A stretch of DNA of 64,000 bases, taken from Dasypus novemcinctus. Taxonomy: Eukaryota; Chordata; Mammalia; Cingulata; Dasypodidae. The stretch lies in assembly GCF_030445035.2 (NCBI RefSeq), contig NC_080695.1, positions 51,477,954-51,541,953 on the forward strand, in the 5' to 3' direction. Numbering within the stretch: the first letter of the stretch is position 1; every line of letters begins with the position of its first letter. Shown here piece by piece: positions 1 to 64,000 of this stretch. Position numbers and translations under genes: made by a program. A model generated the notes under the pieces. That model was not told the origin of the DNA. It was given only the letters and a program-made list of their open reading frames with translations, and did no database searches.

Positions 1-29
1 ATTGGTCTTGAGATTTTGGTTATACTTGG

Positions 30-190
30 GACCCAGAAGCCAGGTCACTTGGTCCCAAATCCTAGCTCAGCCATTAGCTGCAGGACCTGTGGATACACCA
101 CTCTGTGCCCTAGTTTCCCTTATCCATGAAATGCGAACTGTAATATTACCCACATCTCAGAGCTGCTGGGGGCCGAGATGAACTAGCTGA
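30..190 (+). repeat. MIR SINE fragment
   Basis: The stretch follows the MIR core: a 'tcctagctcagccattagc' segment, then 'ctctgtgccctagtttccc', then 'catgaaatgcgaactgtaat' and an 'acccacatctcagagctgct' segment, in MIR order. It is old and diverged, and both ends are approximate. The tRNA-like MIR head is not clearly preserved. Confidence 0.75.
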
Positions 191-200
191 TTAAGAGATT

Positions 201-692
201 TCCAGTCCTAGACACAGGACCAGGTGTCACCAGGATTGTAATGTGGATGACTCATTAGACAGGAAGGGCAAAGGAGACATGGAGAGACTGTGTTTCTGAA
301 GCCACAGCCCCGGAAGAGAGCCCGACTCCAGCACACACTGCAGTGATGCAAGAATGGCAAGCGCTGGCAGGCCTCCTCTCCTGCCCCCTGGGCATGTCAG
401 GCCCACTTGGCTGAAGTCATCCAGCTCTATGTGGACCCACATAATGACTGTTTCTTCCAGCTTCTGTCCCTGCTTCTTCCACACCATAGTGCACCCCCTG
501 GTTTTGGATGCAGGTTACCTTCAGGAGCTGAAATTGGAGTTGCATCTGCTTTTGAGCCCTTTCAAACACGCACTCAGCCACCTGCTGGTCCACCCCTCTT
601 ATGATGGCATTGTTCATTCTCTCACAGGCTTTTGTGCAAGTGATCTGAGCTGCCTCTGCAAAAATGATAGCCACAGTCACACTACAGCAAAG
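201..692. other. Unassigned sequence, overlapping open frames
   Basis: No repeat family is recognised. On the minus strand an 87-residue open frame (417-680) overlaps an 86-residue frame (227-487) in another phase, and a plus-strand frame runs 354-698. The 417-680 frame contains a polar, helix-like stretch (CERMNNAIIRGVDQQVAECV). It could be a decayed retrocopy with one frameshift, but I do not recognise the protein and see no poly(A) tail or target duplication. It may equally be chance. Confidence 0.2.
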
Positions 693-698
693 ACCTAG
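693..698. repeat. Left target-site duplication ACCTAG
   Basis: Six bases identical to 1326-1331, directly abutting the TG at 699. The duplication does not extend to 7 bp on either side. Confidence 0.8.
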
Positions 699-713
699 TG
701 TGGGAGGAAGGGC

Positions 714-789
714 ACCCGGCTAGCTCAGTCGGTAGAGCATGGGACTCGTAATCCCAGGGTCATGGGTTCGAGCCCCACATTGGGCGCCA
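714..789 (+). pseudogene. tRNA-Lys-derived pseudogene with encoded CCA
   Basis: The 73-nt body (714-786) folds as a tRNA: acceptor 714-720/779-785, anticodon stem 740-744/752-756, T stem 762-766/774-778 with T loop TTCGAGC, then discriminator G786 and a templated CCA (787-789). It closely resembles mammalian tRNA-Lys(CTT), but the anticodon (747-749) reads CGT, and the 1-72, 7-66 and 49-65 pairs are broken. Eukaryotic nuclear tRNA genes do not encode CCA, so this copy derives from a mature tRNA. A-box (TAGCTCAGTCGG, 721-732) and B-box (GGTTCGAGCCC, 765-775) matches remain. It is unlikely to work as a lysine tRNA. It sits exactly where an ERV primer would lie relative to the LTR. Confidence 0.85.
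772..789 (-). other. ERV primer-binding site, Lys type
   Basis: Read on the minus strand this is TGGCGCCCAATGTGGGGC, an 18-nt Lys-type primer-binding site matching the tRNA-Lys(1,2) class apart from one substitution. It lies 2 nt beyond the CA end of the LTR, the usual position. Unusually, homology to the tRNA continues for the full molecule instead of stopping after 18 nt. Confidence 0.8.
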
Positions 790-965
790 GTTGCGTCTGG
801 GGTTTGTTTAACCCCGACTCTGACGGGAGGGTCTGGAGGGGTCAGGCTAGACCGCAGCGGCATCTGAGGCTGCGGCAGACAGCCTCAGAGGGGCTCTCAG
901 GTGTGGAGGACACACGGCAAGGGGAGGAAGAAAGCTGCGGAGACCAGGTCTGTGCGCAAGTCTGG

Positions 966-971
966 TTTATT
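966..971 (-). terminator. LTR polyadenylation signal
   Basis: AATAAA on the minus strand, about 18 bp downstream of the TATA box in LTR sense. The equivalent in the second LTR is 37104-37109. Confidence 0.55.
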
Positions 972-988
972 GCGGAAGGGGATATGGC

Positions 989-994
989 TTTATA
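989..994 (-). promoter_or_regulatory. LTR TATA box
   Basis: TATAAA on the minus strand, conserved in position with 37126-37133 (TATATAAA) in the related LTR, just upstream of the poly(A) signal at 966-971. Confidence 0.55.
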
Positions 995-1325
995 GGGTTA
1001 GGGACTGCGTGGAGAGATTTGATAGGTGCGGGCGGTTACTGCTTCCTGATAGGTGATTGTAAGCAGTTGCTAGGCAGAGGGCAGGGGGAGAGGTTAGGAA
1101 TGGGGGAGGGGAAAGGGGAAGTGAGAGCCAACCAGATGTTAGGCTAGGCGGGAGATAGTGGGAGGTGACCGTTATTGATGTATCTTGCCCGGGTAGGCTG
1201 AGGGCGCTTCGCCCGTACCAGGCTGAGGGCGTGGTCGCCCATTCCAGCCACCCTGAACTGTGGCTTCAGGCTGTGCACACGCCTGTTGCCAGGTCAGCTT
1301 AGCAATGGTGGCTCGCACTCCCACA

Positions 1326-1331
1326 ACCTAG
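1326..1331. repeat. Right target-site duplication ACCTAG
   Basis: Six bases identical to 693-698, directly following the terminal CA at 1324-1325. Confidence 0.8.
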
Positions 1332-2565
1332 ATATCTTTAGCATCAGGGAAAAATATGTGTGTATACACGTACATGTATGTACCTATATACATACATATA
1401 TATACCATTTCCACAGTGATGGAAATAGTTTAAAAATACAATGGCACAAGCAAATAACTCTCTCAATATTGAGATAATAACTATCATTCAGAAAATCTGT
1501 GCGAACTAAGCAGAAATTTACAAAATCCAATCCCTCTCTCCTCTTCCACAATGGGGCCACCAAAAGAAAAAAAGGCTCTGGAAAGTGAATTTACATGTAC
1601 TTAAAGAACGTAAGAATGAAGCATAGACTTCAGAATTTGGAGTCTAAGTAGCTGAGATTCAGCATGGAGAGGAGAAGCAAGGAATCCAGATAAAGAAAGC
1701 AAGTAAAAGTGTTTGTAATTGGCCTTTCCCCAGGCCCTTTCAATTATTTTGACCTAAGACATGGGAGGACAAAGACTTTGAGGAACGAGGGCAGTAAAGG
1801 ATGCTGACAGGCTGAACAGATAGCCCCTGAGGAAGCAGGGACACTGTTCTCTTGAGGCTGCACCTTCATAGCAGGATTTCAGTACCTTCTGAACAGAGGT
1901 ACTGAGAGACTAAGGATGTTGTCTCCCAGCCTCCCAGGATGGCACTTACCTGGGAAGCCAGGGTAAAAAAGGCCCTTTGCTGCAATTCCTTCCAGAGCAG
2001 CAGGTGGGTGTTCCTGTGTGTGGCAGGAATTCCCCTGCCTTACATCGTGGTTGATTGCCTCCAGGCTGTTTCCACTACTGGGCTGCAAGCTTTTCAGACC
2101 AGAAATTTGACATAAGACTCTATTAAACAAAAGTTCTTCCTATAGCACCTCGCACTGAGGAAGCATTTGGTAAATATTTGCTGAGTTGAACTCAAGCATG
2201 TGCCTTAAGTGGGATAGTACTGGAACAGGCCATTTTGGGTGGGGGCACAGGCTATTTCTCTAGTGTTGCCATGTAAGTTGGGCTGAGCCTGGAAGAAAGT
2301 AAGTCACGGACAGGAATTTTAGGGACTCAAAACTAAAACATAATACTTTAACTTCTTTCAGCTACTCTACTTTGGATGATATTGTATATCACTGGCAAAA
2401 CTGATGGAGACAAGAATGAAAATGTTAAATGATTTAAATTTTTAAAAACTAAGGGTTCTCTGAGGATTCCAGCCTCAGGATTTACTGTCAGTTGTTTTCC
2501 AGTGGAACAAACTTGGCCTGGGTGTCCCACTTCTTTGTAGCAGCATCCCCTCTCCCCTACCCCTT
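1332..2565. other. Mostly single-copy sequence, no gene seen
   Basis: An alternating TG/CA/TA-rich microsatellite-like tract covers about 1354-1410. A diverged MIR- or L2-like tail ('gtaaatatttgctgagttga') is possible near 2150-2195. No coding signal is apparent. Confidence 0.4.
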
Positions 2566-2580
2566 TATGGCTTGTATTTC

Positions 2581-2989
2581 CTTATTTATTTATTTGATTG
2601 TTTGTTTGTTTATATATCCCCACCCAACCCCCATTGTTTACACTCACTGTTCTGTGCTCTGTGTCCATTCACTGTGTGTTCTTCTGTATCCGCTTTTCTT
2701 CTCTTTAGGTAGCTCAGGAAACTGATCCAGGGACCTTCTGGACTGGGAGAGAGGTGCTCAATCACATGCACCACCTCAGCTCCCTGGTTTGTTTCATCTC
2801 TTATTGTTGCTCCTCTATATCTCCTTTTGTTGCACCATCTTGTTGCGTGACCTCTCCGCATGGGCCAGCACGCCTGCATGAGCCAGCACTCTGTGTGGGC
2901 CAGCTCATGGTGTGGGCCAATTTTCCATCACCAGGAAGCCCCAATATATTAGATAAGAGCCCAATCACTTGAGCCACATTGGCTTCCTG
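2581..2989 (-). mobile_element. Dimeric tRNA-derived SINE (DAS-III-like)
   Basis: The element is flanked by 15-bp duplications with one mismatch (2566-2580 and 2990-3004, tatggcttgtatttc/tatggctcgtatttc). On the minus strand it begins with a tRNA-like unit (box A-like 'tggctcaagtgattg'), then a 'gctggcccac' repeat-rich linker, then a second tRNA-like unit (A-like 'gtggtgcatgtgattgagc', B-like 'ggtccctggatc'), and ends in an AAAT/AAAC-rich tail. A related copy lies at 63568-64000. The DAS-III assignment is from memory of armadillo SINEs. Confidence 0.75.
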
Positions 2990-3004
2990 TATGGCTCGTA
3001 TTTC

Positions 3005-3400
3005 ATAACTTCTCCTAGGAGAACTTTCAGACCCTGGAAACTCCTGGGGAATAAGCAGGAAGATAAATGGACAAACTCCAAAATCCTTCTGGAGAGAAAG
3101 CCACTACTCAGCCTTGCTACCTTCTTCATTCTATAAAGAACTTATCTCCTGGATTAGGAAACTGTTTTCCACTATCATATTTTCAACCATTTCTTTTCCC
3201 AATTTCCATCATTTACTCCTGCAGTGAGTGCTTAAAAACAACTATGCGAGGCATCAGACCTGAACCAGAAGGGTTCCCAGACTTACAGAAGAAAACAGAG
3301 CAATATCTTAAGAGACATTAGTGGTTACTGTGGAGTAAAACAAACAAAAACTACCTTGTGGCCTTGAATATATTTCTAAGCAAATAGAAGGTAGATGAGA
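3005..3400. other. No feature recognised
   Basis: An 84-codon plus-strand open frame (3067-3321) has no recognisable motif. No repeat family is recognised. Confidence 0.3.
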
Positions 3401-3404
3401 CCTA

Positions 3405-3615
3405 ACTGTTATCAAATGCTAATAATGTGCCAGGCAGTGTGACTGTCCTAAGCCCTTGACTTAAAAAAAGCTATAAAGTTGATGTAATAATTATCATTTT
3501 ATAGATGAGAAAACTGAGGTTCAGAGAGGATTATTGATGTGTCGAAGGACACACAGCTAATAAGTGACAGAGCCACATTTTGCCTATAAAATTCATCAGC
3601 TTTGCACTACCCAGT
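3405..3615 (-). repeat. MIR SINE fragment
   Basis: Contains the reverse complement of the MIR core: 'ttatagatgagaaaactgag', 'ggacacacagctaataagtg', 'cagagcca'. The 3' part ('aatgtgccaggcagtgtgac') precedes it, as expected for minus orientation. Confidence 0.85.
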
Positions 3616-3764
3616 TGTTTCTACTTGAAAGGGTAGAACTTGATCTATACTTTAAAAGACAGGTGACATTTAGGGAAGTGAACAGAAGGAAGAGTTATAC
3701 ACTATGGGGATAATATAGTGAACAAAGTTTCAGAGTATCCCAGGAGCAAGATGTAGCATGTTGC

Positions 3765-3965
3765 CGAAGAGAGAGTATAGGTTTTAAAATCTAGCTCTCT
3801 ACTTATGGCCTGGGTGACATTGCAAAATTTGTGTAATTCCTCCCAATTTCAGGTTTTTCTATATAAAAAGACAGAAGCCACTTTATTGGGTTATTGGGAG
3901 GATTTGAGGATGTAATTCTTATAAAGTGCCCAACAGAGAGCCTGACACATCACAGTAACTCTTTC
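3765..3965 (+). repeat. MIR SINE fragment
   Basis: Plus-strand MIR order: 'ctagctctctacttatggcc', 'tgggtgacattgc', 'ttgggaggatttgagga', 'aagtgcccaacagagagcct'. It lies about 150 bp from the oppositely oriented MIR at 3405-3615. Confidence 0.75.
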
Positions 3966-5026
3966 TTTCCTGGCACACTGGCCACAGGGCAGGAAAGACA
4001 GGAAAAGGCAACTGGAGAGTCTTGAATGACACTCTAAGGATTTTGGAATTTACCCCACAGACTTCTAAACAGAGGTTGGGTGGCTATAGATAGAATGGCC
4101 AAGATGCATATAAAGAAACTGTCAGAAGAGCAGGGGTGGAAAATGTGGGTGCTGAGTAAGACACAAGTAAAGGTAGGAGGATGGATGAAGCAGCAGCAGT
4201 GGACTGATCATATGAAATCCCAGAGGTGAAGGAGAAAGGGCATTGGGGACAGGAACTATACTTAGAGATTAAGAGATTCTGCTTCTGTTAATGGAGAAAG
4301 AGACTGGAAGTCAGTGGAAGAAGGAAAGAGGAAGGACACAAGTTGTTAAATCCTCCAACTCATGCCACCTATGTGAGCATTCACTGTGTCAAACACATAC
4401 AGTGTCATCGTTGAGCTACTTTTCCTTTTCATATTCAGAGAAGGTCCTGACTGCCATGTGTTTGCTTAACTCCACTCTCTCCAACCAAACTACCCTGACC
4501 TGGGCTCAGATCCCTAAAAATTTGATCCCCTGCTACATGTTTGAGATATTTGATAAGAAATGGGAATCATAACATGAAGCAACACCTCAATCTCTACTCT
4601 AGGTCAGCATGGGAAATATTTAAATAAACCAAACTAAGAAGGCCTTTATGCTTTGCCAAACACCAAGCTTTCCTCAAGTTGCAAGCTCCTCTTTATACTT
4701 CTAGATCCAAACTACAAATTCTTAAAGATGAGATTCTTGCCCAACGTTCTTCAGATGTTTGCTCACAAGGGAATGAGATGAAAGATCCTTTGCTTGAAAA
4801 TGCCTCCAAATCGGGATCAATTTGGTCATAAATAGGCTGAGTGTGGCTTCACTCAGATCTATTCTTGCAAGAGACCTGGAGGCACAGATGCCATTCTTCA
4901 GGCAGACAGCGTTCAGAGTCTGGTGAAAACCTTGGTTTCCTTTATTCCTTTACTTTTTTTCAAATTTCTTCAGTGCTCAGTAAAGAAGCAGTCAGTATTA
5001 CTTTGTGGTTTTCTCCTGACTGGGTT
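3966..5026. other. No gene or clear repeat
   Basis: A plus-strand open frame of 93 codons (4291-4572) begins inside purine-rich sequence and shows no motif. Nothing else can be supported. Confidence 0.3.
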
Positions 5027-5042
5027 AAAGGCCACAGGTGTG

Positions 5043-5419
5043 GGGAAAGGGACTTTGGCCCAGTGGTTAGGGCGTCCGTCTACCATATGGGAGGCCCGCG
5101 GTTCAAGCCCCGGGCCTCCTTGATCCGTGTGGAGCTGGCCCATGTGCAGTGCTGATGCGCGCAAAGAGTGCTGTGCCACACAGGGGTGTCCCCCGTGTAG
5201 GGGAGCCCCACACGCAAGGAGTGCACCCATAAGGAGAGCCGCCCAGCGCAAAAGAGGGAGCAGCCTGCCGAGGAATGGCGCCGCCCACACTTCCCGTGCC
5301 GCTGACGACAACAGAAGCGGACAAAGAAACAAGACGCAGCAAAAAGACACAGAAAACAGACAACCAGGGGAGGGGAGGGGAATTAAATAAATAAAAATAA
5401 ATCTTTAAAAAAAAAAAAA
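5043..5419 (+). mobile_element. DAS-I SINE, full length
   Basis: A tRNA-like head ('ggcccagtggttagggcgtc', B-box 'ggttcaagcccc') is followed by the family body with 'gctgatgcgcgcaa' and 'gccgctgacgacaacag', then 'aataaataaaaataaat' and a poly(A) run. A perfect 16-bp target duplication (aaaggccacaggtgtg) lies at 5027-5042 and 5420-5435, so both ends are exact. The perfect duplication and good head indicate a fairly young insertion. Long open frames over it on both strands are by-products of its GC content. Confidence 0.95.
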
Positions 5420-5435
5420 AAAGGCCACAGGTGTG

Positions 5436-7060
5436 AAAAACAAAATACAACTCATTAAATGACTGAGTTTGAAATAAAAGGGACAAGCATGAAAACTTTG
5501 GGTAAGTATGTACAATGAAGCTAGTCTGACCAATTTCCCAGAAGAGTAAAGGGCCATAAAATAAAGATACATATACAAAATTAATTACAGAAAGAAATTA
5601 ATGCCAATCATGAAAATGTAATTACACTGTGGTTAACTTCACATTTCATACAAGGGCATCTAAATTAGTAATCCATAAAACAGGAACATCTTTCGCTTCC
5701 TCTTCTTCACTGTCTTTTTAGGTAAAATCTTCAGGACTTTGGGCTGACCACCCACAGATACAGGTCAAGAGGTCAATCTGGATTTCATCCCTCTCCTGCC
5801 CAAAGTCTCTTAGAGCACAGCTGACCTGCCCCACTGACCTTAGCTCTTGGCCTGGAACTGTCCCCTACTCTTCTATTTTACCCAAGCCTAGCAGCTGGGT
5901 TCTTGTTCTACAGCTGTGGGAAGATGTCCTGGGACTGACTGGTCATTGTTGCAGTAATTTCAAGGCCAAATCAGTGGTTCTAACACATTCTGGGGTCAGT
6001 TGACCTGGTCCAATTTTAATTTTAAAAAATCCATCTTCTACCAGGAGTCCACACATATTAACAATTGAAGTTGCGTAGCCTTACTTCTTTTCTAGAATTA
6101 CAGCCCCCCCTGCTTCCTCCCAGGTGCTCCTTTATAAGCTGCTGCACAGTGCTGAGAGGGGCAGCTACACTGGCTTCACCAGTTCTGCCACCTACTGGAA
6201 ACAAAGGGCTGTCAGGTGAACTCTGTGTAGCAGTATGTGCATCCCGCCTTCTGAATGTAGCCTATGTGACACTACCCCAAAGATCCTGTACATTTACATA
6301 TTTATTTATCAGCTTCACCCCATGTGCCATGATCTCTGATAACACAGTATATTGTAGATAGAGCATACTTCTTCCTGAGAATGCATTTTGCCCTAGAATT
6401 TACATTGGAAAACCAACTCCTCTTCTTCAGTTTTAATTAGTATCACCAGAACTTCCCATTCATCTGTAGATACCACCTAATAATAAGACTAATTCAAGTG
6501 GTTACTGAATATAAACATATACACATATAAACAAAAAACATTATTTAATTAGGAAGAAGGCTAACTTTTTCATTCAAGGTATTAAACAAGGAAAACAGAA
6601 GGAATTATTTCTATGAGACAGTGGGCAGAAAGGACTGGGAAAAGTGGGATATAAATTGCCATTGAAGCCAAGAAAGTGGAAGGTGACCCAGGCCTCTTTT
6701 TTCAGAAGGCATGGAAGTCACGTTGGATCACATATAGAGAGAAACTGGGGTTTAAAGATTTTGGAACAAGGGAGGGACACAGTGGAATACAGGAATTTGA
6801 AAGCAACAGTGTTCAGGGTGAACAGGAAGAGGATCTCTCAAAGGAAAGGTCTTAGGCTACTGCCTAAGTACCATGAGGAGAGCAGAATAAGGACTGGAAA
6901 TTCATCAGGTGAAGGAGGATTGTAGAAGGATGGTTAGAGCAATTTGCTGACAATGAGGGAAACTAAATAAAATTAAGAAAATTTCAATTTGTATATTCTG
7001 AGAAAAAAGGATTAATTCCAACCACTGAACAAATGGGAATATTTTTATACTTAATGTCCT
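5436..7060. other. AT-rich unassigned sequence
   Basis: No recognisable gene or repeat. Open frames at 6065-6361 and 6644-6925 lack motifs and show no splice or promoter context. Confidence 0.3.
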
Positions 7061-7074
7061 CTGGGACATTATAT

Positions 7075-7265
7075 GACATCTCACTCTATATTTAGAAGAG
7101 CAAAATATTGAAAACTGCCCAAATGTCCACCACAGACTAAATTCAAAAGAATATTATGGAGTCACTAAAAATGATGTAAATATGCATAGGATATAGATTG
7201 GGGAAGGAAACTAGGCTATAAAATAGTATAAAATATGAAATATAAAGTATTTCCATAAAAACACT
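7075..7265 (+). repeat. Probable old L1/HAL1 3' fragment
   Basis: The order 'actgcccaaatgtccacca', 'aatattatggagtcactaaa' and 'gatgtaaatatgcatagg' resembles the end of L1-lineage ORF2/3' UTR in plus orientation. It is highly diverged. Confidence 0.45.
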
Positions 7266-7659
7266 TATTAAAATCCTTTATCTATTCTTAAAAACTCTTT
7301 CACATACATACAGAAAACATTTCCTAACATCTGGTAATATAATTTCCAGTGACATACTTGCAATTACTTTTCCCTATCATCATGTATGGATACTTAGAAA
7401 CCTGTAATATGTGTACAAGGTACAAAATGCTTAAGTACTAAGCAGTATATTGTATAATATCTTTCTTCCTCCCTTCATGATTCCCTAGCCACCAAATCCT
7501 CCTCCCATGGTTTCATGTATCCTTTCAGTTACACACATGTGGTGCATTTTCTATTTGCACAAATGATAATATACTCTATATACCACTCTGCTCCCTTTCT
7601 ATATTCCTTGAACAATATACCTTAGAGATCTTCACATATTACATAGAATACTCCTTATT
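7266..7659. other. AT-rich sequence, nothing assigned
   Basis: No coding or repeat signature that I can support. The stretch is AT-rich and runs up to the poly(T) of the next L1 fragment. Confidence 0.3.
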
Positions 7660-8195
7660 TTATTTTTCCTTATTTTTTTTAATGTTACATTAAAAAAATA
7701 TGAGAGCCTCATATACCCCCGCCCCCTTCAGCCCACTCCTCCCACATCAAAAACCTCTTTCCTCATTGTGTCACATTCATTGCATTTGATGAATACATTT
7801 TGGAGCACATGGATAATGGTTTACATCGTAGTTCACACTTTCTCCCAGTCCACATGTTGGACCATGGCAGGACATACAATGTCCAGCATCTGTCCCTGCA
7901 GTACCACCCAGGACAACTCCAAGTCCTGAAAATGCCCCATATCATGTCTCTTCTTCCCTCTCCCTACCCTCAGCAGCTACCGTGGCCAGTTTCTCCACAT
8001 CAGTGCTACAATTTCTTCCATTACTAATCACAATAGTTCCATAGTACAATATCAGTAAGTCCACCCCAGTCCATACTCTATTCCTCCAGCCTGTGGACCC
8101 TGGGATGGTTATGTCCACTCCCCCTCTATATCAAGAGGGGGCTTAGATTCCACATGGATGATGGATGCAATTCTCCTGCTTGCTGTTGTAGAAAC
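7660..8195 (-). mobile_element. L1 3' end, 5'-truncated, antisense
   Basis: Begins with a T-rich tract and 'aatgttacattaaaaaaata', the reverse complement of the 'taatgtaacatt' L1 terminus seen repeatedly here. It continues with 'ggacatacaatgtccagcat' and 'agtaccacccaggacaactc'. Its reverse complement matches the plus-strand L1 end at about 9000-9535, so the two lie head to head. Confidence 0.8.
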
Positions 8196-8199
8196 TCCT

Positions 8200-9535
8200 T
8201 ACTTTTTAAAAACAGGTGTGGCCATCTCAGGAGTCTCTTACTGTCACAGTAAACAATGCTTCAAGCAAGGGGGCTCTTGAGGGCTCTAGAGACATCTAGA
8301 CACTATAGGCATGGTAGACAATCTTAGCACTTTGGCACCTGTCAATGCACCTTGCCTTGGAATATATGTTTCCCAATGTAACAAAATTAGACTCATTTAT
8401 AATTTCCCTACACATGACTCTTCTGCCCTTTTTAGCTGAACCCATGTTAAGCACTATATTCATTAAGTATATATCCCAGGTACTTCAATCTTTGGTCTCT
8501 TCGAACGTCGGTGGAGCCCTGAATCTCAGCAGAGTTGCAAAATCTACTCTCCAGTTCATTGAACTTGCCCAGGACAACTAACAAAAGGATAACATCCATA
8601 AGCAATAAACACAGAGTATCTACAATGGGAAGCAAGACAGCTCCATCCCATTTGCCCCATGGATCTAAGCCCCCACACAATTAGAAACAGAGTGGCCATC
8701 ACCATCCCAACATCCTCAAGATTGAGGAATGAACAAACATAAGGGGGGAAAGCAATTATGGACTAATGTAGACATTACTTTTCGAGCAATGGAAGAACTT
8801 GTAACATTGCCATAAAGGTAGTGGCCACCACAGTTTCTGAGGGGAAGGAGAGGGGAGAATTGGTGCAACATGGATATTTCTGGGACAATGGAATTGTCCT
8901 GCATCACATGGCAATGATGGATACAGATCATTATACCTTCTGCCAAAACCTATAAAATTGGGCAGTGAAAAGTATAAACTATAATGAAAACTACACACCA
9001 TGGCTAGTACAATGTTTCAATATGTGTTCATCAATTGTAGCAAATACACTACAATAAAAGATGTTAGGGGGAAAAGTGAGGGAGTGGTGGGGATGGATAT
9101 ATGGGAATCCTCCTATATTTTTGATGTAGCATTTATGTAATTTAAAGCTTCTTCCAAGAAATTGTATCACTGATGTGGAGAAAATGTCCATGGTAGCTGC
9201 TGAGGGTAGGGAGAGGGAAGAAGAGATAAGATGTGGGGACATTTTCAAGACTTGGAGTTGCCCTGGGTGGTACTACAGGGGCAGATGCTGGACATTGTAT
9301 GTCCTCCCATGCCCACTGGGTGGACTGGGGGGAGCGTAAACTACAATGTAACCCACTATCCATGTGGTGCAGCAGTGCTCCAAAATGTATTCACCAAATG
9401 AACTTAATATGTCACGATGATGAAAGAGGTTGTTAAGGTGGGAGAAGTGGGGTAAGGAGTATGGGGAGTATATGGGGCTCTCATATTTTTTGAATGTAAC
9501 ATTTTAAAAAAATAAAGAAAAATAAATAAATAACA
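8200..9535 (+). mobile_element. L1 3' UTR with 3' terminus, sense
   Basis: The 3' end is 'gaatgtaacattttaaaaa' followed by an A-rich tail (9495-9535). Upstream, 'ctccagttcattgaacttgc' with 'ccaggacaactaacaa' (8550-8590) and 'gatgtggagaaaatgtccat' are shared with the L1 3' UTRs at 53.7-54.3 kb. A second terminus-like segment near 9110-9150 suggests more than one L1 3' end fused here. Confidence 0.75.
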
Positions 9536-9837
9536 TTTCTGATCCTTTGTATTACAAACACGACTCAATGAATATCCTTGAATATCAAAATCTTTGCCAC
9601 CTATGTGCAGAAAATATTCATAGAAGTGAATGGAACTAAGTCTATGTGCAGAAAGTATTCATAGAGTATGTGCAGAAAATATTTGTAGAAGTAAATGGGA
9701 CAAAGACAAAGGATATGTATACCCTATATTTCCTTAGCTTTCAATCAATATCACAAAAATGCCCTGCAAGCAGTGTACTAATAATTTACATTAGCAACAT
9801 AAAATAGTGCCTGTTTCCCCATTCTCACACACAAAAA

Positions 9838-10435
9838 AAATTCAGCCTGGTGCAGCTGCTGTGGAAACCAGTTTGATGGGTCTTCAAAACATGACCTGGA
9901 AATTCCATTCTAGGTATATTCCAAAATAACCGAAAGCTGGGGCTCACATATGTGTACACCAATGTTTAGGGAAGCATTATTCACAATAGTTAAAAGGAAG
10001 TGGGAAAACCCACAAGTTCCCCAATGGAAAATGGATAAACAAAATGTGGTATATTCATAACAAAATGTTATTACTCAGTCCTAAAAAGGAATAAAGTTCT
10101 AACACTTGCTACACCATGGATGAATAGTGAAGACATCATGCTGAGTGGAATAAGCCAGACACAAAAGGACAAATACTGCATGATTCTACTAATGTGATGT
10201 GTCTAGAATAAACAAATTCAGAGAAAGAAAGTAGATTAGAGGTTGCCAGGATCTACGGGTGAGAAGAATGGGGACTTAATGCTTAAGGGGTCTTTTCTGT
10301 TTTGGGTAATGAAAAAGCTGTGGTAATGGATGGTGGTGATGTTAGTACATTGTACACGTAACTAATGCCACTATATTGTACACTTTAAAATGGCAAATTT
10401 TATTGCACCTATGTTACCATGATAAAGCCACATGT
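9838..10435 (+). mobile_element. L1 ORF2 end/3' UTR fragment, sense
   Basis: Carries the conserved L1 succession 'tgctgtggaaaccagtttg', 'cccaatggaaaatggataaa', 'gctgagtggaataagccaga', 'ggacaaatactgcatgattc', 'tacactttaaaatggcaaat'. These correspond to the ORF2 C terminus and 3' UTR of older L1 subfamilies. The frame is not open. Confidence 0.9.
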
Positions 10436-11115
10436 TTGTAGTGAATTACGGATTTCCCTAATTCAGTTTGGCTTCACTATGGACATGGTAATAATTAGAT
10501 GATATTCTTTTATCTGGAAAAAATATTTCATCACAGTGTGGTGTGTTGATAGATCGATGTTGTTTGGGAATTCTGCATGTGTGCATGATTGCTTTATAAG
10601 TTTACAACTTTGTCATATAAATTATATTTAAAAAATAATATTAGGGTGGTTTGGGGGGGAAATACACCAAATGTGAGAAAAGGACTATAATTAGTAGTAA
10701 GATTTTGACAATATTCTTTCATAATCTGTAACAAATGTCTCATGACAGTGAAAGGTGTTGGTGAAGGAATGATGTATGTGACCCCAGTATAATGTTATGC
10801 ATGTTTGCTTTGTAAGTCCACAACTTTTACTATACACTTATTTCTTATGTATGTTCAGATAGAAATGATATAAAATAATAATAATAATAATACGGGGGTT
10901 GGGGAAAACACTTTGGTTAGTAATAATATTTTAACAATGTTCTTTAATCATTAGTTTAGAATGTTTAACAACAATGCAAGGCATTGGTGGTAGGGTGAGT
11001 TATGAGAGCCCTGTATGATGGTATCTATGTTTCTTTTGTAAGTTCACAACTATTACTATACACTTATTGTTTATGCATGTTTATGCATGAGTGGTATACT
11101 TCAATAATTTTTTAA
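10436..11115 (+). repeat. Three imperfect ~220-bp units of L1 3' UTR type
   Basis: Three diverged units (about 10440-10655, 10656-10880, 10881-11110) each contain a 'gacaatattctttcat'-type block, a '..aatgcaaggtgttg..' block and a 'gtaagttcacaacttttact' block. The same three-unit array recurs at 52540-53155. It is a property of an L1-lineage 3' UTR, not of this locus. Confidence 0.65.
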
Positions 11116-11192
11116 ATGAAAAAAAACACATTGAGACTATTTTTTTAAAATACAAGTTCCATAAGTCTGAAATTAAAAGTAAGAGTTAACTC

Positions 11193-11641
11193 TGTTGTGG
11201 TGACTTGGAGCTCTGTAACCCAGAAAAACAAATTCTTAAAGTTAATCCATTCCTGGTGGTGTGAACCCTTGTAAAAAGGAACTCCTGATGTGGTTATTTT
11301 GGTTGAGGTGTGGCCTGAATGAATTAGGATGGGTCCTAATCTTATTACTGAAGGCCTTACAGGAAAACTACAGAGAAAGAGAGAGTTTGGGAAAGAAGCC
11401 AGAAGCTGGAAATCAATGGGACCTGGAAGAGAAAGGAGAAGAGGCAGCCATGTGCATTGCTCTGGGAAAGAAAAGCCAAGGACCAAGGATCTCAGGCATC
11501 CAGCCCCAGAACACCAAGATGTTCTGGCAGAGAGCACTGCCATGATGATACCTCGATTTTGGACTTCTCTTAGCCACAAAACTCTGAGCCAAAAAATTCC
11601 CATTGTATGGTATTTCTTTTAGCAGCCAGGAAACTCAATCA
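11193..11641 (+). mobile_element. ERVL-MaLR LTR (MLT1-like), solo
   Basis: Follows MLT1/MaLR LTR order: 'aatccattcctggtggtg', 'ggatgggtcctaatcttatt', 'gaccaaggatctcaggcatc', 'cagccccagaacacc', 'attcccattgtatggta', ending 'agcagccaggaaactcaat'. It is related to the LTRs at 39130-39450 and 40809-41273. No clear 5-bp target duplication is visible. Confidence 0.8.
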
Positions 11642-12785
11642 TGTATGAACTCTTCAGACACCTAGATTTAAGCTTCAAATTTTCTCAAAGAGACCATTGT
11701 TTAAAATGACCTTTGACTGGTAAGCTAAACAGAATTGATTGTGCCCAAATTACATTTGGAATAGTGCATAGAGAAGGGAAACTTAATTCTATAGATAGAC
11801 TGGGAATATGTCATTTTTAAAACTATCCAACTTTCAAAGGGATCATATTTGCCCATCATGCTTATATCAACAGCATTTGCCAAATTCAGGAACACATGAA
11901 ATACAATATCATTTTCCATGTATAACTGGTGTATGGAACAGGAATGTGGAATTGTTATGCTATACTGTTTCCATTTTTATTAAAATATATTATATTCAAA
12001 GTCATGATATCACACACAAAATTGTCAATTACATAAATATTACCCTTCATAGCTTTGTTCCAACAATTTTTTTAAAAGAAATCCTCAGTGTAGAAGTGGA
12101 AAGGTTTAAAGGGAACTATTCTAATAAAAATTCTGAATTGAATGACATCCATGGTGAACAAGGAATTGTCTGATTGCCATTAGTCTTAAGTCAGAAATCA
12201 AGACTAGACTGGAAGAGATTGCTTTCTCTGAATGACAGCTGTCAAAGCCAATATGGGAAATGCATCTGGCACTCTTGATGTAGTCTGTTGAAAACAGCAA
12301 AAGGATGCTAAGGTTGGCCCTGATGCCTGCTAAACTTCACTTTGTGTAGTTGCTGTGCTTTCAGAAAGAAAAAAGGAAGAAAAGAAACCTAGCTTCCAGA
12401 TCTGTGTGGATTTACTTTATTTTTATTTAATTTTTGCTCAAAAAATGTGTTTTTGTTTGTGGGTGTTTGTACTTGATTATTTCTTGGGTTTTTTTTCTTC
12501 ATTTTTTTAATGGCTCATTACGATCTGACCACAAACAGGAAAAGTCTCCATAAAATAAGACTAGGCAATTTAAACTATTTTTTTTGAGGAGTGGACTGGG
12601 TATAAATTAGTTTACTAGAATTTAAACTAACTTCTAGTAGTTTAGTATAGCTCTGCATAATATACTTTTATTACTCAATAGAAGGAATTACAGAAAGTTT
12701 CAAAGACAAAATTGAAAATAACTGTGCAATATTCAGTGCATTGATCACAATAAATATTTCTTAGATTTATCACTTACTAAATAGT
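11642..12785. other. AT-rich unassigned sequence
   Basis: A 121-codon open frame (11808-12173) has no motif and unremarkable composition. T-rich and A-rich tracts lie at 12420-12520. No feature is supported. Confidence 0.3.
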
Positions 12786-12789
12786 GTAA

Positions 12790-15110
12790 GATACATTTTT
12801 CTCAGTTTTAATGTATATTACAGTGACCATCAATAGATAAAGCAAACATAAAAGAACACCTACTTGTGGTTCTCAATAATTTTTCAAACTCTAGAACGAT
12901 GCTGAGGACAAAGGTCAAATCCCCTTTCTATTTAATATTGCAATGGGAGCCCTAAAGAGAACACTAAGGCAGTAAAAACAAACACATGTACACATGTAAA
13001 AGAGACGGACACTGGAAAGAAAGAGATAACATTATCTATTTGCAGCCAACATGTTTATTTATATCAGAGTTTCTCAACCTCCACACTACATTCAGTCCAG
13101 AAAAAGTTTGCTCTGTGTAGCTTCCCTATGCCATGTAATCTCTTTGGTAATATATTTACTCCCTCGCCATTAAATGCCAGGAACATTCTCCAAGTGATGA
13201 GAACCAGAAATGTCTCCAAATACCAAATATCTCCTGGGTCAGAAAATAACCCCCAGGAGCAAGCCATTGGTCTTGCTATAAAATCATTAGGAGTCTAACA
13301 GAATACCACTGGGAAAATACATACATTTAACCTGGATGCAGAATAGAAAGTCAATACACAGAAAACAATGAAATTTGTATAGATTAGCAACAAGCTTTTG
13401 AAAACTGGAATTTAAAAAATATATTCATATTTGCATAAACATAGAATATTAGGAACAATTTAACAAAAACTTTTAAGAGCAGTACAATAAAAATTATTAA
13501 GCATTGCAGATTAAATGAAAGAATATCTAAATAAATAAGGACCTAAAAATTCATGAATCAAATTATTGTTTTCAAAATGCTCATTCACCTCAAAATGATT
13601 TATATAACTAAACACAATCTCAATGAAAATCCCAGGAGGCATTTTGGGGAATTGACAAGATATTTTCAAACTGTATGTAAAAATTAAAATACCTAATATG
13701 CTCAACATGATTTTTAAAAAATAAATAATTTGGAGTTAACACAATCTCTTTTTCACACTTAATACTTTAGTAATCAAGCTAATGCCATGATGTAAGTTTA
13801 GTCATTTAAATCAGTGGCATGGATTGGTATCTACAAATTAATGCAAACATCTGCAAACAATTCATTTTAATAAATGCATTGTTCTGTAAATCAGTTTAGG
13901 TAGAACTGACATCCTAACACATGTAAACTTGAATACATAAACATGGAATGTGCTTCCATTTACTTGGGTCTTTGGCTACTGACATATTTTGTAGTTTTCT
14001 GAATATAGGTGCTTTTCCCTGGTTAAGTTTATTACTAAATATTTTGTTCTTTTAGTGACTATTGTAAAGGAAATTTTTTGTCTGACTTACTACTCAAACA
14101 GCTCATTAGTAGCGTATAGAAGTGATAAGAATGCATCTTGCTCCCTCTCAAGTTGTTTATTAGGTCTAGTATCTTTGTTGTGTTTTTCTTGTTACTTTTG
14201 CTTGGTATTTTTCATGTTTTCTACTTCAATCAATTCACTGATTAACCTGAAATTAATCTAAAATTATAGAGAAGATTTGAACAAGAAATTTTTTTCAAGC
14301 ATCAATGGATTTTTAAAATAATAATACATGGAACTTAAAATGATTATGAACAAAATTAAAATGTCACAAACACAGGGAGTTTAGATTCTCTTCAGAATAT
14401 GGTAAAATGGAAATAATAATGAATGAGCAAACTGAAAGTCCCAACATGTATGGAAATTAAAATATAGTATGATAAATATCACATAGTTCAGATATGAATT
14501 CAAAAAGGAATTCAGAAAATATGTTGGAAGTTATTTTTAAATATTATTCATCAAAATATGTTGGTTGCCAAAAATAAAAGTTGAAGGAACATTTCTAACT
14601 TACAATGCATGATTTAGATACAAAGAAGCAAAGCAAAGTGATTGCCAAATCACAAAATTTTCCAAAATTGATAGAAAACTAAACTCAAAGGAGATAAATA
14701 TAAGGAAAAAGAAAACTCAAATTAATGAAATGGGAGAAAGAATAGACAGGATGAATGGAAGCAAAAATAGATTCATTGAAAAGATTAATAAACTTGATAA
14801 AGGTATTTCATGCCTGATCAAGGAAAACAAAGAAAGAGGCATAAATATCAACATCAGAAATAAAAAGACATAAATATTTTTCAACAGATAAAATCATATT
14901 TCAAATGTGGTGTGAATAGATTTGGAAATCTCAATGAAGCAAACTCATTGTTTGTAAAACATTACCACATCTGGCAGAAGAAGAAGTAGGAAGCTGAATT
15001 TAGAATTCTATTCACAATTTAAATTCAGAATCATGAACATTCCCACAGAGAAAATTTTGAGCCCAGATTTCAATACACATTCAAAAAAAGCTTTAAAAAG
15101 GTTAAAATGG
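12790..15110 (+). repeat. Ancient direct duplication, copy A
   Basis: Collinear with 29540-32045. Shared landmarks in order: 'ctcagttttaatgtatatta', an L1 ORF2 fragment, MER5A, 'cagccaacatg', 'aacacaatctcaatgaaaat', a minus-strand L1 ORF2 fragment around 13850-14200, then plus-strand L1 ORF2 (14280-14870). Both copies carry the same MER5A at the same L1 position and the same orientation switches. This is a duplicated segment, not two independent L1 insertions. Confidence 0.8.
13066..13272 (-). repeat. MER5A-like hAT fragment
   Basis: Reverse complement of the MER5A pattern: 'gagtttctcaacctccacac', 'ccattaaatgccaggaacat', 'gatgagaaccagaaatgtct', 'ccaaatatctcctgggtcag', ending 'caagccattgg'. 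It interrupts a plus-strand L1 fragment. The equivalent copy is 29807-30016. Confidence 0.8.
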
Positions 15111-16459
15111 TAACACCAGCTGCACCAGAAAACACGGATTATTATAAAGATATTTTTAAGACAGTATGGAGAAGAGCAAAGACCTGAATTGAGAAGGACA
15201 GCAAAAGCTCAAGAAGTGTATGTATTTATTCATTTGACTGTGACAAATATGGCCTAAAAGCAAAGTGGGAGAAAAATATTTTCAATGCGGTCTGCTACGT
15301 CATTTGTATACCTTAATTGAAATACTAATATTGATGCCTACTCATATTCTATACAAAATCAATTGCAGAACACAAAATTCACAATCGGTAAGGGAGAATA
15401 TAGTTGAATTGAACTAAATGTACATTCAAAAGTGATGTCATTGGAAAGATACATTTAAGAGTTGAAATGGCAATCCAGACAGTGAGGGTTGATATTTACC
15501 ATATGTTGCCAACTAATGACACAAGTCTAGTGATAGATAAAGTTATGAAATAGTTTCAAAATGCTTTTGAGATTATTTTTGCCCTTTGATGGAAAAGATG
15601 TACATTTCAATATAGACAAAACACCTGAGGGGGAATCATTTCTTAAAAGTGAAAACAAACTCTAGGAATGATAAAACAGTTGTGTGTGTGTGTGAGTGAG
15701 TGATATAAAAAGTTTAAACCAGGAAGGAAAATATTTCAATGATCTTACATAATAATTTTAAATGCTTCCTCATAAGAATCTTTAAATTAATTACAATGCA
15801 GCATTTGTTATATACAACACTTAATGATTTTTAAAATATAACTATGAGAAAAAAAGAGAACCCATAAAAATGCAAATATCTAAGAAGGTAATTTACAAAA
15901 AATGTAGATATATTTATGTTAGCATTAAAATAAAATGATAGTGAACAGTTTTTTCAAGAATCTGACAAATAAAGTATCTCCACAACTATAAATTGGGATA
16001 CTATTTGCAGTTGTTTTTTGACAATGTATAAAATATCTTGCCACTATGTGTAAAAATACCTAATGTATAAATTAACCATCTGGAATGTATATTCAGAAAA
16101 ATAAGATATTTTCACAAAGATAAATGTTACAAAATCCACTTACACAAATATTTACATTATCAGAAGATTGAAAACCATTTCATGTCTACACCAAAGTATC
16201 ACTTTAAACTGATGGATGATACAGAGAATCAGGCCCTGTACAGCCATTAAAATCAAGTTGCATGTAAATATTTATTGATTCATGACACTGATGCCTAAGA
16301 ATGCCAATTACTAAGTAATTTTAAATCCTAGGATAACATTATATATATATGATGCAGTAAATGGTAAGATAAATTTCCGTCATTCTGATGGTTGTATTTC
16401 TATTTTGGTCTCTCTTCTATATTTGTACTTTTATATGTTTACTTAAGAGCATAGCTATC
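15111..16459. repeat. AT-rich, partly L1/HAL1 3' UTR-like
   Basis: A segment near 16190-16440 ('cagccattaaaatcaagttg', 'gtaaatatttattgattcat', 'atttgtacttttatatgttt') resembles the 3' end of HAL1/L1 in plus orientation. A short TG/AG run lies near 15680-15700. The remainder is unassigned. No gene. Confidence 0.4.
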
Positions 16460-16547
16460 GCTTAGTTTAACGAGTGAGTTTACTCTATTTTCTTTATATA
16501 TATATATTTGCCAATTTGGGATATTATATATAAAATGTGTCATACAC

Positions 16548-17150
16548 TGTAGCAGTTTTATATGGTTTATGAATTCCAAAAATAGATATTGGACTATATT
16601 TGTAAACAGGTCTGTCCTTCCAGGCATATTAGAGTATATTGAATTCAGAAATTTAACTTTTACTTAAGCAATGATTAAGGCTTTGATTGGGCAGTGTTAG
16701 CAGGATGTTGAGTCCCCATCCCTTTGAATCTATACTGCAGAGAAGGGAGTTTCAATTTTGATGTTGGAGTTCTGATGCTGGTGTTTTGATACTGAAGTTT
16801 TGATCTGAGGCACGGGAAGAGAACACACAGGGAAGAACACAGAGGAATGGTGATTACTCCTTAGACACAGCAGAAGCTCTGAGGAGAGAGACAGAGCCAT
16901 TCACCTGGTAGTCTACAGCTGATGTTGTGAAGAGAGCCCAGCAGCTGAACGGGGAGAGTAACAGAGCGCTGGGAAGAGAGGAACCAGGAATCCAGAACAT
17001 TGCCAGCACATGGCAACAGGCTATGAGGAGGGAAGTAACTTATGCTTCATGGCCTAGTAACTGCAAGCTTCTACCCCAAATAAATACCCTTTATGAAAGT
17101 CAACAGATTTCTTGTATTTGATATCAGCACCACTTTGGCTGATTAATACA
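16548..17150 (+). mobile_element. MaLR-like provirus, 5' LTR
   Basis: Starts TGTAGCAG and ends 'ggctgattaataca', followed directly by 'gaatttggtactgaggagtg', the usual start of the MaLR internal region. The LTR contains 'gatattggactatatttgta', 'ctgcagagaagggagttt', 'aataaataccctttatgaaa'. It is inserted in about 80 bp of an antisense L1 3' remnant (about 16465-16547). Confidence 0.75.
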
Positions 17151-18695
17151 GAATTTGGTACTGAGGAGTGGGGAAGTGTTTTTGAAATTACCAAGATGCT
17201 GGAACAGTTTTATAAAAGGCTAAGGGGTGTGTTTTGAATGAATTGTGAGATACTTGGGAGAAAAGACTCACAGTGCTTTGAAGAGACTGTTGTAGTAATA
17301 GAGAATCTAAAGAGACTTTTTATGAGGGCTTAGAAGCAAATGATGAAACTATTTTTGGAAAATGGAGGTATGGTGAACTTTGTTTTAAAGTTGCCAAGAA
17401 CCCAGCAAGATTAACTCCTGATGTTTTATGGAAGACAGTATTTAAAGAAGACAAACCTGAGCATTTAACTGAAGAACTTTCCAAAGTAAACTGGGAGAAT
17501 GCAACTTGGCTTTTCCTTGCACCTTATGGCAAAGAAAGAGACAAACATAAGCTGAGGACTGAACTGTTGGGCATAAAGAAACCAGAAAATTACTGGAAAT
17601 TTCAAGTCCCTAAAAATCAAGGACCAGGTTATACTGCCCCATTTGAGGACATAACCAAACTCAGAACTTGTAAATCAGGATTGAAGATGTAATTATCTTG
17701 GAAAGACTTGTGGAAAGTCGATCTGATGGCTTGGACCCCTGCTTTTTTTGCAGGCTAAACCAAAAAGCTTATTGAGAGAGCTGTATGAAGAAAAACACTG
17801 TCAACTTGGATAAAAGTGACATGGTGAGGAGAGATTGAATGAGAAACAGTTTTAAGAGAAAAATCATGGAAGCTGAGATCTTGAATTAAGTTGCTGCCTT
17901 GGGCAAAGAAAGGAACCCCACTCATGCATACAGAATGGATGACTTTCAACCAGCTGTTGAAAGAGTGGATATTCCCACCTGATGTTCAGGGAGAATTTGC
18001 AGCCTCAGGGCAGAGATGATGCAACACATTTTTCAAGGATTAGGGAAGTTAAGGTCAGCACCCAATAGGCCTGAGAGGGGTGCACATTTCCCAATGGATT
18101 AGGGAATATAGGAGGTCAACTCATTGCTCTGAGAGGATTGAGCATGTATGCCAAAAGTTAGGGAGAATGTTGCCTTCATCTCAATGTATTAAGGGGGTTA
18201 AGTCTCCAACCCAAAGATTGGGTAAGGTGTGGCAATCACCTCAGTGCTCTTTGAGGATGAGGTCTGGAGCTTGGTCACTAACTAGATGCTTGGTTAAGAT
18301 GGAACCAAGAAAATGACCACTAGACAAGCCTATGGAAAGTGTGGGTCCACATGTGACACCAAGAAGAAGAAACCATCATCTTAACAATTACCCTGAGACT
18401 TTGAAATCTAATAGAGGTTATCATACAGGTCCAGTGAACAGTAAAGGAACCATATCTCATGTTTTCCTCCCAATTTCTTCTTATGGTAATGAAATGTTTA
18501 TCCTTTGTCCATTTGTGTATTGGAAGCAGGTAAATGGTCTTTTAAAATTCAGAACTCTACTGTAGATGAGACTTTGCCCCAAGGCATGCTGAATTTATTG
18601 AAACTGATTGCAATGCGATGCTATACTTAGCATTGCTACTGATTTAAGCTTTTTTAAAAAAATATTTTAATGTCTTTTTGGAATTCAGAAGGTGG
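17151..18695 (+). mobile_element. MaLR-like internal region
   Basis: Starts with the 'tttggtactgaggagtgggg' block and shares a collinear succession with 39451-40808: 'ggcataaagaaaccagaaa', 'tcaggattgaagatgtaatt', 'atggcttggacccctgct', 'gagagagctgtatgaag'. Later come repeats of a 'caatgtatta'/'gggtaaggtg' type (18020-18300). All frames are broken. MaLR internal regions are normally non-coding or gag-like remnants, and I assign no protein. Confidence 0.7.
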
Positions 18696-19060
18696 TGAGT
18701 AGATTTTGATACGATTTATGAATTCCAAAAATAGATATTGGATTAAGTTTGTAAACTGTTCTGTACCTCCAGGCATATTAGAGTGTATTGGGTTCAGAGG
18801 TTTTGCTTTTACTTGATTAGGATTAAGGATTTAATTAGGGAATGCCAAAAGGGTGGTGGTCCCTTAACATTTGTTGGGCAAGGACTCACCAAAAAACTAT
18901 GCTGCAGAGAAGGAAATGACATATTGGTGTTGGGAGTTTTGATGTTGGAGTTTTGAGTGGGAGCCCAGGAAGTGAACACACAGGAGAAGAATACAGGGGA
19001 ATAGTGACAGCTTCTTAAAAACAGCAAAAGCCTTGGGGGGAGAGATAGATCAGTTCACCC
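18696..19060 (+). mobile_element. MaLR-like provirus, 3' LTR, truncated
   Basis: Matches the first ~350 bp of the 5' LTR ('gatttatgaattccaaaaat', 'ctccaggcatattagagtgt', 'gttggagttttgagtgggag', 'caggagaagaatacagggga') and stops at the 'agagatagatcagttcaccc' position. The 3' part of the LTR is missing. Confidence 0.75.
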
Positions 19061-20859
19061 ATAAGTTATTTTGGCTTTTGTCTCAATCATAAATGAATCG
19101 CATCTTTTAATATTTAATTGGTATGGTTTTCAGATTTGCTGCATAGATCCAATCCATAATGCTCATGTTAGGTAATTCCTATCTCTATTAGTGCTATTTT
19201 CCCTTCCATCCAGTTTATACCTTTCTCCCCACATCTCACTGTGACCAGGTTGGCACCTGTCAGTATCAGCAGTCAGTTTGATAACTGGCAAACACCTACT
19301 GACTCTTTTGTGCTTCCCCTTTTATCAGGTCTGAGACTCTGTGGCTTCACTCTGCTTCCCCTTGCAAAGACCATCCATGTGAGTGTGGTGGAAGGTTTAG
19401 GGATAAATTAAAAAACATTTTCTGTGGCTATGGACTGTAAGGTTTAGGAAGTCCAGGGTATTCAACAAAAGACAGTCCCTCAATGATTGATCATTGTCCA
19501 TCTCCCACATCAGGTATCTCTGGGCCAAGCAGGTCAATGTGGTAAGGCTGATGTGCATAGCAGCGCTGAGCCTCTGGAAGGCTCAATGAGACATTCTTGT
19601 CCAAGCTGTGATGACAGGGACCAGCATCTTTTTCTAAGGCCATACTTTCTCCTGTAGGGTTCAGATTCTGTGTCCTGTTCACAAGAAAGTTCTCAAAAAA
19701 GACTCTTGACTAAAAATCAATTGATACCTCATCCAGAAAATCTTTATTATTCAAAGATGAAAAGATAATCAATTGAATTAACTCCCTAAAAATGTTTTAC
19801 AGACTAATACAAAGGATACGTTATTCACAGATAGGGTTCTGAAGTTTTCCTTGAAAAGACAGTATATCTCATGAGATCCTATCTTCTTTTTTGGTTTTCC
19901 AGTGTCAGAACAGAAGCAAGAAAGTGGAGAAAAAGGGTGAATTAAAAGGTAATGTTCTGCTCTTCCAACACACCTGCTCCAAGGTGAACCATACCCTCAA
20001 CCCCTCAGAGCCCAAGTCACCTTAAGAGTCTGAGCCTGTCAGTTGTTAAAGAACCCCTCAGAGAGCAGAGGTCCTAGAGGGTGTGAACACAAAAAGACTC
20101 ACAGAACTTTGGACACTCTCATATCCTCCATGCATCCTTGTAAAGAAAGAGGGAAGGTGTTGGAGGTGTAGCAGGTGTGACATGCAGTGAAACAAATCTA
20201 GGAGGGATGGGAAGTTAGGAATTGAGTGGTCTTCTAGAGACAAAGAGTTGAATTGTGCTAAACCTGAGATTCCACCTGTGAAATAACCTTTATGCAGTTT
20301 AATTTACGTGGTATTTGTATGGATACAACTTGTGTGAAAGCCCTTGATAAAAGATGGCACATTAAACATGTGTGAGACCCTCCATTGTTTCCCCTGATCA
20401 TTCAATATCATTTCCTCGCTCTGGGAGCTCTTAGAATCTATTTCCCAAAGAGCCTCATTCAGTGGGCTGTGGCATGCAGCCCCACAGCACATGTTTTACT
20501 CTTGCCCTCACCACATGTAACCCAGTCTCATAATTTCCCACCTTGGAGAGCCTACCAGGGAGATGCCGTGGGAACACCAGGTGTGAGTCCTCCTCAGAAA
20601 AGGTGATTCATCTCTATGCCTTCTTTCCTGCTCACGCCCCCCCGAATATGGCCTGTGCTATCTGGGCACCCAGAGCACACTAGGGTGGATAAGAAATGGA
20701 ACCACAGAGAGAAAATGTGCAGAAGAAAGCCATGGGGATTTGGTAAAATGTCTCCTAGAAACCCAGGGATGCAAGGAATCATTTGGGACTGAGTCTTCAG
20801 CAGCCCCATCCTGGCCAGGCCTGCTAGGGCCCCTGCCCCCCTTCTTCCTTTCACTAAAA
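19061..20859. other. Largely non-repetitive, no gene established
   Basis: No mobile element is recognised. Short open frames occur on both strands (for example 19491-19682 minus, 20304-20492 minus, 20594-20932 minus), none with a family signature. The sequence is less AT-rich than its surroundings and leads into the GC-rich block that follows. Confidence 0.3.
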
Positions 20860-22440
20860 CCTCTGCTTTGTTTCCTGCAGCCCCATGTACAAGGAACCTG
20901 GACCAGACAGATACCCTCATGTCAACTGTCATACACAGGCCTTTCCTCCTCTGTGGGATGACTGCCTGCCAAAGGGGGACCAGGTGGAGGATGTTGCCCT
21001 CTCAGTGACCACTTGGTAGCCCAGTGTCTGGTTGCCAGGCAACCTTCACACCTGGAGAGTGACCCATCTGTGACTTCTCTGGCTGGGACCACTCTTAGTC
21101 TTGCCTCTGGTGGCTCACTCTTCCCTCCAGGGCCCAACCACCTGCCTCTCTGTGGGAGGCCCCTGCATGACTGCTGGGGGTGAGACCCTCCCACCAGGTG
21201 GTGTCTGCTAAGCCCAACCTCCTTTTAGAAACTATCCTGGTCCTTAACTTTTCTTCCTCTTTCCCTCCCTTTCCCTCCCTCCCCCATCATTCCACCCTGG
21301 CCACCCCATCATCACCAACATCTTTGGCCATTTCCCTCATTCCAGAATCCTCTCTGGCACTACCCCCCACATCCCCATCCATTTTTACCATCACCCTGAG
21401 AGCCCCTTCACCCTTTCCTCCTTGGTTCCCCTCACCCCGCACTTCTTTTCCCATCTTCCTGATATTCTGATCACCCCTGTCACTGGATTTTCCATCTCTG
21501 CACCAGTAGGCTTCTGGCCCATTCCACATGCCCTCCCTCTGTTCCTCCCTTTCCTCACCCCCAACTCTGTCCTGCCTCCTAACCCTGCCCACACCTTCCC
21601 TTGCCTCTCCCATCTGAACTCCTCTGTTCTTTCAGGACGTTTCTGGAGAGCATGGGCAAGAGGCATCCCTCTACCCCATCCACTTGCCCTCTCCCACACC
21701 TTAATTCAGGCCAGTAACACCACTAACATCAAGGTCAATCAGGCCCTGTCCAGGAGTGCACTGGGCAGTTGCCCTCTACCCCTTACCCCTGTACACCAGG
21801 CTACTGCTGGTGCAAATTTGCAGCCAGAAGCAACCAAATCTCCCTCCACTGGGATTGGATTCAACATGGATGTAGAGCCACAGCTACAGGCTTGCCAAAT
21901 TAAATTGAACTTGGAATCAGGTAGGTTGGCTTCTGGGGCCTCTCACTGTCATGCCCATGGTGGGAATGGTGGACACCTAGCCAATATTCAAATGGTGTGT
22001 CCTGTACGGAGACCCGGGGGAGCAGCCTCCAGCAGGAGGACCTCCCTTATCTTCCTTAAAAAGAAGCAATAAGACTACATTCCATCCACTTCTCAAGCAG
22101 GAGGGCAATCTACACCCCTCCTTAGAATATGTCCACCAGAAAAATGGCCAAGGGACCCCCCAAGGCCAAGGAAAGAGAAGGAAAGAGAAGCTCCCCACCG
22201 ACATCAGAGAATTTCCTGACAAACTCTTTCCATGATCCCCCCAGGCTTGGAAGACAACTCCCAGGGTTTCTCAAAACCCAAAAGAATGAACATATTAAGA
22301 AGGGGCCTTTGTTGGATTTTGAAAAAGAGAAAGACAAAGAATCCAGGAAAGCTGCAAGGAGGTGGACCAGGCCCTGGGATGTCCTCTGACCCAGAAGAAC
22401 ATGCCACAAAGTTCAGGGACTCCCTAAAGTGAGATTCAGC
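20860..22440 (+). other. GC-rich region with exon-like splice signals
   Basis: On the plus strand three good acceptors end at 20879 (polypyrimidine tract then CAG), about 21635 (ctgttctttcag) and about 22243 (gatccccccag). A good donor (atcag|gtaggt) lies near 21920. The 21635-21920 interval is open in the frame of a 216-codon ORF (21422-22072) rich in Pro, Ser and Leu. A later block has two open frames, one lysine-rich (22129-22389, KEREGKRSSPPTSENF) and one ending 22432. It may be a decayed or testis-type multi-exon gene or a pseudogene. I recognise no protein family, so this is a candidate only. A pyrimidine-rich tract lies at 21245-21290. Confidence 0.25.
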
Positions 22441-23164
22441 TTCTTGGAACCTAAACCTGGGGCCTCAGGCTAGTCCAAGTGGAGATTAGGGCATCAGGAA
22501 GAAACAACCACTACATCCACAAAAAAAATGTGCACTTGAAGGACACCTCAAGTTGTGTACTTTAATTTCCTACCTCTCCCCCAGTGAGCTTCTGCTAGGT
22601 GCACTGATTTTCCAGGTGGGAGTCAAAAACCCAAAATCCTCAGGGAGGTTTTTTTTAAGTAGGGGAACCTCTATTGCAGAGGATGTTTTCCCCACAACAC
22701 CTGAATGCATTCTGAGAACAATAGTTATTCATTTGAAGTCACTGCTTTTTGTGATAATTTGTGTTACTTATCAAGCAACTCATACACCAAGCACCAAACA
22801 GTGGAAAACGCAAAACATCACAGTAGCCCACAACTCCCTGACTCACGGTCTGTTTATGAAATTGGAGAATTTACCCCAATTTGTAATTCTGAAATTTGAC
22901 ATTTTAGGTGAGTGATGAGTGAACCCTAAGGCAACACTTACATCTTGTCCAAAGTGAGTCATACTTAACAGCAATGCCTCAAAGGATTGACAGATTACTA
23001 ATACTTTTATAAATACTTTTATAAAGCATCTAAGGAATCTTTTGTGTTTGACTCATTTGAATTAGATTAATCAAGTTTTTTTTTTATATTGTTTTGATGA
23101 AAAAATGAGAAGACAGATGAATAATGTGCTGAAGGGATATCTGTTACTGATGGTTTAGTGGGTC
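22441..23164. other. Unassigned; possible LTR tail
   Basis: Around 22725-22800, 'attcatttgaagtcactgct' then 'gataatttgtgttacttatc' resembles the 3' end of an old MLT/MER LTR on the plus strand. The rest is unassigned and AT-rich. Confidence 0.3.
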
Positions 23165-25309
23165 ATCAGTCTTCAAGTTTCTTGGACTGGCACATACCGA
23201 CTCCAGCACCAAGTATAGATTCAAATAGAAGGTACAAAAGAGGCAAGTATAGAGAAGTCACAACTGAGTCCAACTCTATCACATTCAGGAGCACAAACTC
23301 CAAAGAAGGGCCCACTGGCAAGGCACCAACTCCACAGCTGTCTGCCATGACCATAAGATCTAAGTATCTCCAGAGCCCTGAGGAGCTCCACTACTTGGCG
23401 GAAGTATCTACTTTGGCAGTTTATGAAATCCTGCTGAGAAGTGCATAAGCGTTACCTCTGGGATGAACTCCTGGCTCACTTTTTTGTCTCTTTGCCATAT
23501 GAATCCATTTGTCTTGACCTTTCCCCATTTATTCAAGGTCTTTTTCAAGTTGCATGCTCAGTAGTGTTTGGTAGTAATGACTTGGTGCCAGGGAGGCTCA
23601 TTTCTGATAGTAATGTGCCACACTGGGGGAAGGTACTGCATTTCTATGCTGACATTGACTTAGAGAGAGGGCACATTTGAGCAACATGGAAGCTGTCAGG
23701 AGGTAATTCTTAGGCACCCTATAGCACTAGGCTAAGTTGCAATTTCTACAGCAAAGGCTCATAAGCCTAAGTGTCAATGTTAAGGGCCCATCAAAGGACC
23801 ATCCTTCTTCACTAGTCCTTGCCCTGCACTTGGGGTATTGTTGGTGTTCCACTAGAAAATGTGGCAGAGCTCTCCAGGTTGGGAATTCAATATACTTTTG
23901 GTTATTGTATGAATATCCACCCACAGTGACAATGTCCCATGAACATTTGAACACCTTTATGTACCTTATATGTATGCCCAGGAGAACTTCCTCCCATCTA
24001 GCCCCCTTCACTAACACCCCACACCAATAATCTTACCCTGTCATAGCTGTAACCTTTCTGTTGTCCAAAACTTCTTCAAAAATTTAGCCAAGAATACCAC
24101 CAAATACAATTAATAGGGAAATGAAATAATGATTGGTTTAAAGATAAGAAATGAAATATGTAATGATTTAGAAAACCAAAATGAAAATAAAATTTTAAAC
24201 TTGGGATATTAAAAAAATGAAAAATATTTTTAAAAATTTCTTTGAACATTTTGCCTTTCACCACTGTAATATCTGTTGTCCTGTATGTACAGTGATGTGT
24301 TCTTCCAGTTTTTCCCCAATGTCTTATTTTTTTTCATTTTGTCTTCACAAAAGTTTTAGGTCAGAGTAAAGTCACATACAGAACACAAGATACTTCCATA
24401 TACCAAATATCCTCCCCTTTCCCCCTTTCCTGTAGCAATAACATTTTAAATGTGGATGGTATATTTGTTACAAATGATGTACGAATATTGAAATATAGCC
24501 ATTGACTTGGTCTACACTCTAGACCACACACTTACAAATTTTTTATGGAATTCAGCATGACCTGTATCCATCATTGCAAGATCATGCAGAACAGTTCCAT
24601 TACCCCCTAAATACCCACTCTCTTTCATCTACTCTGTCTTTCCCTTTATCTCACTTGGGGCCCATGGTGACCAAAAGGCTTCACTCCATGAAGGACAAGA
24701 TACAAAGTTACTTGCAAACACAATGAGGGCTTAACACATGGGTCTGTCCTCCACTATTAGGAACTGCCCTTCCTCTTGAGGGACACCCTCCCCTCTGTTT
24801 GCTAACATATCAGGCCACCCAAGGATGGAAGTCCAACTCCTTCTGCTCATTATGTGGATCTCCAGCCACTGACACAACACACTTTAACAAAAAAGATCAG
24901 AGCACATTCTCTAGAATAATGCCCCAGTTGTGCCCTGTCCCAAATGCCCACCATCCAACACCCTAAACAAGTAACCCTTCCTTCTCATATTGCCAAAAGA
25001 GTTTCCCCAACATCGAAGTTTCAGCCACATACCTGCCAATGCCCAGTGTTCACCTGCAATCTCCCACAATGCTAATTCAGTTCCATGGACTAACCAACCC
25101 ACCCTTCTCCAAACTAACCCCTGTCAAACTTGCACCATCCAACCCAATAGTATCACTACATCCCTATCATATCCCTTCAACATATAATTACTCACTTCCA
25201 ACTTATAGATTTTGCCCGTATGGGCATTTGTTCATAACCTTCTCCTTTTCTATTTCCTGTAAACCTGTATTCCAAACTGTACCTCTCTGATTCTGTTTGA
25301 TTTCCTTAA

Positions 25310-28300
25310 CTTATGTCAGTGAGGTCATGTAAAATTTTCCTTCAAAGTCTGGCTTACTTCACTCAGCATAATGTCCTCATGATTCATCCATGTTATCCCA
25401 TGTGTTAGTATTGTATTCCTTCTTACAGCTGAATAATATCCCATTGTATGTTATACCACATTTTGTTTATCCATTCATCTCTCAATGGGCATTTGGGTTG
25501 TTTTCAACTTCTGTCAATACTGAATAATGCTGTAATGAACATTGATGTGCATGTATCTTTTTGTGTCTTGACTTTCAGTTCTTCTGAATATATACCCAGC
25601 AGTGGAATTGCTGGATCATATGGCAGATCCATAGTTAGATTTTGAGGAACTACTCAACTGTCCTTCATGATGGCTTGAAACTTCTACATTCCCAACAGCT
25701 GTGGATGAGGATTCCCATTCCTTCACATCCTCTCCAACACCTGTAGCTCTCTTTTTTATTAATAACTGCCAGTTTAATGGGGGAAGATGATATCTCATTG
25801 TAGTTTTGATTTGCATTTCCCTACTTGCTAGCGATGATATGCATCATTTCATGCCCTTTTTAGCCATTTTTATTTCTTGTTTGGAGAAGTGTCTGTTCAA
25901 ATCACTTGCCCATTTTTTAAATGGGTTGTTCCTCTTTTTATTTTTGAGACACAGGATATCTTTATATATGCTGAATATTATCCTCGTATCAGATATATAG
26001 TTAACAAATCTATTCTCTCATTGGATAGGCTGTCTTTTCACTTTCTTGACTAATTCCTTTGATGTGCCAAAGGTTTTAATTTTGAGGAGGTCCCATTTCT
26101 CTATTTTTTCATTCATTGCTCATGCTTTGGGTGTGAAGTTCATGAATTAGTTTCCTACACATAAGTTCATGTAGATGCTTTCAAGGTACTTAATTATATT
26201 CCAAGGTATTTAAAGGTCTTGACTCTGATATTTAGATCCTTAATTCATCTTGAATTGGTTTTTGTACAAGGTGTATACTGGTGATTCACTCTCATTCTTT
26301 GAATATGGATATCCAGTTCTCCAAGCACCATTCTTTGAAGAAGCCATTCTCTTCCAGTGGACTTGGTGGCATTCTGAAATATCAGACACCTATATACGTG
26401 AGGATCTTTCTCAGAACTCTCAATTCAGTTCCATTTGTTGGTCCTTCTATTCTTGTACCAATACCATGCAATTTTGACCAATGTAGCTTTGTAGTATGTT
26501 TTAAAATCAGATAGTGTGATTCCTCAAATTACATTTTTCTTTTTCAATATGTCTTTGACTATTCAGGGCCTCTTGTGCTTTCAAATAAATTTCATAACAG
26601 GTTTTTCCAATATTGTAAAAAATACTGTGTTGATTTTTAATGGGATTGCATTTAATCTGTAGATCAGTTTGGGTAGGATAGATATCTTAATGCTGTTTAC
26701 TCTTATCCATGAACAGGGAATATTCCTCCATTTATTTAAGTCTTCTTTGCTTTCCTTTAACAGCATTGTGTAGTTTTCTGTGTATAAGTCATATGTATCT
26801 TTAGTCAAATTTATTTCTAATATTTTTTCCTTTATTTGCTTTTGTAAATCAGATTATTTCTTGATTTCTTCCTCTGATTGCTTATTTTTGTTGTATCAAA
26901 ATGTTACTGATTTCTGTGTGGTGACCTTATAACCTGTGACTTTACTGAACTCATTTATAAGCTCTAGAAGATTTGATGTAGATTTCTCAAGGTTTTCTAT
27001 GTATAGGATTTTGTCATCAGCAAACAGTGAAATTTTTACTTCTTTCTTCCTTCCCAATTTGGATGCTTTTCATATCTTTTCTTGGCATACATGCTCAAAC
27101 ATGTAGAAAAATATAGATAAGAACAGTGATCCTGGTTACCTTGTCTTGTTCCCAATCTAGAGGGAAAGCTTTTAGGATTTCACCCTTGTATATTAGGTAA
27201 GCTGTGGGTTATTCATATACCCTTTATCATGTTCAGGAAATTTCCTTCTATTCCTCTACTTTGCAGTAATTTTATAAGGAAAGGGGGCTGTATTTTGTTG
27301 ACTGCTTATTCTGCATTTGTAGAGATGATCATGTGACTTTTTCTTCTGATCTATTCATGTACTATATTGCATTGTTTGGTTTTCTTATGTTGAAGCATCC
27401 TTGCACAGCAGGGATGAAAGCCACTTGACCATGCTGTATAATTCATTTCATGTGTTGTTGAATATGAGTAGCAAGTATTCTGTGGCAGATCTTAACATCT
27501 AGGTTCATTAGAGGGGGTGGTGTATAATTTTCCTTTCTGGCATCTATATTTGGCTTTGGTATTAGGGCAAAGTTGACGTTATAGAATGAGTTAGGCAATG
27601 TTCCTTCTACATCTATTTTTTTGTAAGAGTTTAAGAAGGATTGATGTTATTTCCTTCCAGAATGTTTGGTAGAATTCACCTGTAAAGCCATCTGGTCCTT
27701 GGCTCTTCTTAGTTCAGTGGTTTTGGATGACTCTTTCAATGTAATTAGTTTTCACTGGTTTGTTGAGTTCATCAATTTCTTCTTTTATCAAAGAAGGCAG
27801 CTTGTGTGTTTCTAGAAATTGTCCCTTTCTTCTAAATTATTCTTTTTGTTGGCATATAATTTTTCAAAGGATTCCTCTTATGATGCTCTTTATTTCTGTG
27901 GAGTAGTGGTGATATCCTCTATCTTGTTTCTTACTTTGTTAATTTGCATCTTCCTCTTTTTTTTTGTCTAGCTGAGGTTTTGCCAATTTTATTGATCCCT
28001 TTGAACCAGCTTTTGGTTTAGTTTATTTTTTCTACTGCCTTTTTATTTTGTTTCATTTAGTTCTGCTCTAATCTTTGTTATTTCCTTCATTCTACTTCCT
28101 TTGGGCTTAGTTTGTTGCTCTTTTTCTAATTCATCCAGGTATGCAGTCTGGTCATCAATTTCGCTCTTCCTCCTTTTTTGATATATGTATTTATGGCTAT
28201 GAATTGCCCTCTCAGTACAACTTTTGATGCATCCCATAAGTTTTTTTTTTTTTTAAAGATTTATTTATTTATTTAATTTCCCCCCCTCCCCTGGTTGTCT

Positions 28301-28935
28301 GTTCTTGGTGTCTATTTGCTGTCTGTTCTTGGTGTCTATTTGCTGCGTCTTGTTTCTTTGTCCGCTTCTGTTGTCGTCAGCGGCACGGGAAGTGTGGGCG
28401 GCGCCATTCCTCGGCAGGCTGCTCTTTCATTTCACGCTGGGCGGCTTTTCCTCACGGGCGCACTCCTTGCGTGTGGGGCTCCCCCACGCGGGGGACACCC
28501 TTGCGTGGCACTGCACTCCTTGCGTGCATCAGCACTGCACATGGCCAGTTCCACACGGGTCAAGGAGGCCCGGGGTTTGAACCGCGGACCTCCCATGTGG
28601 TAGACGGACGCCCTAACCACTGGGCCAAAGTCCGTTTCCCTTCCCATAAGTTTTGATATGTCATGTTGTCATTTTCATTTGTTTCAAGGTGGTTATAATT
28701 TCTTTTGTAATTTCCTCCTTGACCCACAGTTTGTCTAAAAGGATGTTGCTTAACTTCCATATGTCTGTGCCTAATCTGGTTCTCTGGCCTTAACTATTTC
28801 CAGCTTCATTTCCTTGTGGTCAGAAAAAATTATTTGTATCATTTCAATATTTCTAAATTGATTGATGATTATTCTCCTGCCTAGCATGTGGTTCATCTTT
28901 GAGAATGATCCATGTGCACTCAAGAAGAAAGTATG
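25310..28935 (-). pseudogene. L1 ORF2 pseudogene (RT and C terminus)
   Basis: ORF2p supplies the endonuclease and reverse transcriptase of L1 target-primed retrotransposition. Fragments of the frame survive on the minus strand. At 28043-28237 the product includes TKPKGSRMKEITKIRAELNE, the segment before the RT domain. At 26581-26808 it includes [10 protein letters not shown] and [14 protein letters not shown], the region after the RT palm. The 3' end (25320-25640) encodes the conserved C-terminal zone. The frame is broken by many stops and frameshifts and by a nested SINE, so it is inactive. Confidence 0.85.
28241..28640 (-). mobile_element. DAS-I SINE, nested in L1
   Basis: Minus-strand head 'ggactttggcccagtggtta' at the right end and 'aataaataaataaatc' plus A-tail (T-run 28241-28254) at the left. 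Target duplication tcccataag with adjoining T's lies at 28232-28240 and 28642-28650. A near-duplicate 'gtctgttcttggtgtctatttgctg' unit (read on +) occurs twice at about 28298-28345, a small internal duplication. Confidence 0.95.
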
Positions 28936-28939
28936 CCAG

Positions 28940-29045
28940 CAACTTAATATCAGACTTAGATCCTCCAGAAGTTGGAGAGAATAGAGTTCTGTTGTTTTAA
29001 GACATCCAGTGTATAGTATCTTGCTGCAGGCCTATAAAACCAATA
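28940..29045 (+). repeat. MaLR/MLT1-type LTR 3' end fragment
   Basis: 'gttctgttgttttaagacat' with 'ccagtgtatagtatcttgct' and 'ctataaaaccaataca' matches the 3' terminus of MLT1-class LTRs. It abuts the truncated L1 5' end. Confidence 0.55.
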
Positions 29046-29539
29046 CACTCAATAAATCACTATTTTTCCAAATGAACAATGCCTTATGTTACAATTTATG
29101 CATGGGTAAAAAAATCCATTAAAATTTAATATTAACTCAGTGAATTTTAATATAAGAAGCAAAACAAGTGAAGAATCATATTTTTAGATTCCACATTGCA
29201 ACTAAGATTTAAGCAACATCCTCTTGGCAAGTTAAAGTATATTATCAAAAGAGAAAACTACAATTATCTACAAATTATGTTACAATACTTCTCATTTTCC
29301 CAATACATACCTGTATTACCTGTATGAGGCATGTTTTTCTTCATATACTTCAACAAAAAACAAAATATTTCAACAGATTGAATATAGCAACTGATGAGTT
29401 ACCCATATCCCATTAAAACACATTTAAATATTGCAAATTCTTACTCATTTTGTTGAATAAAATATAGTTTTTTAAATATAAAATACAATATTTATGTTCA
29501 CATGCAATGGGGATTGCTTTTTCTTAGTGCATTAATAAG
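29046..29539. other. AT-rich spacer, nothing assigned
   Basis: Between the LTR tail and duplication copy B. No repeat or coding signal is recognised. Confidence 0.3.
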
Positions 29540-32045
29540 TTCATTTTTCTCAGTTTTCATATATATTACAGTGACCACCAATAGATAAAGGCAAAATAAA
29601 GAATACCTACTTGAGGTTCCCAATAATTTTCCAAGTCTGGAATGATGCTGAGGATATAAAGCTTGAATCCCCTTTCTAGTCAATATTTTGCTGGAAACGC
29701 TAAACAGAACAGTAAGGCAGTAAACACACACACATAAAAGAGACAGACATTGGAAAGAAGGAGTTGACATTATCTATTTGCAGCCAACATGATTATTTAC
29801 ATCAGAGTTTCTCAGCCTCCACACTACATTCAGTCCAGAAAAAGTTTGCTCTGTGTGGCTGCCCTGTGCAATATAATCTGTTTAATAGTGTCTTTACTCC
29901 TTCGCCATTAAATGCCAGGAGATTTCTCCTAGTGGTGAGAACCAGAAATGTTTTCAAATGTTGCCAAATATCTCTTGGGAGGCAAAATAACTGCCAGTAG
30001 AGAACCACTGGTCTTTCTTTCAAATCACAAGGATTCTAATAAAACCACTTGAGAGTATGTACATTTAAACTTGATGCAGAGTAGAAAGCCAATACACAGA
30101 AAACAATAAAATTCCTATAGATTAGCAACAAGGTTTTGAAAGATGGAATTTTACAAATGCATTCATATTTACAAACACAAAATAACAGGAACAAATTAAC
30201 AAAAACTTTTAATAGCTGTACAGTTAAAATGATTAAACATTGCTAAATAAAGATCTAAATAAATGAGGACATAACATATACATGAATGAAATTATTGATT
30301 TCAAAATACTCAGTCACCTCAAAAGAAATTTATATATTTAAACACAATCTCAATGAAAATACCTGGAGGCATTTTTATGGGAATTGATGAGATGTTTTCG
30401 AACTGTATATAAAAATTACAATGACCTAATATGCTCAACACAAATTTTTAAAAACAAAAAAATTGAATAAGTTAATACAATCTCTTTTCCACATGTAATA
30501 ATTTAGTAATCAAGCTAAAGCCATGACAAGTTTAGTCATTTCAATCAGTGGAGTGGAATAGAATCTACAAATTGATGCAAACATATGCAATCAATTAATT
30601 TTAATAAATGCATTGTTCTGTACATCAGTTCAGGTAGGACTGACATTATAACATATGTAGTCTCCCAATATAAAATCATGGAATGTCCTTCCATTTATTT
30701 AGGTCTTCTTTGGTTTAGGTTACAACATTTTGTAGTTTTCTGAATATAGTTCCTTCATGTTCCTGGTTAAATTTATTACTAAATATTTGATTCTTTTAGT
30801 GGCCATTGTAAATGAATTTTTTTCTCACTTCCTACTCAGACTGCACATTAGTAATGTATAGAAGCACTATGAATCTTGCCCTCATCAGGTTCGATGAAAT
30901 TGTCTATTCTAGTAGCTTTGATGTGTGTTTTTTTGTTACTTTTTACATGGTATTTTTCATGTTTTTTACTTTAAGCAATTCACTTATTAAACTGAAATTA
31001 ACCTAAAATTATATAGAAGATTTGAACAAGAAACTTTTTTCAAGCATCATTGGATTTTTTAAAATAACAGTATATGGAACTTAAAATAATAACAAAATTA
31101 AATGTCACAACCACAGGCAGGTTAGGTTCTGTTCAAAATATGGTTAAATGGAAATTAATAATAATGAATGAGCAAAATGAAAAGTCCCAACATGTTTGGA
31201 AATTGAAATATACGATCATAAATATCACATAGTTCAGATGTGAATACAAAAAGGAATTTAGGTAATATGTTAGAATTCATTTTTAAATACTATATATCAA
31301 AATATGTTAGTTGCCAAAAATAAAAGTCAAAGGAAAATTTCTAACTTACAGTGCATGATTTAGAAATAAAGAAGCAAAGCTGTCAATCACAAGAATTTTC
31401 CAAAATTGACAGAAAATTTAAACACAGAGGAGATAAATATAAGGAAAAAGAAAACTCAAATTAGTGAAATGGGAAAACAAGAATAGTCAGAGAGAACAAA
31501 GGGAAGCAAAGATAGAGTCATTGGAAAGAGTAATAAACTTGATAAGCATCTTTTTAAGACAAATCAAGAAAAACAGAAGCATAAATGTCGACATCAGAAA
31601 AAAAGACATTTTTCAACAAATTTTTCAACAGATAAAATGATATTTTCATTTAAATATTTCCATTAAAAAATTTATCATATTTCAACAGATAAAATGATAT
31701 TTCAAAAGTGGTGTGAATAGATTTTTAAATGACATTTTTATTTACAATTTTATTTTTAAATGACATTTCATTTAAAATTTTATTTTCATTTTAAAATTTA
31801 GCATTTTTCTACAGACCAAATGATATTTCAAAAGTGGTGTGAATAAGTTTGGAAATCTCAATAAAATGAGGTCATTGTTAGTAAAATATTACCAAATCTG
31901 ACATAAGAAAAATTAGGAAAATGAATTTAGGATTACATTCACAATTTAAAATCAGAATCATGAACACTCCCACAGAGAAAACTTTGAAGCCCAAAAGATT
32001 TCAATATACATTCAATAAAAATTTTTCAAAAGGATAAAATGGTAG
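29540..32045 (+). repeat. Ancient direct duplication, copy B
   Basis: Collinear with 12790-15110, including MER5A at the same place and the same L1 orientation changes. It is longer than copy A because of local expansion around 31610-31850, where 'caacagataaaatgatattt' and 'aagtggtgtgaataga' recur with AT-rich filler. Divergence between the copies looks like roughly 15-20%, judged by eye. Confidence 0.8.
29807..30016 (-). repeat. MER5A-like hAT fragment
   Basis: Counterpart of 13066-13272: 'gagtttctcagcctccacac', 'ccattaaatgccaggagatt', 'ggtgagaaccagaaatgttt', 'gccaaatatctcttgggagg', ending 'agaaccactgg'. Confidence 0.8.
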
Positions 32046-32289
32046 GGAAACAAACCACTAACATACCCATAGGTCAGATGTATTAATTCCAAGACTTACA
32101 ATGTACTCTTGCCATTTCTTTTATTTTCAAACATTCACAAACAAGTGTTTACTAATTTTTCACAGATTAAACTTCAGTTTTCCATTCTCTAACCATATGC
32201 TATTGTCTCATGACATATTCTAGCAATTAACTCCAGAAATTTGCTCATTTATATTTAGCTCATAACAGAGAAATAAAAAAAAAAAAATA

Positions 32290-32690
32290 CTTTTCATCTT
32301 GGACCTTGCTTGCTTGAATCGCCATAATGTCCTCTAGATTCATCCATGTTGTCATATGCTCCATGAATTTGTTTCTTCTGACAGCTGTATAATATTCCAT
32401 CATGGGTATAGATGCAATTTGTTTTTCCATTCATTGGTTGATGGACACACGGGTTGTGTTCTTTTGCAATTGTGAATAACATCACTATGAACATCAGTGT
32501 GCAGATGTCTGTTCATGTCACTACTCTCACTTCTTTTGAATATATACCTAATAGTAGTTTGCCAGTTGACATAATAAATCCATATCTAAAATCCTTAGCA
32601 ACTGTCAATGAATGCACCATTCCACATTCCCAACAGTAGCAAACAAGCATCCCTATCTCTCCATATCGTCTCCAACACTTGCAGGTTTTT
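32290..32690 (-). mobile_element. L1 ORF2 3' end, antisense fragment
   Basis: The minus-strand frame at 32294-32494 encodes an L1 ORF2 C-terminal stretch (FTIAKEHNPCVHQPMNGKTN, followed by YTHDGILYSC). The plus strand shows the usual reverse-complement landmarks 'tcatccatgttgtcatatgc' and 'aatattccatcatgggtata'. 5'- and 3'-truncated. Confidence 0.85.
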
Positions 32691-34830
32691 GTACGCTTAT
32701 CAATTGTATTGACACATAATAATAAAGGATAAATTCATGCAAAGAGTACAATCTCTGGTATTCAGTGTAATCACATATTTGTGCATTCATCACCCCAATC
32801 ATTCCCAGAGCACTTTCATTATTCCAATAATAATGAGCAAAAAGAACCAATGAATACCTATCACCTCTCCATGTCTCTATGCCACATCTGCTGTAAATAC
32901 CTGTCCTTCTTATATCTCCTCTCTAGTATGCTTGCATTTAGATTTTGTAAAAACAGTTATATATATTCAATACCACCCATATTCATGTTTTACATGAGGG
33001 TTTGCTATCTTATACAGACTCATGTTACAATTTTTAGCTTTCCTTCCAGTAATATATATGAACTTGGACTTTCCCTTTCAAACATTGTCATAAGCGTATA
33101 ATAGCTCTGTTAGTTACAAACATCATGACATATTTTAAAAATGTGGGTTTTTTTTTTTCCCCCTTTCAGCCTGCAGCAAACCCTATACTATCTCTTGTAG
33201 TTCTGGTCTTTGGGTAACATATTCTACCAATGTTTGTTTGTCTGTGAAGACTTTGAACTCACCCTCAGTTTTGAAAGACTTTTTTTTGCAGGATACAGAA
33301 TTTCTTGGCTAGCAGTTTTTCTCTTCCAGTATATTAAATACATCATACCACTTTCTTCTTGACACCAAAGTTTCTGATGAGAGGTCAGCACTTAATCTTA
33401 TCAAGTTTCTCTTGTATGTGATGCTTTGCTTTCCTCTTGCTGCTTTTAGGATCCCCTGTTTTATCTCTGATATTTGTCATTCTGAATAGGAGGTGTTTTG
33501 GGGCAGGTCTATTTGGATTTATTCTGTTTGGGGTGAGTTTTCCTTCTTGGATTTGATACTTATGTCCTTCATGAAGGTTGGGAAGTTTTGGTCATTATTT
33601 CTTCAAATTTTCTTTCAGCTCCTTTTCCATTCTCATCTCCTTCTGGGACACCAATAATGTGAATATTTGTGCATCTTGCATTTTCATTTAATTCCCTGAG
33701 ACTCTGTTTCATTTTTTCCATTCTTTTCTCTTTCTGCTCTCCTGACTTTTCCAGTTCAGAAGTTCTGTCTCCAAAATCACTAAGTCTTTCTTTGAGCAAT
33801 TCAGTTCTGCTCTTATGTGCCTCTAATGTACTTTTAATCTCACCTATCCTGTCTTTCATTCTATAAGGTCTGTTACTTTACTTTTCAGGCTTTCAAATTG
33901 CTCTTTATGCTCTCCCAGTGTTTCTTAATATGTTTTATTTAGCCATGTTTTCTTAAACTCTTTGAAATGATTTAGGAGAGTTGTGTGGTTATCAGTGCTT
34001 AATTGTATTAAATCATGTATCTCTTCAGAATGTTTGATTACTTCTTTTGGCTGGGCCATCTCTTAGTGTTTCCTAGTATGACTTGTAATTTTTGGCTGAT
34101 ATCTAGCCATCTGAGTATGTTGGTGAATTTACTCTGATGAACAATTTCTCTATTGCCTACAGTCCTTTTTTTCCCCACACCTTTTCTTTGATAATTGGGT
34201 CACTTGATTCTATGTCTTTAAAATTGCTCAGCTTAAGTTATGAAAATCAGGCAAGGGCCTCACTAGTGGGGCACACATTTTCTCCCATGGTAGGACACAG
34301 AGAGAACCAAATTTTTGTCCATGCAATCTCCATACTGGCCAGCATATGGCACACATCAGCACACCTTTCCTTGGAGTTGTTTCAGTCTGGGCTTTCCTGT
34401 ATTCCTGTGTTGAATCTCCAGAGAAGAGATTCAAAACAGACTCCGCTGACCCAAGGCACTAAAGAGAAGCACCGCAAGTTCCCCTCCATTTTCCCTCAAA
34501 ACAGCTGTTGGGGATGGAGATGTCTGTTTCCCTGCAATTGGCTTCAGGAAGCCAAGGATTTTATCTCCAATTAATAATATCTTGGTGGTGGGAGAGCAGA
34601 ACACTTCCTGCTTCACTAGGAGCTTAGTAACTAACTTTGGTCCTTTTGGCTTCTTGATCTCTCTGTCCTTCACCCACTTGGAAGTTGGAAGCTTTGGAGC
34701 AAAGTCCTAGTCTGCTGACTCCCAAAGGAGGTTCCCCCAGGTAGCTTTTGACCATTTTTCCACTGTTTTTGAGACCATTGAGCTATGCCTCTTAGTTTGA
34801 TGCCACCTTCCCACAGTTCTCATCTCCTAC
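32691..34830 (-). mobile_element. HAL1-like half-L1, antisense
   Basis: In minus-strand sense: a 5' UTR-like part (34830-33900), an ORF1 remnant (about 33870-33170), a T/A-rich junction, and then a 3' UTR (33160-32691) with no ORF2. ORF1 followed directly by a 3' UTR is the defining layout of HAL1 elements, which are well represented in xenarthrans. Assignment to HAL1 over a deleted L1 is an inference. Confidence 0.65.
33170..33870 (-). pseudogene. HAL1/L1 ORF1 pseudogene
   Basis: ORF1p is the trimeric RNA-binding chaperone of L1-type elements. The open part (33569-33859) begins MKDRIGEIKS and has a heptad-rich coiled coil, then EKMKQSLRELNENARCTNIH, IIGVPEGDENGKGAERKFEE. These are the coiled-coil end and the start of the RRM region. 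Downstream toward 33170 the CTD-like segment is readable only across stops ('caaatagacctgccccaaaac'), so the gene is broken. Confidence 0.8.
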
Positions 34831-35119
34831 AGTTTTAAATTGAAATAGACTTCACACACCAGAAATTTCACCATTTACCATATACCATATACAATATACA
34901 TTGTATACATACCATATACATTAATTTATAATAAATGTATAAACTTGTGCAGTCATTTCCATTGTCGGTTTTCAAAAAGATAATTATCCCATAAAGAAAT
35001 TCCATATCCCTTGAATTACTGTACAGTCCCTTGTCCCCAGTCTCCTGGCAAAAATATATTCTCTTTTCTTTATATATTTATTTGCCAATGTGTGACATTA
35101 TATAAAATGCTTCATACAC
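34831..35119 (-). repeat. Old L1 3' end, antisense
   Basis: Reverse complement of the older L1 3' region: 'aattgaaatagacttcaca', 'aacttgtgcagtcatttcc', 'ccagtctcctggcaa', 'atttatttgccaatgtgtga', 'tataaaatgcttcatacac'. An AT-rich 'ccatata' tract lies at 34875-34925. It ends exactly where the MaLR LTR begins. Confidence 0.65.
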
Positions 35120-36088
35120 TGTAGTAGTTTAATATTGTATGATTTCTGAAAATAGATATTGGATTATTTTTGTCCACTGGTCTGTCCCTCCAGACATACA
35201 AGAGTATATTGGAGGGAAGCAGACTTGGCCCAGTGGATAGGGCATCTGTCTACCACATGGGAGGTCCACGGTTCAAACCCGGGACCTCCTTGACACACGT
35301 GGAGCTGGCCCATGCACAGTGCTGCTGCACGCATGGAGTGCTGAGGCACCCAGCGGTGTCCCCACATGGGGGAGCTCCATGAGCAAGGAATGCACCCCAT
35401 AAAGGGAACCGCCCAGTGCGAAAGAAAGTGCAGCCTGCCCAGGAACTGCAATGCACACATGGAGAGCTGGCACAACAAGATGACACAACAAAAAGAACAC
35501 AGATTCCCATGCCACTGACAACAACAGAGGCAGACAAAGAATAACATGCAATGAATAGACACAGAACAGACAACTGGGGCAGGGAGGAGGGGAGAGCAAT
35601 AAATAAATCTTAAAAAAAAAAAGAGTATATTCGATTCAGAGAGTTTACTTTTACTTGAATAAATAATGATTAAGACTTTGGGCATGTCCAGAGGACGTTG
35701 AGTTCCCATTCCCTTGCAGAGAAGGGAGTTGGACTTTTGATGCTGGAGTTTTGATGTTGGAGTTTTGATTATGGAGCCTAGGAAATTGAACACACAGGAG
35801 AAGAACACAGAGGAATAGAGAAAATTCCTTAGACACAACAGAAGCCCTGAGGAGAGAATCAGATCTATTTTCCTGATTTGTCTGCAGCTGAGATTGACAT
35901 AGCACAACAGCTGAGTGGGAAGAGAAACCCAAGAAGCCAGATCTCTTGGAAGAAGTCAACAGTCAACTTGCCCAAACATGTGGCAATAAGCTTTGATGAG
36001 GGAAGTAACTTATGTTTCATGGCCTGGTGACTGTAAACTTCTACTGGAAATAAATGCCCTTTGTGAAAGCCAACAGTCGATATTTCAT
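35120..36088 (+). mobile_element. MaLR-like LTR split by DAS-I
   Basis: Same LTR family as 16548-17150: starts TGTAGTAG, with 'aaaatagatattggattatt', 'tctgtccctccagacatac', then (after the SINE) 'gcagagaagggagttg', 'cttatgtttcatggcctggt', 'aataaatgccctttgtgaaa'. The last ~40 bp are lost. It sits at the same position of the same L1 3' remnant as the 16.5-kb LTR. Confidence 0.75.
35211..35620 (+). mobile_element. DAS-I SINE, nested in MaLR LTR
   Basis: Head 'acttggcccagtggataggg' and tail 'gcaataaataaatctt' with poly(A). Target duplication aagagtatatt at 35200-35210 and 35621-35631. More CpG-decayed than the copy at 5043, and it has an extra internal segment around 35440-35500. A 247-codon open frame crossing it on the minus strand is spurious. 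Confidence 0.95.
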
Positions 36089-36292
36089 AAAAGAATTTGG
36101 CTGGCTGGAAAAAGAAGTAAGGGCCAATGCTGAAGTGAAGGCAGAAATTCTCCTGCTGACTCTGAAACCCCCAGTTCTGACTTTAAGTCTTCCAACTGAT
36201 TGTGTGAGGAGACTCCCCATATTGCAGAAGGCAATCTCCTTCTTTGATTATAGGTATAACCCATTAATTATTGATGCAAATTCCATCCACAA

Positions 36293-36571
36293 GCTGGCCA
36301 TGCGCAGCGCTGATGCGCGCAAGGAGTGCCGTGCCATGCAAGAGTGTCCCCGCGTGGGGGAGCCCCACGCGCAAGGAGTGCGCCTGTGAGGAAAGCTGCC
36401 CAGCATGAAAAGAAAGAGCAGCCTGCCCAGGAATGGCGCCGCCCACACTTCCCATGCCGCTGACGACAACAGAAGCAGACAAAGAAACAAGACGCAGCAA
36501 ATAGACACCAAGAACAGACAACCAGGGGAGGGGGGGGAAATTAAATAAATAAATAAATCTTTAAAAAAAAA
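36293..36571 (+). mobile_element. 5'-truncated DAS-I SINE
   Basis: Starts at 'gctggccatgcgcagcgctg', about 91 nt inside the full-length element, so the whole tRNA-like head with both Pol III boxes is missing. The A-tail is intact. A perfect 15-bp target duplication (aaattccatccacaa) lies at 36278-36292 and 36572-36586. The truncation therefore happened at integration, not by later deletion. Confidence 0.95.
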
Positions 36572-36659
36572 AAATTCCATCCACAAAATGCCCTCAAAGT
36601 AACCAGCAGAGTAGTACTTGACTAAAGAATAGGACACTATAACCTTGCAAGCTGAGGTT

Positions 36660-36721
36660 TAACCATCACAATCACAATTTAACCATCACAACTTAACCAT
36701 CACAATCTAACCATCCTAATC
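36660..36721. repeat. Short tandem array of LTR terminal motif
   Basis: Four to five imperfect repeats of 'ttaaccatcacaa' with 13-17 bp spacing. This corresponds to the reverse complement of the LTR start and ends at the LTR boundary. Confidence 0.7.
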
Positions 36722-36957
36722 TCTTTTTCTGGATTTCCTCTTTTATTTTGTGATATATTGGGCAGTCCATGTCAAGAACCATCTATCTTGATTACATTAG
36801 CTTTGTAGTAAATCTTGAGTTAAATAGTGCATATCTCTATATTCATTTTCTACTCCGGGTATTTTTGCTTATTTGTGTTTCCTTTGTATATGTATATTTT
36901 AAAATCAGAGTGTAAATTATGTGTTAAAAGGGTGGGAATGTGATTAGGATTCTCTAG
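36722..36957 (-). repeat. Old L1 ORF2 fragment, antisense (part 1)
   Basis: 'tcttgattacattagctttg', 'tagtaaatcttgagttaaat' and 'atattttaaaatcagagtgt' match reverse-complement ORF2 after the RT domain. It continues beyond the LTR at about 37590. Confidence 0.6.
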
Positions 36958-37554
36958 TGTGGTCGGTACGTCCTGTTGCGGTCAGTACGTCCTGTCCAGT
37001 GGACGATGGGGCAGGAGAGGCCTAGGCTCCTGCGGGGGCTCACAGGCATGGAGGGCGCGTGGCGGAGAAACCACCACGGAGAGAGGTGAGCACGCAGGTC
37101 TAATTTATTAAGGGAAGTACATGTGTTTATATAGGGTTATGGGGGAGTGAGCAGGGGACTGATTGGCTGTGGCCAAAGGGGGATTGGATTGGCGGTGGCG
37201 AACAGTTGGTGGGGGGAAGAGGCAGATTCTAGGTTGGTGAAGGGGCGGCACCGGCGGGAAAGGGGAACGGGGCTGGGAGTGATTGGTAGGGACTAGTTCC
37301 TTGCCTTTTATGGTGCGGCTTGTGCTGCGGCTTGACAGTGCGGGAGGGGGGATGTGAGCGTAGGCAGCTTCTGCTGGCTATCAGCAAGCCGGTGTCAGTT
37401 GCCTGGGCGAGGCCGAGGGCAGTGCGCCCGTTCCATGGCTGAGGGCAGTTCACCCGTTCTAGCCACCCTACACCCGAGTGGTGGGCTGCGCATATCCTCC
37501 ACTGGGCGCGGCTGTGCTTGCCAGCCAGACTTCAGCCTGCCTCACCTCACTCCA
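36958..37554 (-). mobile_element. ERV2-type solo LTR, antisense
   Basis: GC- and CpG-rich LTR with TATATAAA (37126-37133), AATAAA (37104-37109) and a U3 region sharing 'gttctagccaccct' and 'gagggcagt' blocks with the LTR at 792-1325. It interrupts L1 ORF2 between 'gattaggatt' and 'gaaagtgacatctt', adjacent in L1. A 19-bp unit (ggtcggtacgtcctgttgc) is tandemly repeated at the left end (36961-36997). The ends are approximate and no clean 6-bp duplication is visible. Confidence 0.7.
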
Positions 37555-37589
37555 GTATCAATAATGGAAAGTGACATCTTAAGAATACT

Positions 37590-39129
37590 GAATGTATCAG
37601 CCGTAGAACATGATATAGCACTCCATTAAACTAAGTCTACTTTTATTTCTCTCAGCTACATTTTATAGCTATCATTGTAGAAGTTTTCTTCATTTCCTGG
37701 TAAGTTAATTCCTGATGTTTATTGTTTTATAATACTTTAAATGAAATTATATCTGCTTGTATTTTCTAATTATTCATTTCTAGTATATAGTAATCAATGG
37801 ACTTTTTTCACACAATAATGTATTCTAAACCTTTTCTAAAATCATTTATTAGTTCCAATTTTTTGAGAATCATTAGCATTTTCTATGTACATGATCATTT
37901 AATATTTAAAGACAGTTTAATTCTCTTTTTCTGCTTTTATTTTATCTTGCCTTATTGATCTTGTTAGTATCTCAAGTACAAAGTTAATTAGAAGTGGCAA
38001 AGCCATCATATTTATATTCAATTATTTACCATTAGTTATGACAATAAGTGTATGGATTTTTTTGGTAAATGTCCCCTTTTCAAAAAGAGGAAGTTCCTTC
38101 TTTTTCATGTGTGCTAAGTGTTTTTAACTTGTAGGATGTTCAATTTTTCAAATGTTTTTTCTGCACCTGTAGAAGACATCATATGCTTATGTTATTCTGT
38201 TATATGATGGATTAAATTAAGGGAATTTTTAATGGTAAATTAACTGCATTCTTGAGACAAACCTGCTTAAGAATGATATATTATTCTTTACATTTATTGC
38301 TGAATTTGATTTGCTAGTATTTTGTGAAGGGCTTTTGCATATATACTCATAAGGCATATTGGTCCATAATTATCTTTCCTTTTAACTGTTTTTGTCAAGG
38401 TTTAATGTAAGTCTTTGATGTTCTCCTAAAATGAATTCAGGTTTCCTTCCTTTTTTTTTTTTTTTGAAAAAGTTTGTATGTTTGATATTATATTCTCCTT
38501 AAATGTTGGATAAAATTTACCATTAAAACCGTTTGGACATGGACTTTCCTTTGTGAGAAGATTTCTGATATAGGTTTCTTTGATATAGTGTTGGCCCTCT
38601 TTTAATATCATATTTTCCCAACCTATAAGGTATGTTTTTCAAGGCCTTTATCCATTTTATCTAAGTTGTTTGATTTTTGGCATGAAATTGGCATGGCATT
38701 TGTTTAATATTCTTTTTATGTCTGCATGATCTGTAGTAATAGTAAATTTTATTCATGATATTGGCAATGTGAACTTCAATCTAGCTAAGAGCTTATCAAT
38801 TTAAGATTTTCAAATAGCTAACTTTTGGCTTTGCTACTTATTTGCCTTAATTCAAAATATTTATTCATGTATTATTTCCTTCCTTTTATTCACTTTGTGT
38901 ACATTTTTTTGATATGTTCTAATTTCTCAATTTCAAAACTTTCATGATTTCTTTTAAGCTTTTATCCTTATTAAGAGAATTTTCTCTTGTCCCTACTTTA
39001 CTGGCATTCTAAAAATTTTCCTATAATTTATTTTCATTGTCATTTAATTCTAGATGGTTTATTTCCTTTATGATTTCTTTTTTAATCCATTTAATCCATG
39101 AGTTATTTTAAAATTTGTTACAAATAATG
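37590..39129 (-). pseudogene. Old L1 ORF2 fragment, antisense (part 2)
   Basis: Reverse-complement ORF2 landmarks run in order from after the RT palm back towards the endonuclease: 'agcatttt' segments, 'ttttctgcacctgtagaaga', 'tttgctagtattttgtgaag', 'cataaggcatattggtccat', 'taccattaaaaccgtttgga'. It is heavily diverged with no open frame, much older than the L1s at 23-29 and 53-61 kb. Confidence 0.75.
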
Positions 39130-39450
39130 TCCTATTAATGAAGTCTCTAACAAGATAAGGAAATTCAGATAAAGAAAGCCACAGAAGGTAAAAACTTAAA
39201 TCAACAAAATGCAGGGAAGAAAGAATAGATCAGGAGAAACCACCATGTGTCTTGCCTTGGGACAAGTTAAGGACCAAAGCTCGCCAGCAACCATCCCCAG
39301 ACCACCATAGACTTGGTTAGAAAGAGTTGCCTTGATCATGGCTTTATGTGGACATTTTCCCAGTGTCAAAACCATAAGCTAAAAAATTCCCAGTTTTTAA
39401 CCTGTCCTATTTCATGATATTTATTTGGAGAGGCCCAGCAAACTAAAACA
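39130..39450 (+). mobile_element. MaLR provirus 5' LTR, 5'-truncated
   Basis: Begins within the LTR ('gaaattcagataaagaaagc') and runs 'ccaccatgtgtcttgccttg', 'ggaccaaagctcgccagcaa', 'ccataagctaaaaaattccc', ending 'aactaaaaca', followed at once by 'gattttggtaccaagagagt'. The first ~130 bp present in the 3' LTR are missing. Confidence 0.8.
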
Positions 39451-40808
39451 GATTTTGGTACCAAGAGAGTGGGGTGCTACTATAGCAAACACAAAACAGT
39501 GTGCAAACAGCTTTGAAATTTGATCATGGATTGATAGGAAAGGCCTAGACCAGTTTGAAGAAACTGTTCTCAGGACTATGGATGCTAAAGGTAATTCTCA
39601 TGAGGACTTAAAAGAAAATGATGATTGTGCTATTGGAAATTGATGGAAAGGTGATCCTTCTTTTAAAGTTGCAGAGATTTTGGCAGAATTGAGTTCTGAT
39701 GTCAGGTGGAAGACAGAACTTGACAGGGTTGAACTTGAATATTTAGCTGAGAAGATTGCCAAGGTAAGTGTGAAAAGTTCAGTCCGCTTTCTCCTTGCAA
39801 CATATGTAAAATACAAGGGGAAATGGATAAGCTTAGAACTGAACTCCTGGGCACAAAGAAACCAGAAATTGATGGTTTGGAAAATTCTGAGTTTTTGGAA
39901 AGTAAGTTCCTGGAGAATAGTGTTCCATCCATGGGTTTAAATGCACATGCCACCAGTTAGCAATTTCCAGGGAAGTCAGGATTGGAAATACAGTTATCCA
40001 GGAAGAATATGTGGAAAGTCCTTTTGACTGATGGTCTGGACCCATGTATTACGTGCAAAATCAAGTTTTTAGAGAGAGCTGTATGAAAAGAACCACTGCC
40101 AGCCTGGAATAAAAGAGACCAAAGAGAAACAGATTGAAGGAAAAAAATAATTTCAAGGGCAGAAAGACAGAAGTTGAGTTTGGTTCTGAAGACATCTTCT
40201 TTGGCCAAGATAGTGGGTCCACCCATGTGTGTGGAAAGGGTGAGTCTGCCTGGCACTTGGAGAGGGTGGGCCTTCCAACCAATTGTTCAGGAAGATTGCT
40301 ACCACCCCAGTGTTCAGACAGGGTGGAGTCTATACCATGGAGATTGCAGAGAGTCTGGCCACCAGCCCAGGGATGTGAGAGGGTGGGGCCTGTGCCCGTG
40401 CACTTGCAGACAGCCAGCTGCCATCCCATTGCTTGGAGAGCATAAAGCCTTCACCCCAGTGTTTGCAAAGAGCATGGCTGCTCTACAAGCTCTTGGAAGG
40501 TGTGGGGTTGCCACTCCATCAGACCCAGTGGAAGAAACATCATTCTATAGATAAATTACAGACCTTGAAATCTATTATTGTATATCCTGCAAGGTTTTAG
40601 AATTGTTTGCAAACTGTGACCCCAGTTTGCCTTCCGGTTTCCCTCTAGGGAATGGAAATGTTTATCCTATGCCTGTCCTTCCATTGATTTTGATAAGATT
40701 CTAGCCTAAGTATTGTTTCTGAAATGACTTAAGACTTTTGAGACATTGTAATAGAATTAGTGTATTTTGCATATTGGAAACATGTTTTGGGGGGTCTACT
40801 GGGGGAAG
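39451..40808 (+). mobile_element. MaLR internal region
   Basis: Starts 'ttttggtaccaagagagtgg', the canonical MaLR internal start, and then 'gtgctactatagcaaacac'. It is collinear with 17151-18695 ('cacaaagaaaccagaaatt', 'gaagtcaggattggaaatac', 'gagagagctgtatgaa'). It ends in a G-rich polypurine tract (about 40785-40808) just before the 3' LTR. No intact frame. The 126-codon ORF at 40174-40554 has no known domain. Confidence 0.75.
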
Positions 40809-41273
40809 TGTAGTATTCTGAAGCTGTTATGTATCACGGGAAAATCTGTTAAATTTATTCCATTCCTGTGGGTGTGTACACACTGTAAGTAGAACCTTTT
40901 GATGATGCTACTTTAGGTAGGATGTGACCCACCTCAATCAGAATGGATCTTAATCCTCTTCCTAGCGTCCTTTACAAGAGGAGGAAATTCAGATACAGAG
41001 AGAATGGCACAGGAAGTAAAAAGCTAAGACAAAAGAAACCTGGAAGAGAAGAACAAAACCAGGAGACACCACAAGGTGGCTTCCATGTAACAAGCTGAGG
41101 ACCTTGGGTCACCAACAGCCATCACCAAAACTCCACAGTCTTGGGGAGAAAATATTGTCTTGATGACTTGATGTGGACATTTTCCTAGCCTCAAAAAAAT
41201 AAGCTAATAAATCTCCATTGCTTAAGCCAACGCATTTCATGGTATTTGCTTAAGCAGCCTAGACACTAAAACA
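40809..41273 (+). mobile_element. MaLR provirus 3' LTR
   Basis: Starts TGTAGTAT after the polypurine tract and carries 'attccattcctgtgggtgtg', 'gaatggatcttaatcctctt', 'gaccttgggtcaccaacagc', 'taagccaacgcatttcatgg', ending 'agacactaaaaca'. It is inserted into the older antisense L1, which resumes at about 41275. Confidence 0.8.
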
Positions 41274-41274
41274 T

Positions 41275-41620
41275 TAAGCTTCTATCACTTTGTAAATCAT
41301 GGAGATTTCTGCTGCAGTTGAGCATATACTCCATTCTGGTGAATGCTTCCATTGCAAGCACACATTCACATAAAAATGTGCATTCTCCAATTGTTGGGTA
41401 TAGTGTAATTTGATAACCAGGTAGTGTCACTTGAATCTTTATATATACTTACTGAATTTATATTAAATATTTAATTGCATTTATTTTACCTTCATTTTTG
41501 AACAATATTTATACATCATATAGAATTCTCTTTTGAAATTTAAAAGTTTTCTTGTGTGTGTTTTTTGTTTTTGTTTTTGTTTTTGTTTTTTACAGCAAGT
41601 TAAAGCATGTTCCTGCATTC
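41275..41620 (-). repeat. Old L1 fragment, antisense (part 3)
   Basis: 'aaaatgtgcattctccaatt' and 'gttgggtatagtgtaatttg' match reverse-complement endonuclease-region sequence. This follows part 2 in L1 order, supporting MaLR insertion into one L1. It includes a (GTTTTT)n stretch at about 41553-41593. Confidence 0.55.
41553..41593. repeat. (GTTTTT)n simple repeat
   Basis: Several near-perfect GTTTTT units ending in a T run. Confidence 0.85.
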
Positions 41621-41763
41621 CCTTTTCTTGCTGCAGTTATTGGTACAGGTGAGAAGTCAGGACCATTTGTATTGTTGTTATATGATGTATAATGTGCTGC
41701 TATTAAACTTGTTCAGTCAATTTTTAATTTCTTATTATAATTTCAATTCTAGAATTATGAGTG

Positions 41764-42207
41764 TGTTATAGATTAGCAATATTAACCAGACTCAGACTTT
41801 GAATATATTTCCAATTGAGAGCTTTATTAGCCATGCGGTGACTGTCTTATCCTACACAGAGGAGAGAGCAGCCCCAAGTCTCAGGGAAGAGGTGTTTTTA
41901 TAGCTTTTTAGGAGGCAGAGGGGGTTTACAAGCAAGCAAGCAGGCACAGAAGCGGAACACTGTGGTTAGCTGAAGCTAGCGTATCTATTTTTTTTTTTCT
42001 TCTAAAAGCCCCATGATATTTATTGGCACTTTCCTTGTGGGCAGTTCTGAGTTATTTATTAGCACTCTCCTTGAGGCCACCTTAAGTTATTTACTGGCAC
42101 TCTCCTTGGAGGCTGCCTTAAGTCATTTATATATCTGAAGGCATTTGAAATTCCCACCTCCCAATGTAGTTCTATTCCTATTTTCCCAATGTGGCCTCAC
42201 CCCTACA
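41764..42207 (-). mobile_element. ERV1-type solo LTR, antisense
   Basis: 444 bp with TG (TGTTATAG) and CA (CCCCTACA) termini, flanked by the 4-bp duplication AGTG (41760-41763, 42208-42211), the size expected for class I ERVs. On the minus strand a TATAAA-like box (near 41896-41902) and AATAAA (near 41821-41826) lie in LTR order. Three related 'ttattggcactttcc'-type units occur at about 42018-42110. No primer-binding site or internal sequence remains, so it is a solo LTR. Family unknown to me. Confidence 0.75.
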
Positions 42208-42211
42208 AGTG

Positions 42212-43435
42212 GTTTTATGTTCTATAATTTTGCTTAAAATTCTATCTATTTATGAATTATGCATATAATTTTAAATCCATGAATATATTTATATTAACTG
42301 CACTAAAGCTCTTGCTTCTTGATTGCAATATCTGAGATCCCTCTGCTTTAATTTCTATTGAAGATTTTTTTGTTCTGGAGAATTGGTCACATTTTTTTTT
42401 TTTTTGCATGTCTATTGATTTTTGATTGAGTACTAAGCATTATGCCTGATATTTGAAAAGACTGCATTCTATTATGTTCCCATGAAGAGTGAGCTTTATT
42501 TAAACGCTGGAGCCTTTAAAAAATTTCTATTCACTTTTTAAACTTCTACCTGCTACAGTTTGCCAAACTTCCTATGTTCTCCTCATGCATTCACAGGTTA
42601 AGCAGATAGCCATATATTTAGGTGAAATTTGAATGCAGATTGCAGATTTTTGGGGTCCATTTTTTCTGTTGGCTTCCTCCCTCTCAGAATTTCCCTCTTA
42701 CTTTCCTGTCTTATCTTTCAACCACAACTTTATCCTCTGACCTTAACCCAGTGAGCCTAAAACTTTCTGCCCTCAGAGATGCACTCAGTTGAAGAGTGTC
42801 TTTGTCAAAAAGTCACAAACACAACATTTACATGTAATATTTCATTCTTCAATGGGAGATTACCCTCTAGTTACTGCCTACATTCTGTTGTTTTTGGCTC
42901 ATACTTTCAAATTTCAAATAGATTTGCTTTCCTAGTTGTTTTTTTTCCCTCTGTGTTAGTGTTGGTACTAACAAGTTATTCTGTCATTATCCCAAAGGCT
43001 TTTTGTTAGAAGCTAGACAAATTCTTTTTTGTTAATTGTCTCTTGAATGATTTCAGTTTATTAATTATAAATCTGTTTTATTTGTATTAACTGTTAAAAT
43101 TTATCTAGTCTTATTTCTTATTTTAGTCTAGCTGCGCATTTCTGTCTTTTATTGGTATGTTTTGCTTGGAGCTTCAGAATGATGGCTATTTGATGTAAAT
43201 GTAATTACCAATTTTGTTATTTAGCTTCTTTAATATAGTGATGAGAGGACCAGAGTTATGAACAATCTCAGCAGTGAAATCTATATTTGTGTATCCAGTA
43301 CCTCTGCATAGATTCATCTACAATGAAGAAGCATGTTGTAGGTGTCTCTGGCCTCTTTCCTAGAGCTGGCATGCATCACATCAGGAAAAAGTTTCCCCCA
43401 CTTACTGCTTGAGTTCGCCACAGCATAAATCCCTT
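42212..43435. other. AT-rich sequence, no gene seen
   Basis: Parts (for example 42380-42480, 'tgcatgtctattgatttttg') look like very old repeats but cannot be named. A 76-codon open frame (42779-43009) has no motif. Confidence 0.3.
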
Positions 43436-43439
43436 CAAC

Positions 43440-43900
43440 TTCCTTTGCAATTATTTTGTTCAGAGTTTAAATGAGGTGTTATTTCCCATAAAATCATAAA
43501 ATCCCCCATTATGTGTGTATAATTCAGTGAGATTTAGTAAATGTATACAGTTGTGCAACCTTCACCATAATCCAGTTTTAGAACACTTCCATTGCCCCAC
43601 AAACCCCTCAAGTCCAGCTTTGCAGTCAATCCTCTCTCCCACCACCAACCCAAAGGAAATAATAATCTGATTTTCATCTCCATTGTTTCCTAGAAATTTC
43701 ACATAAATAAAATCACACAATATGTGGTCTGTTCTGTCTACATTTTTTCACTTAAAATATTTTTGATGTTCACACATATTTTTGCATCAGTAGTCTGTTC
43801 CTTTTTATTATGGTATACTATTCCATTACATCAATATACCATAGCACCAGCTGACAGACACTTGGGTTGTTTCTAAGTTTGAGGTTTTCTTTTTTTAAAT
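43440..43900 (-). repeat. Old L1 3' end, antisense
   Basis: Reverse-complement landmarks of L1M-type 3' ends: 'gtataattcagtgagattta', 'cagttgtgcaaccttcacca', 'ccagttttagaacacttcca', 'catcaatataccatagcacc', 'acacttgggttgtttctaag'. Confidence 0.8.
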
Positions 43901-45950
43901 AGTATTGCTCATAGTTTAATGTCATAAATGTAATAAAGGAACATCAGAGCTATCCTTGTGGTCTGATATAGTAACTCCCATTACCTCCCCAAATTATAAG
44001 GTTTAGTGTGGGATGTTGATTTTGTGTCTAATAGTTATTTTCCAAGAATAATGAGATATTCTCAAGAGAATTAATAGTAAGTAGGTACATTCATTCAGTT
44101 TTGTGGCTGAAATTTCTTGGGTTTAAACAGTGCCCTTCCTTCCCAGGAAGAATGTTTGTAACACTGTTGGTTTGAACATTTGTTTTAATATTTTATTATT
44201 TAAAACATCGGAATCTGTGAGGAGAGGAAAGTTACTGAATTGCTGTTTCTTGGAAAGTCCTTACTGCAGTTTTTCCTCAAATTTGATCAGCAAAATCTTT
44301 ATGCCTTATTTCTCTAAAATGCTACTAAGATTATACAAATCACAGTCTGTTTCAAGTCTCTAATAAAACTTAAAGAATATTACATTCCAGTAAATAATTC
44401 AAATCACTAAGAAATTATGCATTGACAGGTCTAGCTCACACTATGGACAATTCACTTCCAATATTACTACATACCTTCTTTCATATGGCAAAGAGTTGTT
44501 TTCTGATAGATGTACATCAAAGTGGCAGTTCAGCAACTCCAGAAAACATCCTCATCTGATTTTTCACTTTGGCAGAGAAACTCTGGAAAACCACCTTTTT
44601 CTGACCCTAAGATCCAAAACCATTAACAATCCAATAGCACTGCCTCAGATGGAAACTACCATTAAAAACACATGTCAAACTAGTACATGATGTTGACACT
44701 CAAAACTCAGAACAAATCACACCATGCATGATTTATATGGAGCAGAAATTGAAGGAAAATTAGAGTCTAGATTTTTCATATAGAATTTCCAAGATTCACT
44801 TTTTCAGTGTTTTGCAGTCTCCATCTATGCTGTGATATAGAAGTAATCATTGGAATAACATATATTTCAGAACACTAAAACATAATTTATATTCATCTTT
44901 TATCTCTTAAATTGTAATTTCTTGGGATAAGTGAAGTTTAGCTAACCATATTGTGGGGCAATGGAAGTGTTCTAAAACTGGATTATTCTGTCCTTCACCT
45001 GTGTGCCACAGAATAAAAATCACTACAAAAATATTATATGTGCAATTGCAGGTGTGATTTTTACAAAGGAAACATATCTTGTACTTATGTAAAAATATTT
45101 TCTAAAAACAGGGTGCCATTAATGTGAGAGATGTTAGTTCTTAATTTGGTGTTTTATTTTCCCTGTCTAACCATAGATGATGTTAAAGCCGACTATAATG
45201 TCTTCTTCTTTTTCTGGTTCTCAAGGAAGAACGTCAGTATAGATTTATGTATATATGTATATTTATAAATATACATAAATTATATTCCTTTGTAAGTCAT
45301 CTTAATAAAAAATGGAAGTATTATCAAATACAATATTTTTGTGTTGCAAAACTCCAAATAAAGCAAAAATATAATTTATTCTGATTTACTGACAGAATCA
45401 TAGTTCCTTCTCAAACACCTCCTGCTTAAAGTGTAAACCTGTACTGTTCAGAACACATACACCATCCAGAGAATGCCTTGTTTCTTTCATTCTGCCTCTC
45501 ATCAGCAGTCTCTGCTGCAGCAAACCCTTCTTAATGAATTTTCAGTCTCAAGTATTTATTTGGTCCTTAAAGAAAATTTAAGTAAGCCTAAAGGGAAAAT
45601 ATCAGTAACGCCATTTAGACAAAAACAAAAATGGATAAGGGCTTTTAAGTGTGATTTGCCCATTTTTCTTAACCTGGGAGATAACTGATGAGTTTGAGAA
45701 AATGAGGAATAAATTATCCTAGCAATAGTTAGAATCTAATTTGTGAAAAACTCCTTTCCACCATTTTAGTTCACCCCATATATCCAGAGTATTCTACCTA
45801 TACCTATATTGCTTTTTTCTTTGCAGTTTACTGTGGAAGATAATTGAGCATGGCTTACATTTCTCATTTTCAAATGCCTTGCAATTTTCTTATCTGCAGG
45901 TTAGAAGCTAGAAAATTAAAGCTACCTTTTCTATGCTCTCTTAAAGATCA
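43901..45950. other. Unassigned, mostly AT-rich
   Basis: No recognisable gene or repeat. A TA-rich microsatellite-like stretch lies at about 45245-45285. Open frames of 60-80 codons carry no motif. Confidence 0.3.
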
Positions 45951-45964
45951 AGGTCCCCATGTGG

Positions 45965-46073
45965 GGAAGGAGTGGGGTGAGGGGGTAGAGGGTATATGGA
46001 GACCTAATATTTTTTAATGTAACATTAAAAAAATTAAGACAAAAAAAAAAAAAGAAGAAGAAGAAGAAAAAAC
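45965..46073 (+). mobile_element. Very short L1 3'-end insertion
   Basis: Only ~109 bp: the terminal L1 sequence ('ggaaggagtggggtga', 'tttttaatgtaacattaaaa') plus an A/GAA-rich tail. The flanking 14-bp duplication (aggtccccatgtgg) at 45951-45964 and 46074-46087 is perfect. A drastically 5'-truncated but bona fide target-primed insertion. Confidence 0.95.
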
Positions 46074-46087
46074 AGGTCCCCATGTGG

Positions 46088-48349
46088 CCTAGCATCTACC
46101 AAACAGGAACCTTGAACCTTGCAACATGAGCTGGTTCTTAAAGCATTTGCCCAGGGTGCACACATCCTTTTGACTCCTACTTATTGACTCACATTTCTTT
46201 TACAAGAGCAAGTCACCTGGCCTAGCCTTCATCACTTGTGTAGCATATAAATTGCCCCCAGGACAGGCAGCACATATCTGAGAGCAATAACATCATACTT
46301 TAAGCAGGAGACGAGCACATTCTTATTTATTTATATCAAGGAATAAATTATAGGGAAACAAAAATGGAAGAATGAAGCTAGTTAAGAAATGTTTCCAATG
46401 TCCAAGAAAGATATGATTTGTGGCTTCTACAGAGCATTTGGAAGTGGAGAGAATGTGATGTGTTTTGGTGGTAGAGTCAACATGGCTGGCTGATGGATTA
46501 GATGCTGGGTATCAAGGAAAGGAATCATTCAAAGATGATGACTCCATGCTTTATTTAGCCAATTATGAAATAAAGCATGGACCCAACTAGAATCCACAAG
46601 TGGGGATTCACCAGGAAGGTGAATCAAATAATTCTTTCCCCAACTATGACATCCAAGGTACCAGGAGAAGATACATCTACATGATATGCCACCCCAAGCA
46701 TTAAGGAATATATAATACCTATGTTGCATAAATTGATCCAGGGCCAAAAAATATGTCATTAGCATATTATAATACTGATAATAAAACTTAAAGGAGAAAG
46801 CACCAAGAAGGGGAAAATGCAGCCTATCTATAATTTTAATATAGATTTCTTTGAGAAACCTAAATTCAAACTTAGCAAATTAAAATCCAAAGATTCTGAA
46901 AATAATGCACAATGACCAAATATTGTGTAATATGAACAAAAGTGTGATGCAAAATTTAGTAAATCACTAAATATAATGAACACATAAAGAGTTTAGAAAC
47001 ATCAATCATATTACCCCTCTCTCTCCTAGGACATAACCCAAAGCCTTTGCTCTTGGAATTTTTTCCCAGAAGTTTTGTCTAACAGGGCCATTAGGCTCAA
47101 AACAAGGCGATTCAATTACTTTCCACTCAATTTCTCCCAGTCTCTCTCTAGCAAGTAATTTATAACTCAGTGATCTCCAATCTAAGAGGTTAATGTTCCC
47201 CTGACTTTTCCACACAGGATTAATTGCCTTAGGGGAATTCCACAGACAAGGCAATGAGTGCTTTTGGATTGTTTCATTTAACATTTCTTGCTTCTTTTAC
47301 TAACAATCACAGTGGATGAGAAAGTTGGAGATAAACACATCTTGTAAAAATCAAAGTCCACAAACTACTTACAACTAATTGGAGTTGTTTACTTCTTCAT
47401 TTATTGACTCACTCAATAAATATGTACAGTTTCTCTAATACATTCCAAACACTGTGCAAGGAAGTGGGAGTGAAAGTTCTTGAAGAAGTTCTTGAAGAAT
47501 TTTTTATAGGTATATTACTTTAAAAGTCTATCCATATAAACATAGGGTAGATACATAAAGCAAAAAGAAAAATCAGTAACAAGGCACAAGTTAACTGAAA
47601 ACAAAAATTGACATGATATTTTTGATTGATAGAATTTTGGGATGTGATAACAGCCAAGTGCTTGCTTGATCATCTTGTATGTGGTCCACATAAGTAAAAC
47701 GTGGACAGAGGGTACTAAGGGTAGAAAACCAAGAGCAGAGACATTTCCCAATTTGTCTTTATATCATTTGTGGTTCTAGGAGGAAACAGATAGTACATAC
47801 TTTAATTATGATTATTCATGGAGGATTTAATAAAGTGACTAATTCCAAAGATGTAAAGAGGGGGTAGGGAAAGCACCTCCTGGGGGGAGGTTCTGGAGAA
47901 AGGACCACAAAGGTGGCAGCAGCCTGAGACAAGCCAACAAACAGGCAATCTGGAAAAAAAAATATCCAGCCCTCACCTTCCTTTTCCCCACCAATCCCCT
48001 GCTTGGCTCCCCATTGTCCAAATCCACCTACAAGTTAGAGCAAATATTAAATTACTTCAGATTAGCCCATTCAAAACAGAGATGCAGAGCAAGTAGACCG
48101 GGAGGGAAAAAAGAGAAAAGCAAGATATCCACCAAAGTCCTCTCAAATAAGATGTAATTAAAAAAAAAAAATTAAGTGTATAGCTAAGTACTATGATCAT
48201 GAAATCCCATAGAGCAGCTGCATTATAATTCATTAGTGATGCTCTAAGCAGAGCCCATGTGGCATATAGTGTAGCTCTATGAATCCCCACAGATATGAAA
48301 CAGCACAGGATACCGTTTTAACTCCAGGGATTCCACAGAGTGAATTCAG
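46088..48349. other. Mostly single-copy sequence
   Basis: An L2/MIR-like tail on the minus strand is likely at about 47395-47475 ('cactcaataaatatgtacag', 'caaacactgtgcaaggaagt'). The segment 46440-46640 ('ggctggctgatggattaga', 'catgctttatt') may be another ancient repeat. No gene supported. Confidence 0.35.
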
Positions 48350-48790
48350 CCTCTCAGTCCTCTTTGCTTCCCCCTCACCCTGGAGCTAGAATTTGGAGAT
48401 GCCCTCTTGGGACAGGAACCCTCCCTTCAACTGCCACCAAAAAGCAGTTACTTCAGAAAAATCAGGCATGAGATCAAGCTGGAGAGCTTCTTCATGGAAG
48501 AGCTGACAGACCAGTGTGTCAGGGAAGGGGCCCTCTGCCTGTGCTCCTGATGCTGGACAAAGCAGCCGCCTCCCTGACACCTGGAGGTTCTGGTTCAGAT
48601 GGAGCCTCCTCCCTCCCCAGGGCCTTCACCTCAAACTGCGCACTCCGTGCAGGCTGAAAATGACGCTTCTGAGTAGGATGGGGACCAACACCGCAGCCAG
48701 AGGTCTCAGGTCAAGGATGCCCCCTACAAAAATGGTGTAGGTTCACCCCGCCTTCTGCCTTGGGCACAAGCCTACCCCAGGTCCCCTGCT
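48350..48790. other. Moderately GC-rich block, possible gene fragment
   Basis: Minus-strand frame 48386-48580 and plus-strand frame 48516-48740 overlap, and neither has a recognised family. The block is compositionally distinct from its AT-rich flanks and lies about 0.6 kb upstream (plus coordinates) of the CpG island. An exon or retrocopy remnant is possible but unproven. Confidence 0.2.
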
Positions 48791-49340
48791 TTATGGGCGG
48801 AGAGTCATCATTTTTTTTCAGTCCATCAACATTTAATACCTGTATTGATGTAGTTGGATTCAACTAAAGCATTTTATAAATAGTTTTGTGCCTGTTCTTT
48901 CTGTTTTTCAAATTCCACCCTTCTTTTGGATGATTTAAATATTTTCAGACTTTCATTTTAATGTCTGTTGTTTTTCTATCCATACTTCTTTGCATTATTT
49001 TCTAGTGGCTGATCGCGGGATGGAATTACACAACTTCAACTTTTTGCCACCTAATAAGAGTTGACCTTAGACCATTTCTACTAAAATATAGAAACCTTTT
49101 AATTACATAGGTATATTTAATCCCCTGCCATTTATGCTATGAGCTGCATCTCCGTATGTAATAAACCACGTAAGACAATATTATGACGATGCTTTAAGTA
49201 GCCATATGCTTGAGAATGAATTTAAGAATGAATATTCAATTATATTTACCATTTCTCATGCAATTCCTGCATTCTTGGAGATTGCAATTTCTCTGGTATC
49301 ATTAACCTTCGAAGGGTTTTGGTTTTTTGTTTGTTTGCTT
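48791..49340. other. AT-rich sequence, nothing assigned
   Basis: No gene or clear repeat between the GC-rich block and the CpG island. Confidence 0.3.
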
Positions 49341-49399
49341 TTAAATAATCCCAGGCTGCTTGGGAGGGGCCCGAGTGGGCACAAGAGAAGGGGTGCGAA

Positions 49400-50040
49400 A
49401 TTCAGCTTACTGGGGCGCTGATCCTGTCCACGTGACAAGTGCCTGGCCGACTGCAGCACTCACCTGGTTAGTGCAGCAAGCGCCCGGGTGGCTGCGCTGC
49501 GAGACCGCACCCTGGGGCCCGCCCAGCTCCGGAGCTCGCGTCCCACGCAGGGGCGCTTAAGGCTCCTCCTCCCCGCCAGCTCTGCCCCCAGCGGGCTCTG
49601 GGCAACAGCCCCAGTCGGGGGTAATTTGAGCAACGAGGCCGCTCCACCCCCACCCCCACCCCACGCGGGGCCCAGAGGCGGTTGCCGCGTCGTTAGACGC
49701 CGGGGCGCTCCGTCAGGCTCGCGGCGCCGCGTGCCCTGGGGGCGGCTCCGGGGGCTCCTGCCCGCCCCGCTCCTTCAGCCCGCGGGATGCGCGGTGGGGG
49801 TGCGGCTGTCAGCAGTTCAACAACTGTTCCTCAGCCTCCGGCGCTTTCTTAGCAGCCCCAGCCTGTGTCATCCCATCTGTCGCGGGGCTGCTGTCCTCTG
49901 CTGGGTCCCTCCCCTCCCCTTCGGTTTCCCAGTGGCCTGGGGCGGGGGAGGGGGCGAGGGGTCAGGAGGGGAGCCTGGGCACGAACACCTCCTGCGTCGG
50001 CCTCGGGGGCGCTCATCTCTGCCGAGACCACCAGTTCCTT
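49400..50040. promoter_or_regulatory. CpG island, candidate promoter
   Basis: About 640 bp of GC-rich sequence with dense CpG (for example twelve CpGs in 49681-49740 and eight in 49741-49800), in contrast to CpG-poor flanks and with no match to the GC-rich SINE or LTR families here. It contains an E-box CACGTG (about 49429-49434), GC-box-like ggggcgg (about 49738-49745) and cccgcccc elements. No TATA box is evident. CpG islands of this kind usually mark a promoter. A 194-codon plus frame (49488-50072) and a 121-codon minus frame (49849-50214) cross it but have low-complexity Pro/Gly/Arg content. Transcription direction is undetermined. Confidence 0.75.
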
Positions 50041-50099
50041 TTTGTTTTTTCCCTCTAAATCTTTGTTTTTAATTACACTTACATACTTTATGCTTTGCT

Positions 50100-50840
50100 G
50101 AATATGAAAGTCTGGGTGGGAGATTTTTTGATGGTTGGTCAGTTTGGTTTTTTTCTTGTTGTAAACTTTAATGATACAGTGAAACTGTCTTCTGGTCTCC
50201 ATGGTTTCTAACAAATCAATTTTCCCCAGTTTGTAATAGGTCTGGGTTTTTCCTGGCTACCTTCAAGATTTTGTCTTTATCTTAGGTTGGCACCAGTTTG
50301 ACACTTATGCTCTGGTAGGCTTTGTTGTTTCCAAATTCATCCAGTTTGGGTTTTGCTGAACTTTAATCTCTAAATTTATATCTGTCCCCAAATCAAGTCA
50401 TTTTCAGGCTATTACGCTATGTTTCTGTCCCATTCTCTCTCTCCTCTTCTGGGAAACTTCCCAAATCTTACATCATTAGAAATTGTCTCACAGGTCCCTG
50501 AGGTGCTGTTCATTTTCTCAAATATATTTTTTTTTCTCAGATTTGAGAATTTCTATTGATTTTAGATTTTTAAAAAATATTTTATTGTCTTTCTTTAAAA
50601 GATACATTGATCACACAAATGTTACATTAAATAATAAAAGAGGTCTGTTGATTCATTTTTAAGTTCACTGACTCTTCCCCATCTCCATAATTCTCTTAAA
50701 ACCATTCAGTGAATTTTTATTACAGGTAATGAATTCTTTCTGTACTAAAATTTACTTCCGTTTTATAGTTTCCTTTTCTTTGCTGAGGTTTCTTATGTTT
50801 TCACTACCTTTTCCTTACCTTGCTTAACAGAGTATTGCCG
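50100..50840 (-). mobile_element. HAL1/L1 ORF1-region fragment, antisense
   Basis: Reverse-complement HAL1 landmarks in order: 'accttcaagattttgtcttt', 'gtctcacaggtccctgaggt', 'gctgttcattttctcaaa', 'ttctattgattttaga', 'aagttcactgactcttcccc', 'ccattcagtgaatttttatt'. Frames are closed. A tiny L1 tail is nested at 50567-50642. Confidence 0.75.
50567..50642 (-). mobile_element. Tiny L1 3'-end insertion in HAL1
   Basis: Contains 'aaatgttacattaaataata' with 'agagg', the antisense L1 terminus, splitting the HAL1 segment between 'ttgattttagattttt' and 'ttgattcatttttaag'. These similar flanks look like a target duplication. Confidence 0.65.
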
Positions 50841-51293
50841 TCAATATATATTTTTTATAGAAATCGTGTTTGCAATCTAAGAAAAAAAATTACTTCACTT
50901 TTTTTATTGAATTCTTGGTTATTAGAGGAATTTGGGCATATTAATGCAATTTATTATTTTTATCAATTAGAATACTTTGGGTTTTTTTTATTTGAAGTTA
51001 ATGATAATAGCTGGTGTGGAAGTGGGGTAGGTTAGGGGACGAGCATGTTTGACCTCTGATGGACTGATTGTTCCAGTTATTTAGTAAGAGATGGGATTTG
51101 GTTACTTATTAAGCATTTATATATTGAAAATAATTTTAAGTGGTAAGGACCAAGAGAGAGAAAAATGTTAAAAATATCCATTGAAATTGTACTTATAATG
51201 TAAAAAGCTAAATATCTAAAGAGATAGAGCCATTTAAAATAATACTATATATTTTTAAGTAATATGAAGACACATGGGCAATTGTTATATTGT
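50841..51293. other. AT-rich sequence, nothing assigned
   Basis: No gene or clear repeat recognised up to the target duplication of the next DAS-I. Confidence 0.3.
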
Positions 51294-51307
51294 GAAAAAA
51301 ATCTAAT

Positions 51308-51673
51308 GGGAAACAGACTTGGCCCAGTGGTTAGGGCGTCCGTCTGCCACATGGGAGGTCCGTGGTTCAAACCCTGGGCCTCCTTGACCTGTGTGGAGCT
51401 GGCCCATGCACAGTGCTGATGCGCGCAAGGAGTGCCCTGCCATGCAGGGGTGTCCCCCATGTAGGGGAGCCCCATGCACAAGGAGTGCGCCCCGTAAGGA
51501 GAGCGGCCCAGCGCAAAAGAAAGTGCAGCCTGCCCAGGAATGGCACCACGCACACTTCCGGTGCCGCTGACTACAACAGAAGCGGACAAAGAAACAAGAC
51601 GCAGCAAATAGACACAAAGAACAGACAACCGGGGGAGGAGGGGGATTTAAATAAATAAATAAATCTTTTTTAA
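51308..51673 (+). mobile_element. DAS-I SINE, full length
   Basis: Head 'gacttggcccagtggttagg' with B-box 'ggttcaaaccc', body 'gctgatgcgcgcaaggagtg', tail 'ttaaataaataaataaatct' with an A-run. An approximate target duplication (aaaaaaatct plus aat or tat) lies at about 51294-51307 and 51674-51686. Confidence 0.95.
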
Positions 51674-51679
51674 AAAAAA

Positions 51680-51830
51680 ATCTTATTCCTGGCTTGGCTT
51701 TTGGATGAGAAGCTCCCCGAGCCCAGCTGGTCATAAATAAATTCTTTTTTCCTTCCCAAAATTATTACTGAGTCCTGGCCTTTCCACATGCAAATAATTG
51801 AACCTCTTTCGACATCTACACTGCTCTAGA
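51680..51830 (+). repeat. ERV LTR 3' fragment (R-U5-like)
   Basis: 'ttcctggcttggcttttgga', 'gagaagctccccgagcccag', then 'tcataaataaattctttttt' (AATAAA) and 'gagtcctggcctttccacat', ending 'ttcgacatctaca'. The layout fits R-U5 of an ERV LTR in sense orientation. The upstream part is missing. Confidence 0.5.
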
Positions 51831-51899
51831 CTCATATTTAAACCTTTGATATAATGTGAATTATAACTGTAGAGCATACTTTTCTTTAAAAGCAATATG

Positions 51900-53160
51900 T
51901 TCCTTATTTGAAGGGTTTAATATTGTTCTGGAGACCTGCCAAATGCAACTTGAAGAACCAAAAATACTATCACTCATTTACCAAAATGTTTCAAAAACTT
52001 AAAATGAAGGCAGAAACCATGGAGATTCTAGAAGAAATTGTAGGAAAACATCTTAAAGACCTGGTGGTAGGTGGTGGATTCTTAAAGGAGATAAGAGGAG
52101 GATAGAGATGGACTACTGATTTTTAATATATGTAGTTTTACTTAGCTGCACTGTAAAAGTTTGGAAATGTTTAGACTGGATGGTAACAAAGAGTAACAAC
52201 TACTTTATAAATGGGGATGTGGCTTAAAATGGCAGTCTAGGGATGTAAATGTTAACTGACAGAATGCTAGAGAATAATCTAGGAACTGAATAACACAGTA
52301 AACCAAGAGGTGGATGAGAATTGTGGTTGATGGTCCAAATGCAAGACTGTCCTTTGTGAGCTAGAGCAAAAGTACATCACTAATGCAGGGCCGTGGGAAT
52401 GTGCAGAAGCATGGTAAAAACACTACTGGAGTGACCTATGGACTGTGGTTAGCAGTAACAATCTAATATTCTTGCATCTATGCCAAAGATGTACCGTGTT
52501 GATAATGGGGCAGTATGGAAAATATGTGCCAAATGTACACTCTGGATGTGGTAACAGTCAGGTGATATTATCTTATCTGTAACTAATGTTCCACCACAAT
52601 GTGGTGTGTTGATAGAGGGATGTTGTTTGGGAATTCCACACATGTCCCTGATTGTCTTATAAATTTACAACTTCGTCATAAAATTTTTAAAAAATAATAA
52701 TAAGGTGTATTGGGGGGAAAGTACACCAAATGAAAGATAAGGACTATGATTAGTAGTAAGATTTTGACAATATTCTTTCATAATTTGTAACAAATGCCTC
52801 ACAACAATGTAAGATGTTTGTGGAGGGTTGATGTATGGTACCCCTGAATGACGTTATGCATTTTCCTTTGTAAGTTCACAATTTTTACTATACAGGTCTA
52901 GCTTATGTATGTTCATATATAAATGATATAAATGATAGGGTGGGTTGGAGGAACATACTGTGGTTAGTACTAATATTTTGAAAATGTTCTTTATTCATTA
53001 GTTTAAAATGTTTAACAACAGTGCAAGCTATGGGTGTAGGCAGTGTTATGAGAGTCCTATATGATTTTAGAGATATTTGTTTTCTAATTTCACAACTATT
53101 AATATAAACTTTATTATGTGTATTTATGTATGAGTGATGTATTTCAATAAATTAAAATAT
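51900..53160 (+). mobile_element. L1 3' UTR with three-unit array, sense
   Basis: The first part ('gtaaatgttaactgacagaa', 'gtaaaccaagaggtggatga', 'gagctagagcaaaagtacat') is L1 3' UTR. The last 600 bp (52540-53155) repeat the three-unit array seen at 10436-11115 and end 'atttcaataaatt'. Confidence 0.65.
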
Positions 53161-53976
53161 ATGTATTAATATTTAAATAATGTTACACACAAAAATAATG
53201 ATCCCCATATGCCCCACTCCACACACATCCCACCCTTCCCCGCATTAACAACTTCTTTCATTAGTGTGGTACATTCATTGCAATTGATGAACACATTTGG
53301 AGCATTGACACTTATCTTGAATCATAGTTTATATCATAGTTTACCCTTTCTCCCACTCAATTCTGTAGGTTATGGGAAGACACATAAAGGCCTGTATCTG
53401 TCATTGCAGTGTCATTCAGGATAATTCCAACTCCTGAAAATTCCCCATATTACATGTTTCATTCCCTCTCCCTGCCTTCACCTCCTCCAGGAGCCCCAGT
53501 ATCCACATCAACGATACAATTTCTTCCATTGCTAGAATCCCGATAAGTCTATAGTAGAATACCAGTAAGTCCACTCTAGGCCATATTTTATTCCCCAATC
53601 CTGAGAATTCTGGGATGGTGATGCCCACTCCACCTCTAATTGAGAGGAGGTCTCATTCTCATATGGCTGATGGATAGGACTCTCTTCCTTGCATTTATAG
53701 CCTTTCTCTGTTCCTTGCTATGATGGTTGTCCATTCTCACCTCCTTGCTAGTTGTCCTGGGTGAGTCCAATAAACTGGAGAGTAGGTGTGGCAACTCCAT
53801 TGAGGCCCAGGGTCCAGATGGAAAAAGGACAGACCAAAGATTCAAGTCTCTTGGATGTACACATATCAAATCCAGTGCAAACTATAGGATCAAAAAAAGG
53901 GACAGAAGAGGCATGTGTAGAGAAGTCACACATGAGTCCAACGCTCAGGAGCACAAATTCAAAAGAAGGGCCCACT

Positions 53977-54340
53977 CATTGGTGTGGAGAAAGTGGCCAG
54001 GGTGGCTGCTGGGGGTAGGGAGTGGGAGGAAGAGATGTGATGTGGGGGCATTTTCGGGGATTGGAGTTGTCCTGGGTGGTGCTGCAGGGACAGTTACCAG
54101 ACATTGTATGTCCTCCCAGGACCCACAGTGTGGACTGTGGCAGAGTGTGGGCTATGGTGCAGACCATTGACCATGAGGTACAGTGGTGCTCAGAGATGTA
54201 TTCACCAATTGCAATGAATGTCTCATGATGATGGAGGAGGTTGTTGTTATGGAGTGAGGAGTGGATGAGGGGGGTGGGGGGCATATGATGACCTCACATC
54301 TTTTGATTGTAACATTAAAAAAATAAAGACAAAAAGAAAA
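53977..54340 (+). mobile_element. 5'-truncated L1 3' end nested in L1 3' UTR
   Basis: Starts 'cattggtgtggagaaagtgg' and ends 'ttgattgtaacattaaaa' plus an A-rich tail. Flanking duplication aaagaagggcccact/aaagatgggcccact (one mismatch) at 53962-53976 and 54342-54356. The host 3' UTR continues across it collinearly with 23310-23330. Confidence 0.95.
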
Positions 54341-56339
54341 AAAAGATGGGCCCACTGGCAAAGCATAAACCTCTGGAGCTATGTAGGATGACTCTAGGAT
54401 ATGTGTTTTTCCAGAGCACTCAGGAGCCCCACTATTTGGGGTAGTATCTACTCTGGCAGTCTATGAGATTCTAATGAGATGTGCATAACTGTTACCTATG
54501 GGATAAACTCACGACTCGATTTGATGCCTCTTAGTTATGAAATCATTTTTGTTTACCTATTTCCCCTTTTATTAAAGGTCCTTTTCCAGATGCAATGCTA
54601 CTTGCTGCTCGTAGTAATCCCTCAGTGCCAGGGAAGCTCATCCCTGGGAGCCATGCCCTACACTGGGGGGAAGGTAATGCATTTATACACTGAGTTTGGC
54701 TTAGCAAGAGGCCACATTTGAGCAACATGAAGACTCTTAGGAGATAAATCTTAGGCACCCTAGAGTACTAGGCTAAGCCGGAATTTCAGGAGCAAGGGGT
54801 CATAAGAATAGTCACAAATATCATGGGCCCAACAACGGACCATCTGTCTTTACTAGTCATTGTCCCCCACTTGGAGGATTGTTGCTTTTCCATTAGAAAA
54901 TGTGACAGAACTCCCTAGGAAGGGAATTCAATATTCTTTTGGTTAGTATGTGAAACTCCACCCACTGGGACAATGTCCCATGAACATTTCAACACAATTA
55001 CATTACTTATATGTATGTCCAGGTGAACTTCCTCCCATGTATCCCCCATTACTGACACCCCACCGCAATGATTCTCTACTGCCACAGTTGTAACCCTTCC
55101 GTGATCCTAAACTTCTTCAAAATTGAAGCGAAGAATATCGCCAAATACAATTAAAAGGGAAAAGAAATAACAACGATAGGTTTAACCATAAGATATAAAA
55201 CACATAACAATTTACAAAAACTGAAACTTAAATCAAATGAAAAATATTTTTAAAATTTTTTGATGTTTTGCCTTATATTGCTGTAATGTCAGTTGTTCTA
55301 TATGTACAGTCACATTTTCTTCCATTTCTTCCCCAGTGTCTTAGTTTTTGTTTTTGTGTTCAAAGAAGTATTAGGTCACAGTAAAGTCACCTACAGAACA
55401 CTGGGGACTCCCAAATATCCAACATCCTCCTCCTTTTTCCCCTTCCCATATTAATAACCTTTTTAAATATGGATAGTACATTTGTTACAACTGATGTACA
55501 AATATTGAAATATAGCCACTAACCATGGGCAATGCTTTATATTATTTCTACACTCTAGACCATACATTAAGTTTATGATGAAATCCAACATGGCCTGTAT
55601 CCATCATTGCAAGATCATTCAGAACACTTCCCTTGCCCCCTAAATACTCCCTCCTCCATCTACTCTATTCCTTGTTGCCCCTCCCCTCAGTGACCAAAGA
55701 CTTCGCTCCTTGAATGACAAGATTCACAGTTAACTTGCAACAATTCTCAGGTCTTGTCACACTGTTCTGTCCTCCCCAATTAGGAAACTCCCATGCTCTT
55801 GAGAGACACCCACTCTTTTGAGAACATATTGGCCCTCCCCTGGATGGGATTTCAACTCCTCCTCGCTCATTATGTGGGTTTCCACCTAAAGAAACAATGC
55901 ACTATGACAAAACAATCACTCACACCTTCTCTAGATGACTGCCCCAATTGTGCCCTGTCCCGAATGCACCCCCATTCAACTCCCTAAACCAGTAACCCTT
56001 CCTTGTCATATTGCTGAGAGGTTTCCCAATATTGTAGTTTCAACCACATACCCACAAATCCCCAGTGTTCACCTGCTCCTTCTTCCAGCCCTCTCCCCAG
56101 TTCCACGGACTGTTCACAACCCACCCTCTGCTCCTGTTAAACTTGCACCACCCAAACCAATAGTATCAATGCACCTGTCAGATCCCTTGACTGCACAACT
56201 ACTCTCTTCCACCTTATCATTGATTTCACCTACATGGGCATTGGGTCACAATCTTTTTCTCCATTTCTATTTCCTGTAAACCTATCTTACAGACTCTAGC
56301 TCTCTCAGTCTGTTCAATTTGTTTAATTCCTATCAGTGA

Positions 56340-59300
56340 CTTCAGGTAATATTCATCGTTCAATGCCTGGCTTCCATTACTCATAAGGCCCTCAAGATTC
56401 ATCTATTTTATCCCATGTGTTAGTACTGTATTCCTTTGTACAGCTGAGTAATATTCCATTGTATGTATATCCACATTTTGCTTATCCATTCATCTGTTGA
56501 CGGGCGTATGGGTTGATTCCAACTTTTGGCAATAGTGAATAATACTGCAATGAACATTGGTGTGCATATATCTTTTTGTGTCCTTGCTTTCAATTCTCTT
56601 GTTATAGATGCAGCAGTGGAACTGCTGGATCATATGACAGATCTATAGTTAGGTTTTTGAGGAACCACCAAACTGTTCTCCACCATGGCTGGATCATTCC
56701 ACATTCCCAACTGCAGTGCATAAGGGTTCCCATTCCTCCATATACTCTCCAATACTTTTAGTCCTCTGTTTTTTTAATGGCAGACAGTCTAATGGGAGTA
56801 AAATGACATCTCATTGTAGTTTTGATATGAATTTCCCTAGTAGCCAGTGATGTTGAGCATCTTTTTGTATGCTTCATAGCCATTTGTATTTCTTCTTTGG
56901 ATAAGTGTCTGTTCAAATCACTTGCCCATTTTTTAAATGGGCTTTTTGTCTTCTTTTTTTCCCCCTTCAAGGTATAGGATTTCTTTATATATGCTAGATA
57001 TTAGGTTCCTATCAGATACATGGTTACAAATATTTTCCTCCATTAGGTAGATTGTCTTTTCACTTTCTTTATCATCAATCTTTTATTTTGTTTTTTTTAT
57101 TTTTTGTCTTTATTTTTTAATGTTACATTAAAAAAATATGAGGTTGCCATATACCCCCCGCCCCCCCTCACCCCACTCCACCCATAACAACCTCCTCCAT
57201 CATCATGAGACATTCATTGTATTTGTTGAATACATCTCTGAGCACCGCTGCACCTCATGGTCAGTGGTCTACAACATAGCCCACACTCTGCTACAGTCCA
57301 CCCAGTGGGTCATGGGAGGACATACAATGCCTGGTAACTGTCCCTGCAGCACCACCCAGGACAACTCCAACCCCTGAAAATGCCCCCACATCACATCTCT
57401 TCCTCCCACTCCTTACCCCCAGCAGCCACCATGGCCACTTTCTCCACACCAATGCCATATTTTCTTCAATTACTAATCACTATAGTTCATGAATAGAATA
57501 TCAGTAAGTCCACTCTAATCTATACTCTATTCCTCCTTCCTGTGGACCCTAGAATGGCCGTGTTCACTCCACATCTATGTCGCTTTCTTGACAAACTTCT
57601 TTGAGGTGCAAACATTTCAAAATTTGATGAAGTTTCATGTATTAATTTTTTTCTTTTGCTGTTTGTGTTTTATGTATGAAGCTCAGGAAAACATTTCCTA
57701 TTACAAGTTCCTGTGGATGCTTCCCTACATTATCTTTCAAGGCCTTCATGGTCTTGGCTCTTATAGATCAATCTTTGACTGGTCTTGGGTTGATTTTTGT
57801 ATAAGGTGTTCCTCTCTCATTCTTTTGGATATAGATATCCAGTTCTTCAAGCACCATTTGTGGAAGAGGCTACCTTTTGCCAGTTGAGTGGGCTTGGTGG
57901 CCTTCTCAAATATCAGATGACTCTATATGTAAGGAACTATATCAGAACTCTCAACTCCATTTCATTAGTCAGTATATCTATCCTTGTGCCAAACATGCCA
58001 TTTTGGCCACTGTAGTTTTGTAGTATCTTTTAAAGTCAGGAATTTGAGTCCTCCAATTTCATTTTTCTTTTCCAATGTGTCTTTGGCTATTTGGGACCAC
58101 TTTTTCTTCCAAACAAAATCATGGTTAATTTTTCCAATTTGGTAAAAAATGGTGGGTTAATTTTTATTGGGATTGCATTAAATCTGTGGATGAGTTTGGG
58201 TACGATGGACAAATTTTTGATATTTAGTCTTCCTGTCCATGAACAGGGAATATTCTTCCATTTAAGTCTTCTTTGATTTCTTTAAACAGTGTTATGTGGT
58301 TTTCTGTGTATAAGACTTTTACATCTTTAAATTTACTTCTAGGTATTTGATTGTTTCATTTACTGTTGTAAAGGGTATTTTTTTCTTGATTTCCTTCACA
58401 GATTGCTCATTATTGGTATAGAGGAATGTTATTGAATGTGCACATTGATCTTATAACCTACAACTTTAATGATCTCATTTATAAGTTCTAGAAGCTTTGT
58501 TGTAGATTTCTCTGGGCTTCCTATATATAGGATCATGTCATCTGCAAATAGTGAAGTTTTGACTTCTTCCTTCCCAGTGTGGATGCCTTTTATATCTGTT
58601 TCTTGCCTCAGTGCTCAAGCACTTACTTCTAACACAATGTGTTAAACAGGAGCATTGATAGTGGGCATCCTTGCCTTGTACTTGATCTTAGAGGGAAATA
58701 TTTTGGGATTTCACCATTGTATATGATGTTTGCTGTGGATTTTTCATATATACTTTGTCATGTTGAGGAAGTGTCCTTCTAATACTATCTTTGGCAGTGT
58801 TTTTTATCAGGAAGGGCTGGGGTATTTGGTTGAATGCTTTTCCTGCATCTATACAGATGATCTTGTGACTTTTAAAATGTGATCTGTTTATGTGGTGTAT
58901 TACATTGATTGGTTTTCTTGTGTTGAACCATCCTTGCATAACAGGGCTGAAACCCACTTGGTCATGTATTATTCCTTTGATGTGTAGTTGAATATAATTA
59001 GCAAGTATTCTGTTGAGGATTTTAGCAACTAGGATCATTAGAGATATTGGCCTATAATTGGTATTAGGGTAATATGGGCATCATAGGAGCAGTTACGAAA
59101 TGCTCCTTCTACTTCTAGTTTTTGGAAGAGTTTAAGCAGGATTTTTGTTAGTTCTTTTTGGAATGCTTGCTAGAATTGACCTGTGTAATTATCTGGTCCT
59201 GGGCTCTTTATTTGGGAGGTTTCTGATGACTAATTCAATCTTGTTACTTGTGATTGTTCTGTTGAGTTCATCCATTTCTTCTTTTATCAATAAAGACTTC

Positions 59301-60600
59301 TTGTGTGTGTCTAGGAATTTGTCTGTTTCTTCTAAATTATTATTCTTGTTGGCATACAATTTTTCAAAATATCCTCTTATAATACACTTTATTTCTATGG
59401 GGTCAGTGGTGATTTCCCCATCCTCATTTCTTATTTTGTATATTTGTGTCTTCACTCTTTTCTTCTTTATTAGTCTACCTAAGGATTTGTCCATTTTATT
59501 GATCTTTTTGAATAACCAGCTTTTTAAAAAATATTTTTTCTAGTTCTTTTTTCCACCTATTTCATCTAGTTCTGCTCTAATCTTTGTTATTTCCTTCTTC
59601 CTACTTCCTTTTGGCTTAGTTCGTTGTTTCTTTTTCTAATTCCTCTGGGTGTGTTGTTATGTCTTCAATTTTACCTCTTCTTTTATGATATATGTGTTTA
59701 TGGCTATGCATTTTCAACTTGGTGCAGCTTCTGCTGCATCCCATAGGTTTGATATTTGTGGATGTCATTTTCATTTGTTTCAAGGTAGTTACTGATTTCT
59801 TTTGTAATTTCCTCCTTGATCCACAGCTTGTCTAAGCTTATGTTGTATAACTTCCATATCTTTGTGTCTAATCTGTTCTTCTCCCATTACTGATTTCCAG
59901 TTCATTCCATTGTGGTCAGAGTAATCACTTTGTATAATTTCAGTCTTTCTGAGTTCACTGAGATTGGTTCTGCACACAAGCATGTGGCCTATCTTGGAGG
60001 ATGATCGATGTGCCCTGAAGAATCGATGTATACTGCTATATTTGTGTATAATACTCTGTGTATGTTTATTAGTTCCAGAACCTCAAGGGTGTTATTCAAA
60101 ATTTTTGCTTTTTTTTGGATTCCCTGTCAAGATGTTCTCTCTAATTTTGATAATGGTGTATTCAAGTCCACCATTATAATTGTATAGGCATCTACTTCTG
60201 CACTTAGTTTTTCCAGGGTTTGCCTCATGTATTTGAGGTTTCCCTCGTTCAGTGAATTAACCTTTACGATTGTTCTTTCTTCTTGGAAAATTACACTTTT
60301 TACTAATATGCAGTGTCCACTATTCTCTCTTAAATAGTTTTGCATTTAAAGTCTATTTTGTCCAATATTATTATTGCCACCTCTCCCACCCTATTTTTAG
60401 TTGCTGTTTGCTTGTAAGTTTGTTTTCCAGCCATTCATTTTCAGCCTTCTTGAATTCCTGGATCTAAAGTGGATTTCTTGTAGACAGCATATAGATGGGT
60501 CACATTTCCTTATTCATTCTGTCAATTGTGTCTCTTGTCTGAAATGTTGAATCCATTAACAATTACAGTTATTACTGTCAAGGAGTTATTTACATCGACT
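56340..60600 (-). pseudogene. L1 ORF2 pseudogene (EN, RT, C terminus)
   Basis: Frame remnants on the minus strand: endonuclease near 60127-60345 (YTIIMVDLNTPLSKLERTS), the pre-RT segment at 59189-59494 (EEMDELNRTITSNKIELVIR), RT at 58688-59038 ([53 protein letters not shown]), and an intact FADDM-type catalytic motif encoded near 58530-58550. The C-terminal zone lies at 56400-56640. Multiple frameshifts, stops and a nested L1 tail make it inactive. Confidence 0.9.
57070..57580 (-). mobile_element. 5'-truncated L1 3' end nested in ORF2
   Basis: Begins with T-rich tail sequence and 'taatgttacattaaaaaaat' and continues 'cactccacccataacaacct', 'gtgggtcatgggaggacata', 'accacccaggacaactccaa'. It splits ORF2 between 'cactttctttatc' and 'cgctttcttgac', a probable short target duplication. 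The adjoining ORF2 is contiguous in the 26.0-kb copy. Confidence 0.85.
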
Positions 60601-60649
60601 ATTATTTTCCAGGGGTTATGTCATATGTTGTTTTAGGTATTTAAAAAAA

Positions 60650-61485
60650 AATTTTTACACTCTCCCCCCAGTCTCTACATCCTGTTTTTTCCTTTCAACC
60701 TGCTGCATTCCCCTCAGTATTTCTCGAAGGGCAGGTTTCTTACTGGCCTACTCTCTTAATTTCTGTTTATCTGTGACTATTTTGAATTCTCAATCATTTT
60801 TGAATGCCAGTTTACTGGATATAGAATTTTTGGATGAAAGTTATTTTCTTTTATCAGCATAACTTTGTAGTACCAGTGCCTTCTTGCATCCATGGTTTCA
60901 GATGAGAGATCAGCACTTAACCTTATTAAGCTTCCCTTGTATGTGATGGTTCTCTTTTCTCCTACCGCTTTCAGTATTTTCTCTTTATCTTGAGCTCTGG
61001 ACAATTTGACAAATATATGCCTTGGAGTAGGCCTGTTGGGATTTATACTGTTTGTGGTATGATGCTCTTCCTGGACATGTACATCCATCTCACTAAATAG
61101 GGTTGGGAAGTTTTCACCTATTATTTCCTTCTGTCCTCTATCCTTTCTCTTCTCCCTCTAGGATATCTATAATACATATGTTTGAGCATTGCATATTCTT
61201 GTTCATATTCCTAAATCCATGATGGATTTTTCCTATCATTTTATATGTTGTTTTACTATCTTTTTGATTTCAGATGTTCTGTCTTCCACATCACTAATTC
61301 ATTCCTCTGTCTATTCACATCTGCTGTTCTGCCTTTCCAATATATTTTTTATTTCTTGGATTGTGCCATTCATCACCATCATATCCACTATCATTTTATG
61401 TATATTTACAATTTCTTCTATGTTCTCCCACTGTCTTCTTAATATCCTTGAACTCTTCCTTCACTTCATTTAGTTGGTTCTATAA
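60650..61485 (-). pseudogene. L1 ORF1 pseudogene
   Basis: At 60777-61088 the minus frame gives NPNRPTPRHIFVKLSRAQDK, EKILKAVGEKRTITYKGSLI, RLSADLSSETMDARRHWYYK, the C-terminal domain of ORF1p. Coiled-coil-like coding sequence continues to 61485 across stops. The N terminus is missing. Confidence 0.85.
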
Positions 61486-61789
61486 ACTGGGTTTTAATAA
61501 TATGGCTTTACTAAAAGAAAAAAATGATGAGTCTGGGATCACACATATATTTATGGAAATCAAATTCACTAATATCCTTTTTCATCTTAGAGTTCCACAT
61601 TTTGTTTATTGTTATATAATTAACATTCTGGTTTAACATAAAATAAACATTTTTGTAGTTAAACCAAGGATATATTGGTTGGTTGCTGTCATTGAATGAT
61701 GTCATTATGAAAAAAATTTTAATAGAGTAAATGGTTGTGGAAGTTTGTCCACACTTTGTTGCCAGAAAGTAAGATGTCTTCCCATAATA
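61486..61789. other. Unassigned spacer
   Basis: AT-rich. Overlapping open frames on both strands (61361-61636, 61511-61819) are without motif. Confidence 0.3.
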
Positions 61790-62140
61790 CCTAGGACTGT
61801 GAATATTATAGGATAACATACCCCTCCATAATTATGCTGTTAATTGGAAAAATGCAATTTTACAGATGTGATTAAGATTACTAATCAGATGACATTGTGT
61901 CACTCAGAAGGGAGATTATGTTAAAGGGAAAGTAGTCAGTGAACTATTTAAAAGTAAAAAATGTATTCCAACTTGTGGCAGAAAAGAAATCAAACTAAGT
62001 GTATGAAGTCAACATGTCATTGCTGGTTTGAAGTTACAGGGAGTCAGAGAGCTATGTAAGGAAGAATTGAGGCAATTTCTAGGAGTTAGGAAATGGGGAC
62101 TTCATATGCAGGCAAGGAACTCTTTTCTGCAATGTAAATG
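61790..62140 (+). repeat. MLT1-like LTR fragment
   Basis: 'gcaattttacagatgtgatt' with 'aagattactaatcagatgac', 'cagaagggagattatgtta', 'gcagaaaagaaatcaaac' and 'gaattgaggcaatttctagg' follow MLT1 LTR order, with diverged ends. Confidence 0.55.
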
Positions 62141-63540
62141 AGCTTCAAAGTAGATTGAAAATTCAGAAAATGTCAACATAATCAGCACACACTTATGCAT
62201 TACCTAATAGCCCTGTCATTAGAAATACTCTGATTATAAGCAGAGATCTTCTCCATTCACATATTTATTTGTTCAAACTGTCATATGCTGCCTTCTGCCA
62301 GTGACCTACTTGGGGGTATAAATTGAGGACCTCCCAGGACTTTGGGTTTAGGGGTGGGAGGGGAGATCCTTAGCTCTTAATGAGTGTCTACTTTGACTTC
62401 TCAAGGTAAAAGAGGATGGGAGGAGGCTGACAGTGGTGATGTTTACCCACCCATTTCTGGGTTCTGGCACCACACCAGCTCAGAGATCTAATTAAGCAGC
62501 TTCTTCATCATCTATTTTTAGAAGAAATATAACAAAAATGCATGAATACATTTTGGAGCTATTCAAATCAAGGCTCAATATAAATGAGACTTTATCCTGC
62601 TCCTTCTCATCCTTTAACATTATATATGTGTGTGGATGGAGAACAGGTGTAAGTGGGGAGACTGGGATTAGAAAAGGAAATATCCCATTGAACTTGCAAA
62701 ATCGGTAAATTTGAAGTAGCTTTTATAGTACATGAAATTTTGAGGAGGAATTTGGAGGTGATGGGACCCTGTATTGACACTTAATAATAATACAATTTCC
62801 AATGATGAGGAATAGTTGCCAGCTGCCCCAAGCATCCTTTCCCAGGCAACCAGATTTGGGGAGAAATGCACTGCTACCCACCTCTCCGTGTAGCCTTGGT
62901 GGAATTGTATAGAGGCGCAGCTACTTTCCCTCCTCCACCTTCACATACCTGAGAACAGGAGGGTACTGGAAACTTCCTGGTCTGTGGAGCCTAGGCACAA
63001 GCAGGTCGGAGGTGGTGGTACTCCTGTTCATTGACCTGCTGCAGTGGAAATTTGACCTTTGCTCAATGTCCTGTGTAAGAATGCTAAACTACTTTTCTCT
63101 TCCATGCTCAGAGAGGGAAGACAGCTTAGTGTGAAAGATACAGGTATATGGCTAAGTGTGGAGTTATCTGGGCTAGGAGGCTGTTGCACACCATAAGCCT
63201 GGGTTTGAAGTTTGTGTGGAATTGGGGAATGTTCTATAAAGCAGTGTTCCTTATCTTCTTCTGATTCCTAACAAGGGGAGTCCAAAGAGAAGGCATATCA
63301 GAAAAAAGAACCAGCAAAACTGAGAGGCGAAGAAGCACATGATATTTTCACTTTATACAGGGTATCACCAACAATCCACAAGTATTCACTTTCCAAAATC
63401 TCATTGGGAAGTTACTTTAAATGTAGGTACACAAGATTAGACTCAGGGTGGGGTCATGTGTCAATGACTATCCCCACTCAGAAGGGGGTCTGGAACAGGA
63501 GCTAGTTTCTGGTGCTATCTGGATACAGTGTTTAGGTGTT
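62141..63540. other. Single-copy sequence, no gene established
   Basis: Less AT-rich than its surroundings near 62820-63060. Open frame 62668-62871 (minus) has no motif. No repeat is recognised. Confidence 0.3.
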
Positions 63541-63567
63541 TCCTTTTTTTTTCTCTTTTATTCTTAA

Positions 63568-64000
63568 GGACTTATTTATTTATTTATTTTTCCCCTTCCC
63601 CTACTCCATCCCTGCTGTTTTTGCTTTGTTGTCTTCTCTTCTAATTTACTGTCCTCTAGAATTCACCAGGATTCGATCCTGGGGACCTCTAATATGGAGA
63701 TAGGTTCACTGTCAATTGCATCACTTCATGTTCTGGTTTCTGCTGAGCTTTACCTTTGACTCTCCCTTTCTCTCTTTTGATGTGTCATCATCTTGCTGTG
63801 AGACTCACTTGCACAGGGCACTGGCTCATCACACAGGCACTCATGCAGGCAATCATGTGGACCCTGGATCACCACACGGGCACTCAGGAAAGCACTGGCT
63901 TGCTATACCAGCACACTTTCCCTTCTTTTTCACCAAGAGGCCCTGGGGATGGACCCAGGTACTCCCATATGGTAAGCAGAAGCTCTACACTTGAGTCACA
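63568..64000 (-). mobile_element. Dimeric tRNA-derived SINE (DAS-III-like), partial
   Basis: The tail ('acttatttatttatttattt') is at the left. In minus sense the element has a distal tRNA-like unit around 63940-64000 ('taccatatgggagtacctgg'), a linker of 'agtgcc' and 'gtgtgatgagccagtg' repeats, and a second unit at about 63660-63730 ('gaacctatctccatattaga', B-box-like 'ggatcgaatcctgg'). It is related to 2581-2989 and is cut by the window end. Confidence 0.7.

Follow-up and report, generated by a model that had tools for sequence, protein, structure and literature searches.

A complete tRNA-Lys primer fused to a retroviral LTR in the armadillo genome: probable integration of an aberrant reverse-transcription product, with 29 independent loci of this kind

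Positions 699 through 1325 of the window (the whole 64,000-nt stretch of armadillo DNA analyzed here) form a 627-bp unit composed of an antisense long terminal repeat (LTR), a GT dinucleotide, and a complete tRNA-Lys(CTT) that carries its CCA end. The unit very probably arose when aberrantly reverse-transcribed DNA of a class II endogenous retrovirus (ERV), one primed by tRNA-Lys, was integrated, and we propose a full stepwise account of its origin. Across the genome, 29 independent loci, the window included, carry a CCA-bearing tRNA-Lys at the usual U5-spacer-primer-binding site (PBS) point; 27 of these are tRNA-Lys1,2 and two are tRNA-Lys3. Fused LTR-tRNA DNA has arisen repeatedly as an aberrant product, with diverse ends, and is not a lone misfire.

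An exact 6-bp target-site duplication (TSD), ACCTAG, lies at both 693 through 698 and 1326 through 1331, and the termini of the unit, TGTGGGAG...CTCCCACA, make an exact 8-bp terminal inverted repeat with TG...CA ends. This arrangement had been described in a sequence-only reading of the window, and both re-reading and a whole-window scan bear it out: across all 64,000 bases there is one place only where a 6-bp direct repeat with a spacing of 200 to 1000 bp lies directly outside TG and an exact 8-bp inverted repeat. The features are as follows.

693 to 698, unstranded: left copy of the target-site duplication, ACCTAG; the same flanks occur in four duplicated copies
699 to 713, minus strand: 15-nt tail, GCCCTTCCTCCCACA in the LTR sense, complementary to nt 1 through 15 of the L038/L039-type U3 (15/15 against the L064 U3 start)
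714 to 789, plus strand: complete tRNA-Lys(CTT) including CCA; its complement follows U5 on the LTR sense (minus) strand
772 to 789, minus strand: the 18 nt retained as the PBS in a normal provirus; ordinary LTR loci match only to here
790 to 791, unstranded: 2-nt spacer between the LTR end and the primer copy (AC in the LTR sense), the same in ordinary loci
792 to 965, minus strand: R/U5 of the LTR, L039 type (92 to 98% identity per bin over sense 360 to 540; boundary approximate)
966 to 1325, minus strand: U3 of the LTR, L020/L021 type, starting TGTGGGAGTGCGAGCC (93 to 98% per bin over sense 0 to 360; boundary approximate, with the type change in sense 240 to 420)
1326 to 1331, unstranded: right copy of the target-site duplication, ACCTAG

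The tRNA at 714 through 786 matches the Rfam tRNA model (44.6 bits, E = 3.2e-06) and is followed in order by CCA (787 through 789), GT (790 through 791), and the U5 end of the LTR from 792, so that the whole tRNA-Lys, 2-nt spacer, and antisense U5 end previously read from the letters are confirmed by both the covariance hit and the junction itself. ARAGORN labels the tRNA as tRNA-Thr(CGT) because of a mutation in its anticodon; comparison with the tRNA-Lys-CTT copies of sister loci identifies it as tRNA-Lys(CTT), changed A>C on the LTR sense strand (CTT>CGT). Three further ARAGORN calls in the window, all tRNA-Gly (5047 through 5121, 35217 through 35292, and 51311 through 51386), look like copies of tRNA-derived SINEs and not like genes. 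The LTR comprises U3, a polyadenylation signal (AATAAA at sense offset 354), R, and U5, and its relatives adjoin an 18-nt Lys PBS. The TG...CA ends and the 6-bp duplication are those of integrated retroviral (class II ERV) DNA; the unit is not a solo LTR, as it runs 93 bp past the normal U5 end (2-nt spacer, 76-nt tRNA, and 15-nt tail). Directly after U5 and the spacer, the unit has a mature, CCA-bearing primer copied beyond nucleotide (nt) 58, as a full plus-strand read-through product would.

We searched the genome (3.61 Gb in 546 contigs) for copies of the unit. Among the best 40 of 2560 candidates scored, at least five full-length matches were found, counting the window copy, all of them on contig C37 at 42.46, 43.06, 45.69, 46.30, and 51.48 Mb and in both orientations. 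Each of the other four shares 99.2 to 99.3% identity with the window copy across 3.6 kb. Because this identity takes in the element and both flanks, target duplication included, the five copies are a single insertion that was later copied by segmental duplication. A Helenus (TRIMp3) element would have two LTRs, internal tRNA-like sequence, a PBS and a polypurine tract, and membership of a repeated family, whereas the unit has a single LTR, a tRNA at the PBS position, and one insertion with its duplications; the many copies, LINE-type duplication, and A-rich tail of a tRNA-derived SINE are likewise replaced here by one insertion and a 6-bp TSD.

Counting genomic copies of the tRNA-LTR junction had been suggested as a check; run with the query 699 through 850 and with CCA-bearing patterns, it returned 28 loci besides the window. 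The query search gave two further complete units that share the tail end of the window unit, and 16 of the 40 matches listed begin at query 74 through 78 (window 772 through 776), that is, they stop at the 18-nt PBS; 12 of these 16, with LTRs of the window U5 type, were read individually. The 3' 30 nt of the tRNA with CCA, allowing at most three mismatches, matched 31 sites, and 34 when nt 58 was left free, with none for the reversed control in either case. The 34 sites reduce to 26 loci after removal of two tRNA genes, four segmental copies of the window unit, the second (3') LTR of provirus L072, and a C28 site with a PBS and no tRNA continuation. Addition of L093, from a separate tRNA-Lys search, and of L100 and L101, from a tRNA-Lys3 pattern (reversed control, 0), brings the total to 29; the other two tRNA-Lys3 pattern sites were L060, already counted, and one tRNA gene. 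At least four LTR families (starts TGTGGGAG, TGCGGTCACC, TGTGGGGAGCC, and TGTTGG) show several events each, and several more families were seen once. Twelve independent fused loci have an exact 18-nt Lys PBS, against 2511 exact Lys1,2 PBSs in the genome (roughly 0.5%), the locus and PBS counts both being lower bounds. A tRNA-Pro pattern found three sites, all without CCA, and thus no fusion; since only 12 fused loci occur among 2511 exact Lys1,2 PBSs, a count of 0 against only 146 exact Pro PBSs is too small a sample for comparison. Pfam matched all four pieces of internal retroviral sequence submitted from other fusion loci (L078, integrase core; L054, env; L075, gag p24 and protease); gag/pro/pol/env-related sequence is absent from within the window unit and is known from fusion loci other than those of the LTR subtype of the window. 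One locus, L100 (C39:52453413), has an LTR of the window U5 type, whose relatives carry a Lys1,2 PBS, and used tRNA-Lys3 as its primer, which amounts to a single-event primer swap.

These counts bear on whether a real tRNA-Lys gene or pseudogene simply lies beside the LTR, or was joined to it by recombination after insertion. Genes for tRNAs and tRNA-derived repeats are common, and ARAGORN does report a tRNA gene here. Against such an origin, the CCA is encoded in the DNA, the 6-bp duplication encloses LTR and tRNA together, and 29 loci spread over several LTR families share the CCA-spacer-U5 junction, whereas the tRNA-gene-like places returned by the same searches (L086, L087, L094, and L102) are without CCA. 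We therefore reject a plain tRNA gene on the CCA, the TSD, and the recurrence, and consider the gene-based explanation in any form barely credible.

The LTR of the window unit is not of one type throughout. Over sense 0 to 360 it matches four L020-type LTRs at 88 to 98% per 60-bp bin, and over sense 360 to 540 it matches four L039-type LTRs at 92 to 98% per bin. The L039-type LTRs are also 90 to 95% alike over sense 240 to 360, so the change of type is placed only to about sense 240 to 420, a zone that surrounds the AATAAA at 354. No other LTR combining both types was present among the matches listed (best 40 of 2560), and a query across the break (best 40 of 2174 candidates) does not discriminate, both LTR types being alike there. 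The tail again matches the L039 type. The LTR is accordingly a mosaic of two types, such as two co-packaged genomes would be expected to give.

The 15-nt tail of the window unit is identical to the complement of the L064 U3 start at 15 of 15 positions. Its own U3 start was tried as the source and rejected, with 11 of 15 matching and only the first eight in a row, against 15 of 15 for the L064/L038-type U3. Of 12 ordinary LTR loci examined, five (L038, L039, L043, L045, and L056) start with TGTGGGAGGAAGGGCGCCCGGCT, the native source of the tail; in the other seven, this U3 start was not found within 1500 bp. L064 bears the same tail as the window unit and has a 23-bp exact inverted repeat, its last 23 nt being complementary to its own U3 start, with 8 nt of microhomology. 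In L062 the tail is exactly complementary over 32 nt to nt 1 through 32 of its own U3, reached by way of a 4-nt microhomology (ACTG) located in the D arm. The suggestion that the far end had acquired a U3-like terminus by template switching thus stands, with copy-back tails at L064 and L062 and a native source in 5 of 12 LTRs, and is amended in that the template was not the unit's own U3 and would have been the plus-strand 5' end of another subtype. We favor the end of a plus-strand DNA over RNA as template because the tail stops precisely where U3 begins; copying of RNA would run on into the polypurine tract.

In the account that we propose, tRNA-Lys1,2 would have primed minus-strand strong-stop DNA on one RNA genome with an L039-type R-U5, and this DNA would have jumped to the R region of a second genome with an L020-type U3. 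Plus-strand strong-stop synthesis would then have copied U3-R-U5 and the whole 76-nt primer, past m1A58, leaving a 3' end (...AGCCGGGC) unfit for normal second-strand transfer. Eight nucleotides of that end could have annealed to GCCCGGCT, close to the 5' end of a plus strand of L039 type; 15 nt would have been copied to the end of that strand, giving a new terminal ...CCCACA, and integrase would have inserted the product with a 6-bp duplication. We infer this order of steps. The jump between two genomes, read-through of the primer, and copy-back on the plus strand of the other genome would together account for the U3, the R/U5, and the tail.

Some points count against this account. The signature at nt 58 described below comes from the set of loci and not from the window copy, four loci have duplications of 44 to 197 bp, which plain integrase action does not give, 4 of the 16 junctions examined have at most 1 nt of microhomology, no target duplication could be settled at 16 of the 29 loci, and the window unit and L064 share both isodecoder and switch point, so that their tRNA-tail part may have one ancestor; in L062 both differ. 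The last of these points leads to the main competing explanation, in which a master LTR that had captured a tRNA was transcribed and amplified, and the window unit would be one of the regular copies in a small non-autonomous family. The L072/L073 provirus, which has the tRNA in both LTRs, demonstrates that a captured tRNA can belong to an LTR, and the isodecoder, switch point, and tail common to the window unit and L064 would be expected of such a family. Yet the U3 type of the window unit differs from those of L064 and L062, the three lie at different target sites, L062 has another switch point and isodecoder, tails and end points vary across the 29 loci, and the full unit, among the matches listed, is one insertion with segmental duplications. 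A single amplified family is rejected as the source of all the copies; it is kept as a minor rival for the window unit and L064, and as an explanation of the window unit we judge it improbable. The earlier surmise of a rare misfire or a small non-autonomous family is to be corrected: the 29 loci have many different ends, and no small amplified family could be demonstrated.

The fates of the new 3' end in the integrated copies are varied. Copy-back extends over the own U5 or the whole LTR in L066 and L069, and a forward switch into R or U5 restored a ...CA end in L044, L047, L063, L074, and L088; L074 is a 189-bp, SINE-sized U5-tRNA-U5 unit with an exact 6-bp TSD. In L065, L067, and L072 the switch was to a U5 end with PBS, followed by internal sequence. 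The 3' LTRs of L065 and L067 were looked for and not found; the L072/L073 provirus has LTRs 99.8% identical over 940 bp. Other internal places were reached in L054 (env), L078 (integrase), and L075 (gag, with protease downstream), as identified with Pfam, and, read by eye only, in L071 and L101; L100, also read by eye, switched to its own U3. In L060, the tRNA-Lys1,2 runs into another tRNA, tRNA-Lys3. The tRNA end passes straight into host DNA in L061, L070, L076, L081, L068, L079, and L080. The tail of L089 is longer and unexplained, and includes 42 nt of an inverted U3 start; L093 seems to carry an inverted U5 on the left and lacks a clear TSD. Across 16 junctions, microhomology ranged from 0 to 10 nt; because it was 0 at three and 1 nt at one, microhomology helps the strand jump but is not required.

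Three observations on these sequences stand somewhat apart. In L066 (C47:132966643), the LTR and tRNA are followed by the inverted LTR and upstream sequence, making a 1248-bp palindrome of 98.6% identity. The U3 start of L064 (L064:987-1009) contains GCCCGGCT, which equals nt 1 through 8 of tRNA-Lys; its 10/13 match to the tRNA 5' end was reached by 15 of 1000 shuffles, a weak resemblance that may be chance or an older capture. In the TGCGGTCACC LTR family, the last 30 nt of U5 resemble the tRNA-Lys 5' half (17/20 in L063; none of 1000 shuffles reached 17), and this U5 end is possibly an older captured primer.

Exact 6-bp duplications flank seven of the 29 loci: those of the window (ACCTAG), L064 (AACCAG), L088 (CTCTAT), L074 (GTTTGG), L072/L073 (CCCAGT), L061 (CACAAA), and L089 (AGTTTT). 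The one in L061 lies exactly at the tRNA end, with about a 1.4% chance of this given 58 TG positions scanned. Two loci (L047 and L070) have a duplication matching at five of six bases, and four have long ones (L060, 72 bp; L076, 44 bp; L081, 73 bp; L062, 195 to 197 bp), which would fit one-ended integration followed by host repair. Within the flanks examined, no TSD could be settled at the remaining 16 loci, L044, L063, L068, L079, and L080 among them. For the window unit, the exact 6-bp duplication outside TG...CA ends agrees with its proposed insertion by integrase.

Some tRNA-Lys insertions in this genome have no LTR. L092 (C5:133600180) joins the complement of tRNA-Lys nt 72 to about 15 to what is, by eye, antisense 28S rRNA, a tRNA/rRNA chimeric cDNA insertion. 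L095, L096, and L098 (on C3, C44, and C7) are insertions of about the tRNA-Lys 5' half only, from nt 1 to 38 through 41, and the presence of TTAGTATTATTT on both sides of L098 suggests a LINE-mediated insertion of a tRNA half. Such halves and chimeras (L092, L095, and L098), together with the long target duplications at four fusion loci, could be taken to mean that LINE-1 machinery retrotransposed a chimeric LTR-RNA/tRNA molecule at the window. That explanation is very improbable in view of the exact 6-bp duplications at TG...CA ends (window, L064, L088, L074, L072/L073, and L089), the absence of poly-A at the window site, and junctions located where reverse transcription would place the primer.

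The extent of primer copying was read at each locus, with tRNA end points set by hand. Nt 1 of the tRNA was reached at 12 of the 29 loci, including L070, which was cut at nt 45 in the base statistics below since it carries a 1-nt deletion; at the remaining loci, copying ended somewhere from nt 2 to nt 45, in two cases next to A37 (L061, nt 39; L100, nt 37 to 38). The 28 further CCA-tRNA loci at the normal U5-spacer-PBS point support the earlier proposal that reverse transcriptase (RT) read through the entire tRNA and that the primer-derived DNA stayed. That reading had also taken plus-strand strong-stop DNA to end at A58, which holds as the usual rule; in vitro, A58 stops synthesis only in part (PMC1785368), and a minor stop occurs at A37 (PMC1785368, PMC13191261).

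If a methylated A58 was copied, the base opposite it may record the fact. On the plus strand, where T is expected, A is present in L054, L074, L078, L089, and L093 and C in L044 and L101; the other 22 of the 29 loci have T, including the window copy, which is unchanged there. The dA, at 5 of 29 loci, compares with 6 transversions in 1862 cells elsewhere (Fisher, 2.6e-07), or with 2 in 1340 when restricted to positions beyond 58 (Fisher, 6.1e-08); the dC, at 2 of 29, is a T>C transition and did not enter the test. Half of the six other transversions are the same C>A plus-strand change at nt 66 (L054, L088, and L089), which no modification explains; it could represent a viral variant of the PBS. 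When m1A is followed by G, read signals form a cluster with overall low C (PMC4787781). Since tRNA-Lys has G59, dA or dC in the copy is expected on our reading of that paper, and the dA and dC in the set are as m1A58 misreading predicts, which lends further support to read-through of the primer. The non-LTR chimera L092 also has A at nt 58.

The read-through could be real and the changes at nt 58 nonetheless have another source than m1A58, either the viral base that adjoins the PBS or a tRNA with U58. In L037, and at the downstream PBS of L053/L065, the 18-nt PBS is indeed followed by a viral A. More host tRNA-Lys genes are expected than were listed, so that the lack of a U58 isodecoder among those listed does not prove its absence. 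The base varies, however, inside the family TGTGGGGAGCC (A in L054; T in L071, L076, L079, and L081), dC occurs as well as dA, and A is carried by L092, outside any LTR; on balance we find this alternative rather unlikely, and prefer m1A58 misreading.

Beyond the individual loci, whole-primer copying may be a recurrent route to new LTR ends and to small tRNA-bearing mobile units, the products of which would finish by copy-back or template switching, integrate, and occasionally be inherited within the LTR. We put this forward tentatively, as a plausible generalization on which we would not yet count; it draws on the tRNA in both LTRs of L072/L073, the U5 resemblance of the TGCGGTCACC family, and the SINE-sized L074. 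The genome would serve as a natural record of non-canonical products: the extent of RT, the misreading at nt 58, the sites of jumps, and integration with a wrong U5 end. It may hold a DNA fossil of a tRNA modification, and the loci form a test set for microhomology-driven strand transfer.

A literature search by title and abstract found no report of integrated LTR-whole-tRNA products, although older, subscription retrovirology may hold related cases. A review holds the m1A58 stop to be important for second-strand transfer and describes usable products ending at A58, U55, or U54 only (PMC13191261), and one study reportedly had no extra tRNA sequence in its proviruses (PMC1785368). The nearest likeness is P1, the full-length plus-strand strong-stop product made in vitro by HIV-1 RT on unmodified tRNA-Lys3, which is copied past A58 to the tRNA 5' end with minor A37 stops (PMC13191261). 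P1 is an in vitro product that the review does not count among the strand-transfer-competent ones; the armadillo products are integrated, mostly from tRNA-Lys1,2, and several have finished ends and TSDs. A by-product described as a copying dead end is here repeatedly inserted in a genome with its primer tRNA, often the entire tRNA.

Helenus (TRIMp3) non-autonomous LTR retrotransposons also have tRNA sequence inside LTR-element DNA, which could supply a Pol III promoter; it is attributed to SINE insertion in the LTR, and the families are amplified with 4- to 5-bp TSDs (PMC10886601). In contrast, the armadillo tRNA is primer-derived, antisense, CCA-bearing, and at the PBS, mostly in single insertions with 6 bp where a short TSD was resolved. 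Rous sarcoma virus U5 mutants reportedly give aberrant integrations with host duplications or deletions. Such integrations are also described for HIV-1 integrase mutants (PMC5041404). The long TSDs of L060, L062, L076, and L081 resemble them; the viral events are caused by drugs or mutations, whereas the armadillo ones are associated with a natural wrong U5 end.

The armadillo loci offer a concrete route for tRNA capture by LTRs, one that bears on the strong-stop seeding of tRNA-Lys SINEs. Ohshima, Okada, and colleagues are said to have proposed in 1993 a strong-stop origin for these SINEs, in which a tRNA primer and LTR-derived strong-stop DNA were integrated; that model reportedly invokes minus-strand strong-stop DNA. 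The armadillo loci, known from DNA sequence alone and not as Pol III transcripts, differ in being plus-strand products.
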